Source: Nitrosopumilus ureiphilus
Lineage (GTDB): Archaea > Thermoproteota > Nitrososphaeria > Nitrososphaerales > Nitrosopumilaceae
Direction: 5' to 3'
Assembly (NCBI RefSeq): GCF_013407185.1
Contig: NZ_CP026995.1
Span: forward strand, 496,841 to 560,840
Length of the DNA stretch: 64,000 nucleotides
Shown here: in pieces, positions 1-64,000 of the stretch
Layout: every line of letters starts with the position of its first letter
Position numbering within the stretch: the first letter of the stretch is position 1
The notes under the pieces: generated by a model
Seen by the model: only the letters and a program-made list of their open reading frames with translations
What the model was told of the DNA's origin: nothing
Database searches by the model: none
Program-made: the position numbers and the translations under genes

Positions 1-742
1 ACTGTGCGGCCTTGCTGAGAATCTGCGATATGTTGTCGGCAGTAATGTATGCTGCCTCTACAGATAATGAAACTGCTTCTTGATGGGCTTGGCCGAATTG
101 TGCTCTTATCTTTTCAACATCAATTACCATCTCTGCTGCTGCATATGTGCTGCCTTCTTCAAGCGCTGAGTATAGTGAAATTCCAGCTTCGACTGGTTTG
201 ATGTCTAGTTTGCCTAAAATTGATGCTAACTTTTCATTGATGGTCTCTCCCTTTAACACTGGGGTGCTATCTTTTGCAATCCAAATTGTTCCTTGATCAA
301 TCTTTGTTGGAATTCCAGCCTCTTTGAATTCTGTAAGCATTGGTCCTGGTGCAATTCCTGTGTTCTTTGCAGGTACGACAATATCTATACTGGCAATGTC
401 TCCACCTCTTGCTGCCATCATTACTTTGTTTTTAGCTAAAAGAACGTTGAGTTTGAATGGTGACATGTTTGTAAACAAGAACATGCATTGACCTTCAAGC
501 TGGTCAGCAATTCCTTTGATTCCTGGAACGTCAATTGTGTTGAGTGCTTTTTGTGCAACCTTATCTTTGATTGCAACAAACTCTACATCGCCTTTGAGAA
601 CTTTTCTTAATGGTAAAATCTGTGTTGAACGTACCTTGTTCAGTTTGATGACAGCTATTACTTTGTATTTTTTTGGTAGCTCTTGTAATTGCTGATACAT
701 CTGGGTTTTTCTTTTAGGATAAGTGGTTCTATTCTCATGCAA
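1..742 (-). CDS. rpl10: Large ribosomal subunit protein uL10 (L10/P0), 3' end outside the window
   Basis: This is the archaeal stalk base protein, which binds 23S rRNA with L11 and carries the L12 dimers. Reading leftwards from a TTG at 742, the protein begins MHENRTTYPKRKTQMYQQLQ and continues through an L10-like core (AVIKLNKVRSTQILPLRK, then GGDIASIDIVVPAKNTGIAPGP). About 247 codons are visible and the C-terminus runs off the window. The TTG start overlaps the last codons of L1 by 8 bases, the usual L1-L10 coupling in archaea. An internal ATG at MYQQ is an alternative start but would drop conserved basic residues. Confidence 0.9.
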   Translation of the reverse strand, partial: MHENRTTYPKRKTQMYQQLQELPKKYKVIAVIKLNKVRSTQILPLRKVLKGDVEFVAIKDKVAQKALNTIDVPGIKGIADQLEGQCMFLFTNMSPFKLNVLLAKNKVMMAARGGDIASIDIVVPAKNTGIAPGPMLTEFKEAGIPTKIDQGTIWIAKDSTPVLKGETINEKLASILGKLDIKPVEAGISLYSALEEGSTYAAAEMVIDVEKIRAQFGQAHQEAVSLSVEAAYITADNISQILSKAAQ

Positions 743-1412
743 ATTTCTTTCTAACCTCTTGGATTTGTTTTATTGGCTTACCCATTGTAGTTTTAATCAT
801 AATTCTTCTCATGTTCTTCTCACCGTTTGGCAATTTCTTTTCAATTGCATTTAGAACAGTGTGTGCATTGATTGCTAAATCTGCATCCTCCATAGTTTCA
901 TCTCCAATTTTACATGAAACAGATAGTGATGCTCTTGTTCTCACTTTAATTGATGATCTAAATCTTGACAAAAATGCATCAATTGGTGCATCAAAAGGAA
1001 CTGGTGTTGGCATTTTTCCTCTAGGGCCTAAAAGTTGACCCAAAGTTTTACCGACTGTTGGCATTACTTTGGTATCTGCTAAAAAGAAATCATATTTGTT
1101 GATGAATTTTCGAGATTCTCTTTTGTTAGCTCCGAATTTATCTAATTCTTCTGTTCCGATTACAGAATCTGCATTTGCTTGTTTTGCTTTCTGACCCATC
1201 TCGCCTGTTGCCATTACACAAACAGTAGCTGGTGAACTAGTCTTTGGAAGTTGAACTACTTCATTTAGTGCAAATCCTTTCTTTACATCAATATCTTTGA
1301 AATTAGCAATTAACTCAATTGACTGCGTAAACTTTTTCTTTTTTGTAGCAGCCTTTGCCTCTTTGATCATATCGACTAGCTGAGACTCTGTAATCATTAC
1401 GAACATTTTCAA
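735..1412 (-). CDS. rpl1: Large ribosomal subunit protein uL1 (L1)
   Basis: L1 forms the mobile L1 stalk that handles deacylated tRNA leaving the E site. The 225-residue product has the archaeal L1 length. It shows the family core around residues 118-140 (TVGKTLGQLLGPRGKMPTPV) and the C-terminal lysine-rich end. The first codon at 1412 is TTG; ATG codons at 1406 and 1397 (giving MITESQ) are equally plausible starts. Archaeal L1 often represses its own operon by binding its mRNA leader, but no such site was identified here. The gene is translationally coupled to L10 downstream and divergent from an Lrp-type regulator. Confidence 0.95.
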   Translation of the reverse strand: MKMFVMITESQLVDMIKEAKAATKKKKFTQSIELIANFKDIDVKKGFALNEVVQLPKTSSPATVCVMATGEMGQKAKQANADSVIGTEELDKFGANKRESRKFINKYDFFLADTKVMPTVGKTLGQLLGPRGKMPTPVPFDAPIDAFLSRFRSSIKVRTRASLSVSCKIGDETMEDADLAINAHTVLNAIEKKLPNGEKNMRRIMIKTTMGKPIKQIQEVRKKFA

Positions 1413-1562
1413 AAAAGCCTACTTAAAATCGTTTAGAGATAGGGTTTTTGATTATCGATATTTTTGGAAAAATTACAAATTTTCAATTAAATCTTGTAAA
1501 TCTGGCCGAATTATTTGTAAAAACCTACATATATTAAATCATAAATTCTTTTTTCGAATACG

Positions 1563-2024
1563 TTGCATCGTTTTGACGAACTAGACATGAAATTACTTTT
1601 TGAATTGACCAAGGATGGTTCAATTTCGGTTCCTACTCTATCTAAAAAACTTGGAATTAATGCATCAGTGCTATATAGCCGAATCAAGAGATTGATGAAG
1701 AAAAAACTAATCAAAAAATTCACGGTCGAAATTGATGACTCTCTTTTGGGAATCGGTGTCAAGGCCTCAGTTGGAATCAACAGAGACCCAAAACACAAGG
1801 ATGAAATTCACAAAACATTCATGGGCATCCCAGAAGTTGTCTCTATCTCAGAAGTTACCGGTAGATTTGATATAATCATCCAGGTTTATGCAAAAGATCT
1901 TGAGGCTCTTCATACTATAGTCATCGAGAAGATTGGCAAAGTACCAGGTATTCAAAATTCTGAAACCTTTGTTGAACTACAAAAAACTGACAAGGATCCT
2001 GTCTATCTTACTCAAACAATTTAG
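1563..2024 (+). CDS. Lrp/AsnC family transcriptional regulator
   Basis: The 153-residue protein has the two-domain Lrp/AsnC layout. An N-terminal winged helix-turn-helix spans about residues 5-55 (LDMKLLFELTKDGSISVPTL, then a recognition helix with LYSRIKRLMKKKLIKKF). A C-terminal RAM/ligand-sensing domain follows (VVSISEVTGRFDIIIQVYA). Translation is assigned from TTG at 1563. Such regulators bind amino acids or related effectors and act as dimers or octamers near promoters. The gene is divergent from the L1-L10 operon across 150 AT-rich bases, so it could influence either promoter, though nothing in the sequence proves a target. Confidence 0.85.
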   Translation: MHRFDELDMKLLFELTKDGSISVPTLSKKLGINASVLYSRIKRLMKKKLIKKFTVEIDDSLLGIGVKASVGINRDPKHKDEIHKTFMGIPEVVSISEVTGRFDIIIQVYAKDLEALHTIVIEKIGKVPGIQNSETFVELQKTDKDPVYLTQTI

Positions 2025-2160
2025 AATTTGAACAATTTACTCAAATTTCAAATCCTCAATTAAAACAAAAAAAGCTCTATCTGACTTGTTATATTAGAGC
2101 CAAAAAGGCATACCACAAACAAATAACCATTTCAATATAATACAAGACTAAAATGATAAC

Positions 2161-2325
2161 ATGTCAGCAATACTAATTCACAAGCAATCTGAAATTAATC
2201 AGATTCAGAATCCTTCGAAAAATAAATACAAAAAAGTATTAACAATAGAGAATTTGAAACAATTCAACTGGGAAGATGTAGCAGGATTGTCCTGGATTCT
2301 ACTAGATAAGGAGGATGACTTTTGA
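2161..2325 (+). CDS. Small hypothetical protein, 54 residues
   Basis: An ATG-initiated reading frame of 54 codons begins MSAILIHKQSEINQIQNPSK and ends LLDKEDDF. It is not a recognised family. The stop TGA lies directly against the TTG start of the next gene, and the last codons contain a GGAGGA stretch that can serve as the ribosome binding site of that gene. This tight spacing suggests a two-gene unit. No membrane segment or metal site is visible. Confidence 0.5.
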   Translation: MSAILIHKQSEINQIQNPSKNKYKKVLTIENLKQFNWEDVAGLSWILLDKEDDF

Positions 2326-2739
2326 TTGGAAGCAAAGCAAATGTCTCTTTATGATGAAATCTGTAAAAATATGTGTAAAGTAATCGGAATTAGATTCGCA
2401 GTAATGGTAAACAGCCGTGGACGGAAGGTGTCTGAGTGTAAAACTCAAGTAGCTCCTTTGGAAAGTGATGAACAAAAAATGGAGATGCTGTTTATGGAGA
2501 CAACACTTGATTTGTCAATGAGAAAAGAATTTGACAATTCATTTGGAAGAATATCTGCCATTGTCTCATTTAGAGAAAACACTACTATGATTACAATTCC
2601 ACATCAAGAGGATTTGATTCTGTTGTCAGTAGAACCTGGATTGGATACTTGTAAAATAATTCAGGCTGCATACCGTTGTCTTGCTGCTTCAAGCACTCAT
2701 CAAGATAAATTTCTGGTTAAAATTCCTCAAGTAGCTTAA
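2326..2739 (+). CDS. Conserved-type hypothetical protein, roadblock/profilin-like size, 137 residues
   Basis: The protein starts MEAKQMSLYDEICKNMCKVI from a TTG preceded by a strong GGAGGA site. It has an alternating helix and strand pattern: a leading helix, then FAVMVNSRGRKVSE, a central helix METTLDLSMRKEFD, then ISAIVSFRENTTMITIP and LILLSVEPGLDTCKIIQAAY. That order resembles the small alpha-beta fold of roadblock/longin-like proteins common in thaumarchaea. This is an inference from pattern only; no catalytic motif is seen. It sits immediately downstream of a 54-residue ORF and upstream of a zinc-ribbon protein. Confidence 0.6.
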   Translation: MEAKQMSLYDEICKNMCKVIGIRFAVMVNSRGRKVSECKTQVAPLESDEQKMEMLFMETTLDLSMRKEFDNSFGRISAIVSFRENTTMITIPHQEDLILLSVEPGLDTCKIIQAAYRCLAASSTHQDKFLVKIPQVA

Positions 2740-2754
2740 TTTTCTGAAAATTAG

Positions 2755-2976
2755 GTGTGTATGGAATTGCCTGATGAGTCATGTAGAAAATGTGGGGGGT
2801 TGCTATTGGATTATTCGTTGTGTGGTAAATGCAAAGCCCCTACACGATTTATTTGTAGAATTTGTGGAATGATTACTACTGAACGATATCATATATCTAT
2901 CTGCTTTAAGATAATAGAACATGATGAAAAAATTATCAAATTTCCTTTAATAAGAAAATGGGAAATATCTCATTAA
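2755..2976 (+). CDS. Small zinc-ribbon protein, 73 residues
   Basis: The short protein starts at GTG and has two CxxC pairs, CRKC and CGKC, followed by a third pair CRIC and one more Cys, so it can bind one or two zinc ions. Its layout (CRKCGG...LCGKC...FICRICG..T.E.YH...CF) closely parallels the small minus-strand protein at 4804-5019, and the two look like paralogues flanking the acetolactate-synthase-like gene. The role is unknown; such miniproteins are frequent in Nitrosopumilus-type genomes. Confidence 0.65.
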   Translation: MCMELPDESCRKCGGLLLDYSLCGKCKAPTRFICRICGMITTERYHISICFKIIEHDEKIIKFPLIRKWEISH

Positions 2977-2984
2977 TGTGTGAT

Positions 2985-4673
2985 TTAGAGTTTGTTTTTT
3001 GATTCTATGTTTTCATAATTGCTATCATTTAAGAGCACATTATTTCTCGAATAATCCACATCAATTGCAATGATTACTGGTTTGTCTTTGATTTTTTTTG
3101 CATCCTCCAAAGTCTTTGAAAACGCCTCAGTAGTTTTTACTACAAACCCAACTGCACCAAAACTCTGAGCCAAAGTAATGAATTCGGGATTATTAAATCT
3201 CGTAAAGACACTTTTGCCAAACTCGTTTTTTTGTTTCATTGAAATCATTCCTAAATCAAGATCGCACCACACTACAGTAATAATCCCAAGTTTAAGACGT
3301 ACTGCCGTTTCAAGTTCTTGAATGTTCATCAAAAATCCTGCATCCCCACACATTGCTACTATATTTCTGTCCGGATGAACAATCTTTGCTGCAATTGCTC
3401 CTGGAAACGCAAATCCCATTGAACAAAAACCATTTGGAATTATGCATGTGTTTGGTTGATATGTTTTGTAAATTTTTGAAATCCAAAGCTTGTGAGCACC
3501 AACATCCGATAGCACGATATCATTTTCACCCAAAGCATTTCGAACATCGATAACTAATTTTTCAGGTTTTATTGGAAATGACATGTCATCACTAAATGAA
3601 TCTCGTCTTTCATCTACTTCTCTAATAATTTTTTTAAATAATTCGGGAATTTCTTTTCGTGGAAATATATCTAATTCGGGATGTAATTTCTTTTGCTGTT
3701 CTAATTCATCTAATATTGCATCAACTGCATATTCAATATCTGAAATTATCTCAACTATTGGCCTGTAATAGGTATAAACTTCAGACGGAGTGAAATCAAT
3801 ATGGATAATTTTCTTGTCTAAATTTAGATTCCAATTTTTAGGACTGTATTCAACAAGATCAACACCTACTGCAATTATCACATCAGCTGATTTCATTGCA
3901 AGTAAAGCATGGTCTGCATCCTTGATGCCAATTGTATGCAGATGAAGTGGAGAATCATCAGACACAACTCCTTTCCCCATAAACGTATTCATTGCTATAA
4001 TTCCTGTTTTCTCTACAAATTTTCTGATATGTTGACTTGCATTTTCTCTAACACAACCATTTCCTAGAAAAATTATGGGGTTTTTTGCTTCAAGAATTAT
4101 CTGTGCAGCTTGTTTTATCAATTTTTCATTTGCCTCTGATCTAAAGATGGGTTGAGGTTCAATTGGAGGAATATCTGCTTCCCTTTTTGCAATGTCTTGT
4201 GGTAATTCAATATGTACAGCTCCTGGTTTTTCTTCAAGTGAAATTTTGAATGCTCGCCTTACAATTTCTGGAATGTTTTGTGGATTACGTATTGACCAAT
4301 TCCATTTTGTAATTGGTTTGAACATTGTTATTGCATCCATGTTTTGATGAGATTCTTTGTGTAATAGATGCGAATCAGTCTGCCCAGTAATTGCAAGTAA
4401 TCTTGATCTATCCATGTTTGCATTTGCAACCCCTGTTACAAGATTGGTTGCACCTGGGCCTAAAGTGGCCAGACATACTCCGACCTTACCTGTTAGTCTG
4501 CCATAAACATCTGCCATAAATGCAGCTCCCTGCTCATGTCGAGTTAAAATGAACTTAATTTTGGACTCAGCTAGTGACATCATAAAGTCTGCGTTCTCTT
4601 CACCAGGTATTCCAAAAATGTATTCCACACCTTCGTTTTCAAGGCATTTTACAAACAAATCAGAAGCTTTCAA
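2985..4673 (-). CDS. Acetolactate synthase large-subunit-like ThDP enzyme
   Basis: This 562-residue thiamine-diphosphate enzyme belongs to the acetolactate synthase/pyruvate oxidase superfamily. The catalytic Glu (about residue 47, in RHEQGAAFMADVYGR) that activates ThDP is present, as are the LGPGATN segment and a diphosphate/Mg binding motif (CGDAGFLMNIQELETA). The length matches a complete catalytic subunit with three domains (Pyr, FAD/DHON-like, PP). No small regulatory subunit gene is adjacent, which favours a stand-alone catabolic (AlsS-like) or other carboligase/decarboxylase role over the branched-chain IlvB holoenzyme. The exact substrate cannot be read from the sequence. The gene is monocistronic between two zinc-ribbon genes. 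Confidence 0.8.
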   Translation of the reverse strand: MKASDLFVKCLENEGVEYIFGIPGEENADFMMSLAESKIKFILTRHEQGAAFMADVYGRLTGKVGVCLATLGPGATNLVTGVANANMDRSRLLAITGQTDSHLLHKESHQNMDAITMFKPITKWNWSIRNPQNIPEIVRRAFKISLEEKPGAVHIELPQDIAKREADIPPIEPQPIFRSEANEKLIKQAAQIILEAKNPIIFLGNGCVRENASQHIRKFVEKTGIIAMNTFMGKGVVSDDSPLHLHTIGIKDADHALLAMKSADVIIAVGVDLVEYSPKNWNLNLDKKIIHIDFTPSEVYTYYRPIVEIISDIEYAVDAILDELEQQKKLHPELDIFPRKEIPELFKKIIREVDERRDSFSDDMSFPIKPEKLVIDVRNALGENDIVLSDVGAHKLWISKIYKTYQPNTCIIPNGFCSMGFAFPGAIAAKIVHPDRNIVAMCGDAGFLMNIQELETAVRLKLGIITVVWCDLDLGMISMKQKNEFGKSVFTRFNNPEFITLAQSFGAVGFVVKTTEAFSKTLEDAKKIKDKPVIIAIDVDYSRNNVLLNDSNYENIESKNKL

Positions 4674-4803
4674 GCTAATCCCTTTTCAAATCCTAGGCTT
4701 TAAACAATTCTCTTTTTACTAATTCCATTTCTATGAGAAAATATTTACAATGATTGAATAAAATGTCTGATTTTTTGAATTCAAATTTGCTGGACTACCA
4801 GAA

Positions 4804-5019
4804 TTACACAATAGTTGCATTCAACAAATTGTGGTTAGTCCTTACAAGATAACACTTTGAATGAATTTGTTCATCAGTAGTGTAACCACAGTTGTGACAG
4901 AAAAGCTGATTTATTTTCCCACAAACATCACATTTTTTGTTTTCTTCTAGTTCAGTTCCACATTTTCTGCATGAATCAATTCTCATTGTATGTTGTACGT
5001 TCTTTTTTAATTTAAACAA
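4804..5019 (-). CDS. Small zinc-ribbon protein, 71 residues
   Basis: The protein has a CRKCG, a CDVCG and an FCHNCG motif plus one further Cys, giving up to two zinc sites. It resembles the 73-residue protein at 2755-2976 in Cys spacing and in the C-terminal block (CGYTTDEQIHSKCY versus CGMITTERYHISICF). It lies just upstream of the ThDP enzyme on the same strand but 130 bases away, so co-transcription is uncertain. The function is unknown. Confidence 0.6.
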   Translation of the reverse strand: MFKLKKNVQHTMRIDSCRKCGTELEENKKCDVCGKINQLFCHNCGYTTDEQIHSKCYLVRTNHNLLNATIV

Positions 5020-5081
5020 TATGAAAATTAGATGGGACTAATTAGATTCAGCTAATAATTTTATGTTCTCATTCTATAGAA

Positions 5082-5171
5082 TTAAAATAAAATCAAGCCT
5101 GAGTACAATAGTAATTCAAGAGATGTAAAACCTATCATTGCCAATATTATGAAAACCCATTTTTTATCCAA
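5082..5171 (-). CDS. Possible 29-residue membrane peptide
   Basis: A TTG-initiated frame encodes MDKKWVFIILAMIGF and a second short hydrophobic part ending LIF-type residues, i.e. one lysine-flanked membrane helix. It begins a few bases after the stop of the 5177-5377 frame on the same strand. Without homology this is a weak call; the region may simply be decayed. Confidence 0.25.
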   Translation of the reverse strand: MDKKWVFIILAMIGFTSLELLLYSGLILF

Positions 5172-5176
5172 AAGAA

Positions 5177-5377
5177 TCACACCAATTTTTTCAATACATT
5201 AAGTGCATTAGCCTGTCTTTCAGGAGTAATCCATAATCTTTTGAAAATTTTAAAATCAGTTTCAAGAACAATTGCTTTGTTCTTTGTGGGTCTTGCAGCA
5301 TCAAAATGAAACCAATCGCGAAAATTATTAGAGCCAGAAATTCTGTCTGCCTGAAAGCAATCCTCCGTTGATTGCAC
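5177..5377 (-). CDS. Hypothetical ORF, possibly a fragment, 66 residues
   Basis: A GTG-initiated frame encodes a basic protein with the segment NNFRDWFHFDAARPTKNKAI and a C-terminal helix RLWITPERQANALNVLKKLV. Upstream on the same strand two further 22-codon frames follow each other (MANNKISRM..., then MKPKEPGAINGG...), each ending where the next begins in another frame. That pattern suggests a gene broken by frameshifts rather than three intact peptides. The product family is not recognised. Confidence 0.3.
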   Translation of the reverse strand: MQSTEDCFQADRISGSNNFRDWFHFDAARPTKNKAIVLETDFKIFKRLWITPERQANALNVLKKLV

Positions 5378-5578
5378 CTGGCTCTTTAGGTTTCATTTTC
5401 TCATCACTTGAGTGGTTGTTACCATGTGATAGTCCATTCTGGAGATTTTGTTATTTGCCATCCGAATACCTCTTGATAGAATTTCTATGTTCTCCCTTGA
5501 TCATCATATGAAATTTTAGTGTACTACTTTGTTCATATATCTCACAAACGTGATTATTGATAATTTTTTTCCAAATAA

Positions 5579-6058
5579 CTATTGAAATTTTGAATCCCAT
5601 TTGCCTTCATTGATTTCAGCTGTAATTTCTTTTGGAGTCTTTCCTTCTACTTTAACTCCTAATGCAAGGCATGTGCCAATGATTGTTTTTGCAACTGATT
5701 TTAATGATGAAGCATAGGATTTCTCAAGTTTTGTGTTTGCTACTTTGATTACTGCCTCCATTGTGACATCTCCTGCCCATTCCGCACCCGAAGCTCCTGA
5801 ACCCTTTTGGATTCCTGCTTCTTTCATGATCAATGCAGCAGCTGATGGGATGCCGATTTCAATCTCATATTTTTTTGTATCAGTATCAACAATTACTGTA
5901 ACTGGAACTTTCATTCCAGCAAAATCTTTTGTTTTATCATTAATTGCTTGAATGACTTCCATGATGTTCACACCTAATGGGCCTAGTGCTGGGCCTAATG
6001 GTGGACCTGCTGATGCTCCTCCGCCTGTCACAAGTGATGATACTTTTTGTTCTCCCAT
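5579..6058 (-). CDS. rpl11: Large ribosomal subunit protein uL11 (L11)
   Basis: L11 binds the GTPase-associated centre of 23S rRNA together with L10. The 159-residue product has the signature N-terminal segment GPPLGPALGPLGVNIMEVIQ and the archaeal C-terminal RNA-binding domain (KTIIGTCLALGVKVEGKTPK, ending in EINEGKWD). It follows NusG and SecE on the same strand, which is the conserved archaeal secE-nusG-rpl11 order. L1 and L10, usually the next genes, are about 4 kb away in this genome, interrupted by the ThDP enzyme region. Confidence 0.96.
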   Translation of the reverse strand: MGEQKVSSLVTGGGASAGPPLGPALGPLGVNIMEVIQAINDKTKDFAGMKVPVTVIVDTDTKKYEIEIGIPSAAALIMKEAGIQKGSGASGAEWAGDVTMEAVIKVANTKLEKSYASSLKSVAKTIIGTCLALGVKVEGKTPKEITAEINEGKWDSKFQ

Positions 6059-6093
6059 GTTAAATCAAACTCAAATTGAAAATTTAATCCTTC

Positions 6094-6552
6094 CTAAGCC
6101 TCACTTGAAAGTTTTAGGTAGTTTGCGTCTACTGTTACTGGTAATTGGTATGATGCATCTAGTAAAACTACAGTTGCCTCTTCCTTGTCAACATCAATTC
6201 TAGTGATTGTTGCTTTCATTCCCTTGAATGGACCTCCTGTAATTTCTACGACATTATCTACTGCTAATTGTGAAACTGTTGATTTCTTGATTAGATACCC
6301 TTCGATATCTTTGAATTCTAGTTCTCCTCTTAATTGACCGCGAATGTGTCTTACTCCTTCAACTGCCATATATGCATCGCTTGGGTTGATTGCTTCAATT
6401 ATGACATATCCCTTTAGATTATCTACTAGCAGTACTGATTGAATGTTAATTTGATTAGCGTTAGCTTTTGCTTCTAATAATCGCATAACCACTTTTTCTT
6501 GTCCTCCGGTGGTTCTGATTGCAAACAAATGTGATTTTACTTCCTCTGACAA
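6094..6552 (-). CDS. spt5: Transcription elongation factor Spt5/NusG
   Basis: Spt5 bridges the RNA polymerase clamp and promotes processivity, with Spt4 as partner. The 152-residue protein begins from TTG with MSEEVKSHLFAIRTTGGQE, then has the NGN domain (to about residue 85) and a C-terminal KOW domain (VVEITGGPFKGMKATITRID). It is encoded between SecE and L11, with only 2 bases separating it from the SecE stop, so all three are probably one transcript. Confidence 0.95.
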   Translation of the reverse strand: MSEEVKSHLFAIRTTGGQEKVVMRLLEAKANANQINIQSVLLVDNLKGYVIIEAINPSDAYMAVEGVRHIRGQLRGELEFKDIEGYLIKKSTVSQLAVDNVVEITGGPFKGMKATITRIDVDKEEATVVLLDASYQLPVTVDANYLKLSSEA

Positions 6553-6554
6553 TT

Positions 6555-6728
6555 TTACCGTCCAAATGTAATTACCGAAAAGACAAACTGTATGGTAAAT
6601 CCAATTGCTCCAACGCCCAAAATTCCCATCAATACTAATCTGAGGTGCTGTTGGTACTCGTCTTTGTCTGGTTTTTTAGCCATTTTCATGGTATTTGCCA
6701 TGTTTTTCAAAGTCTGCCTAGGGTTCAT
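6555..6728 (-). CDS. secE: Preprotein translocase subunit SecE (Sec61 gamma)
   Basis: The 57-residue protein (MNPRQTLKNMANTMKMAKKP at the start) has a basic amphipathic N-terminal helix containing PDKDEYQQHLRLV and one C-terminal membrane helix (VLMGILGVGAIGFTIQFVF). This is the standard archaeal SecE architecture that clamps SecY. The ORF is short and is identified by position immediately upstream of Spt5 and by the helix pattern. The SecY partner is encoded in the cluster at 18 kb. Confidence 0.88.
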   Translation of the reverse strand: MNPRQTLKNMANTMKMAKKPDKDEYQQHLRLVLMGILGVGAIGFTIQFVFSVITFGR

Positions 6729-6767
6729 TGGTGGAAATTAATATGGTGTCCTTATATTCCTTATCTC

Positions 6768-7544
6768 ATGGAACTGCTAATTGCGTATCAAGATGACCCC
6801 GCAGGTCACAATATAGCAAAATCCCTTTCAAAGGAAATGACCAAAGATGGTGATATTTTTCATGGAAAATACTATGACTTGGTAATTATTCCAACCCCTG
6901 TAATTTCAGCTGATTGGTTGGAAAAAAAATATGATTATGATGGATTTATTTTTTTGTCAAAACATGCTGCAGAGTCTGGCCAATTGGCATTGACGTGTCA
7001 TAGCACTGGAAATTTTTCTGAAGCAAAGTTTGGAGGAAATGACAGACAAGTTGCAATCCCTCATCCTGATCTTCAAAAAGCATATCTTCAGACATTAAAG
7101 AAAAATCAATCAAAATTTTCAGATTTTCAAATAACTATAGAGGCAACACACCACGGCCCAACTGCATTGAAAAAGCCATCAATATTCATAGAGATAGGCA
7201 CTACTGAAAAACAATGGACTGATGAATCTCTGTGCAATTCTGTTGCAACTCTGGTCCATCAGGTTCTAACACATCCAATCAAAGAAAACCCTGTGGCAAT
7301 TTGTTTTGGTGGAACACACTATCCTTCAAAGTTTACAGATGAATTACTTGATGGAAAATATGCACTTGGAACAGTTATTCCAAAACATGCATTAGAAAAT
7401 CTTGATGAAGAACTATTTTCTCACATTCTCTTGCAAAACAAAATGGCAACTGCCGCACTTTTGGATTGGAGAGGATTAGGATCTGACAAACAAAAAGTAC
7501 TTGACTTGCTTGAATCAACAGATCTTGAGGTGATCAAACTTTGA
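6768..7544 (+). CDS. dtdA: D-aminoacyl-tRNA deacylase (DtdA/GEK1 type)
   Basis: The enzyme hydrolyses D-aminoacyl-tRNAs, recycling mischarged tRNA. The ATG at 6768 gives a 258-residue protein beginning MELLIAYQDDPAGHNIAKSL, the family's conserved start; an open frame continues 41 codons upstream but reads through the SecE promoter and is not family-like. The hallmark TIEATHHGPT and FIEIGTTEKQW segments, and the later CFGGTHYPSKFT, contain the His/Glu metal-binding residues of the archaeal and plant DTD2 family. The gene overlaps the next one by 4 bases. It is divergent from secE. Confidence 0.93.
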   Translation: MELLIAYQDDPAGHNIAKSLSKEMTKDGDIFHGKYYDLVIIPTPVISADWLEKKYDYDGFIFLSKHAAESGQLALTCHSTGNFSEAKFGGNDRQVAIPHPDLQKAYLQTLKKNQSKFSDFQITIEATHHGPTALKKPSIFIEIGTTEKQWTDESLCNSVATLVHQVLTHPIKENPVAICFGGTHYPSKFTDELLDGKYALGTVIPKHALENLDEELFSHILLQNKMATAALLDWRGLGSDKQKVLDLLESTDLEVIKL

Positions 7545-7840
7545 ATCTTGAACAAAAGATTTACAAAAAATTGCTCGAAGTCCCTAAAGGCAAAATCACA
7601 ACATATGGTGAATTGGCAAAAGCTGTTGGATTAAAAAACGGGCAAAGAGTTGTTGGAAAAATCATGAACAAAAATCCATATCCTGCGATTATTCCTTGTC
7701 ACAGAGTTGTAATGTCTACAGGCAAAATAGGTGGTTATGCATATGGGGAGCACATCAAAACAAAGATGCTCAGTGATGAAGGCATTGAGATTAAAAATGG
7801 TAAAATTATGAATTTAGAAAATACCGTTTATCGGTTCTAA
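7541..7840 (+). CDS. Methylated-DNA-[protein]-cysteine methyltransferase family protein (MGMT/Ogt, C-terminal domain only)
   Basis: The 99-residue protein is the DNA-binding/active-site domain of O6-alkylguanine alkyltransferase without the N-terminal domain. The active-site Cys is present in IIPCHRVV (residue 53), so it may be a real suicidal alkyl acceptor rather than an alkyltransferase-like protein, which replaces that Cys. The helix-turn-helix segment TTYGELAKAVG and the KNPYPAIIPCHRVV loop are typical. It starts at TTG overlapping the end of dtdA, so the two are translationally coupled. Its 3' end converges on L19e with a 4-base overlap. Confidence 0.88.
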   Translation: MNLEQKIYKKLLEVPKGKITTYGELAKAVGLKNGQRVVGKIMNKNPYPAIIPCHRVVMSTGKIGGYAYGEHIKTKMLSDEGIEIKNGKIMNLENTVYRF

Positions 7841-8298
7841 TCTTTTCTCTTTTCTCTGATTTCATCCATTAGCAGTCTGAGATGTGCCTTGTTTCTAACA
7901 GTATTGCCACCAACTTTCTTGTAGAGTGCCCAGAATTCTGGATTGGTTAAATCTTTTCTGTCTTTTGCAATCTTTAGTAATCTTCTCAATGAACGAACTT
8001 TAGCAACATAAACTTCCTTTTTGCCAACTCTTGCACCCTTTCTACCTTGTTTTGATCCTTGAGTTGTGCCTCTCTTATTTTTCTGGTCTTTCTTGAATTG
8101 TGCTCTTCCTCTAGATGTTCCAATAAATGGTTTGATTTTGATTGTATTTGCAGTGATTAGACTTCGAATGTTTTCTCTAGTAATTGCATCTGCAATATCA
8201 TCTAGATGATCAGTATCGAATTTAATTCTGTGAATACCCACACCTGTGACTCTAGATGCGAGTCTTTTTTTTGCGTTAAGATTTACTACCACTTGCAC
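7837..8298 (-). CDS. rpl19e: Large ribosomal subunit protein eL19 (L19e)
   Basis: This is an archaeal/eukaryotic-specific subunit protein. The 153-residue sequence carries the family start VNLNAKKRLASRVTGVGIHR, the basic central stretch with SRGRAQF and KQGRKGARVGKK, and the C-terminal LRLLMDEIREKRKD. Start is a GTG within the end of L32e, giving a 23-base overlap and implying coupling. L32e-L19e order is the normal archaeal arrangement, but here the pair is separated from the rest of the spc-like cluster, which lies at 16-22 kb. Confidence 0.96.
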   Translation of the reverse strand: MQVVVNLNAKKRLASRVTGVGIHRIKFDTDHLDDIADAITRENIRSLITANTIKIKPFIGTSRGRAQFKKDQKNKRGTTQGSKQGRKGARVGKKEVYVAKVRSLRRLLKIAKDRKDLTNPEFWALYKKVGGNTVRNKAHLRLLMDEIREKRKD

Positions 8299-8680
8299 TC
8301 ACTCTCGCATTAAAAATTTTGAATTTATTTTCAATTGCTTTTACAATGATTTCCTTTCTTTTCCTAGTCCCAACACTGTGTCCGAATCTAACTCCGTCTT
8401 TTTTTGGATCTAGTTTTTCCAAGTCTGATAAATTGAATACTAAATTATCTGTATATCCTGATGGGTGTAATCCTCTGGCATCTTTTGGTCCTCCATATCC
8501 GACTTTGACAAGTCCTGGACGGCCTCTACTTTTTTGCTTTCTCTGATGATGATCAATTCCTTTTGGTTTTCTCCAGTTAGTCTGTAGCCTAACATAACGC
8601 CAGCTTTCTGGTCTTACAAAGTCTGGATTGTGTTCTTTTATTTCCTGTCTCTTTGCAATCTTGTCCTTGTTGATAGGCAT
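8276..8680 (-). CDS. rpl32e: Large ribosomal subunit protein eL32 (L32e)
   Basis: The 134-residue basic protein contains the L32e hallmarks: FVRPESWRYVRLQTNWRKPK, then KGIDHHQRKQKSRGRP and GYGGPKDARGLHPSGY. It is an archaeal/eukaryotic-specific protein of the 50S subunit. The stop overlaps the L19e start. An ATG at 8680 follows about 100 bases of AT-rich sequence that separates it from the divergent PEP carboxykinase gene and should hold both promoters. Confidence 0.96.
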   Translation of the reverse strand: MPINKDKIAKRQEIKEHNPDFVRPESWRYVRLQTNWRKPKGIDHHQRKQKSRGRPGLVKVGYGGPKDARGLHPSGYTDNLVFNLSDLEKLDPKKDGVRFGHSVGTRKRKEIIVKAIENKFKIFNARVSASGSKS

Positions 8681-8781
8681 TGTTTTGAGTCTTGAATTTT
8701 GGAATAAATACGTTCCTAGACAAAAAAATAATTTTTGATAGGAAAAAGATAATAAGGAAACTTTAGGCGGATCGATATCTC

Positions 8782-10433
8782 ATGAACAAGCCTGGGATTG
8801 ATAAAATTATTTTTGGAGGCCAAATCCTCTGACTCAAATAGTAGGTGCTGCAGTAACTGACAAATTTTCCTCACAGCTCAAAGAATTTGGAATAAATCCC
8901 TCCAAAGTCCACAGAAACCTCAGTGTTGAGGGGATGGTTCGTCTAGCAGTTGAAAGAAAAGAGGGCATAGTAAATTCCACAGGCTCTCTTTCAGTCAATA
9001 CTGGAAAATATACGGGCAGATCCCCTGATGACCGATTCATTGTATTTGATGATAAAACCCATGACACCATTGATTGGGGCAAAATCAACCATCAATTCCC
9101 AACTGGCAAATTTAAGAAACTTTTAGAGAAAATGAAAAGCTTTGTTGATAACAAGGAACTTTTTGTTTTTGATGGTTTTGTAGGAGCAGATCCTGATACA
9201 CGATTACCAATTAGGGTGATTAATGATCATGTCTGGCAAAGTATGTTCTCAAGGAATTTGTTTATCCGACCAACAAAAGAAGAACTCGAAAACCATGAAC
9301 CAGAATTTACAATTTTATGTCTTAACAACTTTGTAGCAGTTCCAGAAGTTGACGGAACTAGAACAGATGTATTCATCTTAATTGATTTGACAAGAAAAAT
9401 TGTTTTGATTGGAGGAACTGAATATGCCGGCGAAATGAAAAAGTCAATGTTTAGTGTAATGAATTTCCTTCTACCAGAACGTGGTATTTTTCCAATGCAC
9501 TGTTCTGCAAACATTGGAGAAAAAGGAGATACTGCATTATTCTTTGGATTATCTGGTACTGGTAAGACTACGCTTTCTGCAGATCCTAATAGAAAATTAA
9601 TTGGTGATGATGAACACGGTTGGTCTGATAATGGTACATTCAACTTTGAAGGTGGATGCTATGCAAAGTGTATCAATCTTAGTCAAGAAGCAGAACCTGA
9701 AATTTGGAATGCAATCAAACCTGGTGCAGTTTTAGAAAATGTAGTACTCAAAGACAATGTTCCTGATTATGATGATAACGCGTTAACTGAAAACACTCGA
9801 GTTGCATATCCTTTGGATTTCATTCCAGGTGCTGTAATTCCAAGCGTTGGAGGAAATCCTAAAGTGATTGTATTTTTGACAGCTGACGCATTAGGTGTTT
9901 TGCCACCAGTTTCTCGATTAACAAAGGAAGGTGCAATGTTCCATTTCATGTCCGGTTACACCAGTAAATTGGCAGGAACTGAACGTGGTATCAAGGAGCC
10001 TAAATCTGTATTTTCAGAGTGTTTTGGTGCCCCATTCATGCCTAGACCTGCCTCAGTTTACGCCAAATTACTTGGAGAAAAAATCAATCAGCACAATACT
10101 GTGGTTTATCTTGTAAACACTGGATGGTCAGGTGGCCCATACGGAGTTGGAAAAAGAATTAAGATCCAGTATAGTCGTGCTATGGTAACAGCTGCTCTTT
10201 CAGGGGCACTAGATATTGTAAAGTACCGTCATGATGATTTATTCAATTTAGATATTCCAACTGAAGTTGAAGGTGTCCCTTCAGACATCTTGGACCCAAA
10301 AAATACTTGGACTGACAAAGACTCGTATGAATTATCTGCAAAAAAATTATCTCAGATGTTTGTTGAGAACTTTAAGAAGTTTGATAATGTCTCACCTGAA
10401 ATAATTGAAGCAGGTCCAAAAGCTTCTCTTTAG
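8782..10433 (+). CDS. pckA: Phosphoenolpyruvate carboxykinase (ATP type), apparent one-base frameshift near the 5' end
   Basis: The enzyme converts oxaloacetate and ATP to PEP, the entry to gluconeogenesis. The body has the kinase-1a P-loop GLSGTGKTTLSADPNRKLIG, the metal/substrate segment MHCSANIGEKGDTALFFG and the RxDD-type GRSPDDRFIV loop, consistent with ATP-PEPCK. The long open frame has its first ATG only at 8934, but in-frame coding continues upstream to about 8822 (NPLTQIVGAAVTDKF...). An ATG at 8782 opens a second frame, MNKPGIDKIIFGG, that stops at 8830-8832. Adding one base at about 8820-8822 joins the two into a normal protein of about 550 residues. This is either a sequencing or assembly error, or a real lesion. 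Confidence 0.9.
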
Positions 10434-10434
10434 A

Positions 10435-12456
10435 CTATCTTCTTTTAATTATTCCGAAAATTCCTATAACAACTGTAATTACTACGATAATTCCAATCTG
10501 TTTTTCTGGAATATTAATGTCCCATCTTTGAATATTTTCTGGAATTGTAGTTATCTTAATTGTGTTGTATGCACTTGTTGTGTTTTGATTTGTTCGTATT
10601 TTGACATCAATCCAATATTCTGCGTTTTCATAGATGTCTATTGTTGCTTTTTTGTTTGGCAGCATAGTTGTTGTGTCGACTTTTCCGTCTTTGCTATTTG
10701 TAACTGATATTTTTGCAAAATTCCATTCATCTGGATGATAAATCTCAAATGAAAGTTTTTGATTTTGTTGAATTACAGAAACTGAACCTTGTGTATAGTG
10801 TATCAAAAATGGAATGGTATAACGAGTATCCTCATGATGGATAATTATTTTTCCTTCATGATCTCCAAAGTTTTCTTCAGTCATACTTATTTTGATTTGT
10901 AAATTATTTCCTTCAAGAATATATGTAAATTTTATAAAGTCTGGTCCTTCAAATTTTACATCAAAATTATCTAGCGTACCTTCAATCAATTTTAACTCTA
11001 GTTGTTTTTCTGCAATTCTATTATCTGTTGAAACATTGATTACAAAATTTGGTGGTATGATGATTAGATTGGCACCATATGCATTTCCAATATCAAGCCT
11101 TCCTGCACCTGCATCATTTAGGGAGAATTGCTGACCGTAGGCATCAGAAACAGGCTCAACTGTTGTTAATAGTAGCGATTTTATCTCATGATGGTGAAAA
11201 AGTGGGTTTTTTTGAAGCAATAGTGCTGCTGCCCCGCTGACGTGAGGCGCCGCGTAACTTGTTCCACTTGTGAAATTATACCCTGCATTGTTCTGAGTGG
11301 TATTGATGTATGCACCAGGTGCTACAATTTCCGGCTTTATGTAAAATGGTGAAACTGGACCTCTTGAACTAAAATGAGCTACAAAGTCTGGATTGTAAAA
11401 CAAATGCATTGACGCATGATTATCTTCTTTGATTGATTCTATGATTTCTAACCCTTCTGTTCTATCAATTGACACAACTGGAATCTGCGGACTATAACCT
11501 GTATCCGTAAATTCATGAATCAACTCTCCAAGAAAAATTCCTGGAGAGTTATTATAGACTATCAATGCTTTTGCACCTGCATTTGCTGCATTACTCTCTT
11601 TGATTGAAAAATACAACATCTCTCCTTTAACGTCACTTCCTCTCTCAACAATTACTATTGCATCTTTGACGTTGAGATCTTCAAAATCTTGTAGTTTTCC
11701 ATATCCTGCAAAAATTATTTTTCCAGTAATAGGATCTTGCAATTTTGCAGAGCCGACCATTGGAATTACTGTAAATGGTTTGTCATTAACTTCTAGTGTT
11801 GCAACCAAGCTTGAAGTAAGATTGTTGTATGTTGCTCCAACTGTAACTGAGCCGTGATTTCTTCCGGGACTCCCAATTGTCCTTGATGCAGGACCGTCAT
11901 TTCCAGCTGCAGTTACTACAAAAATTTCTTTTTCTAATGCAAGATTAACTGCACGTTCAATCTTTGCATTTGTTTTGTTAACTCCTAAACTAATATTGAT
12001 AATGTCTGCATCATCCTCAATTGCTTTTTCAATTGCTCTGATGATCAAATCTGATGAAACTTCTTCACCATTTTCTGAAACTTTGTAAGCGAGAATTTTT
12101 GCTTTAGGTGCAACTCCTTTTGCTTGTCCATCAGCTGCAATTACTCCTGCAACTTGAGTGCCATGACCGTTAGTATCCATAGGTGGCTGACCTTCGTTTA
12201 TGAAATTGTATCCTCCTATGACTTTACCATCAGGTCCCCATCCAAACAAATCTGGATGGTTAAAATCGACACCTGTATCAATCACTGCTACTTTGATTCC
12301 AGCTCCATTAATTCCATCCATTCTGGGAATTTCGGTTCCAATGTATGGTACGCTTTTGTCTAGATATGTTTGAATTTCATTTTCTGTTTGAAATGACTGA
12401 AACAAAACAAATCCTCCTGATATCACTATGATTGCTGAAAAAACTAAGAATTTCAC
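10435..12456 (-). CDS. Membrane-anchored subtilisin-like serine protease (S8)
   Basis: The 673-residue exported protein has a hydrophobic N-terminal signal/anchor (residues 3-20) and a peptidase S8 domain with the full triad: Asp60 in VAVIDTGVDFNHPDL, His98 in NGHGTQVAG and Ser400 in FTSGTSYAAPHVSG, plus the oxyanion Asn186 in TAAGNDGP. A protease-associated (PA) insert lies at about residues 210-345. A beta-rich C-terminal region and a last membrane helix ending in KRR anchor it to the cell membrane facing outwards. Residues 22-50 may be a short propeptide. It converges on pckA with one base between stops, and is divergent from superoxide dismutase. Confidence 0.9.
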   Translation of the reverse strand: MKFLVFSAIIVISGGFVLFQSFQTENEIQTYLDKSVPYIGTEIPRMDGINGAGIKVAVIDTGVDFNHPDLFGWGPDGKVIGGYNFINEGQPPMDTNGHGTQVAGVIAADGQAKGVAPKAKILAYKVSENGEEVSSDLIIRAIEKAIEDDADIINISLGVNKTNAKIERAVNLALEKEIFVVTAAGNDGPASRTIGSPGRNHGSVTVGATYNNLTSSLVATLEVNDKPFTVIPMVGSAKLQDPITGKIIFAGYGKLQDFEDLNVKDAIVIVERGSDVKGEMLYFSIKESNAANAGAKALIVYNNSPGIFLGELIHEFTDTGYSPQIPVVSIDRTEGLEIIESIKEDNHASMHLFYNPDFVAHFSSRGPVSPFYIKPEIVAPGAYINTTQNNAGYNFTSGTSYAAPHVSGAAALLLQKNPLFHHHEIKSLLLTTVEPVSDAYGQQFSLNDAGAGRLDIGNAYGANLIIIPPNFVINVSTDNRIAEKQLELKLIEGTLDNFDVKFEGPDFIKFTYILEGNNLQIKISMTEENFGDHEGKIIIHHEDTRYTIPFLIHYTQGSVSVIQQNQKLSFEIYHPDEWNFAKISVTNSKDGKVDTTTMLPNKKATIDIYENAEYWIDVKIRTNQNTTSAYNTIKITTIPENIQRWDINIPEKQIGIIVVITVVIGIFGIIKRR

Positions 12457-12489
12457 AAATTTTTTAACAATTTTTACAAGTAAAAATGA

Positions 12490-12507
12490 ATTGCTTCATA
12501 AAGCAAT
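12490..12507. promoter_or_regulatory. Inverted repeat in the subtilase/superoxide dismutase divergent promoter region
   Basis: A perfect 7-base inverted repeat, ATTGCTT-CATA-AAGCAAT, lies between the two divergent genes, about 28 bases before the sod ATG. It could be an operator for one or both genes or a short mRNA-leader hairpin of sod. Only the symmetry and position support this. Confidence 0.35.
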
Positions 12508-12534
12508 AAATTGAATAAATCATTCAACGTATTC

Positions 12535-13155
12535 ATGGGAAAATACACTCTTCCTGAAATGCCCTATGCATATGATGCACTAGAACCTCACATTGACGCA
12601 AGAACAATGGAGATTCATCATACAAAACATCATCAAGCATACACTGACAAACTAAATGCAGCTCTTGAAGCATGTCCTGCTGATATTCAAGCAAAAGATA
12701 TACTCGACATTTTGTCTGATATTAAATCAGTACCAGAAGCTCAAAGAGGCGCAGTTAATTTCAATGGTGGTGGCTATGATAACCACAGGCTATTTTGGAA
12801 CAACATGAAAGCAAACGGAGGCGGAGAACCTGGAGGATCAATTGCTGATGCAATTAATAGTTCTTTTGGAGGCTTCTCTGACTTTAAAGAGAAATTTTCA
12901 TCCACTACGGCAGTAATACAAGGTAGCGGTTGGGGATGGTTAGTTTACAATCCTTCTTCAGGAAAGGTTGAATACAAATCAATGCCAAACCAAACCAGTC
13001 CAAGAACTGAAGGACTAGTACCATTATTGGGCTGTGATGTTTGGGAACATGCATACTATCTCAACTACCAAAATAAAAGACCAGACTACATCGCTGCATG
13101 GTGGAATGTAGTAAACTGGGATGAAGTAGAAGATAGATTCTCTAAAGCAAAATAA
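12535..13155 (+). CDS. sod: Superoxide dismutase (Fe/Mn family)
   Basis: The enzyme dismutates superoxide to O2 and H2O2, important for an aerobic ammonia oxidiser. The ATG at 12535 gives [20 protein letters not shown], the family start; a TTG 24 bases upstream is in frame but adds atypical residues. Metal ligands are visible: His in [12 protein letters not shown], a second His in NHRLFWNNM, and Asp and His in [20 protein letters not shown]. The 206-residue length is standard. Whether it uses Fe or Mn cannot be told reliably. It is monocistronic, with a divergent protease gene upstream. Confidence 0.95.
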
Positions 13156-13253
13156 AGTTCTAATCTTTATTTTTTTATTCATTAAATATTTTTGATTTTT
13201 TCAGTCCCTATCCATGAATGAATTTATAACCGTCTGAGGAAGGTTGGTTGTAA

Positions 13254-13682
13254 ATGAGTGAAGAACAGGCAGAACAATTAATGCAGCAAATGCAGATGCT
13301 TGAAACATATTTTTCTGATTTATCTCAAAGAGAGGCAACTTTCTATAGTATTTTGAGAGAAGCCACTGCTGCAATTGAATCCATTCAGTCACTTGGTAAA
13401 AGCCCTGAATCAGAAACTCTAGTTCCAATTGGAATGGGAACATATGTTCCAACAAAAATTTCATCAAATAGCAAAATCATTTTGAATATTGGAGCCGGAG
13501 TAGCAGTTGAAAAAGATTTTCCTTCAGCAATTAATTATCTTGAAGCCAGAATTAAAGAAATTGAGATTGCTTTGCAAGATACCGCTGTAAAAAAACAAGA
13601 TGCAGCAAATAGATTAGAGCAAGGAAAAGCACAAATGAATCAAATGATGCAGGCAATGCAACAACCACCGCCATCGGGATAA
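13254..13682 (+). CDS. pfdA: Prefoldin alpha subunit (GimC alpha)
   Basis: Prefoldin is a hexameric jellyfish-shaped holdase that delivers nascent chains to the thermosome. The 142-residue protein has two long coiled-coil helices (residues 1-45 with EEQAEQLMQQMQMLETYF; and 90-135) flanking beta hairpins with the family signature LVPIGMGTYVPTKI and ILNIGAGVAVEKDF. FtsY follows 3 bases downstream, so the two are co-transcribed, a known archaeal neighbour pairing. Confidence 0.93.
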   Translation: MSEEQAEQLMQQMQMLETYFSDLSQREATFYSILREATAAIESIQSLGKSPESETLVPIGMGTYVPTKISSNSKIILNIGAGVAVEKDFPSAINYLEARIKEIEIALQDTAVKKQDAANRLEQGKAQMNQMMQAMQQPPPSG

Positions 13683-13685
13683 AAT

Positions 13686-15149
13686 ATGTTTGATAAACTT
13701 CGTAGTGCGTTTTCTAATGCAGCGAAAAGTCTTGGTGAAAAAGAACTTAATGAAAAAGACATTGAAGACATTCTTTTTGAATTAGAAATCTCTCTTATGG
13801 AATCTGATGTAGCTACTGAAGTAATTGATTCAATCAAAGCTGATCTCAAGGAAAAATTGATTGGTTCTAAAGTTGATAAAAAAGAAATTGAAAAATTTGT
13901 TAAAGATAGTCTAATTTCAAGCATCTCTGCACTATTTGATTCGGCTGGAACATATGATTTGTTTGCAAAAATTGATGAAAAAAAGAAACAAGGAAAACCC
14001 TTTTTGATTTTGTTTGTTGGAATTAATGGAACTGGAAAAACTACTTCTTTGGCAAAAGTTGCACATTTGTTACAACAAGCAAAATATTCTGTTGTTGTTG
14101 CAGCAGCAGATACTTTCAGAGCTGGTGCAATTGAGCAATTACGAGAACACACAAATCGACTTAATCTAAAACTTGTTGCTCAGAATTATGAATCTGATCC
14201 TGCTGCTGTTGCAAGAGATGCCGTTCTTTATGCAAATTCTCACAGAACAGATTGTGTTTTGATTGATACTGCAGGAAGAATGCAAACAAGCAAAAACTTG
14301 ATGGAGCAAATTGCAAAAATTACCAAAGTTGTAAATCCTGACATGAAAATTTTTGTAGGTGATTCATTGGCTGGAAATGATACTGTTAATCAAGCACGAG
14401 AATTTTATGAACATGTAAAATTTGATGCTTCTATTTTGACTAAGAGTGATGCAGATGCAAAAGGCGGTGCTGCTTTATCTATTGTAAAAATCACTTCAAC
14501 TCCGGTTCTTTATGTTGGTGTGGGGCAGGAATATCCTGATCTAAAAGCTTTTGATAAGAAAACTTTCTTGGAAACTGTTTTTGGTTCATTAGATGATGTT
14601 GACATAAAGAAAGTTGTAGAGTCAGAACCAACACCAGAACCAACACCAGAACCAACACCAGAACCAACACCAGAACCAACACCAGAACCAACACCAGAAC
14701 CAACACCAGAACCAACACCAGAACCAACACCAGAACCAACACCAGAACCAACACCAGAACCAACACCAGAACCAACACCAGAACCAACACCAGAACCAAC
14801 ACCAGAACCAACACCAGAACCAACACCAGAACCAACACCAGAACCAACACCAGAACCAACACCAGAACCAACACCAGAACCAAAACAGAAAATTTTATCC
14901 GATGATCCCTTTGATGGAATTAAAGATGATGATATTGCAACTTATTCAGATCTGTTTGATGTTCCACCACCTGAAAATGACAATGATGCAATCAAGCTAG
15001 GAAATAAAATTCGTGAATGGATTAAGAACGACAGGCCTAAACCCGGTGAATCAAAAGAACGAGACGATGAAATTGAAGATATACAAAAACATGATAAAGA
15101 AGAAAAAATTAAAAAGAAACGAGGTATGTTTGGATTCTTTAAGAAATGA
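13686..15149 (+). CDS. ftsY: Signal recognition particle receptor FtsY with a Pro-Thr-Pro-Glu repeat insert
   Basis: FtsY docks the SRP-ribosome complex at the membrane. The SRP GTPase NG domain fills residues 1-305: G1 GINGTGKTTS (113-121), the DTFRAGA insertion-box element, G3 DTAGR (194-198), G4 TKSD (252-255) and the closing GVGQEYPDLKAFD. In most archaeal FtsY the protein ends here. This one continues with about 88 residues of strict PTPE repeats (residues 313-400), then an acidic and lysine-rich tail to residue 487 ending in KKKRGMFGFFKK, which looks like an amphipathic membrane-contact helix. The 3' end overlaps argF by 4 bases. Confidence 0.93.
   Translation: MFDKLRSAFSNAAKSLGEKELNEKDIEDILFELEISLMESDVATEVIDSIKADLKEKLIGSKVDKKEIEKFVKDSLISSISALFDSAGTYDLFAKIDEKKKQGKPFLILFVGINGTGKTTSLAKVAHLLQQAKYSVVVAAADTFRAGAIEQLREHTNRLNLKLVAQNYESDPAAVARDAVLYANSHRTDCVLIDTAGRMQTSKNLMEQIAKITKVVNPDMKIFVGDSLAGNDTVNQAREFYEHVKFDASILTKSDADAKGGAALSIVKITSTPVLYVGVGQEYPDLKAFDKKTFLETVFGSLDDVDIKKVVESEPTPEPTPEPTPEPTPEPTPEPTPEPTPEPTPEPTPEPTPEPTPEPTPEPTPEPTPEPTPEPTPEPTPEPTPEPTPEPTPEPTPEPKQKILSDDPFDGIKDDDIATYSDLFDVPPPENDNDAIKLGNKIREWIKNDRPKPGESKERDDEIEDIQKHDKEEKIKKKRGMFGFFKK
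14623..14883 (+). repeat. 12-bp tandem repeat (about 21.75 copies) inside ftsY
   Basis: The unit CCAACACCAGAA repeats without any visible substitution from 14623 to 14883 and encodes Pro-Thr-Pro-Glu. Twenty consecutive units (14641-14880) are identical at the DNA level, which points to recent expansion or homogenisation by slippage. Because 12 is a multiple of 3, copy-number changes keep the frame. The true copy number could differ from the assembled one. Confidence 0.97.
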
Positions 15150-16060
15150 AACTCAAAACAAAAAATTTACTCACTTTAGCGGAACTAACCCCAAAGGAAT
15201 TTTTAGGATTAATCGATGAATCCATCAAACTAAAAAAAGAACTCAAAAAAGGTGTAAACAAACCTATTTTGAAAAATAAAACTTTGGCAATGATCTTTCA
15301 AAAACCATCGACTCGAACACGTGTAAGTTTTGAAACAGGAATGTTTCAGCTAGGCGGGCATGCAGTTAATTTATCATCAAATGACATGCAATTATCCCGT
15401 GGCGAATCAGTAGAAGATACTGCAAAAACTCTTTCAAGATACACCGACTGTATTATGGCACGTGTGTATTCACATGACTTGCTAGAAAAATTATCTGAGC
15501 ATTCCAGTGTACCCGTAATTAATGGACTGTCTGATTCTTTTCATCCTTGTCAAATTTTAGCAGACTTTATGACGATTAAAGAAAAAAAGAAAAAACTCAA
15601 GGGACTAAAGATTGCATGGATTGGAGATGGAAATAACGTGTGCAATTCTATGATTTATGGTGCAGCATTATCTGGAATAGAAATGTCTGTTGCAACTCCA
15701 AAAGAGTTTGAACCTGACAAGGATGTTGTTAAAGAATCAAAGAAATCAACTAAAATTGAATTAACTTCTGATCCATTCACTGCAACTAAAAATGCAGACG
15801 TTGTAGTTACTGATACATATTCATCAATTCATAACAGTGATCCAAAAAGAATCAAAAAATTCCTTCCAAAATATCAAGTCAATCCAAAACTGATGAAAAC
15901 CGCAAGCAAGGATGCGATCTTTATGCATTGTCTTCCCGCAAAGCGAGAACAAGAAGTAACGTCATCTGTAATTGACAGTACTCAATCTGTTGTATGGGAT
16001 GAGGCAGAAAATCGTCTACATACTCAGAAGGCTTTGCTTGTTGCCCTAATTCGCGCTTAA
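15146..16060 (+). CDS. argF: Ornithine carbamoyltransferase
   Basis: The enzyme makes citrulline from ornithine and carbamoyl phosphate in arginine synthesis. The 304-residue protein has the carbamoyl phosphate motif KPSTRTRVSFE (residues 52-62), the ARVYSH and DSFHPCQILADFMT segments, and the ornithine/closing motif FMHCLPAKRE. This matches a complete catalytic chain. It starts by a 4-base overlap with ftsY, an unusual functional pairing that suggests operon convenience rather than shared function. No other arg genes are in the window. Confidence 0.94.
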   Translation: MKLKTKNLLTLAELTPKEFLGLIDESIKLKKELKKGVNKPILKNKTLAMIFQKPSTRTRVSFETGMFQLGGHAVNLSSNDMQLSRGESVEDTAKTLSRYTDCIMARVYSHDLLEKLSEHSSVPVINGLSDSFHPCQILADFMTIKEKKKKLKGLKIAWIGDGNNVCNSMIYGAALSGIEMSVATPKEFEPDKDVVKESKKSTKIELTSDPFTATKNADVVVTDTYSSIHNSDPKRIKKFLPKYQVNPKLMKTASKDAIFMHCLPAKREQEVTSSVIDSTQSVVWDEAENRLHTQKALLVALIRA

Positions 16061-16096
16061 CGTATATAAGAGCAGATTCAAACTCGGTTTCTATAG

Positions 16097-16579
16097 ATGG
16101 CCTATTCGAAAATATTGCGAAGACTTAGAGAGGAAAAGACCAATTATAAAAAACGTGGTACCATGTTGATGGGTAAACGCGATTTTATCACTGTAAATAT
16201 TACTAATGAAAATACTCAAGTCCAAATTCTAAAGCCTGGAATGGCAGGAGATAAAGTAGTTGCATCTGCACACTCTAGATATCTTCTTGAGAAAGGATGG
16301 AAGGGTTCTAGAAAAAGTGTACCTGCAGCATATCTTACTGGATATTTAGCAGGAAAGAAAGCGCTTGGTCAAGGTGCAAAGGATGCTATTCTTTACACTG
16401 GGACTAGAAGATACACTCAAAGAATGGCAGCAGCTCTCAAAGGAGTTATTGATGCTGGAGTTCAAGTACCGGCCAACGAAGAAACATTTCCACCTGAGGA
16501 TAGACTGAACGGTGAACATCTTACAGTAAAAAATGAAGTCTCAAAAATAAAATCTACAATTGACAGTGAGGTCAAATAG
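16097..16579 (+). CDS. rpl18: Large ribosomal subunit protein uL18 (L18)
   Basis: L18 binds 5S rRNA in the central protuberance. The 160-residue protein has the family blocks RRLREEKTNYKKRGTMLMGK, HSRYLLEKGWKGSRKSVPAA and GKKALGQGAKDAILYTGTRR. It opens the archaeal L18-S5-L30-L15-SecY cluster. The spacer upstream contains ACGTATATAAG, a good archaeal TATA element about 35 bases before the ATG, so a transcript probably starts here. Confidence 0.96.
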   Translation: MAYSKILRRLREEKTNYKKRGTMLMGKRDFITVNITNENTQVQILKPGMAGDKVVASAHSRYLLEKGWKGSRKSVPAAYLTGYLAGKKALGQGAKDAILYTGTRRYTQRMAAALKGVIDAGVQVPANEETFPPEDRLNGEHLTVKNEVSKIKSTIDSEVK

Positions 16580-16581
16580 AC

Positions 16582-17301
16582 ATGAGCCAAGCTGCACAAT
16601 CTAAAGGTAAACCAGGTCAAAGAGGACGAGGTCCACCAATATATGGGAGTGGTCCACCAGGCGGAGTTAAAGGTGGAGACCGTCCAAGAAGACCAAGAAG
16701 AGAACCTGAAGAAGAAGTTTGGGTTCCAAAAACTATCTTAGGTCAAAAAGTTGCATCTGGAGAAATTACTTCGCTTGAAGAAATTATTGAATCTGGATTA
16801 AGAATTCAAGAATCTGGAATTATCAAAAAACTATTGCCTGATTTGAAAAGTGAAGTTGTAGATGTTGGTATCATTCAAAAAATGACTTCAAATGGACAAT
16901 CAACTCGATTCAAAGCAATTGTTGCAACTGGAAACGAAAATGGTTACTTGGGAATTGGTCAAGGAAAATCAAAACAGATGAGAATTGCAATTGAAAAAGC
17001 AACTAGTCAAGCTTACCTTAATGTCAACCCAATCAAATTAGGATGTGGCAGTTGGGAATGCAGATGTGATCAAAAACATTCTGTTCCATTCAAAGTTAAA
17101 GGAAAAGGCGGAAGTGTTACAATTGAAATTATTCCTGCACCTCGTGGATTGGGTCTTGTTGCAGGTGGTAAAATTAAACGACTATTGGAATTGGCTGGTC
17201 TCAAGGATGCATGGACTACTGCAAAGGGCTCTACTCCTACGATGAACTCTACTTCTAAAGCAATTTTGGACTGTCTAAGACAGACATTTAGTCAAGGTTG
17301 A
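16582..17301 (+). CDS. rps5: Small ribosomal subunit protein uS5 (S5)
   Basis: S5 lines the mRNA entry path of the 30S subunit and contributes to fidelity. The 239-residue protein has a long glycine/arginine/proline-rich N-terminal extension (to about residue 50), then the S5 double-stranded RNA-binding domain (QSTRFKAIVATGNENGYLG, IGQGKSKQMRIAIEKA) and the C-terminal fold (IIPAPRGLGLVAGGKIKRLL). It starts 2 bases after the L18 stop. Confidence 0.96.
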   Translation: MSQAAQSKGKPGQRGRGPPIYGSGPPGGVKGGDRPRRPRREPEEEVWVPKTILGQKVASGEITSLEEIIESGLRIQESGIIKKLLPDLKSEVVDVGIIQKMTSNGQSTRFKAIVATGNENGYLGIGQGKSKQMRIAIEKATSQAYLNVNPIKLGCGSWECRCDQKHSVPFKVKGKGGSVTIEIIPAPRGLGLVAGGKIKRLLELAGLKDAWTTAKGSTPTMNSTSKAILDCLRQTFSQG

Positions 17302-17307
17302 TAGAAA

Positions 17308-17775
17308 ATGGCAAATGCATATCTTGTTGTTAGAATAAAAGGTCAAGCCGATTGTCCCTATTGGGCAACTCATACAATGACTTTGTTGAAATTAGATAAA
17401 AAATACCGTGCAACAATTTTACCTATCAAAGAAAACACTTTGGGAATGCTGAGAAAAGTACAGCACTATGTTTCTTGGATTGAACTTGATGCATCATTGG
17501 CAAAAGAATTGATTGATAAAAAAGCAAGAAAAGGTGGTTATCAAAAAATCACTCCTGAAGATCTTAAAGAACTAGGATTTGCAAGTTCTGATGAATTAGG
17601 AACTGCATTGGCTGAAGGAAAAGCTACTCTATCTAAATTAAAACCTCTAAAACCTTGGTTTGCTTTATCCCCTCCAAGACTTGGATTCAAAAGAAGTACA
17701 AAGAAACTTTATGGAAACAAAGGTATTCTTGGACAAAACAAAGAGCTTGACGCTATTGTAAGGAGAATGATTTGA
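17308..17775 (+). CDS. rpl30: Large ribosomal subunit protein uL30 (L30, archaeal type)
   Basis: The 155-residue archaeal L30 begins MANAYLVVRIKGQADCPYWA and includes HTMTLLKLDKKYRATILPIK, which is typical, followed by a longer C-terminal part than bacterial L30 (LSPPRLGFKRSTKKLYGNKG). It is placed between S5 and L15 with 6-base and 1-base gaps, in the expected order. Confidence 0.95.
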   Translation: MANAYLVVRIKGQADCPYWATHTMTLLKLDKKYRATILPIKENTLGMLRKVQHYVSWIELDASLAKELIDKKARKGGYQKITPEDLKELGFASSDELGTALAEGKATLSKLKPLKPWFALSPPRLGFKRSTKKLYGNKGILGQNKELDAIVRRMI

Positions 17776-17776
17776 G

Positions 17777-18202
17777 ATGGCAACAAGATTAAGAAAAACA
17801 AGACGACTTAGAGGAGGACGACACATGGGATGGGGACAAGTAGGTCAACACCGAGCAAGTGGTCACAAAGGTGGTCTTGGAGTTACAGGTATGATGAAGC
17901 ATCATTGGAGTTCTACTTTAAAATATGAACCAGATCACTATGGTCATGATTCCACTAAACCACCTCACCCAAATATTACAAAAACATGGACTAGCGTCAG
18001 AGATCTTGATGACTTGTTCTTAAAGTTCGGTAAAGAAGAAGGAGGAAAGAAAATCGTAGACCTTGAAAGTGCAGGATACGAAAAACTCCTTGGTGGCGGA
18101 AAATTAACTAATGCATATTCCGTCAAAGTAAAACAATTCACTGCAACTGCAGAAGAAAAGCTAAAAGCTGTTGGGGGAGAGGTGCTATCTGATAATGGCT
18201 GA
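17777..18202 (+). CDS. rpl15: Large ribosomal subunit protein uL15 (L15)
   Basis: The 141-residue protein carries the L15 N-terminal basic glycine-rich segment (RKTRRLRGGRHMGWGQVGQH, then RASGHKGGLG) and the C-terminal beta region ending VKQFTATAEEKLKAVGG. It overlaps SecY by 8 bases, the conserved coupling of L15 and SecY. Confidence 0.96.
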   Translation: MATRLRKTRRLRGGRHMGWGQVGQHRASGHKGGLGVTGMMKHHWSSTLKYEPDHYGHDSTKPPHPNITKTWTSVRDLDDLFLKFGKEEGGKKIVDLESAGYEKLLGGGKLTNAYSVKVKQFTATAEEKLKAVGGEVLSDNG

Positions 18203-19625
18203 GGGTAGTATTACCACAATTATTCGAAAAATAGTTTTCAAAGCAGAACCCTATCTTCCTCAAGTACCAAAACCAAAAAAGAAAATTCCACTTCCAACCA
18301 GATTGTTATGGTGTGGGGTGGCATTACTCATTTACATGATAATGGGTCAGACTCCATTATTTGGGGCAACAGCACCACAGTTTGACTTTTTAGCATTTGC
18401 CAGAGTTATTTTTGCATCACAACAAGGAACTCTTGTTGAGTTAGGTATTGGACCCATAGTTACTGCTGGACTCTTGATGCAATTGCTGAGAGGCTCAGAC
18501 ATTCTCAAATTTGATTTCAAAAAACCTGAAGAAAGAGGTATCTTTCAGACAGCAACTAAAATTGTAACATACATTGTAATTGTTGCAGAATCTATTGTAT
18601 ATGCTACTGCAGTATATGGACCTGGAGTTACAGAGCCATACTTTTTGTATGTGATGATTGGACAGCTGATGGCAGCATCGATTATCATTATGTTCTTAGA
18701 TGAATTAATTCAGAAAGGCTGGGGTCTAGGTAGTGGAATCAGTCTTTTCATTATGGCAGGTGTTGCTCAGCAAATTCTTTGGAGCATGTTTAGCCCGTTG
18801 CCTGCAGGTGATGGTGGAACGATTGGTATCATTCCATACATTGGTCAATCAATAATGGGCGGTGACTTGTCAAACATTCTATTCCGTTCAAATCAACTTC
18901 CGAGCATCTTTGGATTGTGTCTTACTGCTGGAATCCTGCTAATTCTTGTATTCACGCAGGGAATGAAAATTGAGATTCCAATTGTATCTACAAAATACAG
19001 AGGCTTCTCTGCAGTCTATCCTATCAAATTGATGTATGTATCTAACATTCCTGTAATTTTGGCATCTGCACTTACGGCAAATGCTGTTTTCATATTCCAA
19101 ATGTTGTGGGCAAACATGAACCCGCGAAATAATAATTTCTTCATGAACTTTGTCGCGCAGTTTGATCCGACTAGCCCCTCTACACCTATAGGTGGTATCA
19201 TCTACTACATCACTCCTCCAAGAGGTTTGGATGTGGCCGCATTGGATCCAATGCGTGCAGTAGGTTACATTCTGTTTATGATAGGAATTGTAGTTGTATT
19301 TGGTAGATTGTGGGTAGAGCTTGGAGGTTTGTCACCAAAGAGTGCAGCTCAGAACTTACTTGATGCTGATGTGCAAATTCCTGGATTTAGAAGATCAAAT
19401 GCTCCAGTTGAAGCATTACTTAACAAGTACATTCCATCAGTTACAATTATTGGTTCTATGATTTTGGGTCTGTTGGCCGGCGTATCTGATGTTCTTGGCG
19501 TATTTGGTTCTGGAATTGGAATTTTACTTATGGTGGATATTCTCATCAACTATTACACACAGTTAGTAAGAGAACAAGTAGAAGTCGTCATGCCGCGTTT
19601 GGGTGCTTTACTTGGAAGGAAATAA
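18195..19625 (+). CDS. secY: Preprotein translocase subunit SecY (Sec61 alpha)
   Basis: SecY is the pore of the protein-conducting channel. The ATG at 18195 gives a 476-residue protein, MAEGSITTIIRKIVFKAEPY; the open frame extends 8 codons further into L15 but that is not SecY-like. About ten membrane helices can be traced, including the plug-bearing region (FGATAPQFDFLAFARVIFAS), the GLGSGISLFI segment and the cytosolic loop TKYRGFSAVYPIKL. SecE is encoded separately at 6.6 kb. Confidence 0.96.
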   Translation: MAEGSITTIIRKIVFKAEPYLPQVPKPKKKIPLPTRLLWCGVALLIYMIMGQTPLFGATAPQFDFLAFARVIFASQQGTLVELGIGPIVTAGLLMQLLRGSDILKFDFKKPEERGIFQTATKIVTYIVIVAESIVYATAVYGPGVTEPYFLYVMIGQLMAASIIIMFLDELIQKGWGLGSGISLFIMAGVAQQILWSMFSPLPAGDGGTIGIIPYIGQSIMGGDLSNILFRSNQLPSIFGLCLTAGILLILVFTQGMKIEIPIVSTKYRGFSAVYPIKLMYVSNIPVILASALTANAVFIFQMLWANMNPRNNNFFMNFVAQFDPTSPSTPIGGIIYYITPPRGLDVAALDPMRAVGYILFMIGIVVVFGRLWVELGGLSPKSAAQNLLDADVQIPGFRRSNAPVEALLNKYIPSVTIIGSMILGLLAGVSDVLGVFGSGIGILLMVDILINYYTQLVREQVEVVMPRLGALLGRK

Positions 19626-20190
19626 GAGAATAATTCTAGTAGGAATTCCCGGTGTTGGAAAAACTACCATCTTATCTAAAATGGTAGAAATTCTAAAAAA
19701 TCATGATAAAACCGTCCATGTAGTAAGTTTTGGAACTTTGATGTTTGAAGTTGCAAAAGAAAATGGTCTCAAAGATAGAGATGAGCTCAGACATTTGCCT
19801 GTAAGTGAACAACAACATCTTCAAAAAATCACTGCTGAAAAAATTGCTGCATACGATGAACAAGTAGTGATTATAGATACTCATGCATTTATCAATTCAC
19901 CAGAAGGTTACTATCCTGGATTGCCAGAACATGTTTTGAAAATTATCAAACCTACAAACTTTGTTTCAGTTTCAGCAAAACCTGAAGAAATCTACAACAG
20001 ACGAATGAAAGATGAAACACGAAATCGAGATAAAATCACTCTACCTAATATCAATAAAGAACTAGACATTCAATCGGCAATGATCTCAGCTTGCACTGTG
20101 CTTACAGGCTCACCTGTGAAACATATTCTTAATAGAGAAGGAAAGATTGATGAAGCCATAGACAAAATAATTAATGCGATAGGACTGTAA
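19612..20190 (+). CDS. adkA: Adenylate kinase, archaeal type
   Basis: The enzyme interconverts ATP + AMP and 2 ADP. The P-loop is VGIPGVGKTTILSKM near the N-terminus. The LRHLPVSEQQ and IIDTHAFINSPEGYYPGLP segments and the Arg-rich RRMKDETRNRDKI lid are typical of the short trimeric archaeal AdkA. The start is uncertain: TTG at 19612 or GTG at 19603, both inside the SecY 3' end. The overlap implies coupling to secY, the classic archaeal secY-adk neighbourhood. Confidence 0.92.
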   Translation: MEGNKRIILVGIPGVGKTTILSKMVEILKNHDKTVHVVSFGTLMFEVAKENGLKDRDELRHLPVSEQQHLQKITAEKIAAYDEQVVIIDTHAFINSPEGYYPGLPEHVLKIIKPTNFVSVSAKPEEIYNRRMKDETRNRDKITLPNINKELDIQSAMISACTVLTGSPVKHILNREGKIDEAIDKIINAIGL

Positions 20191-20193
20191 AAA

Positions 20194-20826
20194 ATGGATT
20201 TTAACTTTATTCTACTATTTCTCGATTCAATACACCTGCAATTTGATATCTTCGGTGGTGAGGAGGGAAGACAGGCCCTTGGTAGTGATGATCCAATCAT
20301 CAAAGGGATAATTCTTTCAATGTTTGCAGTTTCTGGATTTGGAATTGTACTGAATCTTTTCAACGCTGGAGTTCGAAAGAAGATGGTGGACCAAACAAAA
20401 CTAAAACGAATTATGAAAGAAACAAGAGGATGGCAAAAAGAAAGAATGGCTGCAATGAGAGCCAAAGATCAAGCCAAAATTAACGAGCTGAGCAAAAAAT
20501 CATCTTACATGAACAAAATGTCAATGGAGATGATGCAGATGAACATGCGTCCAATGATGATTACTTTTGTACCTTTAATTTTGATATTTTATCTTGTACT
20601 GCCACAATTGTTTTCTTATACTGTGGCACTATCTCCAATCCCACTAAATGTAATCCCAGGAGATTTCTTTCAGCTAACTTGTACCGCTGCACAAGCAATG
20701 GAAGAAGGTCATGTCTGCTTTGGTCATGAAAATGCATTGTATCTCTGGGCTTGGTACTTCCTTTCATCTATTGCATTTAGTGGCATTATTATGAAACTGA
20801 CGAAAACCTCAATGGATCTCAGTTGA
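20194..20826 (+). CDS. EMC3/TMCO1-family (DUF106) membrane insertase-like protein
   Basis: The 210-residue protein has three membrane segments: one near residues 31-50, and two in the C-terminal half (MMITFVPLILIFYLVLPQLF and LWAWYFLSSIAFSG). Between the first two lies a charged cytosolic coiled coil (TKLKRIMKETRGWQKERMAA). This is the Oxa1-superfamily archaeal DUF106/Ylp1 layout, thought to help insert membrane proteins. Its place between adk and cmk behind secY is conserved in archaea and agrees with that role. The C-terminal LFSYTVALSPIPLNV loop is extracellular in that model. Confidence 0.88.
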   Translation: MDFNFILLFLDSIHLQFDIFGGEEGRQALGSDDPIIKGIILSMFAVSGFGIVLNLFNAGVRKKMVDQTKLKRIMKETRGWQKERMAAMRAKDQAKINELSKKSSYMNKMSMEMMQMNMRPMMITFVPLILIFYLVLPQLFSYTVALSPIPLNVIPGDFFQLTCTAAQAMEEGHVCFGHENALYLWAWYFLSSIAFSGIIMKLTKTSMDLS

Positions 20827-21383
20827 CAAAATCTATAGTAATTTCTGGCCCTCCCGCAGTAGGCAAAACAACTGTTGCCAAAGGGTTGGCAGAAGAATTT
20901 CAATTAGAGTATCTTAGTGGTGGAGATGTTCTAAAAGAGATGGCAATAGAGGAAGGTTATGATTCTGATGGAGATGATTGGTGGGATACTGAGGAAGGAA
21001 TGAGTTTTCTAAATCAACGCGAAAAAAATTCAAAATACGATAGAGCACTAGATGAAAAATTAACTGTACTCTTCAAAAGAGGAGGTGTGGTGATTACCAG
21101 TTACACTTTACCATGGCTAATCAAAGACGGAATTAAAATTTGGTTAGAGGGATCGCATGAAAGCAGTACTAAGAGAATGCAAAGAAGGGATAACATGAGT
21201 CCTCAAGAAGCTTATGAAATCACAAAAGAACGATTTGACAAGAATAAGGCATTGTACAAAAAACTTTATGATTTTGATTTTGGTGAAGATAAATCTGTGT
21301 TTGATTTAATTATTAATACTGATAATCTTTCAGCACAACAAGTAATCGATGTTGCAAAAGAAACTGTGAGAAAACTACTATGA
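20823..21383 (+). CDS. cmk: Cytidylate kinase (archaeal)
   Basis: The enzyme phosphorylates CMP and dCMP. The N-terminal P-loop SGPPAVGKTTVAKGLAEEF and the following LSGGDVLKEMA segment are characteristic of archaeal Cmk. The central VVITSYTLPWLIKDG and RMQRRDNMSPQEAYE blocks complete it. It starts at TTG overlapping the previous gene by 4 bases and overlaps cbf5 by 4 bases, so the whole run is one transcript. Confidence 0.93.
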   Translation: MTKSIVISGPPAVGKTTVAKGLAEEFQLEYLSGGDVLKEMAIEEGYDSDGDDWWDTEEGMSFLNQREKNSKYDRALDEKLTVLFKRGGVVITSYTLPWLIKDGIKIWLEGSHESSTKRMQRRDNMSPQEAYEITKERFDKNKALYKKLYDFDFGEDKSVFDLIINTDNLSAQQVIDVAKETVRKLL

Positions 21384-22381
21384 CTCTAAAACAACTAGAA
21401 AATCTAATTGAAATTGATCAAGACATCACTGATGATGCATTTGGGACATATTATGACAAAAGATCACTTGAACAATTACTAAACTACGGCATCATTCTAT
21501 TGGATAAACCTCCTGGCCCTACAAGTCATGAAACAGTTGCATGGACAAAACGAATTTTGAAACTTCCAAAGATTGGTCACAGTGGAACACTTGATCCTCA
21601 GGTTTCAGGAGTACTGCCATTGGGATTAGGTGAGGCAACTAAAGCATTAGGAGTTTTACTTTTAGGTCCTAAAGAGTACGTTGCATTAGGACGAGTGCAT
21701 TCTCTTCCGTCAAAAGAAAAACTTGCTGAAATTATTGGTTTGTTTAAAGGAGAGATTTTTCAAAAACCCCCGCAACGTTCAGCAGTTGTACGGCAAACAA
21801 GAACAAGAACTATCTATGAATTTGAATTAATAGAGCAAAAAGAAAGACTTCTCTTAACTCGAGTGTTGTGTGAGGCTGGAACCTATATTAGAAAATTATA
21901 CTATGATATTGGAGAAATTCTAGGACCTGGCGCTACAATGATTGAGCTTAGAAGAACCAGGGTGGACCAATTTTATGAATCTGATGGCCTAGTCACTCTT
22001 CATGAACTGGCAAATGCATTTGCGTTATGGGAGGAAAACAAAGATGATTCTAGATTAATGAAAATGATAAAACCTGTAGAGTATGCTTTAAGTGAATTAA
22101 AATCCGTAATGATTCGTGACTCTGCAGTAGATGCAATGTGTCATGGTGCTCAACTTGCAATTCCTGGCATTTTGAAAATTTCTCCGAATCTAAAGAAAGG
22201 TGATCTTGTTGGAATTTACACACAAAAAGGAGAAGCAGTAGCTTTGGCTGAATCTACAATGTCTGAAGAAGAGATTCGTGATGCAACAAAGGGATACGCA
22301 TTTGAAACAAAGAGAATCATTATGGCTCCAAACACATATCCTAAAAAATGGAGAACCAAACCAACGCATCCAAAGGATTAA
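21380..22381 (+). CDS. cbf5: tRNA/rRNA pseudouridine synthase Cbf5 (TruB family)
   Basis: Cbf5 is the catalytic subunit of box H/ACA RNPs and also modifies U55 of tRNA. The 333-residue protein contains the catalytic motif GHSGTLDPQVSGVLPLGLGE with the essential Asp, KPPQRSAVVRQTRTRTIYEF and a C-terminal PUA domain (about residues 250-330). It closes the ribosomal protein cluster, overlapping a small membrane protein gene by 34 bases. Confidence 0.96.
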   Translation: MTLKQLENLIEIDQDITDDAFGTYYDKRSLEQLLNYGIILLDKPPGPTSHETVAWTKRILKLPKIGHSGTLDPQVSGVLPLGLGEATKALGVLLLGPKEYVALGRVHSLPSKEKLAEIIGLFKGEIFQKPPQRSAVVRQTRTRTIYEFELIEQKERLLLTRVLCEAGTYIRKLYYDIGEILGPGATMIELRRTRVDQFYESDGLVTLHELANAFALWEENKDDSRLMKMIKPVEYALSELKSVMIRDSAVDAMCHGAQLAIPGILKISPNLKKGDLVGIYTQKGEAVALAESTMSEEEIRDATKGYAFETKRIIMAPNTYPKKWRTKPTHPKD

Positions 22382-22851
22382 CATCAAATAATTATTCTAA
22401 AGACATGTTAGCAAAAAGCCTAGTAATTTTTATTGTAATTGGAATGGTTTCAGGATTTGTGTATGGTATTTACTTGATGGATGTAAAAAATACAAATCAA
22501 CTGGTATTTGTTGAAGGTCCTTCAATATCTTTAGTTACTGAAAAATTTGATTTTAAAAAAGGCGAGGTGATAAAAATTCGAATTGTAAATTCTGGCACAA
22601 CTTCTCTAATTTTTTCTGATGCATCTTATGGTCTTAGAATTACCGGATTATCTGGAATATTGATGTATACACCAGTTAGTGTACAAGTTGTTTCCCATCT
22701 TGATCCTGGTGATGAAATTGAATTATCGTGGAATCAAATAAAAAATGATGGTGATGTCGCATTAGAGGGTCTATACAAAATATCTGCAAAGGGAATGGAT
22801 GAGCAAGGAATTCCCGTTGAGAAATCCACTATTGTTACAATTTGGAAGTAG
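22348..22851 (+). CDS. Hypothetical membrane-anchored protein with an Ig-like outer domain
   Basis: The 167-residue protein has a short cytosolic start and a membrane helix at about residues 21-44 (LAKSLVIFIVIGMVSGFVYG). The remaining 120 residues form a beta-rich external domain with the pattern FKKGEVIKIRIVNSGTTSLI and DPGDEIELSWNQ, like a small Ig-like/DUF-type fold. Its start lies inside the 3' end of cbf5 in another frame, so it is probably co-transcribed. No function is recognised. It is the last gene before the tRNA-Ser integration site. Confidence 0.7.
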   Translation: MENQTNASKGLTSNNYSKDMLAKSLVIFIVIGMVSGFVYGIYLMDVKNTNQLVFVEGPSISLVTEKFDFKKGEVIKIRIVNSGTTSLIFSDASYGLRITGLSGILMYTPVSVQVVSHLDPGDEIELSWNQIKNDGDVALEGLYKISAKGMDEQGIPVEKSTIVTIWK

Positions 22852-22870
22852 ACTCTCAATAAAGTAACAT

Positions 22871-22879
22871 AATTTATAA
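22871..22879 (+). promoter_or_regulatory. TATA-like element of the tRNA-Ser gene
   Basis: AATTTATAA lies about 40 bases upstream of the tRNA 5' end, the normal spacing for an archaeal TBP site. The intervening bases carry no gene. Confidence 0.55.
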
Positions 22880-22915
22880 TCACATTTTACCAAGTACTTT
22901 TGTCGTTAGACTTGT

Positions 22916-23016
22916 GCCGGGGTCGCCTAGCCTGGTAGGGCGCGCGCCTGGAAATTATTAACCATAAAGCGCGTTCTCGCAAGGGAACGGGAGTTCAAAT
23001 CTCCCTCCCGGCGCCA
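22916..23016 (+). tRNA. trnS: tRNA-Ser (anticodon GGA), with a 14-nt intron and encoded CCA
   Basis: The gene folds into a class II tRNA. The acceptor stem GCCGGGG pairs with TCCCGGC (one G-U), discriminator G, encoded CCA. The D-stem is GCC/GGC, the anticodon stem CGCGC/GCGCG (22943-22947 with 22969-22973), a long variable arm GTTCTC-GCAA-GGGAAC follows, then the T-arm GGGAG-TTCAAAT-CTCCC. The anticodon loop is 21 nt instead of 7. With C32-T33-GGA-A37 kept, a canonical 37/38 intron of 14 nt occupies 22954-22967. The long variable arm and discriminator G fit serine. The 3' end is the attachment site of the following mobile element. Confidence 0.92.
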
Positions 23017-23035
23017 TCCAATAGTATAAACCTCC
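23008..23035 (+). repeat. Left attachment site (attL) of integrated element I
   Basis: The last bases of the tRNA plus the start of the inserted DNA (CCGGCGCCATCCAAT, then AGTATAAACCTCC) recur at 32854-32882 with a single inserted T. The copies are direct repeats 9,846 bases apart. Similarity continues for about 150 more bases through the recombinase 5' end. Confidence 0.8.
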
Positions 23036-23470
23036 GCCGCCCATACTGTACTGTCATTAGCTACAATACAGCAAACCCGAGTTAATGTCCCAACAAGATC
23101 GTCAATCTATGACTATGATGCAAGAATTACAAGAACTCTGATACTAATTCAAAATGAAACATCCCCAAAAAATCAGAAGATCATACGACGATATGATGAT
23201 CTAATGACGTGTGCATCTATGGCCAAAGCAACACGTCACAAGCATCTTCAAACTATCTTGAATCTAACTTGATACCTGAAAAAGGATTGGGATGTGGCTA
23301 CTACAAATGATATTGGAAATTTAGTTGTTGAAATTGTTAGGCGCTATGCAAATGATAACGGACAGGAGACCTACACAAGTTATGATCACAAAAACATTCT
23401 AAAAAAATGGAGCAAAAAATATAAAAAATCGTGGTGGATTGGAGGAAATTTTAAACAGAGTTTTCGATGA
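23030..23470 (+). pseudogene. Decayed tyrosine recombinase (integrase), N-terminal part
   Basis: Reading from 23030, one frame encodes an integrase core-binding domain: SSIYDYDARITRTLILIQNE, then KATRHKHLQTILNLT. A TGA at 23270-23272 interrupts it. The same frame then continues YLKKDWDVATTNDIGNLVVE and TYTSYDHKNILKKW before ending at 23468-23470. The stop sits where an Arg (CGA) codon would fit. The catalytic C-terminal domain (RHRY) is missing. A second, shorter copy of this 5' part lies at 32877-33053. The gene starts directly after the tRNA 3' end and points away from it, the usual placement of archaeal tRNA-targeting integrases. Confidence 0.75.
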
Positions 23471-23561
23471 ATTTCTTGAAAAAGAAGATGATGGTTATTT
23501 TACAGTAAACAAGAAGGGTAAATTAAAAATTAATGATCTAATCTCTCAACTACGTAAATAA
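23439..23561 (+). CDS. Possible small ORF or gene fragment, 40 residues
   Basis: A TTG-initiated frame gives MEEILNRVFDEFLEKEDDGY and a basic tail ending INDLISQLRK. It overlaps the end of the integrase remnant in another frame. The amphipathic composition looks protein-like, but the upstream frame (KNIKNRGG) is open without a good start, so it may be the C-terminus of a truncated gene. Family unknown. Confidence 0.3.
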   Translation: MEEILNRVFDEFLEKEDDGYFTVNKKGKLKINDLISQLRK

Positions 23562-23715
23562 TTTACAAGAATTAATTGTTAGGGATTTTAACTAATCAAG
23601 CAATTCCCCTTCAGAGAATTAGAGTGCCAATCTAATTTCACAAATCCCGATCAAGGAACTAATTTTTCCCTAAAAACGGTTCAAGCCTTAAATCTCATCA
23701 TCTAGGGAAAATATT

Positions 23716-24159
23716 GTGGCATCAAATAATATAATAATGAATCTTGATGAACAATATCTAATTGAGACTAATGAATAAATTCTCAAAAATCATGAGAAAT
23801 TAACTGGTCAGCAGGTATGGATTGAGGTTATTCCTAAAAACATCATTAATGTATTTCCAAAAATAAACAATGTTGGTAATTCTGGAAATAAGGAAGAGGA
23901 TTTGATTGAAAAAACAGCGTGTATAATAGCTGTGATTCCTTGGGCTCAAGTATTCTTTGATGGTAATAGAAGAACTGGAATTATCGCAGCAGGAACATTT
24001 CTGCGTGATAATGGATATGATTTAGATATTAATCCAGAAGATGAGAACCTGGAATTAAGAAAATTGTTAAGTGAGATCAAGAAACATTACGCTGACCTTG
24101 AACCAAGTATTATGAAGCAGTTGTCTTTTTATATTTCAAAAAGAATGAAACCATTATGA
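23716..24159 (+). pseudogene. Broken Fic/Doc-family gene (in-frame stop, motif lacks the catalytic His)
   Basis: Fic proteins transfer AMP or other phosphate groups to target proteins; Doc is the toxin of Phd-Doc modules. From GTG at 23716 one frame runs MNLDEQYLIETNE, hits TAA at 23776-23778 and continues ILKNHEKLTGQQVWIEV to the Fic core FFDGNRRTGIIAAGTFLRDN and a C-terminal helix, ending at 24159. The core matches HxFx(D/E)GNxR except that the expected His is Gln (AQVFFDGNRRTG). The downstream part has its own TTG at 23902 and could yield a truncated 85-residue protein. Both features argue for an inactive remnant. Confidence 0.65.
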
Positions 24160-24239
24160 GTCCAAAACATGAAAAAAGTAATAATGAACTTATCAAAAAA
24201 TACTCTAAACTTTTAACTGATCTCGCTACTGACGACTGA
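24156..24239 (+). CDS. 27-residue ORF behind the Fic remnant
   Basis: An ATG overlapping the Fic stop by 4 bases (ATGA) opens MSPKHEKSNNELIKKYSKLL and a short acidic end. Coupling to a Fic/Doc gene suggests an antitoxin-like partner or its remnant, but it is too short to recognise. The following 296 bases up to 24535 contain no supportable gene. Confidence 0.35.
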   Translation: MSPKHEKSNNELIKKYSKLLTDLATDD

Positions 24240-24535
24240 TCTCAACTCTTCTTATTTTAACAACTTATGCCGTCCATTTTCATCCCCAAAATGGTGGCTG
24301 AATCCCATGGAGTCATATCTATTCCTATTGGGGTGTCAAACTGATCTGACAAATCTCCCTGACGTTCCAACCAAAAGGACTCATCATAAATGAAAAATTA
24401 CAAAATATTTCATAATATGACTAACAAAATAATGGGATGTTCATAAAGTGTTCTAATGATTAGTGAATCCATACAGGTTTGAACTCAATAAGATAGCATT
24501 CTTTATGAATACACACCAACAGAAACAATTAGAAA

Positions 24536-24703
24536 ATGAAAAGTAGACTTTTGATAATCATTATAATTGTAATTTTGATAATTAGCATTATGATTTCATT
24601 AAATTTCCTCTTGACATTGCCACAATTTGGATCAGAACATTGTCCAGGATTGGAATTACGCAAGTCTCTAGGGCTAGTTGATCCCAATGCTGCATGTCTT
24701 TAG
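24536..24703 (+). CDS. Small single-span membrane protein, MKSR leader family
   Basis: The 55-residue protein begins MKSRLLIIIIIVILIISIMI, a membrane helix directly after a basic tetrapeptide, followed by about 30 external residues with two Cys (HCPG and AACL). Its first 30 bases are nearly identical to those of the gene at 25483. It is the first of at least six genes in this element that start with the same leader. The two external Cys could form a disulfide. Confidence 0.6.
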   Translation: MKSRLLIIIIIVILIISIMISLNFLLTLPQFGSEHCPGLELRKSLGLVDPNAACL

Positions 24704-24718
24704 GTTTGAGATGTTAAA

Positions 24719-25228
24719 ATGAAAACTAGGTACAAAATAATCATCATAATTGCTCTTATTCCTGTTGTAGTTATTGGAGGTCAGATTGTGTTTCTTGCGG
24801 GCTCTATTCAGATAGGGGGAGTTTTGGCAAGTATTGTGTCCGATGATGCTTTTGATAAAGAAATGAGACAGCTAACTGAAGTAAAATTATTTCATGAAAA
24901 ATATGGCGAGTCTACAACAGGTCATTCCACTGACATCATAGCATGGAAAGAGATCTACTATAGCGTAAAGGGTCCAGATGGCAATCAGGCTGCAGATCTT
25001 TTTGTAAAAAAGAACATGCTACATGGGGATATCAGGATGCAATTATCATGCGTCTATGACATTCAGTCTCATCAAGAGTATCACAAGAATTCAGAATTAC
25101 AACGCCAAGAAGGAAATATCTCAGAGTATGAATCAGATGACTCTGAATTTGCACTTTATCTTGTTGATCAAGAGAAAATCTTGGAACATCTAAAGAAAAA
25201 ACATTGTTTTAGCGGAACACGTGATTAG
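24719..25228 (+). CDS. Membrane-anchored external protein, MKTR leader family, 169 residues
   Basis: An N-terminal MKTR plus hydrophobic segment (residues 5-35) is followed by a soluble external region with VKLFHEKYGEST, then FVKKNMLHGDIRMQLSC and a C-terminal helix with EKILEHLKKKHC. The leading part after the anchor resembles the small 'FLxxYP..' sensor-like domains seen in thaumarchaeal secreted proteins, but no family can be named. The gene follows the 55-residue member and is followed 3 bases later by the next member, suggesting one transcript. Confidence 0.65.
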   Translation: MKTRYKIIIIIALIPVVVIGGQIVFLAGSIQIGGVLASIVSDDAFDKEMRQLTEVKLFHEKYGESTTGHSTDIIAWKEIYYSVKGPDGNQAADLFVKKNMLHGDIRMQLSCVYDIQSHQEYHKNSELQRQEGNISEYESDDSEFALYLVDQEKILEHLKKKHCFSGTRD

Positions 25229-25231
25229 AAA

Positions 25232-25486
25232 ATGAAAACTAGATACATAGTCATTGGTGCAGCAATCTCTCTTCTGATAGGTATTACTATAACAATACTT
25301 AGCTTTGAGACAATTCCTTCTGAGCCTCCAGAGAATTTACCTGAAGGAATGACTCCTATTACTCCAGTTGTTGGAAAGACATCAACTCCAGCAGGACCTT
25401 ATCTAATTTATGCAAGCATTCTTGTTTTGATTGGAACAGGAATTTACTCTTTGGTTGGTTTTCTGAAAAGGAGAAAAAAAGAATGA
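25232..25486 (+). CDS. Two-span membrane protein, MKTR leader family, 84 residues
   Basis: The protein has an N-terminal MKTR leader with membrane helix 1 (residues 5-24), a proline-rich external loop (IPSEPPENLPEGMTPITPV), and membrane helix 2 (YLIYASILVLIGTGIYSLVG) ending in a basic FLKRRKKE tail. Both ends would face the cytosol. It starts 3 bases after the preceding stop and its stop overlaps the next ATG (ATGA). No function is recognised. Confidence 0.65.
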   Translation: MKTRYIVIGAAISLLIGITITILSFETIPSEPPENLPEGMTPITPVVGKTSTPAGPYLIYASILVLIGTGIYSLVGFLKRRKKE

Positions 25487-26151
25487 AAACTAGACTTTTG
25501 ATAATCATTACAATGATCACTACCGTTTTTTTACTTGTTGCAGTTGTATATCCTACAATAAATTATAGAACTTGGGGAAATAACGAATTGTTTTATGCAC
25601 TTCCTCCACCCGGCATGAAAATAATCTGTGATGAATGGTTGTGGCAACCCCCACAAAATTGCAGACCTGTATATGTTATTCAAGATACCGATATTGCCAA
25701 TGTAACAATAATTCCAAACGCAATACCAAAGATAACTAATCTCGATAATATCATGATAACGATGGAAAGACACCCATGTTTTGGCCCGTGTCCTGCGTAT
25801 TCACTTACGATTCATGGCAATGGCACAGTAGATTATGATGGGTTTAGTTTTGTGAATCCGCTTGGCAAAAAAACAATCCATATCTCACCTGACACAGTAG
25901 CCGAATTAGTTGGCAGATTTTATGAGATTGATTATTTTTTATTAGATGATCGTTATGAGTCACCTGTTGATGACAGTTCTGCTGTAAGTACCACGATCAC
26001 CATTGGCAATTATTCAAAAAGCGTATACAACTATGCAAAAAAAGGACCAGAAAAACTACAATCATTAGAAAAAATGATTGATGATGCAACGATTTCTAGT
26101 TTGCCATGGGATGACATAGATCCAGAAAAGCATAGATCTATTGAGGAATAG
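25483..26151 (+). CDS. Exported DUF6438-like protein, MKTR leader family
   Basis: After the MKTR leader and an N-terminal helix (residues 5-25) comes an external part of about 195 residues. Its core, MERHPCFGPCPAYSLTIHGN then GTVDYDG, matches the pattern of the DUF6438 family (a CxGxCPxY motif followed by strands and a helix), a domain of unknown function in secreted proteins. The two closely spaced Cys in CFGPC may form a disulfide or bind metal. The assignment to DUF6438 is from memory of the motif. The ATG overlaps the previous stop. Confidence 0.7.
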   Translation: MKTRLLIIITMITTVFLLVAVVYPTINYRTWGNNELFYALPPPGMKIICDEWLWQPPQNCRPVYVIQDTDIANVTIIPNAIPKITNLDNIMITMERHPCFGPCPAYSLTIHGNGTVDYDGFSFVNPLGKKTIHISPDTVAELVGRFYEIDYFLLDDRYESPVDDSSAVSTTITIGNYSKSVYNYAKKGPEKLQSLEKMIDDATISSLPWDDIDPEKHRSIEE

Positions 26152-26192
26152 TAAATAAAAATCAGAGTTCAAATATTCTCCAGTCCACACAG

Positions 26193-26215
26193 TTCAAACC
26201 TTATTGGGATTTGAA
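26193..26215. repeat. Imperfect palindromic repeat, copy 1
   Basis: TTCAAACC-TTATT-GGG-ATTTGAA is found again at 32658-32679 as TTCAAACC-TGTT-GGG-ATTTGAA. In both places an AGAGTTCAAAYAT stretch precedes it by about 20-25 bases, so the repeat unit is about 50 bases. It lies just downstream of the DUF6438-like gene and could be a transcript-end hairpin or a small mobile/recombination remnant. Confidence 0.55.
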
Positions 26216-26234
26216 CTATTCATTAGAACACTTT

Positions 26235-26495
26235 ATGACCTTCTCAAATTTAGTTCAAGTAATGGAAGTATATGTACGCAAAGAGGTTCAGGCATTTGAA
26301 TATGTCTCTTTTACTGAATTTAAAAATGAAGATGAATTAGATTTCTGCTGTGAGAAATTAAAGAAATATGTCTCTATTGTAAAAGCTTGGAGTGGAAAAA
26401 TTGGAAAATTTTGCATTGTAGAAAAAGACGTTCTTACGCCAATTGATTATTGTCCTTTTTGTGGTGAAAAAATAGAGTACATTTCTGTGGAGTGA
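26235..26495 (+). CDS. Hypothetical protein with a C-terminal zinc-type CPFCG motif
   Basis: The frame is open from TTG at 26211, but that start lies in the palindromic repeat; ATG at 26235 (MTFSNLVQVMEVYVRKEVQA) gives an 86-residue protein. A charged middle region with the pair CC (FCCEKLKKY) leads to a C-terminal CPFCGEKI motif. Together these could form a zinc site. It sits between two membrane-protein genes of the MKTR series but has no leader itself. Confidence 0.5.
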   Translation: MTFSNLVQVMEVYVRKEVQAFEYVSFTEFKNEDELDFCCEKLKKYVSIVKAWSGKIGKFCIVEKDVLTPIDYCPFCGEKIEYISVE

Positions 26496-26499
26496 GAAA

Positions 26500-27573
26500 A
26501 TGAAAACTAGGTTCTTGATAATTATTGCAATATTACTTGTATTACTTCCTTGGATTAGTGGATTGGAATTTGGCATAAACAATCAAGTCATGGTGGATGG
26601 TATTACAATCAGTGCCACTGTTGTTATGAGCATCACCATTGTCTTCTCTCTAGTATCGTGGTTTTTGTTTTCATGGGCATCCAAAAATATCAAATTCGCA
26701 GGAGTTTTACTGAGCATAATTACAGGTGCATCTTTAGTAATTCCATTTACCCAAGTTTTAGGGCCGATGACAGGAGTTATTGTTGGGGTTGTGGCCGGAT
26801 TTGCAGCTTTTATGCTTCAAAAAAAGATGATGCCCCCTGCAAAAAATCAATCCCTGATAATTGCCACAATAACTATTGTCGCAACATATTTTGTTTTAAT
26901 CATGATAGTTTTAGTATCTCAGACAACCCCACTATGGGATGCTGGTAATGGTATTGGTGCATGGACTGGTACGGCAGAGATGATGGAGGAAACGGGATTT
27001 GATAATATTTTAAATAACAATATTGGATTTGTTTTCTTTCTGGTAATAATTCCCTCTTTGATAATAACAGGATGGGTAATTCAAGATAAAAAGAAAACGA
27101 AAACTAGGCCTTTGATGATAATTACAATTGTTGTTTCTGTTTCAATCTTGATGTATGTTAATTTTGCATATCCTCAGGGAGATACAATTGACCTTGATCC
27201 AGACTTGTCACCATCTTATGCATTAGATTTTGCCACCTCTACAAATTCAATTTTTGTAGTTCTCCCAATGATATTATCAATTGTTTTCTTATTGATTATT
27301 ATTCCACATTTAATTTTGAAAAGAAAAAAAATTCCTAGCAGGCCATACATATCACTTATTGCTGCTGCCATCATGTTATTTTTTGGAATACCAAGTCTAA
27401 TTAACGGATTAGAAATAATTATTTTGCTAATACAAGAAGAAAGACTGCATTCATTGGACTTTATTGCAAATCTAACTGCTATGGCATCTATTGGTTTTAT
27501 TCTTGCACTATTTGGTATGATTATACTGCTAAAATCAAAATTAATTATAAATTTACTAGGGAGAATTAAATGA
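26500..27573 (+). CDS. Polytopic membrane protein built from repeated MKTR-type units
   Basis: The 357-residue protein has about ten membrane helices. The first unit starts MKTRFLIIIAILLVLLPW. An internal segment after a basic loop reads KKTKTRPLMIITIVVSVSIL (around residue 200), and its DNA (GAAAACTAGGCC...TTGATGATAATTACAATTG) repeats the leader sequence that begins the neighbouring genes. A third, weaker unit (KIPSRPYISLIAA) follows at about residue 275. I infer that the gene arose by fusion of two or three leader-type membrane units. No transport or enzyme motif is visible. Confidence 0.65.
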   Translation: MKTRFLIIIAILLVLLPWISGLEFGINNQVMVDGITISATVVMSITIVFSLVSWFLFSWASKNIKFAGVLLSIITGASLVIPFTQVLGPMTGVIVGVVAGFAAFMLQKKMMPPAKNQSLIIATITIVATYFVLIMIVLVSQTTPLWDAGNGIGAWTGTAEMMEETGFDNILNNNIGFVFFLVIIPSLIITGWVIQDKKKTKTRPLMIITIVVSVSILMYVNFAYPQGDTIDLDPDLSPSYALDFATSTNSIFVVLPMILSIVFLLIIIPHLILKRKKIPSRPYISLIAAAIMLFFGIPSLINGLEIIILLIQEERLHSLDFIANLTAMASIGFILALFGMIILLKSKLIINLLGRIK

Positions 27574-27649
27574 ATAAACCATTAATTTTTAGATGCATAA
27601 CATTTGGCATTAATTTACTATTGCAGGTTTCCTAGTATTTTCTACGATT

Positions 27650-27871
27650 ATGGTTTTTGTTTTCAGTATTTGGATAGGTGGTGGTATTCTTAGAGTGTTG
27701 GAGCGAACAGCTAATCATCCAATCCATCTAACATTGGCTATCTTTGCAATTATTATTCTTCTATTATTGCCAATTTCATATAATTTCCATAAAAATAGAC
27801 GAAATAAGATAATTTTTTGCTCGGCTTTTACAATAATGACTATTACTACAGTAATACTGTTATCAATTTAA
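27650..27871 (+). CDS. Small membrane protein, possibly 5'-frameshifted, 73 residues
   Basis: Two hydrophobic helices (MVFVFSIWIGGG and TLAIFAIIILLLLPISY) and a third short one form a small membrane protein. Upstream, an ATG at 27570 overlapping the previous stop opens MNKPLIFRCITFGI and then terminates. In the frame of this gene hydrophobic coding (FTIAGFLVFSTIM) extends back to just that point. A one-base shift near 27613 would join them into a protein with one more helix. The intact-looking start at 27650 may therefore be artificial. Confidence 0.45.
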   Translation: MVFVFSIWIGGGILRVLERTANHPIHLTLAIFAIIILLLLPISYNFHKNRRNKIIFCSAFTIMTITTVILLSI

Positions 27872-27886
27872 TTGGAGAAAAAGAAA

Positions 27887-28645
27887 ATGAAAAGTAGAGT
27901 GTTGATAATGATTGTAATTGTTGCAGTTGTTGCATCCAGCGCAACCACATACATGATCATACCTGTAAAGTACACGGCCTCATTTTATCCGGAATGGCTT
28001 CGAGACAATATGGATGCTGCTCAAAAACTTCGTAATTCATCTGTTCCAATTATTGGGGTAGACGTGGATGAAAAAATAGCTGTTCTGACAATATACATGA
28101 CTGATGAGAATTCAGAAAAATACGTGCAAGAAATCGACGATTTGCTTGATGTTCCATTTGACATACTGTCTGAAACGCAATCAAGGGAATTGCAATGTCT
28201 AAAAACCTACAAAGACATTAGAGAAATTTCAAGAACTCATGGTTCTGCTACTGCTGAATTGCACGTAATAAAACACCAAAAATATTCTGTTGGTCAATAT
28301 GTAGAGTTAAAATGTCCTGATTTCTCAGACCTTGAATCAATGAAAAAGAACCTGAAGAAATATTCCCTTGTTACAATTCCACAAAATGCATCTGTCGAGG
28401 GAGACCAACGCTTGAACCCTCAAGAAATCACCGTGGTTATGGGAATAAACAACACTGTAACTTGGATTAATGAAGATGATGTTGTCCATACATTTGGTAG
28501 TGATGATAAAAATAATCCATGGTGGACTGATACTATGATGCCTGGCCAGTCATCCTCTGTGACATTTAACAATACGGGAATCTTTAGTTATCATGGAATG
28601 CCTGGTCCTTGGGCAACTGGTACCGTAAAAGTCCTGGATGGATAG
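27887..28645 (+). CDS. Membrane-anchored protein with a C-terminal cupredoxin-like domain lacking copper ligands
   Basis: The ATG at 27887 gives the MKSRVLIMIVIVAVVASS leader/anchor, then an external N-terminal domain (to about residue 165) and a C-terminal cupredoxin fold of about 90 residues: ITVVMGINNTVTWINEDDVV, HTFGSDD..., SSSVTFNNTGIFSYHGMPGP. In true blue-copper proteins, including the one at 43981-45180 in this window, the last loop is YFCTIHPWM with Cys, His and Met ligands. Here it reads YHGMPGPWA, so all three are gone and only the first His remains. It should not bind type 1 copper normally. Confidence 0.75.
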   Translation: MKSRVLIMIVIVAVVASSATTYMIIPVKYTASFYPEWLRDNMDAAQKLRNSSVPIIGVDVDEKIAVLTIYMTDENSEKYVQEIDDLLDVPFDILSETQSRELQCLKTYKDIREISRTHGSATAELHVIKHQKYSVGQYVELKCPDFSDLESMKKNLKKYSLVTIPQNASVEGDQRLNPQEITVVMGINNTVTWINEDDVVHTFGSDDKNNPWWTDTMMPGQSSSVTFNNTGIFSYHGMPGPWATGTVKVLDG

Positions 28646-28672
28646 AAAATGCATTTATCAAAAGTCTAATTT

Positions 28673-28873
28673 TCATATTCTCGCTATCTCTGATTCTAAT
28701 TTTCTTCTGTTTGATCTAGTTGAATAACGTACACGAACATTGCAACATGGACATCGCAAAAACTTTTCTTTGAAATAATAATCACATTTCGTACAGTAGC
28801 ACCCACCTGTACGATATGCAATGTGTCTTGATGTTGATTCTGATTTAGTACATTGTCCTTTGCATAAAGTCAA
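28673..28873 (-). CDS. Small zinc-binding protein with Cys-rich ribbon, 66 residues
   Basis: The basic protein contains CKGQC, CYCTKC and CPCC motifs, enough for two zinc sites, with an Arg/Ser-rich C-terminus (RYSTRSNRRKLE). This is a common miniprotein type in Nitrosopumilus-like genomes, of unknown role; a nucleic-acid contact is plausible from its charge. It starts one base after the stop of the regulator gene upstream on the same strand, so the two may be co-transcribed. Confidence 0.6.
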   Translation of the reverse strand: MTLCKGQCTKSESTSRHIAYRTGGCYCTKCDYYFKEKFLRCPCCNVRVRYSTRSNRRKLESEIARI

Positions 28874-29728
28874 TTAAGATTCCTCACGGAGATGTTTATT
28901 TTGTTTTCTTTTGTCATGCCAACGTGTCAGTATTCTTTCTAGGAGTATGCCTCCCACAACAACTCCAATTGGAATTATAATTGAGAGTATTAATGGTTCT
29001 ACTGAGTCTACACCAGCACCATCAAAGGATTGAGGATAAACGGTTCTATCTAAGGAAACAGAACCTGTATTTGCAGCACCTGAATCTGAAAAATCAAAAT
29101 TTTCTACATCTGTATGAGGAGATTCAGATTCTGGAATTTGTGTGGGTTCTGATTCAGGTCTAGGCGTCCTTTCAGCATTTGAATCTTCTAGATTAACTTC
29201 AGGAAGTGGTTCAGAGGAGGACTGCGTATCACTTTCATCAACAGTTGATCTCACATCAACTATAAAATCATCCTGTCCAGATTGTTGCATCTGGTAATTA
29301 CCATCACCATGTTTGAGTGTCATCCATGATACAAATCCTGCCATGCCAATTGCTGCAAACTTTGAGAATTTCTTTAGTGAGTTAATGATGGAATAGTTTG
29401 ATTTTTCAGGAGTGATAAGAAATGACTGGTTTGTGGCAACATAGTATTTCATTTCCTGTCCCTTTGCAGATATTCCAGTTTTAGATATCTTAATCATTTT
29501 TGCTTTCTGCATCCTTTTCAAGTGATGTATTGTTAATGTCAGAGACATGTCGTTTTTTTGTGCTATTTCATTTGCAGTCATCTCGTTATCTGAGATTAAT
29601 TTTAAGATCTTTCTGCTAGAATCATTACTAAAGATTTCCCCGACCAGTTTTATTTTATCATCATTAGTTGAGATAACTTCCACTTTATCTTCTGAATCTT
29701 TGTTAGACATGACAAATAACCTACTCAT
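28874..29728 (-). CDS. Membrane-anchored winged-helix (ArsR-like) transcriptional regulator
   Basis: The 284-residue protein has a cytosolic winged-helix domain at residues 25-100 (SSRKILKLISDNEMTANEIA, MSLTLTIHHLKRMQKAKMIK). A first membrane helix is near 122-138 (FSKFAAIGMAGFVSWMTL), followed by an acidic/proline-rich external stretch (150-242), a second membrane helix at 245-266 (LILSIIIPIGVVVGGILLER) and a basic cytosolic tail. The external part contains NTGSVSLDRTVYP, identical to a segment of the divergently encoded beta-propeller protein. It looks like a one-component membrane sensor whose DNA-binding domain is tethered to the membrane. ATG at 29728 or 29710 are both possible starts. 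Confidence 0.82.
   Translation of the reverse strand: MSRLFVMSNKDSEDKVEVISTNDDKIKLVGEIFSNDSSRKILKLISDNEMTANEIAQKNDMSLTLTIHHLKRMQKAKMIKISKTGISAKGQEMKYYVATNQSFLITPEKSNYSIINSLKKFSKFAAIGMAGFVSWMTLKHGDGNYQMQQSGQDDFIVDVRSTVDESDTQSSSEPLPEVNLEDSNAERTPRPESEPTQIPESESPHTDVENFDFSDSGAANTGSVSLDRTVYPQSFDGAGVDSVEPLILSIIIPIGVVVGGILLERILTRWHDKRKQNKHLREES
29033..29071 (-). repeat. 39-bp segment shared with the beta-propeller gene, copy in the regulator
   Basis: This stretch encodes NTGSVSLDRTVYP. It differs from 30228-30266 at only four third-codon positions and lies in the opposite orientation. It falls in the external linker of the regulator just before its second membrane helix. Confidence 0.85.
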
Positions 29729-29858
29729 ATTTTATGAATTAAGTGTTAGGTAAAATCCAAATTTCATCAAACGTTATAAACAAAATATCATCAGTTACAA
29801 TACAAATGAATAACAAAGTACACATACTTGTTTTTAGGATTATTGAAAAGTGAGTTAG

Positions 29859-32138
29859 TTGGATAATAAAATAACATTTTCAGTCATTGCGGCAATCATC
29901 ATACTTGGATCTGTAGGAATGTTTTATGCCATATCCTTGGATCAGAATTCTGATTCATCTCGATTTGACACAGTCAAGATCAACATTCCCCCAATGACAA
30001 TAACTGATACAATCACAATTGAAGGTACAAATGAGATTCGCAAGTTTTCATCAGAAGAAGAGGTAAGGGCATTTCTAAAGTCATTTACGCAAGAAATTGC
30101 ATTGGATAGTTCATTCAAGTATCCAAGACCCACCCTACCTCCATTCATGGAGCCAGTTAATTTCAGAGAAAGTGGAGACGCAACGGGCTCAATCCGAATT
30201 CCAGCTATACGCACTTCTGCTTCTATCAATACAGGTTCTGTATCTTTAGACAGAACCGTCTATCCTTCACCTTTTGACATAAATCAAAACAGCATATCTG
30301 ACTATGAGGATTGGGGGCCTGAAAACCAGTACTCTCAAACAAATGTGCAGGTAAGACAAGTCGATGAGCCTGACTACATCAAGACAGATGGAACCTTTGT
30401 GTATGTGGTATATGATAGAAATTTAACAATCATTGATGCATATCCTGCAGAAGATGCCAAAGTTGTTTCAAAAGTTTCACTGGACATTGAGAACCAAAAC
30501 CTTCAGAACATGTTTCTTAATGGTGAGAGACTGGCAATATTTTATAGCAGTTATGATACAAAAGAAACCATTCCTCTTTTTGAGATAGAATCACATTCAG
30601 TTAGCAGACCAGTAACTCATGCACTAATTGTAGATGTATCTGACAAAGAATCTCCAAAAATTGTTGATGATTATTCTATTGAAGGGTATTTTTTTGATGC
30701 AAGAATGATTGAAGAGCAGATATACTTTGTAACTGTAAGCAACGTGGATTATTACAATTCTCCAATTCCTCGCATATTGGTAAATTCTGAAACTGTGATG
30801 ACCCCCGATGTGTTTTACTTTGATTCCTTTGAGCAATCATACAACTTTAACACCATAACTGCAATTGACATGTTTGATTCTGACCGGATAAACTCTGAAA
30901 CTTTTCTCATGGGTAATACTGGTACTCTATTTGTATCTGAGAATAGTCTTTACATCACATATCAAAAAAACATGCATTCGTTATACTATGATGTCATCAA
31001 AAAAGACATCTTTTTTGATGTGATGGTGCCAATGCTTCCAAAAGAAATTCAATCAAAAATACTTGAAATTAAAAATAACACATCCCTTGACTGGGGACAA
31101 AAATGGAATACCATATCAGATGTTTTGCAGCAGACATTTAACAAAATGAAACAAAATGAAAAAGAGCAACTAATATCTGAAATACAGGAACGGGCTTTTG
31201 AATACCAGACCAAGATCAGAGAAGATATGCAAAATACCGTAATTCACAAAATCTCACTTGATGGAAGCAATATAGAATACAAGGCAAAAGGGGAGGTTCC
31301 AGGAAGGCTGCTAAACCAGTTCTCAATGGATGAAAAAGATGACAGGTTCAGGATTGCGACAACTTATGAACATTTCACAAAGGATGAGGGGAATCGCAGG
31401 TACAATGCAGTGTATGTGTTAGATGAGGATCTTGATATAGTCGGAAATCTTGATGGAATTGCACCTGATGAGAGTATTTTTTCTGCAAGATTCATCAATG
31501 ACAGACTGTATCTTGTGACATTTGAGCAAATTGATCCCTTCTTTGTGATTGACTTGTCTCAAGACACTCCCAAAATATTGGGTGAATTGAAGATACCTGG
31601 ATTCTCAAACTATCTACATCCATATGACAAAGACCACATAATTGGATTGGGCAAACATACAGAAGAGACAAAAAATGGAGGAGTGCGCCAGCTGGGGGTA
31701 AAGATTGCACTGTTTGATGTGTCTGACGTGAAAAATCCTAAAGTGCTAGACGAGGTGATTTTTGATAACCGTGACTCCAATTCTGCTGCTGCCCGAGATC
31801 ACAAGGCATTTTTGTTTGCCAAGAGAAACGGTATACTCTCAATTCCAATTGATCAAAACATAAAGTCCCCTTCTGGAAAACAGTATGACTTTTGGTATGG
31901 ATTCTATGTATACACAATTGACACAGAAAACGGATTTGACAAACTTGGAAACATAAAACACTATGACAATTCAGACAGGTTTGACGTGTATTTGGATCCT
32001 CGTTCGTTTTACATAAACGATGTACTTTATACCGTATCCTCAAAGGGAATAAGGATGAATGATCTTGATGACATTCAAAACGAGATAAACTCCATTGGTT
32101 TTGAACCTACCGGGAAATTTATGGATGTTTTAAAGTGA
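29859..32138 (+). CDS. Large exported beta-propeller protein (COG4880/Beta_propel type)
   Basis: The 759-residue protein has an N-terminal anchor (residues 4-25, ITFSVIAAIIILGSVGMFYA), a linker with NTGSVSLDRTVYP (124-136), and a long propeller domain with the family opening QVRQVDEPDYIKTDGTFVYV and blades containing GERLAIFYSSYD, DARMIEEQIYFVTVS and NDRLYLVTFEQIDPFFVIDL. These match the secreted C-terminal beta-propeller proteins of archaea and bacteria. A helical insert lies at about residues 390-470. Translation is assigned to TTG at 29859; a 15-codon ORF (29806-29853) starts upstream behind a TATA-like GTTATAAAC. The role is unknown; protein or ligand binding outside the cell is likely. 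Confidence 0.85.
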   Translation: MDNKITFSVIAAIIILGSVGMFYAISLDQNSDSSRFDTVKINIPPMTITDTITIEGTNEIRKFSSEEEVRAFLKSFTQEIALDSSFKYPRPTLPPFMEPVNFRESGDATGSIRIPAIRTSASINTGSVSLDRTVYPSPFDINQNSISDYEDWGPENQYSQTNVQVRQVDEPDYIKTDGTFVYVVYDRNLTIIDAYPAEDAKVVSKVSLDIENQNLQNMFLNGERLAIFYSSYDTKETIPLFEIESHSVSRPVTHALIVDVSDKESPKIVDDYSIEGYFFDARMIEEQIYFVTVSNVDYYNSPIPRILVNSETVMTPDVFYFDSFEQSYNFNTITAIDMFDSDRINSETFLMGNTGTLFVSENSLYITYQKNMHSLYYDVIKKDIFFDVMVPMLPKEIQSKILEIKNNTSLDWGQKWNTISDVLQQTFNKMKQNEKEQLISEIQERAFEYQTKIREDMQNTVIHKISLDGSNIEYKAKGEVPGRLLNQFSMDEKDDRFRIATTYEHFTKDEGNRRYNAVYVLDEDLDIVGNLDGIAPDESIFSARFINDRLYLVTFEQIDPFFVIDLSQDTPKILGELKIPGFSNYLHPYDKDHIIGLGKHTEETKNGGVRQLGVKIALFDVSDVKNPKVLDEVIFDNRDSNSAAARDHKAFLFAKRNGILSIPIDQNIKSPSGKQYDFWYGFYVYTIDTENGFDKLGNIKHYDNSDRFDVYLDPRSFYINDVLYTVSSKGIRMNDLDDIQNEINSIGFEPTGKFMDVLK
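30228..30266 (+). repeat. 39-bp segment shared with the membrane regulator gene, copy in the beta-propeller gene
   Basis: It encodes NTGSVSLDRTVYP just before the propeller domain, near-identical in DNA to 29033-29071 on the other strand. Its position between anchor and propeller parallels its position between the two membrane helices of the regulator. Confidence 0.85.
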
Positions 32139-32202
32139 CATGCCAAAAGATTAGAACACTGCCAATACCAAAACTCAAATTTAAAAACAAGAATCAACAA
32201 CC

Positions 32203-32709
32203 ATGTTGAATCCGCGTGACAAATATCCCATTATTATCATAATGTCAATAGTTTCAATTACATATTTGATTTACAATGTCTTTACTCCATTATACTATCA
32301 TTTTACAATGGGTGATTCTTTTCCATTAAGCAATCTGTATTATCAAAATTGGTCATATTCATTTGGTATGGATCTTTTTGCACTTGGAGGTGTTGCACTA
32401 TATGCTGGAGCATCCGTATTTGCATTGCTTTTAACAAACAGCACTACCACTCCACCATTCCCAGGAATTATCTTCTTTTTGTCATCTTGGATATCTATAC
32501 CGTTGATGATAAAGATAACCACTGGAATTCCAAAATGGAGAAGAATACTTTACATCTATCTGGTTGCAACACAACTGTCTAGTTTGGTTTGGCATACTGG
32601 ACAGGTTTTGGAGGATAACGATGATTTGAAAACTAGAGTTCAAACATGTGTCCCCCATTCAAACCTGTTGGGATTTGAAGATAGAGAAAATTTTTCTAGT
32701 TGTAACTAA
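32203..32709 (+). CDS. Four-span membrane protein, C-terminus running into a repeat
   Basis: The 168-residue protein has about four membrane helices (IIIIMSIVSITYLIYNVF; LFALGGVALYAGASVFALLL; IIFFLSSWISIPLMI; ILYIYLVATQLSSLVWH). The last 28 residues (DDLKTRVQTCVPHSN...) are encoded by DNA that resembles the MKTR leader start (TTGAAAACTAGAGTT) followed by the palindromic repeat also seen at 26193. The natural C-terminus was therefore probably replaced by recombination at this leader sequence. No function is recognised. Confidence 0.6.
   Translation: MLNPRDKYPIIIIMSIVSITYLIYNVFTPLYYHFTMGDSFPLSNLYYQNWSYSFGMDLFALGGVALYAGASVFALLLTNSTTTPPFPGIIFFLSSWISIPLMIKITTGIPKWRRILYIYLVATQLSSLVWHTGQVLEDNDDLKTRVQTCVPHSNLLGFEDRENFSSCN
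32658..32679. repeat. Imperfect palindromic repeat, copy 2
   Basis: This is the second copy of the TTCAAACC...GGGATTTGAA palindrome found at 26193-26215. Here it lies inside the 3' end of the preceding membrane-protein frame, about 175 bases before the right attachment site. Confidence 0.55.
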
Positions 32710-32853
32710 TAATCTAAAATGGTAGCAGAATATTGCAACTATGATGAAATGTAAAAATACAGGAAAACAATATCTGAAAACTTTTTCATAATTTCACTTT
32801 CAAACTAATACATTTTCTATTCATAGCGCCTATCGGAAATGCTTGATAGCACT

Positions 32854-32882
32854 CCGGCGCCATCCAATTAGTATAAACCTCC
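32854..32882 (+). repeat. Right attachment site (attR) of element I, also left end of a second element
   Basis: CCGGCGCCATCCAAT repeats the tRNA-Ser 3' end and flank at 23008, followed after one extra T by AGTATAAACCTCC. Directly behind it another recombinase 5' end begins, so this junction is both the end of element I and the start of an older related insertion. Confidence 0.8.
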
Positions 32883-33053
32883 ACCGTCCGTACTGTGCTG
32901 TTATTGGCTACGGTACATCAAACAAGAGTTAACTCATCTACAAAATCATCAATCTATGACTATGATTCAAGGATTGCAAGAACTCTGATACTGATTCAAA
33001 ATGAAATATCTCCAAAAAATCAGGAAATAATCCAATCCTATTCCGTTGATTGA
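32877..33053 (+). pseudogene. Decayed tyrosine recombinase 5' fragment, second copy
   Basis: From 32877 the frame encodes TVRTVLLLATVHQTRVN, then SSIYDYDSRIARTLILIQNE and ISPKNQEII, closely matching the copy at 23030 (DARITRTLILIQNE, TSPKNQKII). It then diverges and stops at 33051-33053. Many differences between the copies are synonymous, showing that both were once functional genes rather than a simple recent duplication. No catalytic domain follows. Confidence 0.7.
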
Positions 33054-33140
33054 TTTTTTAATTTCAGATTTACAAATATTGCAAATATTTTCAGAATCAT
33101 ATTCTTTGCAATCACATACACATTCTTTGAGTTCCATCAT
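32967..33140 (-). CDS. Possible Cys-rich small protein, 57 residues
   Basis: On the minus strand ATG at 33140 or 33137 opens MMELKECVCDCKEYDSENIC and CNICKSEIKK, with five Cys in a zinc-ribbon-like spacing. The second half runs antisense through the integrase fragment, so the original C-terminus was probably lost. The first 35 residues look authentic. Confidence 0.35.
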   Translation of the reverse strand: MMELKECVCDCKEYDSENICNICKSEIKKSINGIGLDYFLIFWRYFILNQYQSSCNP

Positions 33141-33148
33141 AACTCACG

Positions 33149-33259
33149 TTAATCAAGAGATTCAGGATGTCCTTTTCCACGGAGTGAAAAAAGAACTATC
33201 GCCAGAGTTATTGCAACTCCAATAGCAGCACCATATGCAGCAAGTCCAGCTTCTGCCAT
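33149..33259 (-). CDS. 36-residue single-span membrane peptide
   Basis: The ATG frame encodes MAEAGLAAYGAAIGVAITLA, then IVLFSLRG and a hydrophilic end. A small-residue-rich helix followed by a basic stop-transfer fits a genuine membrane peptide, of the type often found as an accessory subunit. The upstream side has a TATA-like TTTTAATACC on the same strand. The function is unknown. Confidence 0.45.
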   Translation of the reverse strand: MAEAGLAAYGAAIGVAITLAIVLFSLRGKGHPESLD

Positions 33260-33399
33260 GAATCAATTACTACGAGATTGACAATAAGCATGACGGTATT
33301 AAAATGAAAAATTTGTTTAATTTTAGATACTGAAATTTGATAAATTTTCATCATTTGGATATTATAGTTTATTGATGATGAGTTCATAATAATTTCAGA

Positions 33400-33558
33400 T
33401 TGAACATTTATGACACAAAATCAATATCATGTGTAAGTTGTGGACAAGTAATTGGTGAAGTAGATTACGATGCAGAAATTATTCGTCCAAAATGTGGTCA
33501 GTGTTCAAATCCAACCCCGCATTTTAAAGACAAAATGCCATACTTGATTTCACATTAG
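33400..33558 (+). CDS. Small zinc-ribbon protein, 52 residues
   Basis: From TTG at 33400 the frame reads MNIYDTKSISCVSCGQVIGE, then KCGQCSNPTPHF, giving a CxxC-x(20)-CxxC ribbon. This is a complete zinc-ribbon in a very short protein and one of a run of such genes between 32.9 and 36.3 kb. No partner is apparent. Confidence 0.45.
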   Translation: MNIYDTKSISCVSCGQVIGEVDYDAEIIRPKCGQCSNPTPHFKDKMPYLISH

Positions 33559-33667
33559 ATGAATTGATGTTAAGAACATGTCTGTTCAATTTTTTTCAAA
33601 AATTTTTTTACAGTAATTAAGAAACTAAAGAATCAAAATTATATTCAATATTATTTTTAAAATACTA

Positions 33668-33899
33668 ATGTCAGTGGATATTCATCAAGATATCCGGGAT
33701 TTGGAGGCCAACATATTATGAATAGAGGACAACATCTTAGAATTTTTGAGGCAAATATGATGAAGGAATTAGAAAATCTTTACATCAACTAGAATCAGAT
33801 TTCACATATCTTGGTATTCTTGCAAATGGGGCCTCAATTGACAAAAATGAAGGCAGAAAAATTATGGAATTTCTGAAAATTCATTACAATTACTTGTAA
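33668..33899 (+). pseudogene. Likely decayed gene, family unknown
   Basis: Several short frames follow each other: an ATG frame (MSVDIHQDIRDLEANIL), a second frame (MNRGQHLRIFEANMMKELEN) and a third (KSLHQLESDFTYLGILANGA, then MEFLKIHYNYL). Each looks protein-like, but no single frame spans the region. Frameshifts in a former gene of about 75 codons would explain this. The rest of 33559-33985 has nothing I can support. Confidence 0.3.
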
Positions 33900-33985
33900 A
33901 ATTATCTGTTTCTGCATATTTCTCTAAACATTTGTTTGATTTTGGAATGACCAATCTTATCTAAAATGTTGTCCTCTTAATATAA

Positions 33986-34399
33986 TTGAGTAAATCCATT
34001 CAAGATACTAAAGACATCTTTTCAACGTCTAGAAAAAATACTAATAGATTTTTCAATCAAGTTAAAAAAACAACTCCCAAATATCATCAATCTATGGTTA
34101 ATCTTCAACAGGATTATGTAGATGTATGGAGATCTGTGATAAACTCTACTATTCTCCTAGAACAAGAATATGCTAAGAATGTGGGATATTTGACAGACAT
34201 ACCTGAATCAGCAATACAAACCATTCATGAGATGACTGAAGCATCGATATTAACATATCTTCAACAAAATCAGTTCATTTTTGATACCACTAAAATAACT
34301 AAACGAACCTTTGATACATTTATTCAAAATACAAAGTCATTTTCTTCGCTAAATAAGGAAATAATGGAATATCTAATAGAAGTATTTGAACAAAAATAA
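33986..34399 (+). CDS. Helical hypothetical protein, phasin-like in length and composition
   Basis: The 137-residue protein starts at TTG and is almost entirely helical and polar (IFSTSRKNTNRFFNQVKKTT, MVNLQQDYVDVWRSVINSTI, FIQNTKSFSSLNKEIMEYLI). Aromatic residues spaced on amphipathic helices and the QQDYVDVW block resemble phasins, the coat proteins of polyhydroxyalkanoate granules. Thaumarchaea are known to have PHA synthases. This is only a similarity of pattern; no PHA gene is nearby. Alternatively it is a lineage-specific coiled-coil protein. Confidence 0.5.
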   Translation: MSKSIQDTKDIFSTSRKNTNRFFNQVKKTTPKYHQSMVNLQQDYVDVWRSVINSTILLEQEYAKNVGYLTDIPESAIQTIHEMTEASILTYLQQNQFIFDTTKITKRTFDTFIQNTKSFSSLNKEIMEYLIEVFEQK

Positions 34400-34777
34400 A
34401 AATATAAAATCAAATTATAAAAAATTCCAGTACATGGTCCAGATTAAAATTTGACAATTTCTTTTTGAACAATACAAAATTTATCTCAGAAATACAGGCA
34501 TGAAAAGTACAATTTTGATATCTAAATATTGTTTATTTTAATTTCATTTGAAAATAGAATGAAAAATTAACAAATGTTCAATATTTTCTAAACTGTCTTT
34601 TTATTCTATGATTTGATCGTTATAATGGATAGCAATCAAGTAATTCCAAACATTGCATTGTTAAAAACGGAGCTGCAGTGATTTGTTGTCAAGGGATGGC
34701 AAAGTGGTTTTGGTTACTATCTGATTTTTAATTTCGATAATCGACAATTTAATATCTAATGCTCACCTACCTTGTGT
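34400..34777. other. Gene-poor stretch with a relic of the MKSR leader
   Basis: No convincing gene is present. At 34500 an ATG begins MKSTILIS, whose DNA (ATGAAAAGTACAATTTTGAT) is a close match to the leader of the gene at 24536. The frame ends after 13 codons at 34541. It is best read as a decayed member of the leader family. Confidence 0.4.
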
Positions 34778-34918
34778 ATGAGACAAACATGGTATTGTAA
34801 GGTTTGTGATATGAAATCTATTCTAACAGGTGGTATGACAAATATATCATGTACAAACTGCGATAAGAAAATGATTGAGATATCCGAATGTAAACACTTT
34901 TCATTAGTTCACAAATAA
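34778..34918 (+). CDS. Small zinc-ribbon protein, 46 residues
   Basis: The ATG frame encodes MRQTWYCKVCDMKSILTGGM and CTNCDKKMIEISEC, i.e. CxxC-x(14)-CxxC with an extra Cys. It is a plausible stand-alone zinc ribbon preceded by an AT-rich promoter-like segment (TTTAATATC). The role is unknown. Confidence 0.5.
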   Translation: MRQTWYCKVCDMKSILTGGMTNISCTNCDKKMIEISECKHFSLVHK

Positions 34919-34995
34919 TTTTTAATCCCACTATCGTAATTCTTGATGCATAGAATCTGAGCAATTACAAAAAGTTTCATTAAGGATGACTGTGT

Positions 34996-35097
34996 ATGTT
35001 ATGTATGAAATACATTTGTAAAAAATGTAATTACACTATTGAAGGATTTGCAGATATCATCCCAAAACTGCTATTTCATGAAAAGATTTGTAGCTAA
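34996..35097 (+). CDS. Very small CxxC protein, 33 residues
   Basis: ATG at 34996 (or 35005) opens MLCMKYICKKCNYTIEGFAD and ends HEKICS. The pattern CKKC...H....C is like half of a C2H2/C2HC finger. It resembles the C-terminal finger of the zinc-ribbon proteins at 2755 and 4804 (C..CG.TT.E..H...C). It may be real or a fragment. Confidence 0.4.
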   Translation: MLCMKYICKKCNYTIEGFADIIPKLLFHEKICS

Positions 35098-35258
35098 GGC
35101 ACATGATCTGAACAATTAACTTGCTGAACCAAAATTGTCGACTCATGCAATTCAATGGCTAATAGAAATTTATCACGAATCAATATCCTATCTGATCACA
35201 GAATTAAAGAACTAAAACCCAGGATCATTCTTTTTAATTATAATCTCCTATAGTAATT

Positions 35259-35363
35259 ATGACCAGAACCCAAAGAAGACGAGATACGGCACATCCTACA
35301 CGGGATGGAAAACATAATCCTGTGTGTATTGATCCTGACTGCAGGGATTGTCTTAAAGTATGA
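35259..35363 (+). CDS. Arg-rich, Cys-containing miniprotein, 34 residues
   Basis: The ATG frame encodes MTRTQRRRDTAHPTRDGKHN and CIDPDCRDCLKV. The basic N-terminus with a CxxxxCxxC end suggests a nucleic-acid-binding peptide with a partial metal site. A TTTTAATTATAAT element lies about 15-25 bases upstream. The tail of the gene is followed by about 310 bases (35364-35672) without any supportable gene. Confidence 0.45.
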   Translation: MTRTQRRRDTAHPTRDGKHNPVCIDPDCRDCLKV

Positions 35364-35672
35364 GTTAGATTTCTAACTTGTACTTGGTATTATTCTAAAA
35401 TATTCTGAAAACACTATGATGATAGAAAATTAAGTAATGACAAAATATTGCAAACTAGTTTTTAACTCTCGATCTTGTGTATTTTTGCAAATAATCCAAA
35501 TTATACGCCAAATAAGAAATAATACTATAAACTTACGTGGGTGTTTTTAGGGAGTTAAACTAATTTTGTAAATCTCTCTCATGGTTTAAATATTAAAACA
35601 CTGGTTTTCTTGATTCATCTAGTTCTACTATGAGGTATTTGCAAAGTTTGTTTGAAATTCTACATTTATCAT

Positions 35673-35858
35673 ATGGTTCCAGATACAAAGCTTGCATTAA
35701 CAGGGACTGAAAATGTAATCACAATGGTATCTAAAATATTTGATCCACTGTTTGCAACTATGATCTTTGGTACCGGATTGGGATTTGCTGTATATACAGG
35801 AATAGTAGAGCAACACGGCAGAACAATCTCGGTAAAAAATAACCCTACAACTTTATGA
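35673..35858 (+). CDS. Small single-span membrane protein, 61 residues
   Basis: The ATG at 35673 gives MVPDTKLALTGTENVITMVS, one membrane helix (PLFATMIFGTGLGFAVYTGI) and a short polar end. A TTG seven codons upstream is also in frame. The SD-like and promoter context is weak. No family is recognised. Confidence 0.5.
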   Translation: MVPDTKLALTGTENVITMVSKIFDPLFATMIFGTGLGFAVYTGIVEQHGRTISVKNNPTTL

Positions 35859-36124
35859 TCATCTTGCCTAGAAACCTAGCTTCGGAAAAATAATTAATAA
35901 AAATATGGTTTAATCCCTCATTTGGTGAATCAATGTGGTCTGGCAAATTGTCTTTTTAGTTTTTGAATTCATCACATGACTGGATGAAATAAATAAATTT
36001 CTATTTTGTGAGTAAATTAGGCAATGTGAAGGCATTAACATTTGTAAAGAAAAATGAATTAAATTTTACAAACATCGAGAAATTTACAGATTAACTTCAA
36101 ATAGCATTTTAGCAAATTTGGGAT

Positions 36125-36220
36125 ATGTCACGACATTACAAAAAACCCTGTCTTGATTGTATGAGAATTAGGTGCGAGGTAAATTGTAATTGTGATTGTC
36201 ATTATGATCCACGATATTGA
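36125..36220 (+). CDS. Cys-rich miniprotein, 31 residues
   Basis: The ATG frame encodes MSRHYKKPCLDCMRIRCEVN and CNCDCHYDP, seven Cys in 31 residues, a density seen in metal-binding peptides rather than random frames. It fits the series of Cys-rich miniproteins in this accessory block. The gap before it (35859-36124) holds no supportable gene. Confidence 0.45.
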   Translation: MSRHYKKPCLDCMRIRCEVNCNCDCHYDPRY

Positions 36221-36228
36221 TAATAAAT

Positions 36229-36459
36229 CTATAAAAGTTCAGAGGATTTTTTCATTATTTCTTCAATTTTTCTTTCTTCCACATGCATAACATGTTCAAA
36301 TTCTTTTCGCAATTTATCATATTTAATTTGTTTTTCTTTCTCAGCCATCTCTGAGAACCTAATCAATCTTATTTCATCTACAATGGCGGTGATTTTGTCA
36401 CTAGTCTCAAACATTATTTCATCAATTCTCTTAGATGATTCTGGATCCATATCTAACAA
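36229..36459 (-). CDS. Coiled-coil hypothetical protein, 76 residues
   Basis: The protein is a continuous charged helix (SSKRIDEIMFETSDKITAIV, EKEKQIKYDKLRKEFEHVMH) with heptad-like spacing and no Cys. It converges on the Cys-rich miniprotein at 36125. Function unknown. Confidence 0.5.
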   Translation of the reverse strand: MLDMDPESSKRIDEIMFETSDKITAIVDEIRLIRFSEMAEKEKQIKYDKLRKEFEHVMHVEERKIEEIMKKSSELL

Positions 36460-36702
36460 TACGCATTATCATAAATAATCATTCCATTTTTTGCTATGTG
36501 CCAAACCATATTTTAAAATCATTTAGTAACAATGTTAAAACTAAACAATTGTCCATATTTCTAGAATATGGTTTTTATTTCATGAAAACAAAATTATTCA
36601 TAGTAATCTGCAAGAAAACGTCTGGAGAACAAGAGTATCTATGAGCGATATGGTCAAAGGATGATTGCTTGGCTTTGTAAAATTACTATTTAGATTTTTC
36701 AT

Positions 36703-37629
36703 ATGGTTAGGGTACCTAAACTTCAAAAAATTGATTCAGATAAAGGGAATAATTCTTCATGTGTGTGCTGTATTATAATTTCAGATTCTGAAACAGGAGA
36801 AACTTTTTGTCAAAATTGCGGTGTGGTCTTATCGGATATGATTTTTCAGGATAGAAAAGACGATGATATGTTTTCAGACAATGTATTTGCTTTACATGGT
36901 GGAAATCGCTCTTCCCTAAGACTTCATGATATGGGACTAGCAACAACTGTTGGCAAATTTAATCATGACTCCACAGGAAGGCCAATTGATTACAAAATGA
37001 AACAGACAATGAAAAGAATGAGATTTTGGGATGCACGAAGTAAAACAAAAAACACTTCGGAACAAAATTTAAGACAGGCCCTGTTGGAAATGGAAAAATT
37101 AAAAGAAAAATTGTCACTGACAGACGCCATTATGGAAAGATCTTCTTATCTTTATAGAAAAGCTGCAAAAGCTCAATTAATTCGTGGTAGAAGTATAAAA
37201 GGAGTAGTAGGGGCATGTGTGTATATTGCATGTAGAGAAATGGATGCAACACGAACAATTATGGACATTTCACACAATCTTCAAGAAAATAGAAAATCTA
37301 TTGCAAAAAACTATAGAATGTTGTTTCAAAATCTTCAATTGACTGTATCTGTACCAGACCCCCTCAAAGGTATTGTAAAGATTGCAAATAATCTGGAAAT
37401 TTCAGAGAAGATAAAACGAGAAGCTATACGTATTTTTGACACTATAAAAGAGCAGGAATTAATTGCAGGTAAAAAACCCGATGTAGTTGCAGCTACTATA
37501 ATTTACATGGCAAGCATCAAAACAGGAGAACATTTATCTCAACAAAAGATTTCAAACGTATCTGGAGTAACAGCAGTATCCATTCGTAATCGCTATAGAG
37601 AATACTCAAAATATGTTAAATTGATTTAA
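36703..37629 (+). CDS. tfb: Transcription initiation factor IIB (TFB paralogue)
   Basis: TFB recruits RNA polymerase to TBP-bound promoters. The 308-residue protein has an N-terminal zinc ribbon (CVCC near residue 20, then TFCQNCG), the B-reader/linker region (FALHGGNRSSLRLHDMGLAT), and two cyclin-fold repeats (GRSIKGVVGACVYIACREMD and KKPDVVAATIIYMASIKTGE). The C-terminal SNVSGVTAVSIRNRYREY is the BRE-recognition helix-turn-helix. Thaumarchaea carry several TFBs, and this one lies in an accessory region between miniprotein genes and an IS element, so it may be a specialised, transferred paralogue. Confidence 0.93.
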   Translation: MVRVPKLQKIDSDKGNNSSCVCCIIISDSETGETFCQNCGVVLSDMIFQDRKDDDMFSDNVFALHGGNRSSLRLHDMGLATTVGKFNHDSTGRPIDYKMKQTMKRMRFWDARSKTKNTSEQNLRQALLEMEKLKEKLSLTDAIMERSSYLYRKAAKAQLIRGRSIKGVVGACVYIACREMDATRTIMDISHNLQENRKSIAKNYRMLFQNLQLTVSVPDPLKGIVKIANNLEISEKIKREAIRIFDTIKEQELIAGKKPDVVAATIIYMASIKTGEHLSQQKISNVSGVTAVSIRNRYREYSKYVKLI

Positions 37630-38256
37630 TTTTTTACATTTTTATGCGTGGCCAAAACCCAAACAAGAAATTAGTATTATATCCTGAGTATGGAATAAAG
37701 TTTCAATGTTTAGTCTCTTATGATTAATTCACTCAAGGGACTTTGCACCTAATCTAAAAACCCTGTTTGGTTCTTCCCTACAGAGTCTACGAATTTTCTT
37801 AGGATTGAAAGTGATGTAAGTATAATGATTACAAGTATTGAAAAAATTTCTGTTATCCAAAGTATAGTTCTGCTTGTCATACAGGATTGCTTGATATTCA
37901 TGCTAGGGCAGATAGTATTAGAGAAAATATTGCAGATGCAAAAGGATTTTTGTATGGAAGTGCATCAAACACGTTTTTTACATTAATTTGAGCATGTGGC
38001 ATATTGGACTAGCTATAATATGGATTAGAAAATGAAAACTAGACTTACCTTATGGACTTCTTTATATAAAACTATTTCATAAAATCACTATGGAGTAGAG
38101 TCTCGACTAGAAATTTCCTTTAGCATATCAAAGGACGGGCGAACATATTACCTTTCGAGATCTTTACTCTCACTTTTGTCTTTGTCCTTTTGTCAAGATA
38201 CTCCACAAATTGATAACTGAGGCTTTTGCCCTCAAAAAGTCTATGGTGGTTGAAAC
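37630..38256. other. Intergenic stretch with decayed sequence and an interrupted MKTR leader
   Basis: No intact gene is found. Around 37860-37990 one frame reads LLDIHARADSIRENIADAKG, FLYGSASNTFFTLI, and a neighbouring frame INLSMWHIGLAIIWIRK, as if from a frameshifted membrane protein. At 38032 ATGAAAACTAGACTTAC repeats the leader seen at 25232 and 25483, including the preceding GATTAGAAA, but the frame ends after 16 codons. The final part (38083-38256) is the downstream noncoding end of the IS110-type transposase gene. Confidence 0.45.
38085..38256 (-). ncRNA. Candidate IS110-family bridge RNA region (downstream end)
   Basis: IS110/IS1111 transposases use a structured noncoding RNA from one element end. 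Here the space upstream of the transposase is at most 111 bases, while about 170 noncoding bases lie downstream. On the transposase strand they contain a hairpin TGAGG-GCAAAAG-CCTCA and an AGTC-GA-GACT hairpin near the far end. The placement would be IS1111-like. No fold was computed. Confidence 0.3.
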
Positions 38257-39334
38257 TTAACCGGAATAGGATGCAACATATTTTCTCTTGTCCCAGAGCA
38301 TCCAGTAAATAATTCTCAATAATTTTGCAGCAGCTGCCACTGTTGATTTAGACATTCCTTTTCTTTTGAACATTCTGTAATAGTAATGTGCTAGTTCAGT
38401 ATCTTTGTGTACTCTTACATGAACTCGTATAGCCTCTGTCAGTACCCATCTCAAGTGAGTACTTCCAAATTTTGTTATTGGTCCATGATGTGTAACTCCA
38501 CCTGAACTATGAGTTGATGGCACTAATCCTGCATAAGAACACAGTTTATGTGAATCTGGGAACCTCTTGACATCCCCGATTTCACCAACAATTGACAATG
38601 CAGTATAGTTTCCTATCCCCGGAATGGAAGTCAACAGCTGCGCATCCTCATTACTCCTAACTAATTTGTCTATCCTCTTTGAAATTGCATCTATCTCAAT
38701 ATTCATAGTGTCAATTACGTTTAGATATCCATCAATTCTGTAATCTTTTAATTTCCGTAGATGTTTTACATATAACTGTGTAAATGTATCGCCAGGAATT
38801 TTTATTCCATTTAGAAGTAAAATCCCATGTATCTTGTTTTTAATGTTAGTCCTTGAATACACGATAAATTTTCTGTGTCTTACAATCTCTTTATACTTCA
38901 TCAACTGTGGAGGTGCAACATAACACTCTGCAATTAACTCTCCTTTCAAGAGGTTGGCAAGCGTTACTGCATCTATTTTATCTGTCTTTATCTTGGCAGA
39001 TGCAATTGCCTTTGTTTTGAGTGGATTGGATAGCGTAACATCATATCCTTTGTCTTCTAACATCGAATAGACATTGTACCAAACACTGGATGACTCCATC
39101 ACTGCCTTGGAATCCAAAGGTACTTCCTTGAAGAACTTGTTGATCGCTCTGGTAGTGTTATCTATCTTTTCATTTGCAAGCACTTCTCCACTATCATCCA
39201 CTAAAGCGATTTGGTGATAGTTTTTGTGCAAATCCATCCCGACGTAGATCATATTCTGATCCCACCTCCAAAGCGTAATATAGCATTTAGTCTGCGTAAT
39301 CTAAAAGCGATGTGGTCCATATACAAATTGATAA
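38205..39334 (-). mobile_element. IS110-family insertion sequence, ends uncertain
   Basis: One transposase ORF is flanked by a 12-bp direct repeat, ACAAATTGATAA, at 38205-38216 and 39323-39334. These could mark the insertion boundaries. Alternatively the left copy is a guide segment inside the noncoding RNA that matches the flank, in which case the element extends left to about 38090. No long terminal inverted repeats were seen, as expected for IS110. Confidence 0.5.
38257..39252 (-). CDS. IS110 family transposase (DEDD recombinase)
   Basis: The 331-residue protein has the RuvC-like N-terminal domain with Asp7 in YVGMDLHKNYHQIALV, the Glu in KAVMESSSVWYN and the DD-type AKIKTDKIDAVTLANLLKGE, followed by a coiled-coil region. 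The C-terminal Transposase_20 domain contains LLTSIPGIGNYTALSIVGEI and the serine-bearing YAGLVPSTHSSGGVTHHGPI. All catalytic positions look intact and no frameshift is seen, so the element may be active. A GGAGGTGG ribosome binding site precedes the ATG. Confidence 0.95.
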   Translation of the reverse strand: MIYVGMDLHKNYHQIALVDDSGEVLANEKIDNTTRAINKFFKEVPLDSKAVMESSSVWYNVYSMLEDKGYDVTLSNPLKTKAIASAKIKTDKIDAVTLANLLKGELIAECYVAPPQLMKYKEIVRHRKFIVYSRTNIKNKIHGILLLNGIKIPGDTFTQLYVKHLRKLKDYRIDGYLNVIDTMNIEIDAISKRIDKLVRSNEDAQLLTSIPGIGNYTALSIVGEIGDVKRFPDSHKLCSYAGLVPSTHSSGGVTHHGPITKFGSTHLRWVLTEAIRVHVRVHKDTELAHYYYRMFKRKGMSKSTVAAAAKLLRIIYWMLWDKRKYVASYSG

Positions 39335-39363
39335 TTATTGGAACCTGTTAATTTTATTATTCG

Positions 39364-39540
39364 TTATTTACTGTCACTTTTTTTCATGGTTATGATCTTA
39401 CAATATTCAATCATTGGAAGTATTCGCAAATTCTCATATTGTTGAAAAGTGACATGACAAGTGTGCACGGTTTTATCATCTTTGAATTTGTATTGTATTT
39501 TGACTTGTGTTCCGAGTTTGTCTTTATCCAAATCTTCCAT
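39364..39540 (-). CDS. Hypothetical protein, 58 residues
   Basis: The ATG frame at 39540 encodes MEDLDKDKLGTQVKIQYKFK, DDKTVHTCHVTFQQYENLRI and a tail YCKIITMKKSDSK. The pattern of two strands and a helix (QVKIQYKFKDDKTVHTCHVT then FQQYENL) is protein-like and complete. It is divergent from the winged-helix protein at 39624, separated by 83 AT-rich bases that presumably hold both promoters. Confidence 0.55.
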   Translation of the reverse strand: MEDLDKDKLGTQVKIQYKFKDDKTVHTCHVTFQQYENLRILPMIEYCKIITMKKSDSK

Positions 39541-39623
39541 TCTAATTCTACTGAATATATGATAATAGATTGATAGTTAAATGATAATAGAATGAATATA
39601 AACTGATGAATTATTATGCGTAA

Positions 39624-39887
39624 ATGCCATGGGATGAAATTAGCTATACTGTCGCCAGTAAAACAAGAAAATCTGTCGTATTAAAGTTGACAGTTCCACG
39701 AACGCCCACCTTTCTTGCAAATAACTTGAAAATCAATCTTGCAAATATTAGCAGGGCATTAACAGAATTAGAAGAAAAAGGAATAGTTGAATGTCTTACT
39801 CCCGATCAACGTGTTGGCAAGATTTATTCACTTACAAAGAAAGGAAATGAGGTAATATCTACAATAAAGACAATGGAGGAGACATGA
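39624..39887 (+). CDS. Small winged-helix DNA-binding protein (MarR/ArsR-like), 87 residues
   Basis: The protein is a single winged helix-turn-helix: SKTRKSVVLKLTVPRTPTFL as helix 1, LANNLKINLANISRALTELE as the recognition unit, and KGIVECLTPDQRVGKIYSLT as the wing. No sensor domain is attached. It probably regulates its own divergent promoter region with the 58-residue gene. Similar stand-alone wHTH proteins are common in thaumarchaea. Confidence 0.75.
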   Translation: MPWDEISYTVASKTRKSVVLKLTVPRTPTFLANNLKINLANISRALTELEEKGIVECLTPDQRVGKIYSLTKKGNEVISTIKTMEET

Positions 39888-40036
39888 TTTGGTTTCTATA
39901 ATGTTCTTATACTGTGTTGGTTTTTGATTCTCCTGTTTCTTGTGTTATGTTCATCTTTTCTTCTGCAACAGGGACGACTGATAAAATGTTTCAAAACAAC
40001 ATCCTTATTGGTTTTGAATAATTAATTTTGTTTTGA

Positions 40037-40210
40037 TTATTTTTTTAATCCGTTTATTGTATATCTTTTAGTTTGATCATTATTATTGATAGATTCATCA
40101 TCGATGATTTTGCAATCTTCAATTATCGGAAGATCTTTGATGACATCATGTTGTTTTTTGTCAGCACTTTTCTTTGATATTACATTTTCGAGTAATGCAC
40201 ACTTGCCCAT
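40037..40210 (-). CDS. Possible hypothetical protein, 57 residues
   Basis: ATG at 40210 gives MGKCALLENVISKKSADKKQ, then DLPIIEDCKIIDDESINNND. The frame is open further upstream to 40252. A plus-strand frame over the same DNA is equally long but less protein-like. Support is only the composition and an otherwise empty stretch. Confidence 0.3.
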   Translation of the reverse strand: MGKCALLENVISKKSADKKQHDVIKDLPIIEDCKIIDDESINNNDQTKRYTINGLKK

Positions 40211-40416
40211 GGTACATCCCCCTCTCCACAAACTTTTTCCCATGTATTCCATGGTTCTAAGTAATGTTTCTTTGAGAAATTATATCCCCCAACTGTATGG
40301 TGTTTAGTTGAATAAAATGAAACAGTGAAAATACTGTGATTGGTTTTGCTCCCTAAGATTTTTTTGAATGACAATGTATTATTGACAAATTTTTTTACGT
40401 AATCAATATGTTCCTC

Positions 40417-40686
40417 TTATTCTTGTGGTAGTTTTATTCCATCATTGTCAATATAAGTTTCATGTGTATTTTTTACAGAATTATTGTTTTTATCAACTGT
40501 CACCCATATGTTATTCAGTTCTTTTACAATATTTTCAAAATAATTATCATCGAATAATAATTCATATGCAACAGGAAAGTGTCTTTCAAGATTCAGCAAA
40601 TGTGGAATTGGTATGCCATACTGACGCTCACCAAATTTAAGAAAATTATAAACTGCAGGAGCATCAAAATTTGGAGAATCTAACAT
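40417..40686 (-). CDS. Hypothetical protein, 89 residues
   Basis: The ATG frame encodes MLDSPNFDAPAVYNFLKFGE, then an amphipathic helix region (IPHLLNLERHFPVAYELLFD) and a polar end. It looks like a complete soluble protein of unknown family. No neighbouring gene suggests a role. Confidence 0.45.
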   Translation of the reverse strand: MLDSPNFDAPAVYNFLKFGERQYGIPIPHLLNLERHFPVAYELLFDDNYFENIVKELNNIWVTVDKNNNSVKNTHETYIDNDGIKLPQE

Positions 40687-40748
40687 TATGAGATTTTTAA
40701 CGCTGTTTTAATTGTTAAATAATTTTAAAATATTCTAAAAATTCTAGT

Positions 40749-40921
40749 TTATTCTTTGATGTCTTTTTTCATTACTAAATATTCTTCAATTGTTTTCAAG
40801 CAGTTTTTCATTTTTTGTACATATTCTTGAGCTTCAGATGATATTTGTTTTATAACGCTGTAATCAGACCAGTTGAATAAATTTTGACATCATTTACCAA
40901 TGAATCAATTGAATCTTTCAT
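40749..40921 (-). pseudogene. Possible frameshifted small helical gene
   Basis: On the minus strand ATG at 40921 opens MKDSIDSLVNDVKIYST and stops near 40850. A shifted frame continues FNWSDYSVIKQISSEAQEYV and QKMKNCLKTIEEYLVMKKDI to 40749. A single-base change would join them to about 57 residues. The remainder of 40687-41031 has nothing else. Confidence 0.3.
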
Positions 40922-41031
40922 GAAAGAAATTATCTTGTTTAATTGATAAAGGAATTGATGGATTTCGTATCTGATAATCTTTGATCAATCAATAAAGATA
41001 TTATCTCTACCACTTAAAATGGTGTGAGAAA

Positions 41032-42039
41032 TTGAGAAAAATTGAAGTTATTTGTTATGAGCAACAAAGTCAAAGCATTGTATTTGTTTTTAAAAAATAC
41101 AAGATTCCTTTTCATGTCGAGTTAACTATGGCAGAAAACGAAAAGTTATTACGGTATACAGGAATATGTCCTGATTCATTAGCAAATGGATTAACTGATG
41201 AATTAAATAAAATCATAGACACCAGAACAAAAGATCTGTATGTCACAAGTTTTGCAATTGAAGCTACATTGTCTGATTACCTTACAAATTACACCAAAGA
41301 GCTTGAAACAAAACAAGTCAAAGTAAAAAAGAAAAAACTAATTGAAGAATATGAATCCCTGATAGAACCTAATGTAAAATTTAATAAAAATCTCCTTTTC
41401 ATGATAGTAATAGCTGCTGGGGTTGCAGTAGTTGGATTATTTGCAAACAATGCATCTTTGGTTATTGGTGCAATGTTGATATCCCCTTTACTTGGACCAC
41501 TTTCAGCTTTTTCGTTTAACACGGCAGTTGGAAAAACAGATAAAATGATCAAGGCTTTTATTTCTGGATTATTATTATTACTAGCTGTTATAGGCACTGG
41601 TGCTCTTTTAACAGTAATTGCAGTTCAATTTGCTGATTTGCCATTAACAAATGAAATTTTATCTAGAACCGAAATATCGCCCGTGTTCTTGGCAGTTGCA
41701 GTAGCACTTGGCTTTGCAGGTGGAATTGCAATGTCTACTAATATTCCTGGAATTTTAGTCGGTGTGGCAATAGCTGCTGCTTTAGTTCCACCAGCAACGG
41801 TTGCAGGAATTGGAGTTGCATTGTGGAATTTTGATATTTTTTCAAATGCTTTAACACTCACTGCAGCTAATATCATAGGACTGGTTCTAGGAATGATGAT
41901 TGTTTTTTTCATAGGTGGTGTAACTCCAAGAAAGTTCTACGAAAAAGAAAAAGCTCAGAAACATATGATTATCACAATAACTGTTTTTATCGGATTGAGC
42001 ATTCTTTTGGGATTTTTATTGCTCAAACCTCAATCCTAA
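41032..42039 (+). CDS. DUF389 family membrane protein
   Basis: The 335-residue protein has a cytosolic N-terminal domain (to about residue 120) and seven to eight membrane helices with the DUF389 signatures LFANNASLVIGAMLISPLLG and ISTNIPGILVGVAIAAALVP-like MSTNIPGILVGVAIAAALVP followed by PATVAGIGVAL. The family (TIGR00341-type) is widespread in marine archaea and bacteria; its function is unknown, with transport proposed. Start is TTG at 41032 with good spacing. It marks the return of conserved-type genes after the accessory block. Confidence 0.9.
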   Translation: MRKIEVICYEQQSQSIVFVFKKYKIPFHVELTMAENEKLLRYTGICPDSLANGLTDELNKIIDTRTKDLYVTSFAIEATLSDYLTNYTKELETKQVKVKKKKLIEEYESLIEPNVKFNKNLLFMIVIAAGVAVVGLFANNASLVIGAMLISPLLGPLSAFSFNTAVGKTDKMIKAFISGLLLLLAVIGTGALLTVIAVQFADLPLTNEILSRTEISPVFLAVAVALGFAGGIAMSTNIPGILVGVAIAAALVPPATVAGIGVALWNFDIFSNALTLTAANIIGLVLGMMIVFFIGGVTPRKFYEKEKAQKHMIITITVFIGLSILLGFLLLKPQS

Positions 42040-42143
42040 ATTTGTCCTAATTGTGATGGTACAAACTTTGATACGATGGCATTGATATTCTTGCAGGAAT
42101 AAAAAATGTTAAAGTTTTTACTTGAATGTCTTTATTTTGATAT

Positions 42144-42524
42144 GTGAAATTTCAATTTTCAGCAAATGATAAAGAATGGCACCAAACAATTCTCAATACT
42201 TTTGAAAATATCTTAAATATGAAAATTCAGCCTGTTTTAGTTTATGATCGAAAACATTTTTCAAACTATCTCTACAAAAATAGTACCAAACCTAATGCTG
42301 TATGGGCTGAATGTATAAAAGAATGTGGCACCATTTGGTTAAACCCTCACTTGGCAAACGAACCTAAAGTTGAAACAGTAAATACACTATATCACGAATG
42401 TTTGCACATAAAATATCCAAAAAAGAGTGAATACGAAATTAGACAACTATCTGACAAGATGGTCCCAGTATCAAAATCACTCACTTCTAAGAAAAAAAAG
42501 TTTGACATTACACATGTGCATTAA
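42144..42524 (+). CDS. Small zincin-like protein with an HExxH motif, 126 residues
   Basis: The central motif TLYHECLHIKYPKKSEYE is an HExxH (HECLH) with an acidic residue downstream, the minimal arrangement of zinc metallopeptidases. Preceding segments VWAECIKECGTIWLNPHLAN resemble the strand that lines the active site in SprT or ImmA-like zincins. There is no signal peptide, so it should act in the cytosol. Start at GTG 42144. The family could not be assigned. Confidence 0.6.
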   Translation: MKFQFSANDKEWHQTILNTFENILNMKIQPVLVYDRKHFSNYLYKNSTKPNAVWAECIKECGTIWLNPHLANEPKVETVNTLYHECLHIKYPKKSEYEIRQLSDKMVPVSKSLTSKKKKFDITHVH

Positions 42525-42576
42525 ATCCCATTACTGTATCTTATACGGTTATTTTAGAACCTATTGAGGAATCGAT

Positions 42577-43044
42577 TTAGATATTTTCTATATCAATCAA
42601 AGTAACAGGGCAAGTTACATTTTCAACAACTTTTCTTGAAACACTACCTAACGATAACAATTTTTTCATTCCTTTTAGTTTTCTTCGTTTTGACATAACT
42701 ATTAAATCTACTTTTTCTTTTTTAACAACATCTACAATCTTTTCAGCTGCATCTCCAAGCATTACTCTGGCGTCCGATGTAATCCCGTTTTCTTTACACT
42801 GTTGAGTATATTTTTCCATCTTTTTCTCCATGTCTTTTCTAATTTCCTCATTTGCTTCATCAATGTTTTTTAGGAGACTATTTCGTTCAGATGAAGATAA
42901 TGCAAATGATGGCGGATATTGTATTTCTTCTACTATATGTAAAATAATAATTTTGGATGTATCGTTTGCTGCATAAATGGCATGTTTTAATGCCTCATCT
43001 TCTGCTGCTGTTCCTGCATGGGGTACAAGAATGGTTTTGTACAT
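42577..43044 (-). CDS. Universal stress protein (UspA family)
   Basis: ATG at 43044 yields MYKTILVPHAGTAAEDEALK, the standard UspA start; the frame extends six codons further. It contains the alpha/beta core, ARVMLGDAAEKIVDVVKKEK, and the ATP-binding-type end LIVMSKRRKLKGMKKLLSLG then SVSRKVVENVTCPVTLI. Such proteins bind ATP or AMP and act in stress responses. A second UspA-like gene follows upstream on the same strand, 60 bases away. Confidence 0.88.
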   Translation of the reverse strand: MYKTILVPHAGTAAEDEALKHAIYAANDTSKIIILHIVEEIQYPPSFALSSSERNSLLKNIDEANEEIRKDMEKKMEKYTQQCKENGITSDARVMLGDAAEKIVDVVKKEKVDLIVMSKRRKLKGMKKLLSLGSVSRKVVENVTCPVTLIDIENI

Positions 43045-43104
43045 GATTATGTTGTCAATCACTTTGTAAATAAACTATCGAGTTATTTTTCAATTAGGAT
43101 TATC

Positions 43105-43548
43105 TTACGGTTTTGTAGTTAATAGATGACAATGCGACTCATGATGAATGGTGTTTATGATGTCATCATAAAGTGACATTTCTACCATGGATAGTTTGGG
43201 ATAGTCAACAATTAACAGATCAATTTTGTTATCTTTGACATAATCAATTACCCAATGTGCAATAGAATCAGTTAATGCAAATTTTGTTTTAATTTGCACT
43301 CCTTCTTTTTGAGCAATTTTTTTCCAATTCTCTAACTCTGCCTTTAATTTAGACATCTGATTTTGAGCTATTTTTTTATCAGATTTTGTTTCAAAAAAAT
43401 ATAGTTTTGGTTGAATTTTGTACATGCATTCAATGATGGTTAAATCTGAACCAATTTTTTTTGAAAGTTCTAGCCCCACATCAAATGATTTTTTTGTGTG
43501 AGTTGGAGTGATTATTGCAACTGCTATGTTTTTGAATATTTTTGACAT
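43105..43548 (-). CDS. UspA-like protein, divergent
   Basis: The protein starts MSKIFKNIAVAIITPTHTKK (ATG at 43548; the frame is open to 43575). It has the UspA core with FALTDSIAHWVIDYVKDNKI and DLLIVDYPKL but lacks the glycine-rich GxxGS nucleotide loop, which the neighbouring UspA retains in modified form. It may not bind ATP. It probably forms a unit with the adjacent UspA gene. Confidence 0.75.
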   Translation of the reverse strand: MSKIFKNIAVAIITPTHTKKSFDVGLELSKKIGSDLTIIECMYKIQPKLYFFETKSDKKIAQNQMSKLKAELENWKKIAQKEGVQIKTKFALTDSIAHWVIDYVKDNKIDLLIVDYPKLSMVEMSLYDDIINTIHHESHCHLLTTKP

Positions 43549-43614
43549 TATTCCTTGGTAAGCAGTTTCCACCATTCCAATATTTAATTATCTAATTTTA
43601 TTAGTTGTAAAGTA

Positions 43615-43785
43615 CTAGTCTAATTCATCTAAATACTCTTCTTCACTTTCTGATTGGTTTGCTGTGATTTGTTCAAAACTGATTCCCTTACACTGTGGGC
43701 ATTCTGTAATGATTGTCACTCCTGCCTTTTTAGAAAACACATTTCCACAAGACTTGCAAATCCTTAATTCATCTAATGTTGTCAT
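43615..43785 (-). CDS. Zinc-ribbon protein with an acidic tail, 56 residues
   Basis: The ATG frame at 43785 encodes MTTLDELRICKSCGNVFSKK, then TECPQCKGISFEQI and an acidic end SESEEEYLDELD. CxxC-x(15)-CxxC gives one complete zinc ribbon. The acidic tail could contact a polymerase or other basic partner. It lies just upstream of the UspA pair on the same strand. Confidence 0.65.
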   Translation of the reverse strand: MTTLDELRICKSCGNVFSKKAGVTIITECPQCKGISFEQITANQSESEEEYLDELD

Positions 43786-43980
43786 ATGAAGATTTACGTA
43801 TACTGCTTATTTTACATATTGCCCAAATCCACACTTGAAAATTCATTTCTGAAATTAACCAAAGTTAATCATTTCAATTTAAAAATCAGAATCCACTAAT
43901 TCTTTGAGGAACATTAGGCGTGTTGGTCTTCTCATTTTTGAAAATCACTATCTCTAATAATATACTTGGAAATCAATCAC

Positions 43981-45180
43981 ATGTCAATGTTTTTCAGACT
44001 GCTTTTCCTTAGTATTACAATAGTTGTGATGTTTGCAGTTGTTCCTGCTGCTGTGTATGCTGAAACGTGGAAAGTGCAAATTCCTGCAGGTTCTTCTGTG
44101 CCTGAATCCCCCGTACATTTTACCCCATCTGAAATTTCAGTAAGATTTGGAGACAGAGTTGAATGGGGAAATGCAGATTCTGTAGCACATACTGTGACTT
44201 CAGGAACATTAGAGTCGGGAATTACCCCCATCTTTGATAGTGGACATATGGGTCCAGGAAGTAGATTTTCAGTTCTCTTTAGTGAAAAAGATGCAGGAGA
44301 AATTAAATATTTTTGTACAATTCATCCGTGGATGATTGGAATTGTAAATGTAGTTAATCTTGCTGCAGATTATCAAGTATTTCATAATGTGGGCTCTGAA
44401 TTTTCAGAGTCTCCTGTAGATTTAGTGTACAAGGTTCAAAGAAATTTGGTAGAAGTTAATGTGGATCCCATAAGAAATAGCATCACGTTTAGTTTTGTAG
44501 GAAAAATAGATAATGACAAATTTGTAGTCTATTTACCAGAGGAACTAATCAAAAACCCTCAATCTGTATTTGTAGATGATAAACAGATCACAAATTATGA
44601 ATTAACAAAGACAGATGGAATCACTATCCTCACCGTAGTGTTACGTGGAACTGCTGAGCAGGTCAAAGTTGTTGGTGTTGAAGTTATTGGAACGTCTGAT
44701 CCAAAAAAACATGTTTTGATAAATCAAATGTTTGGAGTGACCGACAAAAAGTTCTATGAGAGTGGTGATGAAATAGTGATTTCAGGTGAAATAAAAAATC
44801 CTGTCCAATTATACGAATTAATTTTGGACGTAATTGCTCCACAAGGTCATACCGTTTATCATAAAGTGATACCCCTTGTGGATTCTACAAAATTTTCTGA
44901 AAAGGTGCCTACAAGTGGTTTATTTCGAGACTTTGGCAAATACATGGTGAAAATTACTGGTCCTAGTGCAAAGAGCCTGTTTTTACCATTTGACTTTGGA
45001 ATTGCTCCAAAAGAATTCAACTCTCCACTAAAACAGATGAGAACCGGTACTGAACCTGGTGATGTAGTGTGCAACGAAGGATTGGAAATATTCATGAAAA
45101 ATTCTAATGGACAAGCAGTCTGTTTAACCGAATCCACTGCAACTATTTTGATGCAGCGCGGTTGGGCTGACTACTTTTAG
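43981..45180 (+). CDS. Secreted blue-copper (plastocyanin-like) protein with C-terminal external domain
   Basis: ATG at 43981 gives a signal peptide (MSMFFRLLFLSITIVVMFAV, cleavage near VYAE). The cupredoxin domain (to about residue 120) has His in DSVAHTVTSG and the Cys-His-Met loop KYFCTIHPWMIG, so all type 1 copper ligands are present. The remaining 270 residues are beta-rich external domains (DKKFYESGDEIVISGEIKNP) ending with a Cys-containing segment (DVVCNEG...GQAVCLTEST). Thaumarchaea use many such proteins in electron transfer around ammonia oxidation. The specific partner is unknown. Confidence 0.88.
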   Translation: MSMFFRLLFLSITIVVMFAVVPAAVYAETWKVQIPAGSSVPESPVHFTPSEISVRFGDRVEWGNADSVAHTVTSGTLESGITPIFDSGHMGPGSRFSVLFSEKDAGEIKYFCTIHPWMIGIVNVVNLAADYQVFHNVGSEFSESPVDLVYKVQRNLVEVNVDPIRNSITFSFVGKIDNDKFVVYLPEELIKNPQSVFVDDKQITNYELTKTDGITILTVVLRGTAEQVKVVGVEVIGTSDPKKHVLINQMFGVTDKKFYESGDEIVISGEIKNPVQLYELILDVIAPQGHTVYHKVIPLVDSTKFSEKVPTSGLFRDFGKYMVKITGPSAKSLFLPFDFGIAPKEFNSPLKQMRTGTEPGDVVCNEGLEIFMKNSNGQAVCLTESTATILMQRGWADYF

Positions 45181-45183
45181 TTC

Positions 45184-46494
45184 TTATTCTTCTAACTTCT
45201 CTATTATTTGAGAAAAATTCCAAGGACCGCACTGAGCATCTAGGTTTTCGCTCTCAAATAGTCCTGTTTTGTTTAGATGATTGATGATGTGTGATGCAAA
45301 TGGCAATGCACCAGTGGCTCCAGGTGAATTGTAATTTAGAATATGAAATGATGCATCATCATCAATTAAAATCACATCTGGAACAAACTTTCCATCATCA
45401 TCAATTACTGATGATCTAATTCCTGCAGTGCCTCTCTCAGTAATTTTGTCTGCATCAATTTTTGGTAGAAACCTTTTCACTCGGTCAATCATTGCAGATT
45501 TTGACATTGATGATTGTATCTCATTCATTGCAAGTTCTTGGAATTGTTTGTCAAAAATTGCTTTTCTTGCACCAGAACCTAGCATTTCTAACATCTTTGG
45601 GATAAACTCCTTGATGTTTTCTGTTTTGTTGTATCCATATGGACTAAACACTGGAACTGCGTTAGGGCCTATCTCGCAGCTACCATCAACTCTGATGATC
45701 CAGTGAGGATCCAAAAATGGATAGTCTGGAAATTCTGGAACAGAGTATACACTTGTTTTAGTCAAGCCATGATATTCTTTTGGAGCTCTCCAATACTCTC
45801 CTCTAAAATGTACATCTGTAAATTTTTCTGCAACGCCGGCATTATGTGCAATGTTTATTGCCTCTCCACCTGCAGCATTAATTAGGAATTTTGCAAATAT
45901 CTTATGTTCATCATTTAATGTAATTGTCCACTTGTCATTTTCTTTTTTTATTTTAGTTACCTTTGTATCTAAAATGAATTTTGTACCACTTGATTCACTG
46001 TCTTTCATAACTGAATTGGTGAATATTGAATAATCTGCAGATCCGTCCTTGTAAACATAAAGTGCAGATTCACATTTTATTTCGGGTTCTATTTTTTTTA
46101 ACTCTGCACTGTCCATTAGTTTGATATCTTTGTCTTCTAACCCGTTTTGTTTACCCCACTTTAGATATTTTTCAAGAACTGATGTGCCTTTTTTATCTAA
46201 AGCAACTTCAATTACTCCATCTTTTTTGAAAGGCAAATTTTTTAATTTGGAATATTCTTCCCACATCTCATATCCATGAAATGCAGCTTTTGCAAAAAAT
46301 TTCTTCTTTTCAGGATTGTACAAGTATGGTGCGTGAACTTTACCTGTGTTTCTACCACTTGTATGAAATGCAACGTTATGTGCTTGCTCAATTACAGCAA
46401 TTTTTTTTGATTTGTTAAGCTGTGATAGAAAATACGATATGGATGTTCCAAGAATACCCCCTCCAATAATTACTACATCAAAATTATGTACCAT
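45184..46494 (-). CDS. FAD-dependent oxidoreductase (DAO family, L-2-hydroxyglutarate oxidase-like)
   Basis: ATG at 46494 starts MVHNFDVVIIGGGILGTSIS, a Rossmann FAD motif. The HTSGRNTGKVHAPYLYNPEK block matches the TSGRNSGxxHAG segment of L-2-hydroxyglutarate/glycerol-3-phosphate-type oxidases. A second FAD-contact region (FLINAAGGEAINIAHNAGVA) and a C-terminal ILNYNSPGATGALPFASHII are present. Substrate could be L-2-hydroxyglutarate, malate or a related hydroxyacid, with electrons passed to quinone; this is an inference. The gene converges on the blue-copper protein with 3 bases between stops. Confidence 0.8.
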   Translation of the reverse strand: MVHNFDVVIIGGGILGTSISYFLSQLNKSKKIAVIEQAHNVAFHTSGRNTGKVHAPYLYNPEKKKFFAKAAFHGYEMWEEYSKLKNLPFKKDGVIEVALDKKGTSVLEKYLKWGKQNGLEDKDIKLMDSAELKKIEPEIKCESALYVYKDGSADYSIFTNSVMKDSESSGTKFILDTKVTKIKKENDKWTITLNDEHKIFAKFLINAAGGEAINIAHNAGVAEKFTDVHFRGEYWRAPKEYHGLTKTSVYSVPEFPDYPFLDPHWIIRVDGSCEIGPNAVPVFSPYGYNKTENIKEFIPKMLEMLGSGARKAIFDKQFQELAMNEIQSSMSKSAMIDRVKRFLPKIDADKITERGTAGIRSSVIDDDGKFVPDVILIDDDASFHILNYNSPGATGALPFASHIINHLNKTGLFESENLDAQCGPWNFSQIIEKLEE

Positions 46495-46581
46495 TGACCT
46501 CATCCTAGTTACGTCTTTGTCAATATTAAATCAAATCTTTGAGAATTAAGATTAATATTCAATAAAATTTCAATTCAAGTC

Positions 46582-46863
46582 GTGTTACCTGATAGATGCT
46601 CAGTAATGGAAGAAGGAAAACAGTGCGTCAATACTCCAGAATTTATTGTGTCTATTGTTGCAGATCAAGATGAATACATGTTTGGTGTGACATGCCAAAA
46701 GCACAAACAAATAGTCTCAGGTAAAATTGGATTACTTCAAAATGAAGGAAAAATACGTGATGGCAAAATTATCTTTTCGCCTGTTAAAGCAGTTGGAACC
46801 GATTGTATTCATGGCGATTCCAACGATTTTGTTCAAATTGACATGAAATCTTCTAAAAATTGA
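46582..46863 (+). CDS. Hypothetical protein with conserved Cys/His, 93 residues
   Basis: Starting at GTG, the protein reads MLPDRCSVMEEGKQCVNTPE, later GVTCQKHKQIVSG and GTDCIHGDS. The arrangement C-x(8)-C...C-x(2)-H suggests a treble-clef-like zinc site. No membrane segment. It is followed 23 bases later by another hypothetical gene on the same strand. Function unknown. Confidence 0.6.
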   Translation: MLPDRCSVMEEGKQCVNTPEFIVSIVADQDEYMFGVTCQKHKQIVSGKIGLLQNEGKIRDGKIIFSPVKAVGTDCIHGDSNDFVQIDMKSSKN

Positions 46864-46886
46864 AATAATTTTGTTTTGAATAGTTT

Positions 46887-47264
46887 ATGATGCTTTTTGA
46901 ATTATTGTCTGATATAGTTGCAAATGATGATGTTTTGCTTATTGTAAAAAACAATGGCGCCACAAGTGAAACTAGGAGTAATTCTCTTAGTATCAGGCAA
47001 AAAGAAAAGTGGATTACTATTGGAAATAATGATGGGCCTGCACACATGCATGTGAATTCTGAAATAATAAAATCTGCAGAATTTATTCAAGAAGCAGAGT
47101 CTGAACGAACTAGTTTTAGTGTACAGTTCTTTGATGAACATGGGGAGCGCGTTTTGGCTGCATTTTTTACAAAAATGTATGATGACTCTAAAAAACTAAT
47201 TCCTGCAAGAAAAAATGCATATGATGCTTTAAACCAAAAATTTTCCTCTAAAATCAAATTTTAA
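46887..47264 (+). CDS. Hypothetical protein, heme-utilisation (ChuX/HemS)-like in pattern
   Basis: The 125-residue protein has an alpha/beta pattern with WITIGNNDGPAHMHVNSEII and SFSVQFFDEHGERVLAAFFT. The HMH pair and the ExGxRVLAAFF block recall ChuX/HutX heme-carrier proteins, although the resemblance is partial and by eye. Paralogous thaumarchaeal proteins of this kind are uncharacterised. It follows the Cys/His protein and ends at a hairpin terminator shared with the opposite strand. Confidence 0.55.
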   Translation: MMLFELLSDIVANDDVLLIVKNNGATSETRSNSLSIRQKEKWITIGNNDGPAHMHVNSEIIKSAEFIQEAESERTSFSVQFFDEHGERVLAAFFTKMYDDSKKLIPARKNAYDALNQKFSSKIKF

Positions 47265-47270
47265 AAAAAA

Positions 47271-47291
47271 CCTTGTCTGAAAAAGACAAGG
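47271..47291. terminator. Hairpin terminator between converging genes
   Basis: CCTTGTCT-GAAAA-AGACAAGG is a perfect 8-bp stem. On the minus strand it is followed by eight T residues, on the plus strand by an A/T-rich run, so it mainly terminates the minus-strand transcript and may protect the plus-strand 3' end. Confidence 0.6.
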
Positions 47292-47301
47292 AGAAAAAAT
47301 A

Positions 47302-47388
47302 CTAATCTAATTCTTTTTTCTTCTTTTCTTTCTCAGATTGTAATTTAGCTAATTCTAATTCTTCATTAGTATGTTTGAATTTTTTCAA
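47302..47388 (-). CDS. 28-residue lysine/glutamate-rich peptide
   Basis: A TTG start encodes MKKFKHTNEELELAKLQSEK and a KEKKKKELD end, a single charged helix. It has a TATA-like TATAAAAT just upstream and a strong hairpin terminator just downstream, which is why it is listed. It could also be only a small non-coding RNA transcript. Confidence 0.4.
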   Translation of the reverse strand: MKKFKHTNEELELAKLQSEKEKKKKELD

Positions 47389-47457
47389 TCTAATTTTATA
47401 CTACGATTTCAATATAAAAACCGCACATTGTTTTAGATGATCACTCAAGCGTAAAAC

Positions 47458-48426
47458 TCAGTATCCTACCGAATAGATCGGCTTTTTTCCATTCATACCT
47501 AGATTCAAATTTTTTACTGTAATTTCTGCCATCTTGGCCCTTGTCTCTTTAGTTGAACTGCCTATGTGTGGTGCAAGTACGACATTTTGCAATTTTGTTA
47601 ATGGATTTTTTGTACTGATTGGCTCTTCCTCAAACACATCTAACCCTGCACCTGCAATGATATTTTTCTTGAGAGCTACTACAAGCTCTTTTTCATTTAC
47701 TATCCTTCCTCTTGCAGTATTGATTAAAAATGCAGATTTTTTCATTTTTCTAAAAACTTTGATGTCAAACAAATGATCTGTCTCTTTGGTGTGTGGAACA
47801 TGAATTGAAATGATGTCACTTTGTGCAACTAGTTTTTCAAATGAGACAAATTTTGCACCCAATGTCTTTTCTTTACTCTTTGAGATGCGATTTCTATTGT
47901 GATATACAATATTCATATCAAACGCTTTTGCTCTTTTTGCAAGTGTTCTGCCAATTCTTCCTAGACCTAAAATGCCCAGAGTCTTTCCTTGCAGATCCAC
48001 TCCTACATAATCGTGTGCTCCATAGATTACTTTCCATTTGCCTTCTCGAATAATTCTGTCACCTTCAGAAACTCTTCTTAATACATCAAGTAATAATGTG
48101 AATGCCAAATCTGCAGTTGCATCAGTGAGTACTTCTGGGGTATACCCAACACGAATTTTCTTTTTCTTGGCATAATTGACATCAATATGATCAAAACCTA
48201 CGCTGAAGGTGCTAATCACTTTTAGATTCTTTGCCAAATCGATAGTCTCTTTATTGATTTTGTCATACGGAAAGCAGATGATGCCATCTACCTCTCTTAT
48301 TTTTGATCGAAGCTTTGTTTGAGGAATTGGAATTTTTCCTGAATGAACTTCTATCTGGTATCTTTTTTTTAATTCTTTTAATGCAAAGTCATGTAGTGTT
48401 CTTGTAAGAAAGACTTTATTTTTCAT
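47458..48426 (-). CDS. D-2-hydroxyacid dehydrogenase (glyoxylate/hydroxypyruvate reductase-like)
   Basis: The 322-residue protein has the NAD(P)-binding Rossmann motif GKTLGILGLGRIGRTLAKRA, the catalytic Arg in NTARGRIVNEKELV, the Glu in LDVFEEEP and the His in LAPHIGSSTKETR. This family reduces glyoxylate, hydroxypyruvate or similar D-2-ketoacids, and also includes SerA-type 3-phosphoglycerate dehydrogenases; no ACT or other C-terminal domain is present, which favours the reductase type. It is monocistronic. Confidence 0.88.
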   Translation of the reverse strand: MKNKVFLTRTLHDFALKELKKRYQIEVHSGKIPIPQTKLRSKIREVDGIICFPYDKINKETIDLAKNLKVISTFSVGFDHIDVNYAKKKKIRVGYTPEVLTDATADLAFTLLLDVLRRVSEGDRIIREGKWKVIYGAHDYVGVDLQGKTLGILGLGRIGRTLAKRAKAFDMNIVYHNRNRISKSKEKTLGAKFVSFEKLVAQSDIISIHVPHTKETDHLFDIKVFRKMKKSAFLINTARGRIVNEKELVVALKKNIIAGAGLDVFEEEPISTKNPLTKLQNVVLAPHIGSSTKETRAKMAEITVKNLNLGMNGKKPIYSVGY

Positions 48427-48478
48427 CAGTCTTGAGATTCATCTCAAACCATTTATACGATTTCTTTCTAAATCACGT

Positions 48479-48628
48479 ATGTCTTCTAAAGCCGAAGAAG
48501 AAGAGGAAGATTTTGCCATTTGTGTAGAGTGTGGCAATTCTATTGACAAATGTGGATGCGTCTGCCCTTATTGTGGGGAACGCGATAAATGTGAATGTGC
48601 ATTGTTTGATGCAGCTACTGGAGGTTGA
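48479..48628 (+). CDS. Cys-rich zinc-ribbon protein, 49 residues
   Basis: ATG at 48479 encodes MSSKAEEEEEDFAICVECGN, then CGCVCPYCGERDKCECALFD. Eight Cys in a CxxC/CxCxxCxxC pattern plus an acidic N-terminus make a convincing two-zinc ribbon. It lies 49 bases before the oxoacid:ferredoxin oxidoreductase genes and has a TATA-like TTTATAC upstream, so it may share their transcript. Confidence 0.65.
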   Translation: MSSKAEEEEEDFAICVECGNSIDKCGCVCPYCGERDKCECALFDAATGG

Positions 48629-48677
48629 TCATTTTGATAATACAGAATATTATACTTCAACAAAGAGGTAATTTACT

Positions 48678-50588
48678 GTGAGCACAGCTGATTTTACTTG
48701 GTTAATAGGCGGTCCACAGGGTAGTGGTGTGGAGTCTGGAGCAAATATTTTCTCCAAAGTATGCGCCGAGATGGGATACCAGATATTTGGAAAGCGAGAA
48801 TTTTACTCTAACATCAAAGGTGAACACAGTTACTTTACAGTAAGAATTTGTAATGAGAAAATTAATTCAAACGTCAATGACGTGACTCTGATGGTATCAT
48901 TTGATGCAGAAACTATCTTCCGTCATTATGATGAAGTAATTTCTGGTGGTGGAATAATTTATGATTCTGATTTAGAAAAATCAAAAACAGATGATGTTCA
49001 CACACTTGATGGACCATTCAAAGAAAGATTGCACAAAGAATTAGAATCAAAAAATAAGCCATTTACAATTGCAGGAGTTTTAGAGATTGCAAAAGAAAAA
49101 GGAGTTTCACTGTATCCTGTGTCTTTCAAATCAATTCTTGCTACACTTGCAGAAGAAACGGAAAATCCTAGACTGAAAGGACTAGTTAGAATGTTTAATG
49201 TTATTGGTGTTGCATTATCTTTGGGACTGATAAAGATGCCTCCTGATTCATTGAAAAAAACTATTGGAGATATTTTTGCAAAAAAGCCAGAGATTGCAAA
49301 AATTAATCAAGATACTGCAAACTATTCATACAATTATGCCTCTGCAAAGTTTGAATCTTTTAATCATTTACTGATTGGTACTGAAAAAGAACCTGACACA
49401 ATTTTAGTTCAAGGTTTTCAAGGAACTGCACTAGGTAAGATGGCCTGTGGTTGTAGAATGCAACCTTACTATCCAATTACACCAGCTTCTGATGAATCAG
49501 TATTTCTTGAATCAAATGAAATAGTTCAAGTAAATGGTGACAGACCTGGCTCCACTGCAGTCATTCAATGCGAAGATGAAATCTGCGCAATGGGAATGAC
49601 TATTGGTGCAGCATTAACTGGAACACGTTCTTCAACATGTACTTCAGGTCCAGGATTTGCATTGATGACTGAAATGCTAGGGTGGGCTGGAATGAATGAG
49701 GTGCCAATTGTAATTACAAACTATCAGAGAAGCGGTCCTTCAACTGGACTTCCAACAAGACATGGTCAAGACGATTTACTCTTTGCAATTTATGCTGGAC
49801 ATGGAGACTTTCCAAAGATTGTTTATGCATCAGGTGACATTGAGGAGAGCTTTTACGATACTGGTAATGTCTTTAATTATGCAGACATTTTCCAAGTTCC
49901 AGTAATTCACATGATGGATAAATTCCATGCAAGTTCTGTAATTACTTGTAAAAGATTTGATCCTCAAAAAATCACAATTAATCGCGGTAAACTATTAGAA
50001 AAAGTAGAAGATGGCTATAGAAGATTTGCATTTACAGATGATGGGGTATCTCCTCGTTCTAGATTGGGAATGGATAATGGCATATTTTGGAATACTGGTG
50101 ATGAATCAGATGAATTTGGTCACATCGCTGAAGACCCAGTTTTACGTGTAAAAATGATGGACAAAAGAATGTCAAGACTTGATTTAATTCTAAAAGATAT
50201 TCCTGAATCCCAACAAGCAGTATCTTTCGGGGTTGAAGCGCATACTGTCATTTCATGGGGTTCTGCCAAAGGTCCAATTCTTGATGCAATTGATATGCTC
50301 AAAAAAGAAGGAATCTCAATTGGATATGTTCAACTAAAACTAATGCATCCATTTCCAGCAGACTATATTACATCATTACTCAAAGATGCCAAGACAATTA
50401 TTGACATTGAAGCTAATCAGTCAGGGCAACTAGGAAAAATATTCAAACAAAATGTCAGTCGCGATATTGATTACTTCATCTTAAAATACTCTGGCAGGGC
50501 TATGACTAGTACTGAAGTTTATGATTCACTTAAAAAAATTGTTGAAAACAAAGCTGACAAACGTGAGGTGTTGATGCATGGCGCTTAA
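48678..50588 (+). CDS. korA: 2-oxoacid:ferredoxin oxidoreductase, fused gamma-alpha subunit
   Basis: The enzyme oxidatively decarboxylates a 2-oxoacid to its acyl-CoA, or runs in reverse in carbon fixation, using ferredoxin. The 636-residue chain starts at GTG and fuses the gamma domain (residues 1-190, [20 protein letters not shown]) to the alpha domain ([16 protein letters not shown], then [20 protein letters not shown] and [20 protein letters not shown]). The YPITPxxE and RxGPSTGxPT motifs are those of 2-oxoglutarate/2-oxoisovalerate-type enzymes. Substrate specificity cannot be fixed from this. It overlaps the beta subunit by 11 bases. Confidence 0.92.
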
Positions 50589-51540
50589 ACTTGCAGATTA
50601 TAAGACAGATGTACACAATGATTGGTGTCCTGGATGTGGGGACTTTGGAATTGTCAATGCCATACAAATGGCTTTAGCTGAGATGGGAGTACAACGAGAC
50701 AAGACAACAATCTTTTCAGGAATTGGTTGTTCTGGTAAAACATCGCACTTCATCAACACTTATGGTGTTCATACATTACATGGACGTGTTTTGACATTTG
50801 CACAAGGTGCAAAGATTGCAAATCCTGAGATGACAGTAATTGCTGCTGGTGGCGATGGTGATGGTTTAGGAATTGGTGCAGGTCACTTTGTTGCAGCTGG
50901 AAGACGTAATGTAGATATGACTTACATTATTTTTGATAATGGTGTTTATGGATTAACAAAGGGACAAGCATCCCCTACACTAAAACTAGGAGAGAAGACA
51001 AAGTCATTGCCTTCTCCAAATACAAATTTCAATGTTAACCCAATAGGTCTTGCAGTTGCAAGTGGTTTTACTTTTGTCGCACGTGGATATTCATATGATG
51101 TTAAACACCTCAAAGATTTGATTATTCAAGCAGTAAAACACAAAGGCCTGTCATTTTTGGATGTGCTGCAACCCTGTCCTACTTACAATGATATCAATAC
51201 AAGAGATTGGTATGCAGGATCTGATTTAGTAGATGAGGCACAAAAAAGACATTCGAGAATTTACAAACTCGAAGAACAGGGATATGATCCAGTTGTCCAT
51301 TATGATTCAATACCAGAGGTAAATGAAAAACTATCTCAATCCCTCATTAAATCACTAGAGTGGGATACCAAGATACCTACTGGAGTCTTTTACAAAAATG
51401 AACTAATCTCACCTTACACCCAAAGACTACAAGACAAGATTCCGAATTATTACGAAAATCCACCTGCAAAACAAAACATCTCCCAAAATGGCAAACCAAT
51501 TACTGATATTTCTGCAATATTGGATTCACTTCAAGTATAA
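50578..51540 (+). CDS. korB: 2-oxoacid:ferredoxin oxidoreductase, beta subunit
   Basis: The 320-residue beta subunit binds ThDP and one [4Fe-4S] cluster. Cluster ligands are seen in [16 protein letters not shown], and in [20 protein letters not shown] and the later LQPCPTYND. The ThDP/Mg motif is [20 protein letters not shown], with [18 protein letters not shown]. It is complete and the natural partner of the gamma-alpha chain. No separate delta (ferredoxin) subunit gene is adjacent. Confidence 0.94.
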
Positions 51541-51590
51541 TTTCTGCTTCAAACCTAACAAGTTATAGGCAAGTTTCGTAGTAGTGTATT

Positions 51591-52031
51591 TTGCATTTGA
51601 ATATTTACGAGGCAAACAAAATATTTCGAAAATCAATAATCAAGGGATTCTTTGAACCCCAATTGGTAAATCTTGACTTTAAAAAATCTGCAATAAAGCA
51701 TCCTTCAATTAATGATGACGGTCTTATGCAGTCTGATCTACTTCATGTCTTCTTTGATGTGGATACAGGATGTGATTACCCTGATGGGGATGAATGGTTT
51801 ATTGTGGAATTGTTATTCCCACATGATGTGAAACTTCCTGACAATTTGAAAGGTACTGATTATTTTACAACTCTCTCAGTTGATGAGAAAAAAACATTTT
51901 GGCATCATCGCGAACTGATTCGTTTCAAGTATGGAAAATCAAAAAAGCTTGATGATGCTTTAGAATTTCTAGAGTCAAAATACAAAGAACTTCATGAATT
52001 ACTAGAACCGTTGCAAAAAGATCTCAAGTAA
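51591..52031 (+). CDS. Conserved-type hypothetical protein, 146 residues
   Basis: Starting at TTG, the protein reads MHLNIYEANKIFRKSIIKGF and contains a block rich in Asp/Gly (VDTGCDYPDGDEWFIVELLF) and a C-terminal helix ELHELLEPLQKDL. It looks soluble and complete. It follows korB by 50 bases and overlaps the opposite-strand neighbour at its 3' end by 8 bases. No family is recognised. Confidence 0.6.
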   Translation: MHLNIYEANKIFRKSIIKGFFEPQLVNLDFKKSAIKHPSINDDGLMQSDLLHVFFDVDTGCDYPDGDEWFIVELLFPHDVKLPDNLKGTDYFTTLSVDEKKTFWHHRELIRFKYGKSKKLDDALEFLESKYKELHELLEPLQKDLK

Positions 52032-52557
52032 TTTCTTTCCAAGCGTTTCCACTAAACATATATTTTCTATTTTCAGATGATGCAGTATCCAGTCTCCATC
52101 TAATTGATTTTGAATCAAACTTGTAGATTATTTCTGAAATTTCTGAAGGAAGTTTTTGAGGATCAAGATGATGTGGAAGTAATTCTAAAACAAAATCAAT
52201 TTTTTCAATTGCATTATCAAACCATTGCTTGTCTTCCACATCAACACTAAAAACAATTCTGGGATTTCCAGCAAAATTAATTTTAACCTTTAATGCATTG
52301 CCGCTGCCTCTCCTTCTCTTCATCTCCTTGAAAACTGCTTTTATTTTTTCCCAGCGTCTAAAATCAAACCACTGAAAGAATTCTTCATTAAATGCAAGCG
52401 GAATTTTCATATCTAGTGAACTAACAAAATCACTATCATCTTGCTCAATCTCCTCTTGAATAATTATAAAATGTGAGTTTAGAAATCCATAGAGTACTTC
52501 AATTTCCCATGGTGAAATACCATAGTATGTCAGTGTTGTTTTCAATCCATCTGTCAT
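52024..52557 (-). CDS. Conserved-type hypothetical protein, 177 residues
   Basis: The protein has an N-terminal helix pair (TTLTYYGISPWEIEVLYGFL), a basic motif KAVFKEMKRRRGSGNALKVK and an alpha/beta C-terminal half. The short basic KRRRGSG could be a nucleic-acid contact. It is convergent with the preceding gene and of unknown function. Confidence 0.6.
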   Translation of the reverse strand: MTDGLKTTLTYYGISPWEIEVLYGFLNSHFIIIQEEIEQDDSDFVSSLDMKIPLAFNEEFFQWFDFRRWEKIKAVFKEMKRRRGSGNALKVKINFAGNPRIVFSVDVEDKQWFDNAIEKIDFVLELLPHHLDPQKLPSEISEIIYKFDSKSIRWRLDTASSENRKYMFSGNAWKEIT

Positions 52558-52656
52558 ACTATGAACTCTTAAAAATTGTAATTAAATCTTCAAACCTTGT
52601 AAATTGGGACAAATTGACCTTAAAATTAAAATTACATGAATAAAATTACTATATTC

Positions 52657-52983
52657 ATGAAGAAAGAATTTGTAGTAAAAAGTATTGATTCGGCACCAGA
52701 TGGGGCACCATATGTTGTAGTATCACTATCATCAATTAAAGATCTTAAAGAAGCAACTCAAAACCCACAATCACCTTTTGGTACTCCCAAAGTCATGGGA
52801 TTCTCAAACATGAATGACATGATGAAGGACCTAAACAAGATGATGTCCGGAATGGGTGGTGGAATGGGCATGCAAGGTGTAACCCAATTAAAACTTGAGA
52901 TGCATGAATACAAAGAGATGGGCCTTTCAGTTGGAGATAAGGTCTTTTTAGAAATGACCAAAGCTGAAAGTCTGGGCGTTTAA
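52657..52983 (+). CDS. Hypothetical protein with a Met/Gly-rich loop, 108 residues
   Basis: ATG at 52657 gives MKKEFVVKSIDSAPDGAPYV, whereas ATG at 52636 would add a short hydrophobic MNKITIF. Two beta strands flank a Met-rich segment (MNDMMKDLNKMMSGMGGGMG) and the C-terminus reads GLSVGDKVFLEMTKAE, which looks like a small beta-barrel (OB or SH3-like) lid. Possibly an RNA- or metal-binding protein; function unknown. It ends 2 bases before a convergent gene. Confidence 0.6.
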   Translation: MKKEFVVKSIDSAPDGAPYVVVSLSSIKDLKEATQNPQSPFGTPKVMGFSNMNDMMKDLNKMMSGMGGGMGMQGVTQLKLEMHEYKEMGLSVGDKVFLEMTKAESLGV

Positions 52984-52985
52984 AT

Positions 52986-53540
52986 TTACCAGATTGTGTT
53001 GAAATATTTCCAACCATAAAGGGCGGCAATTGTTCCAATTACAAATAACATGGGCTTCCATGCAAACACTGGAATGCTCGGTGTTGCAAGTTTCACTTTG
53101 TAATTATCTACAATTGCATTAACATTTTTCTTAATTTTGTCATGCCAGAAACTATACTCTACATGATATTTTTTTAGAATCTCTTCTACTTCGTAAACTA
53201 CTGGAGTTCTCTGTGAGAACAAGTGCTGAAGATAATCTCTTGATACTTCAACTTCTGCATGAATTCCGATTAATCCTTTTTTTAGATCAACCATTCTAAT
53301 GTGCATCTCCCATGGTTTCTTTAATTTTAGATTTAGACCGCTTCCAATTTGTCTTGGTTGCTTGTGTTCAAGTTTCACTTTGGTGAATCCTTCTTCAGTA
53401 AAGATTTTCATCAATTCTTCAAAACTTTTCTTTACCACTACATGAAGTTGTTCTACGCCATGTTTGTTATCAACATCAATTTTGTGTTTTAGTCCATCAA
53501 AAAATGAAACTGTCTTTGGATATGTGGTAAAATATTCCAT
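52986..53540 (-). CDS. Hypothetical tail-anchored protein, 184 residues
   Basis: A soluble domain of about 150 residues (GLKHKIDVDNKHGVEQLHVV, LKKPWEMHIRMVDLKKGLIG, QLFSQRTPVVYEVEEILKKY) is followed by one membrane helix near the C-terminus (PVFAWKPMLFVIGTIAALYG). Tail-anchored topology with the soluble part inside is likely. The soluble part has a polyketide-cyclase-like helix-grip appearance, but this is a guess. Convergent with the preceding gene. Confidence 0.6.
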   Translation of the reverse strand: MEYFTTYPKTVSFFDGLKHKIDVDNKHGVEQLHVVVKKSFEELMKIFTEEGFTKVKLEHKQPRQIGSGLNLKLKKPWEMHIRMVDLKKGLIGIHAEVEVSRDYLQHLFSQRTPVVYEVEEILKKYHVEYSFWHDKIKKNVNAIVDNYKVKLATPSIPVFAWKPMLFVIGTIAALYGWKYFNTIW

Positions 53541-53593
53541 ATTTTTTTCACCAAAAAACCTCTATTTAAAGCAGAACCAAAAAATCCCTAATG

Positions 53594-54364
53594 TTATGGT
53601 GGATTTGATAGTCCTCTGACATAGACACATTGATCAGGGGATATTGCCATCTCTGAAGGACTAATTTTTCTATCAGTAAGTTTTGCTTCTGAGTTTCTAA
53701 CTATGGCAAATGGTTTTGATTCTCCACCTTCTCCCATTTTGTAATTTGCAATAGTTGCAATATTATCCACTACTGCTTGAAATGTAACCTTTAGTGGATT
53801 TCCATCAAGATCTTTTTTTGCTCTCATATCTAAAACTGGTTCAATTCCTGCACAAGCCACTGCAACTCCTGATGTTCCAATTCTTGCAGGCATTAGTCTG
53901 CTGTCCACTAGAATAACCCCAACATGAATTGACATCTTTAAGAAAATCTTTCTACGAATTTGCTCTGAAATTAGATAAGGATTCTGGGGATATAGTATTG
54001 CTTTGCCTTTTTTTGCATTGGATTTGTCGATGCCTGCATTTGGTGCCATGATGTTGTTAGCTGATGTAATTACAAATCCTCCTATTCCTCCAAAAATTTT
54101 GTCTGATTCTCTGATTATGATTTCTGCAATCTTTGGCTTTAGTTGATATTTTTTTGCAATCTCTAATCCTTGCTCTGATGTTTTAATTTTTGAAAGATCA
54201 ACTATTCTTCCTTGTGAGTTTGAAATGTATTTTGTTGAAATTACTAAAACGTCACCTTCTTGTAATTTTGCATTATTTTTTTCTAAAGTTTCAAGCAATG
54301 TCTCAAAAACATCAAATGTCTCTTGCTTTCTTTCTGCTAAAAGCGGTAAGACTGTTAATTGCAC
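53594..54364 (-). CDS. cofE: Coenzyme F420-0:L-glutamate ligase
   Basis: CofE adds glutamate residues to F420-0 using GTP. The 256-residue protein contains the family pattern LQEGDVLVISTKYISNSQGR, GGFVITSANNIMAPNAGIDK and RIGTSGVAVACAGIEPVLDM and ends YVRGLSNPP. Thaumarchaea are known to make F420. Start is GTG at 54364. It is divergent from the GGQ-motif protein, with 126 bases between. Confidence 0.93.
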   Translation of the reverse strand: MQLTVLPLLAERKQETFDVFETLLETLEKNNAKLQEGDVLVISTKYISNSQGRIVDLSKIKTSEQGLEIAKKYQLKPKIAEIIIRESDKIFGGIGGFVITSANNIMAPNAGIDKSNAKKGKAILYPQNPYLISEQIRRKIFLKMSIHVGVILVDSRLMPARIGTSGVAVACAGIEPVLDMRAKKDLDGNPLKVTFQAVVDNIATIANYKMGEGGESKPFAIVRNSEAKLTDRKISPSEMAISPDQCVYVRGLSNPP

Positions 54365-54490
54365 AATTTCTCAATATTCTGTTTCTTTTTTATTGTTATG
54401 GACAATATTTTCACTGATGAGCTGAATTTTAGGTATGGTGCTCAATAGAAGAAGGAATTAGTTATTTACGAAAGAAAAAAAGTTACTCTT

Positions 54491-55549
54491 GTGAAAAATA
54501 ATCAAAATCCTGATGAAATCTCTCCACTTGAATGGCTATCGATTAATCGATTTCTATATGAGATAAAACAGATTGATTCTCCATGCATATCAGTATATTA
54601 TCCCTATGGCAAGGGACAAGAAACCATGTCTTTGCTGGAGGAAACAAAGCGAAACGAATCTCTTGAAAAAATCGAATCAAAAATTGAAAAAAGGATAGCC
54701 GAACTCAAAGACAATCCAGTCTCTGCTGGCAAGTTTACAAATACGCTGTGTATTTTTGGATGGATAAAAAACAACAAAGTAACCATCAAAGTGATTGGCA
54801 CCTCAAAAAAACTCCCCTATGTTTACATGGCAAGCAAAAAGCCATTCATCAAACCATTCAAAGATATACTGGAAACCAACTACAATGTTTTACTAGTCAC
54901 ACTAGATCAAAAATCTGCGAGAATACAAAAATTTTATGGAAGTCAGATAGTTTTAGAATCTAAACTTGGAATTGACTTGCAAGGAAGACATAGAAAGGGA
55001 GGGCAGAGTCAAGGAAGATTTCTAAGGGCAAGACAAACCAAAATTCATGTTTTCTTTAAGAAAATAGCAAACAAAGTTCGAGAGATGGATTTGAATTCAG
55101 ATTTGATTCTGTTGGGAGGCGTTGGTCCTGCAAAAACAGAATTTTATGGAGAACTTGATTCAAAGTTGGCAAAAAAATGCAGGTTTGTAGAAAACTTGTC
55201 TTTTGCCACATCAATTAATGATATTGAAAAGAAAATTATTCGCCATTTGTATCAACACAGAAGAAAATACGTTACAGAAATTATTGAAAAATATGAAAAC
55301 CTAGTCAAACAAGGATTAACTGCAAAAAGAAATGATGTTATTTTCAAGGCTTTAGAAATTGGGGCAGTAGACACACTAATTGTATCTGCAAACTATTACA
55401 CTGATTCTCAATTCAAAAAAATAATGAGGATGTTAGAGATTGCAAAAAATACCTCATGCAAAATAGAGTTTGCATCTTCTCCAAAAATTATCCAAAAACT
55501 AGAACTTGATAATTCAGTTTTAGCCATACTTCGATACAAGATAAAATAA
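54491..55549 (+). CDS. Vms1/eRF1-like release-factor-family protein (VLRF1/aeRF1-related)
   Basis: The 352-residue protein has the architecture of an eRF1-fold peptidyl-tRNA hydrolase. An N-terminal domain is followed by a VLRF domain with RHRKGGQSQGRFLRARQ (the GGQ at residues 170-172), and a C-terminal eRF1 domain-3/L7Ae-like part (VIFKALEIGAVDTLIVSANY). Vms1/ANKZF1 and its prokaryotic relatives use this GGQ or GSQ loop to release nascent chains from peptidyl-tRNA on stalled ribosomes. Start at GTG 54491. It is distinct from the canonical aRF1, which should lie elsewhere. Confidence is good for the fold, less for the exact role. Confidence 0.82.
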   Translation: MKNNQNPDEISPLEWLSINRFLYEIKQIDSPCISVYYPYGKGQETMSLLEETKRNESLEKIESKIEKRIAELKDNPVSAGKFTNTLCIFGWIKNNKVTIKVIGTSKKLPYVYMASKKPFIKPFKDILETNYNVLLVTLDQKSARIQKFYGSQIVLESKLGIDLQGRHRKGGQSQGRFLRARQTKIHVFFKKIANKVREMDLNSDLILLGGVGPAKTEFYGELDSKLAKKCRFVENLSFATSINDIEKKIIRHLYQHRRKYVTEIIEKYENLVKQGLTAKRNDVIFKALEIGAVDTLIVSANYYTDSQFKKIMRMLEIAKNTSCKIEFASSPKIIQKLELDNSVLAILRYKIK

Positions 55550-55882
55550 TTTCAAAAACTGATGAATCTCAAATTATATTTGTAATAATTTGATAGTGAC
55601 ACTTAGATCACTAATTAAAAAAATCCATATGGCTGACTGTGTGCAAACCTAGAGAAGAAAATTATGAATAGAAGAACTGACAAATATTGCCATAGAAAAA
55701 CTAGAATCCAGAACAGAAATCACCACAGTCTGTAAAATTTTAGATGAAATAATGGTATCAAAATAAAAGTCAATTCCCACTACCAGAAAGCAATATTTGG
55801 ATTCTGTTACTACAGTTTTAGAAAATCCGAATGTTTTGTAAATCTAAAACAATATCTGAATTTTGCAAATTAGATTTTAGAA
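55550..55882. other. Intergenic stretch, probably a decayed gene
   Basis: The only protein-like piece is a frame encoding IEELTNIAIEKLESRTEITT and VCKILDEIMVSK without a start codon, near 55670-55766. It looks like the tail of a small degraded helical gene. Nothing else is supportable. Confidence 0.35.
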
Positions 55883-56557
55883 TTAGTTATTTCTTTTAGG
55901 AAGAAATGGAATTAATGTTCTGACAAATCCTGTAAAGTTCTTTGTTTGATAATATACTGTTCCTGGCCCAGTAATCTCAATTACTAGCGCCTCTCCTCCA
56001 AATATGGATGTCTTTAGTCCTCCATGTTTTGTTACCCTGTAACCCGCACTTGCACTCATTGCAACTAGCTGATAATTATCTAAAATCATCTTTTCGCCAC
56101 TTTTGAGATTCATTGATAAAATTCCTCCCCATGCATTGACAAACATGTCTCCATTACCTAATGTTTTTAGCATGAATAGATTACTTCCAAAAATTCCTTT
56201 TGTGAATCCCTGCCATTGAGTATCAAGTGTAAGATCATCAGTTGATGCAACATATGCCCCTGATTGAACAATAAATTCCTCGTTTACATGAATCACTTCA
56301 ATATCGCCTAGCATATTTCCAGTTAAACCTAACATGCAGTTGTCTTCTCTTGCAATGAAATTATTTACAAAAAACGACTCGCCGCCTAATGCAACTGTCT
56401 TTAGTGTCTTGAGAAAACCGCCCTTTCTCATTGAAGTTACAGTCTCAATGCCTCCTTTGATAAATACCATAGATCCTGCTTCTGCAGTGACTTTTTCTCC
56501 TTTGTTCATTGAGACATGAATCATTCCCATGGGGTTTTTTAGAATCTCATAATTCAC
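55883..56557 (-). CDS. AIM24/TIGR00266 family protein
   Basis: The 224-residue all-beta protein has the family repeat-like pattern MIHVSMNKGEKVTAEAGSMV, GGFLKTLKTVALGGESFFVN and FGGEALVIEITGPGTVYYQT. AIM24-type trimeric beta-barrels are widespread; the bacterial and archaeal ones have no proven activity. It is monocistronic and divergent from the leuC-type gene. ATG at 56557. Confidence 0.88.
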   Translation of the reverse strand: MNYEILKNPMGMIHVSMNKGEKVTAEAGSMVFIKGGIETVTSMRKGGFLKTLKTVALGGESFFVNNFIAREDNCMLGLTGNMLGDIEVIHVNEEFIVQSGAYVASTDDLTLDTQWQGFTKGIFGSNLFMLKTLGNGDMFVNAWGGILSMNLKSGEKMILDNYQLVAMSASAGYRVTKHGGLKTSIFGGEALVIEITGPGTVYYQTKNFTGFVRTLIPFLPKRNN

Positions 56558-56643
56558 AATTTTTCTATATTATCACTTTAAGATAAATCGTATCCTACAT
56601 CATTCTGTAAAGCTTTTAATCTGTAGAATAGGCTTTTTGGATT

Positions 56644-57915
56644 ATGAATATTGTTGAGAAGATTCTTGCACGTGCATCAGGAAAGTCTTCCGTTGCACCT
56701 GATGATGTAATTTTTGCTAATGTTGACAAGGTTATGGTTCATGATGTCTCAGGACCAGGCGTAATCAAAGTATTTGACAAACTAAAGAAACAAGGAATCT
56801 CAGTTGACAAGTTATGGGATCCCACTAAGGTTTGGGTGGCAGAAGACCATTTTGTGCCTTCAGCAGAAAAAGTATCAGCTGAAAATATTGTGAAACTATC
56901 TAATTTTACTAAGCAATATGGAATTGAAAAACACTTCAAGTATGGAATGGGACAGTATGGAATTTGTCACACCATATCTCACGAAGAGGCAATGGTAATG
57001 CCAGGTGAGGTATATGTCGGTGGAGATTCTCATACAAACACTACAGGTGCATTAGGTGCATTTGCATGTGGATTGGGACACACTGATGTTGCATATGTGT
57101 TGTTAAATGGAAAGATTTGGTTTAAGGTTCCAGAAACTATGTACTTTAAGATTAATGGAAAATTGCCAGATCATGTGATGGCAAAAGATTTGATTCTAAA
57201 AATTATCGGTGAGATTGGAACTGATGGTGGTGCTTACAGAACCATGCAGTTTGGCGGAAGTGGCATTAATGAAATGTCCGTTGAGAGCAGATTGACAATG
57301 TGTAATATGACTACTGAGGCTGGTGCAAAAAACGGAATTGTAGAGCCTGATCAAAAAGTAGTTGATTATCTTTCAAGCCGCGGAGCTTCCAATTTTAATT
57401 TAATAACAGGCGATGATGATGCAGAATATTCCAGAGTCTTTGAATACGAAGCATCAGAGATGGAACCTACTGTTGCAAAACCATTCTCTCCTGAAAATAT
57501 TTCAGTTGTAAGGGAAGCTCCTGATGTTGAATTGGATAAATCATACATCGGTTCATGTACTGGTGCAAAATACGAAGACCTGATGGCTGTTGCAAAAATT
57601 CTCAAAGGCAGAAAAGTAAAGATTAGAACCGAAATCTTACCTGCGGCAATTTCAATTTACAAACGTGCCATGGAAAATGGTCTGTTGAAAATATTTCTAG
57701 ATGCTGGAGTGACAATTGGACCACCAACATGTGGTGCATGCTGTGGTGCTCATATGGGCGTCTTGGCAAAAGATGAAATTTGTATCAGTACTACAAATAG
57801 AAACTTCCCAGGAAGAATGGGCCATGTTGAATCCCAAACATATCTTGCGTCTCCACTGGTTGCAGCAGCATCTGCAGTTACTGGCAAAATCACTGATCCG
57901 AGGGATTTGCAATGA
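56644..57915 (+). CDS. leuC: Isopropylmalate/homoaconitate isomerase large subunit, archaeal type
   Basis: The 423-residue subunit of the aconitase superfamily isomerises a hydroxy-dicarboxylic acid. [4Fe-4S] ligands are Cys in SYIGSCTGAKYEDLMAVA and the two Cys in TCGACCGAHMGVLAKDE; active-site blocks are GDSHTNTTGALGAFACGLG and STTNRNFPGRMGHVESQTYL. This is the shorter LeuC/HacA type of archaea. The gene overlaps its small subunit by 4 bases. A second, longer isomerase pair follows immediately, so one pair may serve a substrate other than 3-isopropylmalate. Confidence 0.9.
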   Translation: MNIVEKILARASGKSSVAPDDVIFANVDKVMVHDVSGPGVIKVFDKLKKQGISVDKLWDPTKVWVAEDHFVPSAEKVSAENIVKLSNFTKQYGIEKHFKYGMGQYGICHTISHEEAMVMPGEVYVGGDSHTNTTGALGAFACGLGHTDVAYVLLNGKIWFKVPETMYFKINGKLPDHVMAKDLILKIIGEIGTDGGAYRTMQFGGSGINEMSVESRLTMCNMTTEAGAKNGIVEPDQKVVDYLSSRGASNFNLITGDDDAEYSRVFEYEASEMEPTVAKPFSPENISVVREAPDVELDKSYIGSCTGAKYEDLMAVAKILKGRKVKIRTEILPAAISIYKRAMENGLLKIFLDAGVTIGPPTCGACCGAHMGVLAKDEICISTTNRNFPGRMGHVESQTYLASPLVAAASAVTGKITDPRDLQ

Positions 57916-58403
57916 AAGGAAACATCATAAAATACGCACAAGATAACATCGATACTGATGTAATCATTCCTGGTCAGTATCTCAAGGTACACGATTATGC
58001 CGAACTTGCAACACATGCAATGGAAGGACTAGATCCTGATTTTCATTCCAAAGTAAAGGAAGGTGATTTTATCTTATCTGGAAAAAATTTTGGATGTGGC
58101 TCAAGTCGAGAGCATGCACCAATTGCCTTGTCTCATTCAGGAATAAAGGCAGTGCTTGCATTGTCTTTTGCAAGAATTTTTTACAGAAATGCAGTAGATG
58201 GCGCATTTTTGTTGCCAATTGAAATTGAACAAGACGCATATGATGAAATCTCAGAAGGAGATGAAATAGACATTGATGTCTCTGCAAACGAAATTAAAAA
58301 TCTTACAAAAAACCGGACGTACAAAATGAAACCATTTTCAGACATCATTGGAAAAATTATTGCTGCAGGTGGCCTCTTCAAGTACAGGCCAGACCAGGAT
58401 TAA
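57912..58403 (+). CDS. leuD: Isopropylmalate/homoaconitate isomerase small subunit, archaeal type
   Basis: The 163-residue swivelling subunit contains the conserved [20 protein letters not shown] loop and the serine-bearing [20 protein letters not shown]. It pairs with the large subunit directly upstream (overlap 4 bases). In the archaeal type the YLKV-type substrate loop helps choose between isopropylmalate and other substrates, but the loop here does not settle it. Confidence 0.9.
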
Positions 58404-58404
58404 A

Positions 58405-59820
58405 ATGGGAAAAACACTTTTTGAAAAAATCTGGGAATCCCATGTTGTAGTTGAAAAACCAAACAGTCCTTCTCTAATCTATATTGACAGGCATTTGGTA
58501 CATGAAGTAACCTCTCCCCAAGCTTTTGATGGATTGCGAATGAATAACAGAAAGGTTCGAAGACCTGATCTTACTATAGCCACTATGGATCATAACGTTC
58601 CAACAAATGACAGGTCTCTTCCAATTTTGGACCAAACTTCTGCAATCCAAATCCAAACACTTGAAAAAAATTGCAAAGATTTTGGAATCACACTATTTGA
58701 TATCAACAGTCCCAATCAAGGAATAGTCCACGTGATTGGCCCTCAATTGGGAATTACTCTGCCTGGTTCTACAATAGTTTGCGGAGATAGTCACACATCA
58801 ACTCACGGAGCATTTGGGGCACTGGCATTGGGTATTGGAACAAGCGATGTTGAGCATGTCTTGGCATCTCAAACCATGTGGTTGGAAAAACCAAAACCAT
58901 TTGAAATTAGAGTAGATGGAAAAAGAAAGAATCCTCACGCAGTTACTGCAAAAGACATCGTTCTCTCTATTATCAAAAATATTGGAACTGGAGGCGGGAC
59001 AGGCACAGTAATAGAGTATATGGGGGAGGGAATAGCGGATCTCTCCATGGAGCAGAGAATGACTATATGCAATATGTCAATTGAGGCAGGAGCCCGTGCA
59101 GGATTGATTGCACCTGATGAGAAGACATTTGATTATCTTCGAGGACGAAAATACACTCCGAAAAATTACGAGTCTCTAGTTGAGACGTGGCGCGAGAATC
59201 TAAAGACTGACAGTGATGCAACATTTGAGAGACAATTTACTTTACACATTGATGACATTGCACCTCAAGTTAGTTGGGGAACAAATCCTGGAATGACGTG
59301 TGATGTAACTGAATCAGTTCCATCCCCTGATGAGTTTGCAAAAGGTGACCCCAATCAAAAGAAAGGTGCAGAAAAAGCACTTGATTACATGGATCTTAAA
59401 CCCGGAACTCCAATTGAAGATATCAAAATTGATAGAGTATTCATTGGTTCATGTACAAATGCAAGATTAGAAGATCTCATTGAAGCATCAAAAGTTGTAA
59501 GGGGACAAAAAATTTCATCAGATGTTAGAGCAATGGTTGTTCCAGGTTCTCAAATGGTAAAAAAACAAGCAGAAGAAATGGGTCTTGATAAAATTTTCAT
59601 TGATGCTAATTTTGAATGGCGAGAAGCAGGATGTAGCATGTGTCTTGGAATGAATCCTGATATTTTATCTCCTGGTGAGCGATGTGCCAGTACCTCAAAC
59701 AGAAACTTTGAAGGGAGACAGGGAACTGGTGGAAGAACCCACTTGGTTAGTCCAGTGATGGCAGCAGCTGCTGCAATCAACGGACACTTTGTAGATGTTA
59801 GGAAATTGGATTTAAACTAG
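58405..59820 (+). CDS. leuC: 3-isopropylmalate dehydratase large subunit, long type
   Basis: ATG at 58405 gives [20 protein letters not shown], the start of the bacterial-type LeuC; the open frame extends further into leuD but is not conserved. The 471-residue chain has [20 protein letters not shown], the FeS Cys in [20 protein letters not shown] and in [12 protein letters not shown], and [20 protein letters not shown]-type [14 protein letters not shown]. Together with the next gene it forms a complete leucine-pathway isomerase. It starts 1 base after the archaeal-type small subunit stop. Confidence 0.9.
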
Positions 59821-59821
59821 A

Positions 59822-60406
59822 ATGGAGCCTTTTAAAAACATCTCAAGCATCATTACACCACTGGATAAGGTAAATGTGGACACTGATCAAATTGTCCCAA
59901 AACAATTCCTAAAATTAGTCCAAAAGTCCGGATTTGGAAAGTTCTTGTTCTTTAATTGGCGATATGATGAGGCAGAAAACAAAAAATCTGATTTTGTCTT
60001 AAATGATCCAAAATATGGTGGCTCTAAAATCCTAGTAGTTGGAGATAATTTTGGGTGCGGTTCTAGTCGTGAGCATGCCGTTTGGGCTCTAAAAGACTAT
60101 GGTTTTTCAGTAATAATCGCACCATCCTTTGCTGATATCTTCTTTAGCAACTGCTTCAAAAATGGTCTTTTACCAATTTCGCTTGATGAAGAAACAGTTG
60201 ATATTCTACAAAAAGAAACAGGCCCAGTCAGCGTTGACTTGGAAAAGCAAACCATCAAAACTTCCACTCAAGAAATTCATTTTGATATTGATTCTCATAT
60301 GAGAAAAATTCTTCTAGAAGGACTAGATGACATTGCACAAACTTTTCAATATGAAGATAAAATTACAGAGTTTGAAAAAAATTCTAAAATCCCATCTGTT
60401 TTATAA
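59822..60406 (+). CDS. leuD: 3-isopropylmalate dehydratase small subunit, long type
   Basis: The 194-residue subunit has the bacterial LeuD pattern: NVDTDQIVPKQFLKLVQKSG, then [20 protein letters not shown] and IIAPSFADIFFSNCFKNGLL. It is the partner of the long large subunit one base upstream. The 3' end overlaps the convergent nucleotidyltransferase gene by 23 bases. Confidence 0.92.
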   Translation: MEPFKNISSIITPLDKVNVDTDQIVPKQFLKLVQKSGFGKFLFFNWRYDEAENKKSDFVLNDPKYGGSKILVVGDNFGCGSSREHAVWALKDYGFSVIIAPSFADIFFSNCFKNGLLPISLDEETVDILQKETGPVSVDLEKQTIKTSTQEIHFDIDSHMRKILLEGLDDIAQTFQYEDKITEFEKNSKIPSVL

Positions 60407-61103
60407 TCTTCTTTACTGTTTTCTCATTTCTCTCTAAAACCATTGGAGATTCTGCATCAATCCATTCTATTTCTCCAATGTCATATGCACTAATTTTTCC
60501 CTCTCTTGATAGTTGCTGTAAAATATCAAATGACAAATTGATCTCTTTTTGTTTTGACTTGGCCTTTATTCTTTCAATAACATCCGATCCTAACATGTAG
60601 ATTCCTAGACATTCGGAGAGCTGCAATTTCATTAGTGGTTTTTCTTTGAATTCTTTAATTATTCCATCTTCAACTACTGCAAATCCTGTCTCTTCTTTTC
60701 TTTTTGATCTTGTTGCAATACATGCCACACTTTTTTTATCGACAAACTGCTCATGCATCTTTTTTAGATTGATGGCACACAAGTTATCCGCAAACCACAA
60801 GACAAATTCTGATTCACCTTTGAGTTTATTCTCGATGTGCAGCAAATCTCCGCCTGTACCACTTTGTGAGTCTTGAACAAAGGCGGTGCCTTTTTGATTC
60901 TCGTAATAGTTTTTGATTTGACCTCCCAATCCAGTAAAATCAGAAATTATGATGACCTCTTTTATGAAACTAAATGATTTTAGATATTTTACAACATAGT
61001 CAATTAGCGGCTTTCCATTAATTGGCGTCATTGCCTTTGGAAAATATTCGGTGTATGGCTTGCCTCTAGTTCCTTTGCCGCCAGCTAAAATTATAGCCTT
61101 CAC
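60384..61103 (-). CDS. Nucleotidyltransferase of the sugar-1-phosphate type
   Basis: The 239-residue protein has the NTP-binding start MKAIILAGGKGTRGKPYTEY and FPKAMTPINGKPLIDYVVKY, the central DSQSGTGGDLLHIENKL and an Asp in the FADNLC segment for metal. This is the glucose-1-phosphate thymidylyl/uridylyl/mannose-1-phosphate guanylyltransferase fold. Specificity cannot be stated. It lies next to the ribosomal S9 gene on the same strand (3-base gap), an odd partner for a sugar-nucleotide enzyme. Confidence 0.85.
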   Translation of the reverse strand: MKAIILAGGKGTRGKPYTEYFPKAMTPINGKPLIDYVVKYLKSFSFIKEVIIISDFTGLGGQIKNYYENQKGTAFVQDSQSGTGGDLLHIENKLKGESEFVLWFADNLCAINLKKMHEQFVDKKSVACIATRSKRKEETGFAVVEDGIIKEFKEKPLMKLQLSECLGIYMLGSDVIERIKAKSKQKEINLSFDILQQLSREGKISAYDIGEIEWIDAESPMVLERNEKTVKKIIKQMGF

Positions 61104-61106
61104 AGC

Positions 61107-61556
61107 CTAACGGTATGATTTTTGCTTTCTTCTTCTAGCACCAGGTCCGCCAAATTTCTTTGGTTCTTTCTGTCTGGCATCTCCGCTGACTAGGTATTTG
61201 TCAAAATCAGTGATTCGTTTTCGAAGATCTTCTCTAGTTGATTTTGGAAGTGGATGCTCTTTTGGCTCTTTCTTAGATTTAGTCCATCCAATTAGTGCTC
61301 TGGTAATTCCAGTTGCAGCTGCACTGGCTTGACCCATAAAACCTCCGCCTCTAACTCTGACAGAAATATCTATTTTGTCCCTCAAGTCACCTGTTATTTC
61401 TAGTGGTCCTAAAATTACTTCACGGACAGTTTCTTGAGGAATCATTTCAACTGGAACATTGTTGATTCTTACTTTGCCTTGTCCTTTTGTAATGTAAACA
61501 TGTGCACTAGCTCTCTTTCTAGTTGCAAAATAAATTTCAGTTTTTGGAGTTGTCAT
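61107..61556 (-). CDS. rps9: Small ribosomal subunit protein uS9 (S9)
   Basis: The 149-residue protein carries the S9 pattern: YFATRKRASAHVYITKGQGK at the start, then RGGGFMGQASAAATGITRAL and the basic end RKKFGGPGARRRKQKSYR-type KKFGGPGARRRKQKSYR, whose final Arg contacts the P-site tRNA. It overlaps L13 by 4 bases. Confidence 0.96.
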   Translation of the reverse strand: MTTPKTEIYFATRKRASAHVYITKGQGKVRINNVPVEMIPQETVREVILGPLEITGDLRDKIDISVRVRGGGFMGQASAAATGITRALIGWTKSKKEPKEHPLPKSTREDLRKRITDFDKYLVSGDARQKEPKKFGGPGARRRKQKSYR

Positions 61557-62017
61557 TCAGTCCACCCTATTACTCTGCATAATTCGCCTACTGATGTATA
61601 GTTTGCTGCAGATTTTTTAATTTTTGCTTTTTCAAATTGAATTTTTTCAAGTGATTTAATTTCTTTTGGAGAGCCAATGTAAGTTCTTAGTCTTTGATAT
61701 GATTCTTTTCCTGATGGTTTTCTATCAAATGGTAACATTTGACGAATCATTTTTGCAATTACAGTGTCTGGTCTTCTATAGTGGACTGGTCCGTGTTTTG
61801 GATTAATAATGCTGTTAATTTCTAAAAATTCTCTATATTCTTTGATTTGGTTTGCTCTTGTACCGCTCATCATAATTTTTTCACAATTTACAACTGAAAC
61901 TCTGTTTCCCTGAATTAGCAATTTTGCAACATTCGATGATAGTCTACCTGCGATGTGATCTGTTCCGTCAACTACAATTGGTCTGTCAGTTCTGATTACT
62001 GTTTTTTGCTCAGCCAA
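61553..62017 (-). CDS. rpl13: Large ribosomal subunit protein uL13 (L13)
   Basis: The TTG at 62017 gives MAEQKTVIRTDRPIVVDGTD, the conserved archaeal start; the frame is open twelve codons upstream but that part reads through L18e. The protein has GTDHIAGRLSSNVAKLLIQG, the central PKHGPVHYRRPDTVIAKMIR and a standard C-terminus. It overlaps L18e by 8 bases. Confidence 0.95.
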   Translation of the reverse strand: MAEQKTVIRTDRPIVVDGTDHIAGRLSSNVAKLLIQGNRVSVVNCEKIMMSGTRANQIKEYREFLEINSIINPKHGPVHYRRPDTVIAKMIRQMLPFDRKPSGKESYQRLRTYIGSPKEIKSLEKIQFEKAKIKKSAANYTSVGELCRVIGWTE

Positions 62018-62357
62018 GTAGTACGACTCCTTTTCCTGTTGGGTTTTGTTCAATCAAATCTGAATAACTTATAATTTTTCCACCTTTTTCAATAATTTTA
62101 CTTGCAGCAGAACTTGAGATTCCAAATGAGAATAATGTAATTTTGTGAGGAACATTACCTGTTCCAAGAACTTTTCCTGGAAATACGACTGTGTCGTTTT
62201 CTTTTGTTAATTGACCGATTCTGTTCAAGTTAAGATCTCTTCTTGCAATGGATGGCTTTAATGCATATTCGGCTAATTTTGCCCAAATTGGAGCGTCATT
62301 TTTAGCTGATGCTTTTTTCAGATCCTTTGCCATGCGTATAACTACTTGATTAGTCAT
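62010..62357 (-). CDS. rpl18e: Large ribosomal subunit protein eL18 (L18e)
   Basis: The 115-residue archaeal L18e contains LAEYALKPSIARRDLNLNRI-type KLAEYALKPSIARRDLNLNR, VFPGKVLGTGNVPHKITLFS and the closing YSDLIEQNPTGKGVVLLG. It begins the L18e-L13-S9 run that follows RpoD with a 45-base gap. This is the conserved archaeal order. Confidence 0.95.
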   Translation of the reverse strand: MTNQVVIRMAKDLKKASAKNDAPIWAKLAEYALKPSIARRDLNLNRIGQLTKENDTVVFPGKVLGTGNVPHKITLFSFGISSSAASKIIEKGGKIISYSDLIEQNPTGKGVVLLG

Positions 62358-62402
62358 GTGAATAATCCGCCTTGAAACCCAAATATAATGTCTATGCTTA
62401 AT

Positions 62403-63068
62403 TTATTCTTGAATCTGGTCAATCGTTTCTTTGAATTGGCCTAATTTATTACTGACCTCATCTACTCCCGCAAGAATAATTTGCTCTGGATTTAGTGCGC
62501 CAGTAGATTCTACTGTGAGAATTTTCTCATCTTCCTTGTCTGTATCGATAATTGTTGAAATATTTGCAGAATTCCATTTTGCGTGTTCTATTCCACGTCC
62601 AAGTCTTGCATAACACTCGACTTTGATTCTTTGACCTGGTGCAAGTTGAACAATTGGAATTTTATCTGAAACTGGCTTAATTGACTCATCTTCAGAAGAT
62701 AACTCGTTTGACAGGATGGTTCTTGTGACATCAGAGTCGCCAGAGTCTAAAACTAACATTACTCTGCAGTTTGAACATCCAGTTTCACTTTTACACTCAC
62801 ATTTTGATGGTTCGTTAAATCTACCCAAGTCAGTCTTTAATGGAATTAGTCCCAGTCTGTGTGCCAGTCCTTCATCAGGTAGTACTGAGGAATTTTCTAT
62901 AATATCTACTGTATCAACTGCAAAGACTGGTACACCATTAAGACATACACGTCTGAGTGCATTTGCATATTGTAACGGAACTCCTTTTAGCTTTATAGCT
63001 ATTTTTTGATTATCTTTGCTAATTACCTCTAAGGATGACAAATCTTGAACAAAATCTTCAAAGTCCAC
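62403..63068 (-). CDS. rpoD: DNA-directed RNA polymerase subunit D (Rpo3)
   Basis: Subunit D, with L, nucleates polymerase assembly like bacterial alpha. The 221-residue protein has KLKGVPLQYANALRRVCLNG, the family's dimerisation motif, VFAVDTVDIIENSSVLPDEG, and a Cys-containing insert with four Cys (CECKSETGCSNCR) that may hold an Fe-S or zinc site, as in some archaeal D subunits. It is divergent from SBDS. Confidence 0.95.
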   Translation of the reverse strand: MDFEDFVQDLSSLEVISKDNQKIAIKLKGVPLQYANALRRVCLNGVPVFAVDTVDIIENSSVLPDEGLAHRLGLIPLKTDLGRFNEPSKCECKSETGCSNCRVMLVLDSGDSDVTRTILSNELSSEDESIKPVSDKIPIVQLAPGQRIKVECYARLGRGIEHAKWNSANISTIIDTDKEDEKILTVESTGALNPEQIILAGVDEVSNKLGQFKETIDQIQE

Positions 63069-63128
63069 ATAAAAATCTAGCTAGTTTTACGTATAGATAA
63101 ATACCAAATTATCATAGATATTTTAGAA

Positions 63129-63815
63129 ATGACAGATTACACATTGGTTAGATATTCCTATGAGGGAGAAAAATTTGAAATTATGGTAAAGCCTGACCCG
63201 GCACTTGATTACAGATTGGGTAAGAAAAAGGACCTCTCAGCAATTCTAGTTTCTGATGAAATTTACACTGATGCTAGTAAAGGCACGAGGCCTACTGCTG
63301 AAAAATTACTACACGCTTTCAAAACTGAAGACCCAGCCGAAATTGCTGAGATTATTCTCAAGAAAGGTGATCTGAATCTCACAACTGATCAAAGACGAAA
63401 GATGATTGAAGAGAAGAAAAAACAGATTGTGACCTTTATTGCCAAAACATACGTAGATCCTAGAACTCATCTGCCGCATCCACCACTCAGAATTGAGCAG
63501 GCCATGAAAGACGGTAGAGTCTCAATTGATCCTCACAAAACTGTAGATGAGCAAGTAAAGGATATCGTTGAAAAATTGCGTTCTATCATTGCTCTAAAAT
63601 CTGAGAATCTGAAATTAGAAATTACAATTCCTGCACAATATGCATCTCAATCATATGCCGTTTTGAAATCAGTAGGTTCTCTAAACAAAGAAGAATGGCA
63701 AAATAACGGTTCACTAAAAGCAATACTTGAAATACCCGCTGCAGCAAGGCCAAACGTGATTGATAAATTAGGCTCTATAACCAAAGGCTCTGCTACAGTT
63801 GAGGTAATGAAATAA
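63129..63815 (+). CDS. sdo1: Ribosome maturation protein SBDS/Sdo1
   Basis: SBDS helps release anti-association factor aIF6 from the 50S subunit. The 228-residue protein has the N-terminal SBDS domain (LVRYSYEGEKFEIMVKPDPA, KGTRPTAEKLLHAFKTEDPA), the central helical domain (RRKMIEEKKKQIVTFIAKTY, then DPRTHLPHPPLRIEQAM) and a ferredoxin-like C-terminal domain. It overlaps the Rrp4 gene by 2 bases. SBDS next to exosome genes is the common archaeal arrangement. Confidence 0.95.
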   Translation: MTDYTLVRYSYEGEKFEIMVKPDPALDYRLGKKKDLSAILVSDEIYTDASKGTRPTAEKLLHAFKTEDPAEIAEIILKKGDLNLTTDQRRKMIEEKKKQIVTFIAKTYVDPRTHLPHPPLRIEQAMKDGRVSIDPHKTVDEQVKDIVEKLRSIIALKSENLKLEITIPAQYASQSYAVLKSVGSLNKEEWQNNGSLKAILEIPAAARPNVIDKLGSITKGSATVEVMK

Positions 63816-64000
63816 TGGATAATAAAAGAAAATACGTTATTCCAGGCGATGTAGTAACCACAGGACCATTTAGACCTGAACAAAATGTAGAACTTGTAGG
63901 AAATAAGATAATCTCAACTACAATTGGCATTTCTGAAATTTATGATGATTCAGTTAAAGTAATTCCCCTTACTGGAAAATACATTCCAAAAATTAATGAT
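63814..64000 (+). CDS. rrp4: Exosome complex RNA-binding protein Rrp4, 5' part only
   Basis: The first 62 codons begin MDNKRKYVIPGDVVTTGPFR and continue VGNKIISTTIGISEIYDDSV. The YVIPGDVV strand and the following N-terminal domain are the Rrp4 signature, which forms the RNA-entry cap of the exosome. The S1 and KH domains should follow outside the window. It starts overlapping the SBDS stop by 2 bases. Confidence 0.85.

Follow-up and report, generated by a model that had tools for sequence, protein, structure and literature searches.

In the sigma-E system of DegS and RseA, the C-termini of unassembled porins act as the signal. Another way of coupling the envelope to transcription is offered by the transmembrane transcription regulators (TTRs) such as ToxR, TcpP and CadC, which have been surveyed (PMC10269533); in these proteins a DNA-binding domain and a membrane helix are part of one chain, and a membrane cofactor may be co-encoded, as is the case for ToxS and TcpH. 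The main text of this survey makes no mention of Thaumarchaeota, of Nitroso- names or of ArsR. For the cell coat, the cryo-EM structure of the S-layer protein (SLP) Nmar_1547 of N. maritimus (PDB 8c8k) was built as a continuous chain over residues 37-1499 and on to 1616 (PMC11153153); the same paper describes stripping of the S-layer with EGTA. Archaeal S-layer monitoring is essentially without account in the papers searched, where we found nothing directly relevant to an archaeal S-layer stress regulator and no role for members of the PF09826 beta-propeller family. The locus described here lies in the window (the whole 64,000-nucleotide stretch of Nitrosopumilus ureiphilus DNA that was analysed) and provides a candidate from a globally abundant group.

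The locus consists of a membrane-tethered winged-helix regulator and an exported beta-propeller protein, encoded divergently and separated by 130 bp (Table 1). The regulator matches the Pfam family HTH_5 with 25.1 bits (cut-off 22) and PDB 1uly with an E value of 4e-5. The AF2 model agrees with the two membrane helices, the external loop and the tethered DNA-binding domain proposed by an earlier sequence-only reading of this DNA, and places the winged helix-turn-helix (wHTH) domain and both helices in the same chain. From hydropathy and the positive-inside rule, the N-terminal domain is predicted to be on the inner side of the membrane; the loop is acidic and Pro-rich, and TM2 is followed by a basic cytosolic tail. 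With HTH_5 above its cut-off and membrane helices in the same protein, the regulator falls within the structural definition of a TTR. Assignment as an ArsR/SmtB metalloregulator was rejected, since NF033788 gave 28.4 bits against a cut-off of 55 and there are no cysteines among its 284 residues. The same reading drew a comparison in logic with anti-sigma systems; assignment to these or to sigma-E type systems, in which a membrane anti-sigma factor holds a sigma factor until proteolysis releases it, was likewise rejected, because the DNA-binding domain and the membrane helices form a single covalent chain and no sigma domain was found. The propeller protein is a full-length match to PF09826 (504.5 bits, cut-off 22.4, E 5e-151), with a linker (residues 77-171) of low AF2 confidence.

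Table 1. Features of the regulator/propeller locus (positions in the window).
Feature	Position	Strand	Basis or remarks
Membrane-tethered winged-helix regulator	28874..29728	minus	284 aa; ORF, HTH_5, PDB 1uly, AF2
TM2, about residues 244-266	28931..28999	minus	AF2 helix 244-283
External loop, residues about 139-241	29006..29311	minus	disordered, AF2 pLDDT <50
Segment NTGSVSLDRTVYP in regulator, residues 220-232	29033..29071	minus	about 12 residues before TM2 (AF2)
TM1 region, residues 114-139	29312..29389	minus	AF2 helix; hydropathy, positive-inside rule
wHTH DNA-binding domain, residues 24-98	29435..29659	minus	AF2 pLDDT about 90; Pfam HTH_5
Putative operator, imperfect inverted repeat TGTTAGGTAAAAT-CCAA-ATTTCATCAAACG	29744..29773		conservation
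Candidate TATA-like element GTTATAAAC, propeller direction	29773..29781	plus	abuts operator; position conserved
Exported, N-terminally anchored PF09826 beta-propeller protein	29859..32138	plus	759 aa, TTG start
Segment NTGSVSLDRTVYP in propeller, residues 124-136	30228..30266	plus	linker between anchor and propeller
Beta-propeller domain, residues 158-738	30330..32072	plus	Pfam; AF2 and Foldseek propeller matches

Some neighbouring genes deserve mention. A 66-aa zinc-ribbon-like ORF (CxxC/CPCC; 28673..28873, minus strand) directly abuts the regulator gene, and similar small ORFs adjoin orthologous regulators (G104, G105; L129:6767-7096, L137:8523-8888); it is possibly a third component of the system. 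Orthologous regulators also adjoin genes that by eye are TATA-binding-protein-like (L146:887-1492, L147:2417-2983; G209). Five near-identical MKTR/MKSR leaders were found in the run of exported or membrane proteins at 24719-28645, and leaders of this type also occur on many surface-protein genes of relatives, in a pattern resembling a cassette array.

Regulator and propeller protein both contain NTGSVSLDRTVYP, located just outside TM2 in the former and between anchor and propeller domain in the latter, and the 39-bp DNA copies are identical at 35 of 39 positions, the four differences being silent third positions; in all these points the sequence-only reading was correct. Chance or low complexity as the source of the match was rejected: a degenerate DNA pattern of the segment core had exactly two matches in the window, in these two genes, against 0.05 expected, and the local alignment of regulator loop and propeller linker scored 89, compared with 27+-4 for shuffled loops. 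When a 22-aa query was searched against the organism's own 2.17-Mb genome, it found the regulator, the propeller protein (E 3.8e-5) and a single additional place, the main SLP (E 4e-4). This protein, of 1745 aa, aligns end to end with Nmar_1547 and reads RANTGSISLDRTVYPVPWG at the segment site, where an Ig-like repeat opens; other repeats of the same protein have similar openings (SLDRSVY, SFDSSNY, QSDKSVY and ELDQKVY). In the 151 genomes of the family, about 48 SLP-type ORFs carry RANTGSVSLDRTVYPVPFG with 100% identity, and apart from those truncated at contig ends almost all have the length of an S-layer protein. Outside the SLPs it has few carriers, namely orthologous regulators, propellers belonging to the same sub-lineage and a small number of further exported proteins. 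The segment ranks among the more conserved stretches of the SLP, a rank biased upward by a sample partly selected on the motif. A private handshake between regulator and propeller was therefore rejected, and the earlier proposal of the segment as an interaction mark of the pair gives way to a conserved S-layer segment. The premise that the segment is uncommon among unrelated exported proteins of the genome is thereby partly contradicted, as it recurs in the SLP and in some unrelated exported proteins. S-layer protein membership was also rejected, for want of tandem Ig-like domains and because only short islands match the SLP. As a separate observation, a 36-kb viral contig (L164:1-14840; IMGVR_UViG_3300009788_000211) has directly beside its head genes an SLP homologue of at least 1553 aa, with 48.5% identity to the SLP of this genome; it is either a virus-borne S-layer gene or the result of a provirus border or assembly join.

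This distribution bears on two alternatives. The segment could be a structural tether only, hooking propeller and regulator into or under the S-layer lattice with no signalling, and its presence in exported proteins of 610, 408, 314 and 209 aa that have no regulator function agrees with such a role. However, a tether leaves unexplained why the segment is conserved in a transcription regulator that shares a promoter with its partner, and we consider this account clearly unlikely. The sequence-only reading had also suggested a processing site; a surface protease would then cut the proteins that bear the segment, the cut in the regulator being the first step of regulated intramembrane proteolysis. 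The position just outside TM2, the occurrence in several exported proteins and the existence of archaeal membrane proteases acting at the envelope (PMC9263693) are in line with this. Nevertheless, the homologous segment of the N. maritimus SLP (around residues 1012-1026) lies uncut within the continuously built chain (PMC11153153), which disfavours a processing site. Moreover, since the wHTH domain is attached to TM1, a cut ahead of TM2 would not free it, and we regard processing as highly unlikely.

In the window pair (P 0.008), in G056 (P 0.003) and in G209 (P 0.03), the DNA copies in regulator and propeller genes resemble each other beyond the level predicted from codon usage; in the G140 pair the likeness is not above this prediction. 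Between regulator and SLP gene there were 28 identical positions against 28.1 expected from codon usage. The excess indicates that the neighbours exchanged sequence in some lineages, whereas the likeness to the SLP was held at the protein level and does not stem from a recent copy; for the same reason, recent gene conversion from the SLP gene was rejected. Twelve orthologues of the window regulator (hereafter class B) were compared, and all of them keep TGS-S-DRTVYP-PF, with D227, V230 and Y231 invariant, while the remaining loop diverges and stays acidic and Pro-rich. In ten of these regulators, pN/pS (Nei-Gojobori) was 0.17 for the motif and 0.27 for the HTH; pS was about 0.74 for each of the two, synonymous sites being saturated. 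As estimated from these sequences, purifying selection on the segment is no weaker than on the DNA-binding domain, and neutral debris is disfavoured. A non-functional exchange of sequence between the neighbouring genes and the S-layer gene would fit the close DNA copies in the three pairs named above, but not the purifying selection at saturated synonymous sites, nor the exclusively silent differences of the window pair and the absence of any DNA excess with the SLP gene; its probability is very low.

Orthologous loops have up to three SLP-like islands, in the same order as in the SLP. Besides the segment, further islands correspond to SLP479 (WSSGEEIPVVLVDSD) and SLP818 (EAPTHSGVVSF), and several class-B loops carry (D)EWSSGEEIPVV..DSD and EAPTHSGV. 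The 993-type segment scored 44-83 and WNSGEEIP up to 63, whereas the maxima of shuffled sequences were about 36 on average; weaker islands (scores 31-45), taken one by one, are not significant.

Pairing of the two gene types, the co-occurrence of which the sequence-only reading had proposed to examine, was found for 31 of the 56 propellers in the 151 family genomes, in every case (31/31) in divergent orientation. The pairing is thus real; there are also orthologous regulators that keep the segment with no adjoining propeller. The S-layer segment is limited to one sub-lineage of PF09826 propellers, WNSGEE is also present beside it in sister-lineage propellers, and cognate pairs have the further common modules MEPVPAPQPEP and PEPEPxHSGVQ. 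These extra modules, the partly common DNA history and the conserved divergent arrangement speak for the main rival explanation, in which the propeller segment docks like with like onto the regulator segment and the exported partner is itself the signal. The pairing would be strand with strand here and helix with helix in the subfamily described below, whose divergent partners share an unrelated segment, and the S-layer likeness would reflect a good edge strand only. However, the segment and its S-layer likeness persist in regulators that have no adjoining propeller, and homotypic pairing would not require several islands arranged as in the SLP. In addition, most pairs of the common class of regulators (class A) have nothing in common: they score near shuffled values, only L077 being strong, and sharing in the class as a group reached a permutation p of 0.012, not corrected for phylogeny. 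Docking of this kind is, in our judgement, unlikely, though it has more in its favour than the other rivals. The regulator loop of class A had no surface-protein match in six genomes; thus segment sharing was rejected as a rule for all regulator/propeller pairs, and not every member of the family displays a copied peptide. One regulator (L174, in G103) has a long loop of tandem repeats (MAPVxxGAAxSTGPA...), and AMAPVT is common to this loop and the propeller linker, with a low-complexity score not above shuffled values.

A second subfamily shows a parallel arrangement. At G000:C1:195099, and likewise in three other genomes, a paralogous regulator has in its loop a 28-residue segment that recurs in the divergent partner, an exported protein of 125-134 aa (scores 54-68 against a null of 20-22+-4); it is positioned just before TM2 in the regulator and just before the partner's own membrane helix. 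Moreover, most genomes tested encode an exported membrane protein of 122 aa that contains the external segment of another regulator group, YTLEEALELQ...NPASGSGTPIFD, with 75-79% identity over about 32 residues. By these comparisons, the sharing of a membrane-proximal segment by a regulator and a surface protein has arisen with at least two unrelated segments. The conserved 122-aa protein, which carries the LEEAL...GSGTP segment of the regulator loops and ends in SGKYAAMGRG, has no match in Pfam, NCBIfam or PDB, and its gene (G000:C1:1905563-1905661, L220), like its orthologues, adjoins a ribosomal S15-like protein gene. For the small MERL partner in G098 and G200 (DESVYPVP...SAGLRAN), likeness to the S-layer was not significant against shuffles and was rejected.

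The promoter region shared by the divergent genes contains an operator-like inverted repeat, which is kept in 26 of 27 intergenic regions examined, in the form TGTTTGGTAAAATT-NN-AATTTCACTAAACC in class A and TTAGGTAAAATC..GATTTAATCAAA in class B. It precedes every class-B regulator examined, whether the neighbour is a propeller, a small exported, an Ig-like or a SIMPL-type protein, and is also found upstream of several paralogous regulators. Single repeats are mostly not significant alone, being marginally above shuffled AT-rich DNA, and it is their conservation that stands out. A search of the own genome with these patterns, allowing up to 3 mismatches, gave about six sites, compared with 0 for the reversed pattern. 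They belong to the window pair, the class-A pair, a paralogous regulator, an exported gene that has S-layer-like genes as neighbours, a disrupted homologue of the small partner and a copied promoter. In this last case (G000:C1:1025001; L180:5002) the propeller promoter, the operator and the first anchor codons were copied before an unrelated exported ORF. From the position and conservation of the repeat, we infer that it would be bound by the regulator's own wHTH domain.

The account that we tentatively favour, and to which we would give somewhat less than an even chance, is that of an autoregulating transmembrane one-component regulator that displays a surface-protein peptide and senses S-layer biogenesis through the binding partner of this peptide. 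The cytosolic wHTH domain would bind the inverted repeat in the shared promoter and control its own gene together with that of the propeller. The disordered external loop would present, near TM2, the opening segment of an S-layer Ig-like domain, which the co-regulated propeller would bear on its own tether. The segment might then be a recognition handle for whatever engages it in the SLP; this could be S-layer chains that are still unassembled, which would bind by strand addition, or a factor near the membrane that handles such chains. About 12 residues from the membrane, the regulator segment probably cannot reach the assembled S-layer canopy, and its closeness to the membrane makes such chains or such a factor likelier targets than the finished lattice. 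Supply of or damage to the S-layer would alter the occupancy of the handle and, as a consequence, the DNA-binding state; the outer partner, the sensing and the direction of regulation are what we infer here. Against this account, no operator site was recognised upstream of the main SLP gene in the own genome at up to 3 mismatches.

Taken together, the data suggest a family of regulators that use a copied piece of a surface protein to read the state of the cell coat. A wider principle, which we regard as doubtful, is that every transmembrane winged-helix regulator in ammonia-oxidising archaea presents a peptide copied from a surface protein near TM2 (the S-layer segment here, LEEAL...NPxxGSGTP in the subfamily with small exported proteins) and senses assembly or breach of the coat by competing with the genuine protein for its binder. 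Possibly, the displayed peptide is also a bait for agents that attack the S-layer. The locus offers a testable candidate, with a named regulator, a putative operator, a co-regulated partner and an exact S-layer peptide. If the favoured account is true, the state of the S-layer would feed directly into transcription, and shared segments could serve as a signature for matching orphan membrane regulators with surface proteins.

Two features are new, namely a tethered regulator that bears an S-layer peptide and the pairing of proteins that share a segment; the open-licence papers searched describe neither. Like the TTRs, the window regulator has its DNA-binding domain and membrane helix in one chain, and the propeller, encoded beside it on a shared promoter, could be a counterpart of the ToxS cofactor if it binds the outer domain of the regulator. 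It differs from them in its ArsR-like wHTH domain, its two-helix hairpin and a disordered loop with an S-layer peptide, and in having a divergent exported partner that bears the same peptide. The propeller, in turn, is like other PF09826 proteins a full-length match, exported and anchored. Nmar_1547 has the same segment at the start of an Ig-like domain (PDB 8c8k, PMC11153153), whereas regulator and propeller have isolated segments of about 15-20 residues and no Ig domain. With DegS/RseA the locus would have in common the proposed logic, in which a surface-protein peptide reports the state of assembly; in contrast to that system, with no protease or sigma factor shown here, it is the regulator itself that displays the peptide.
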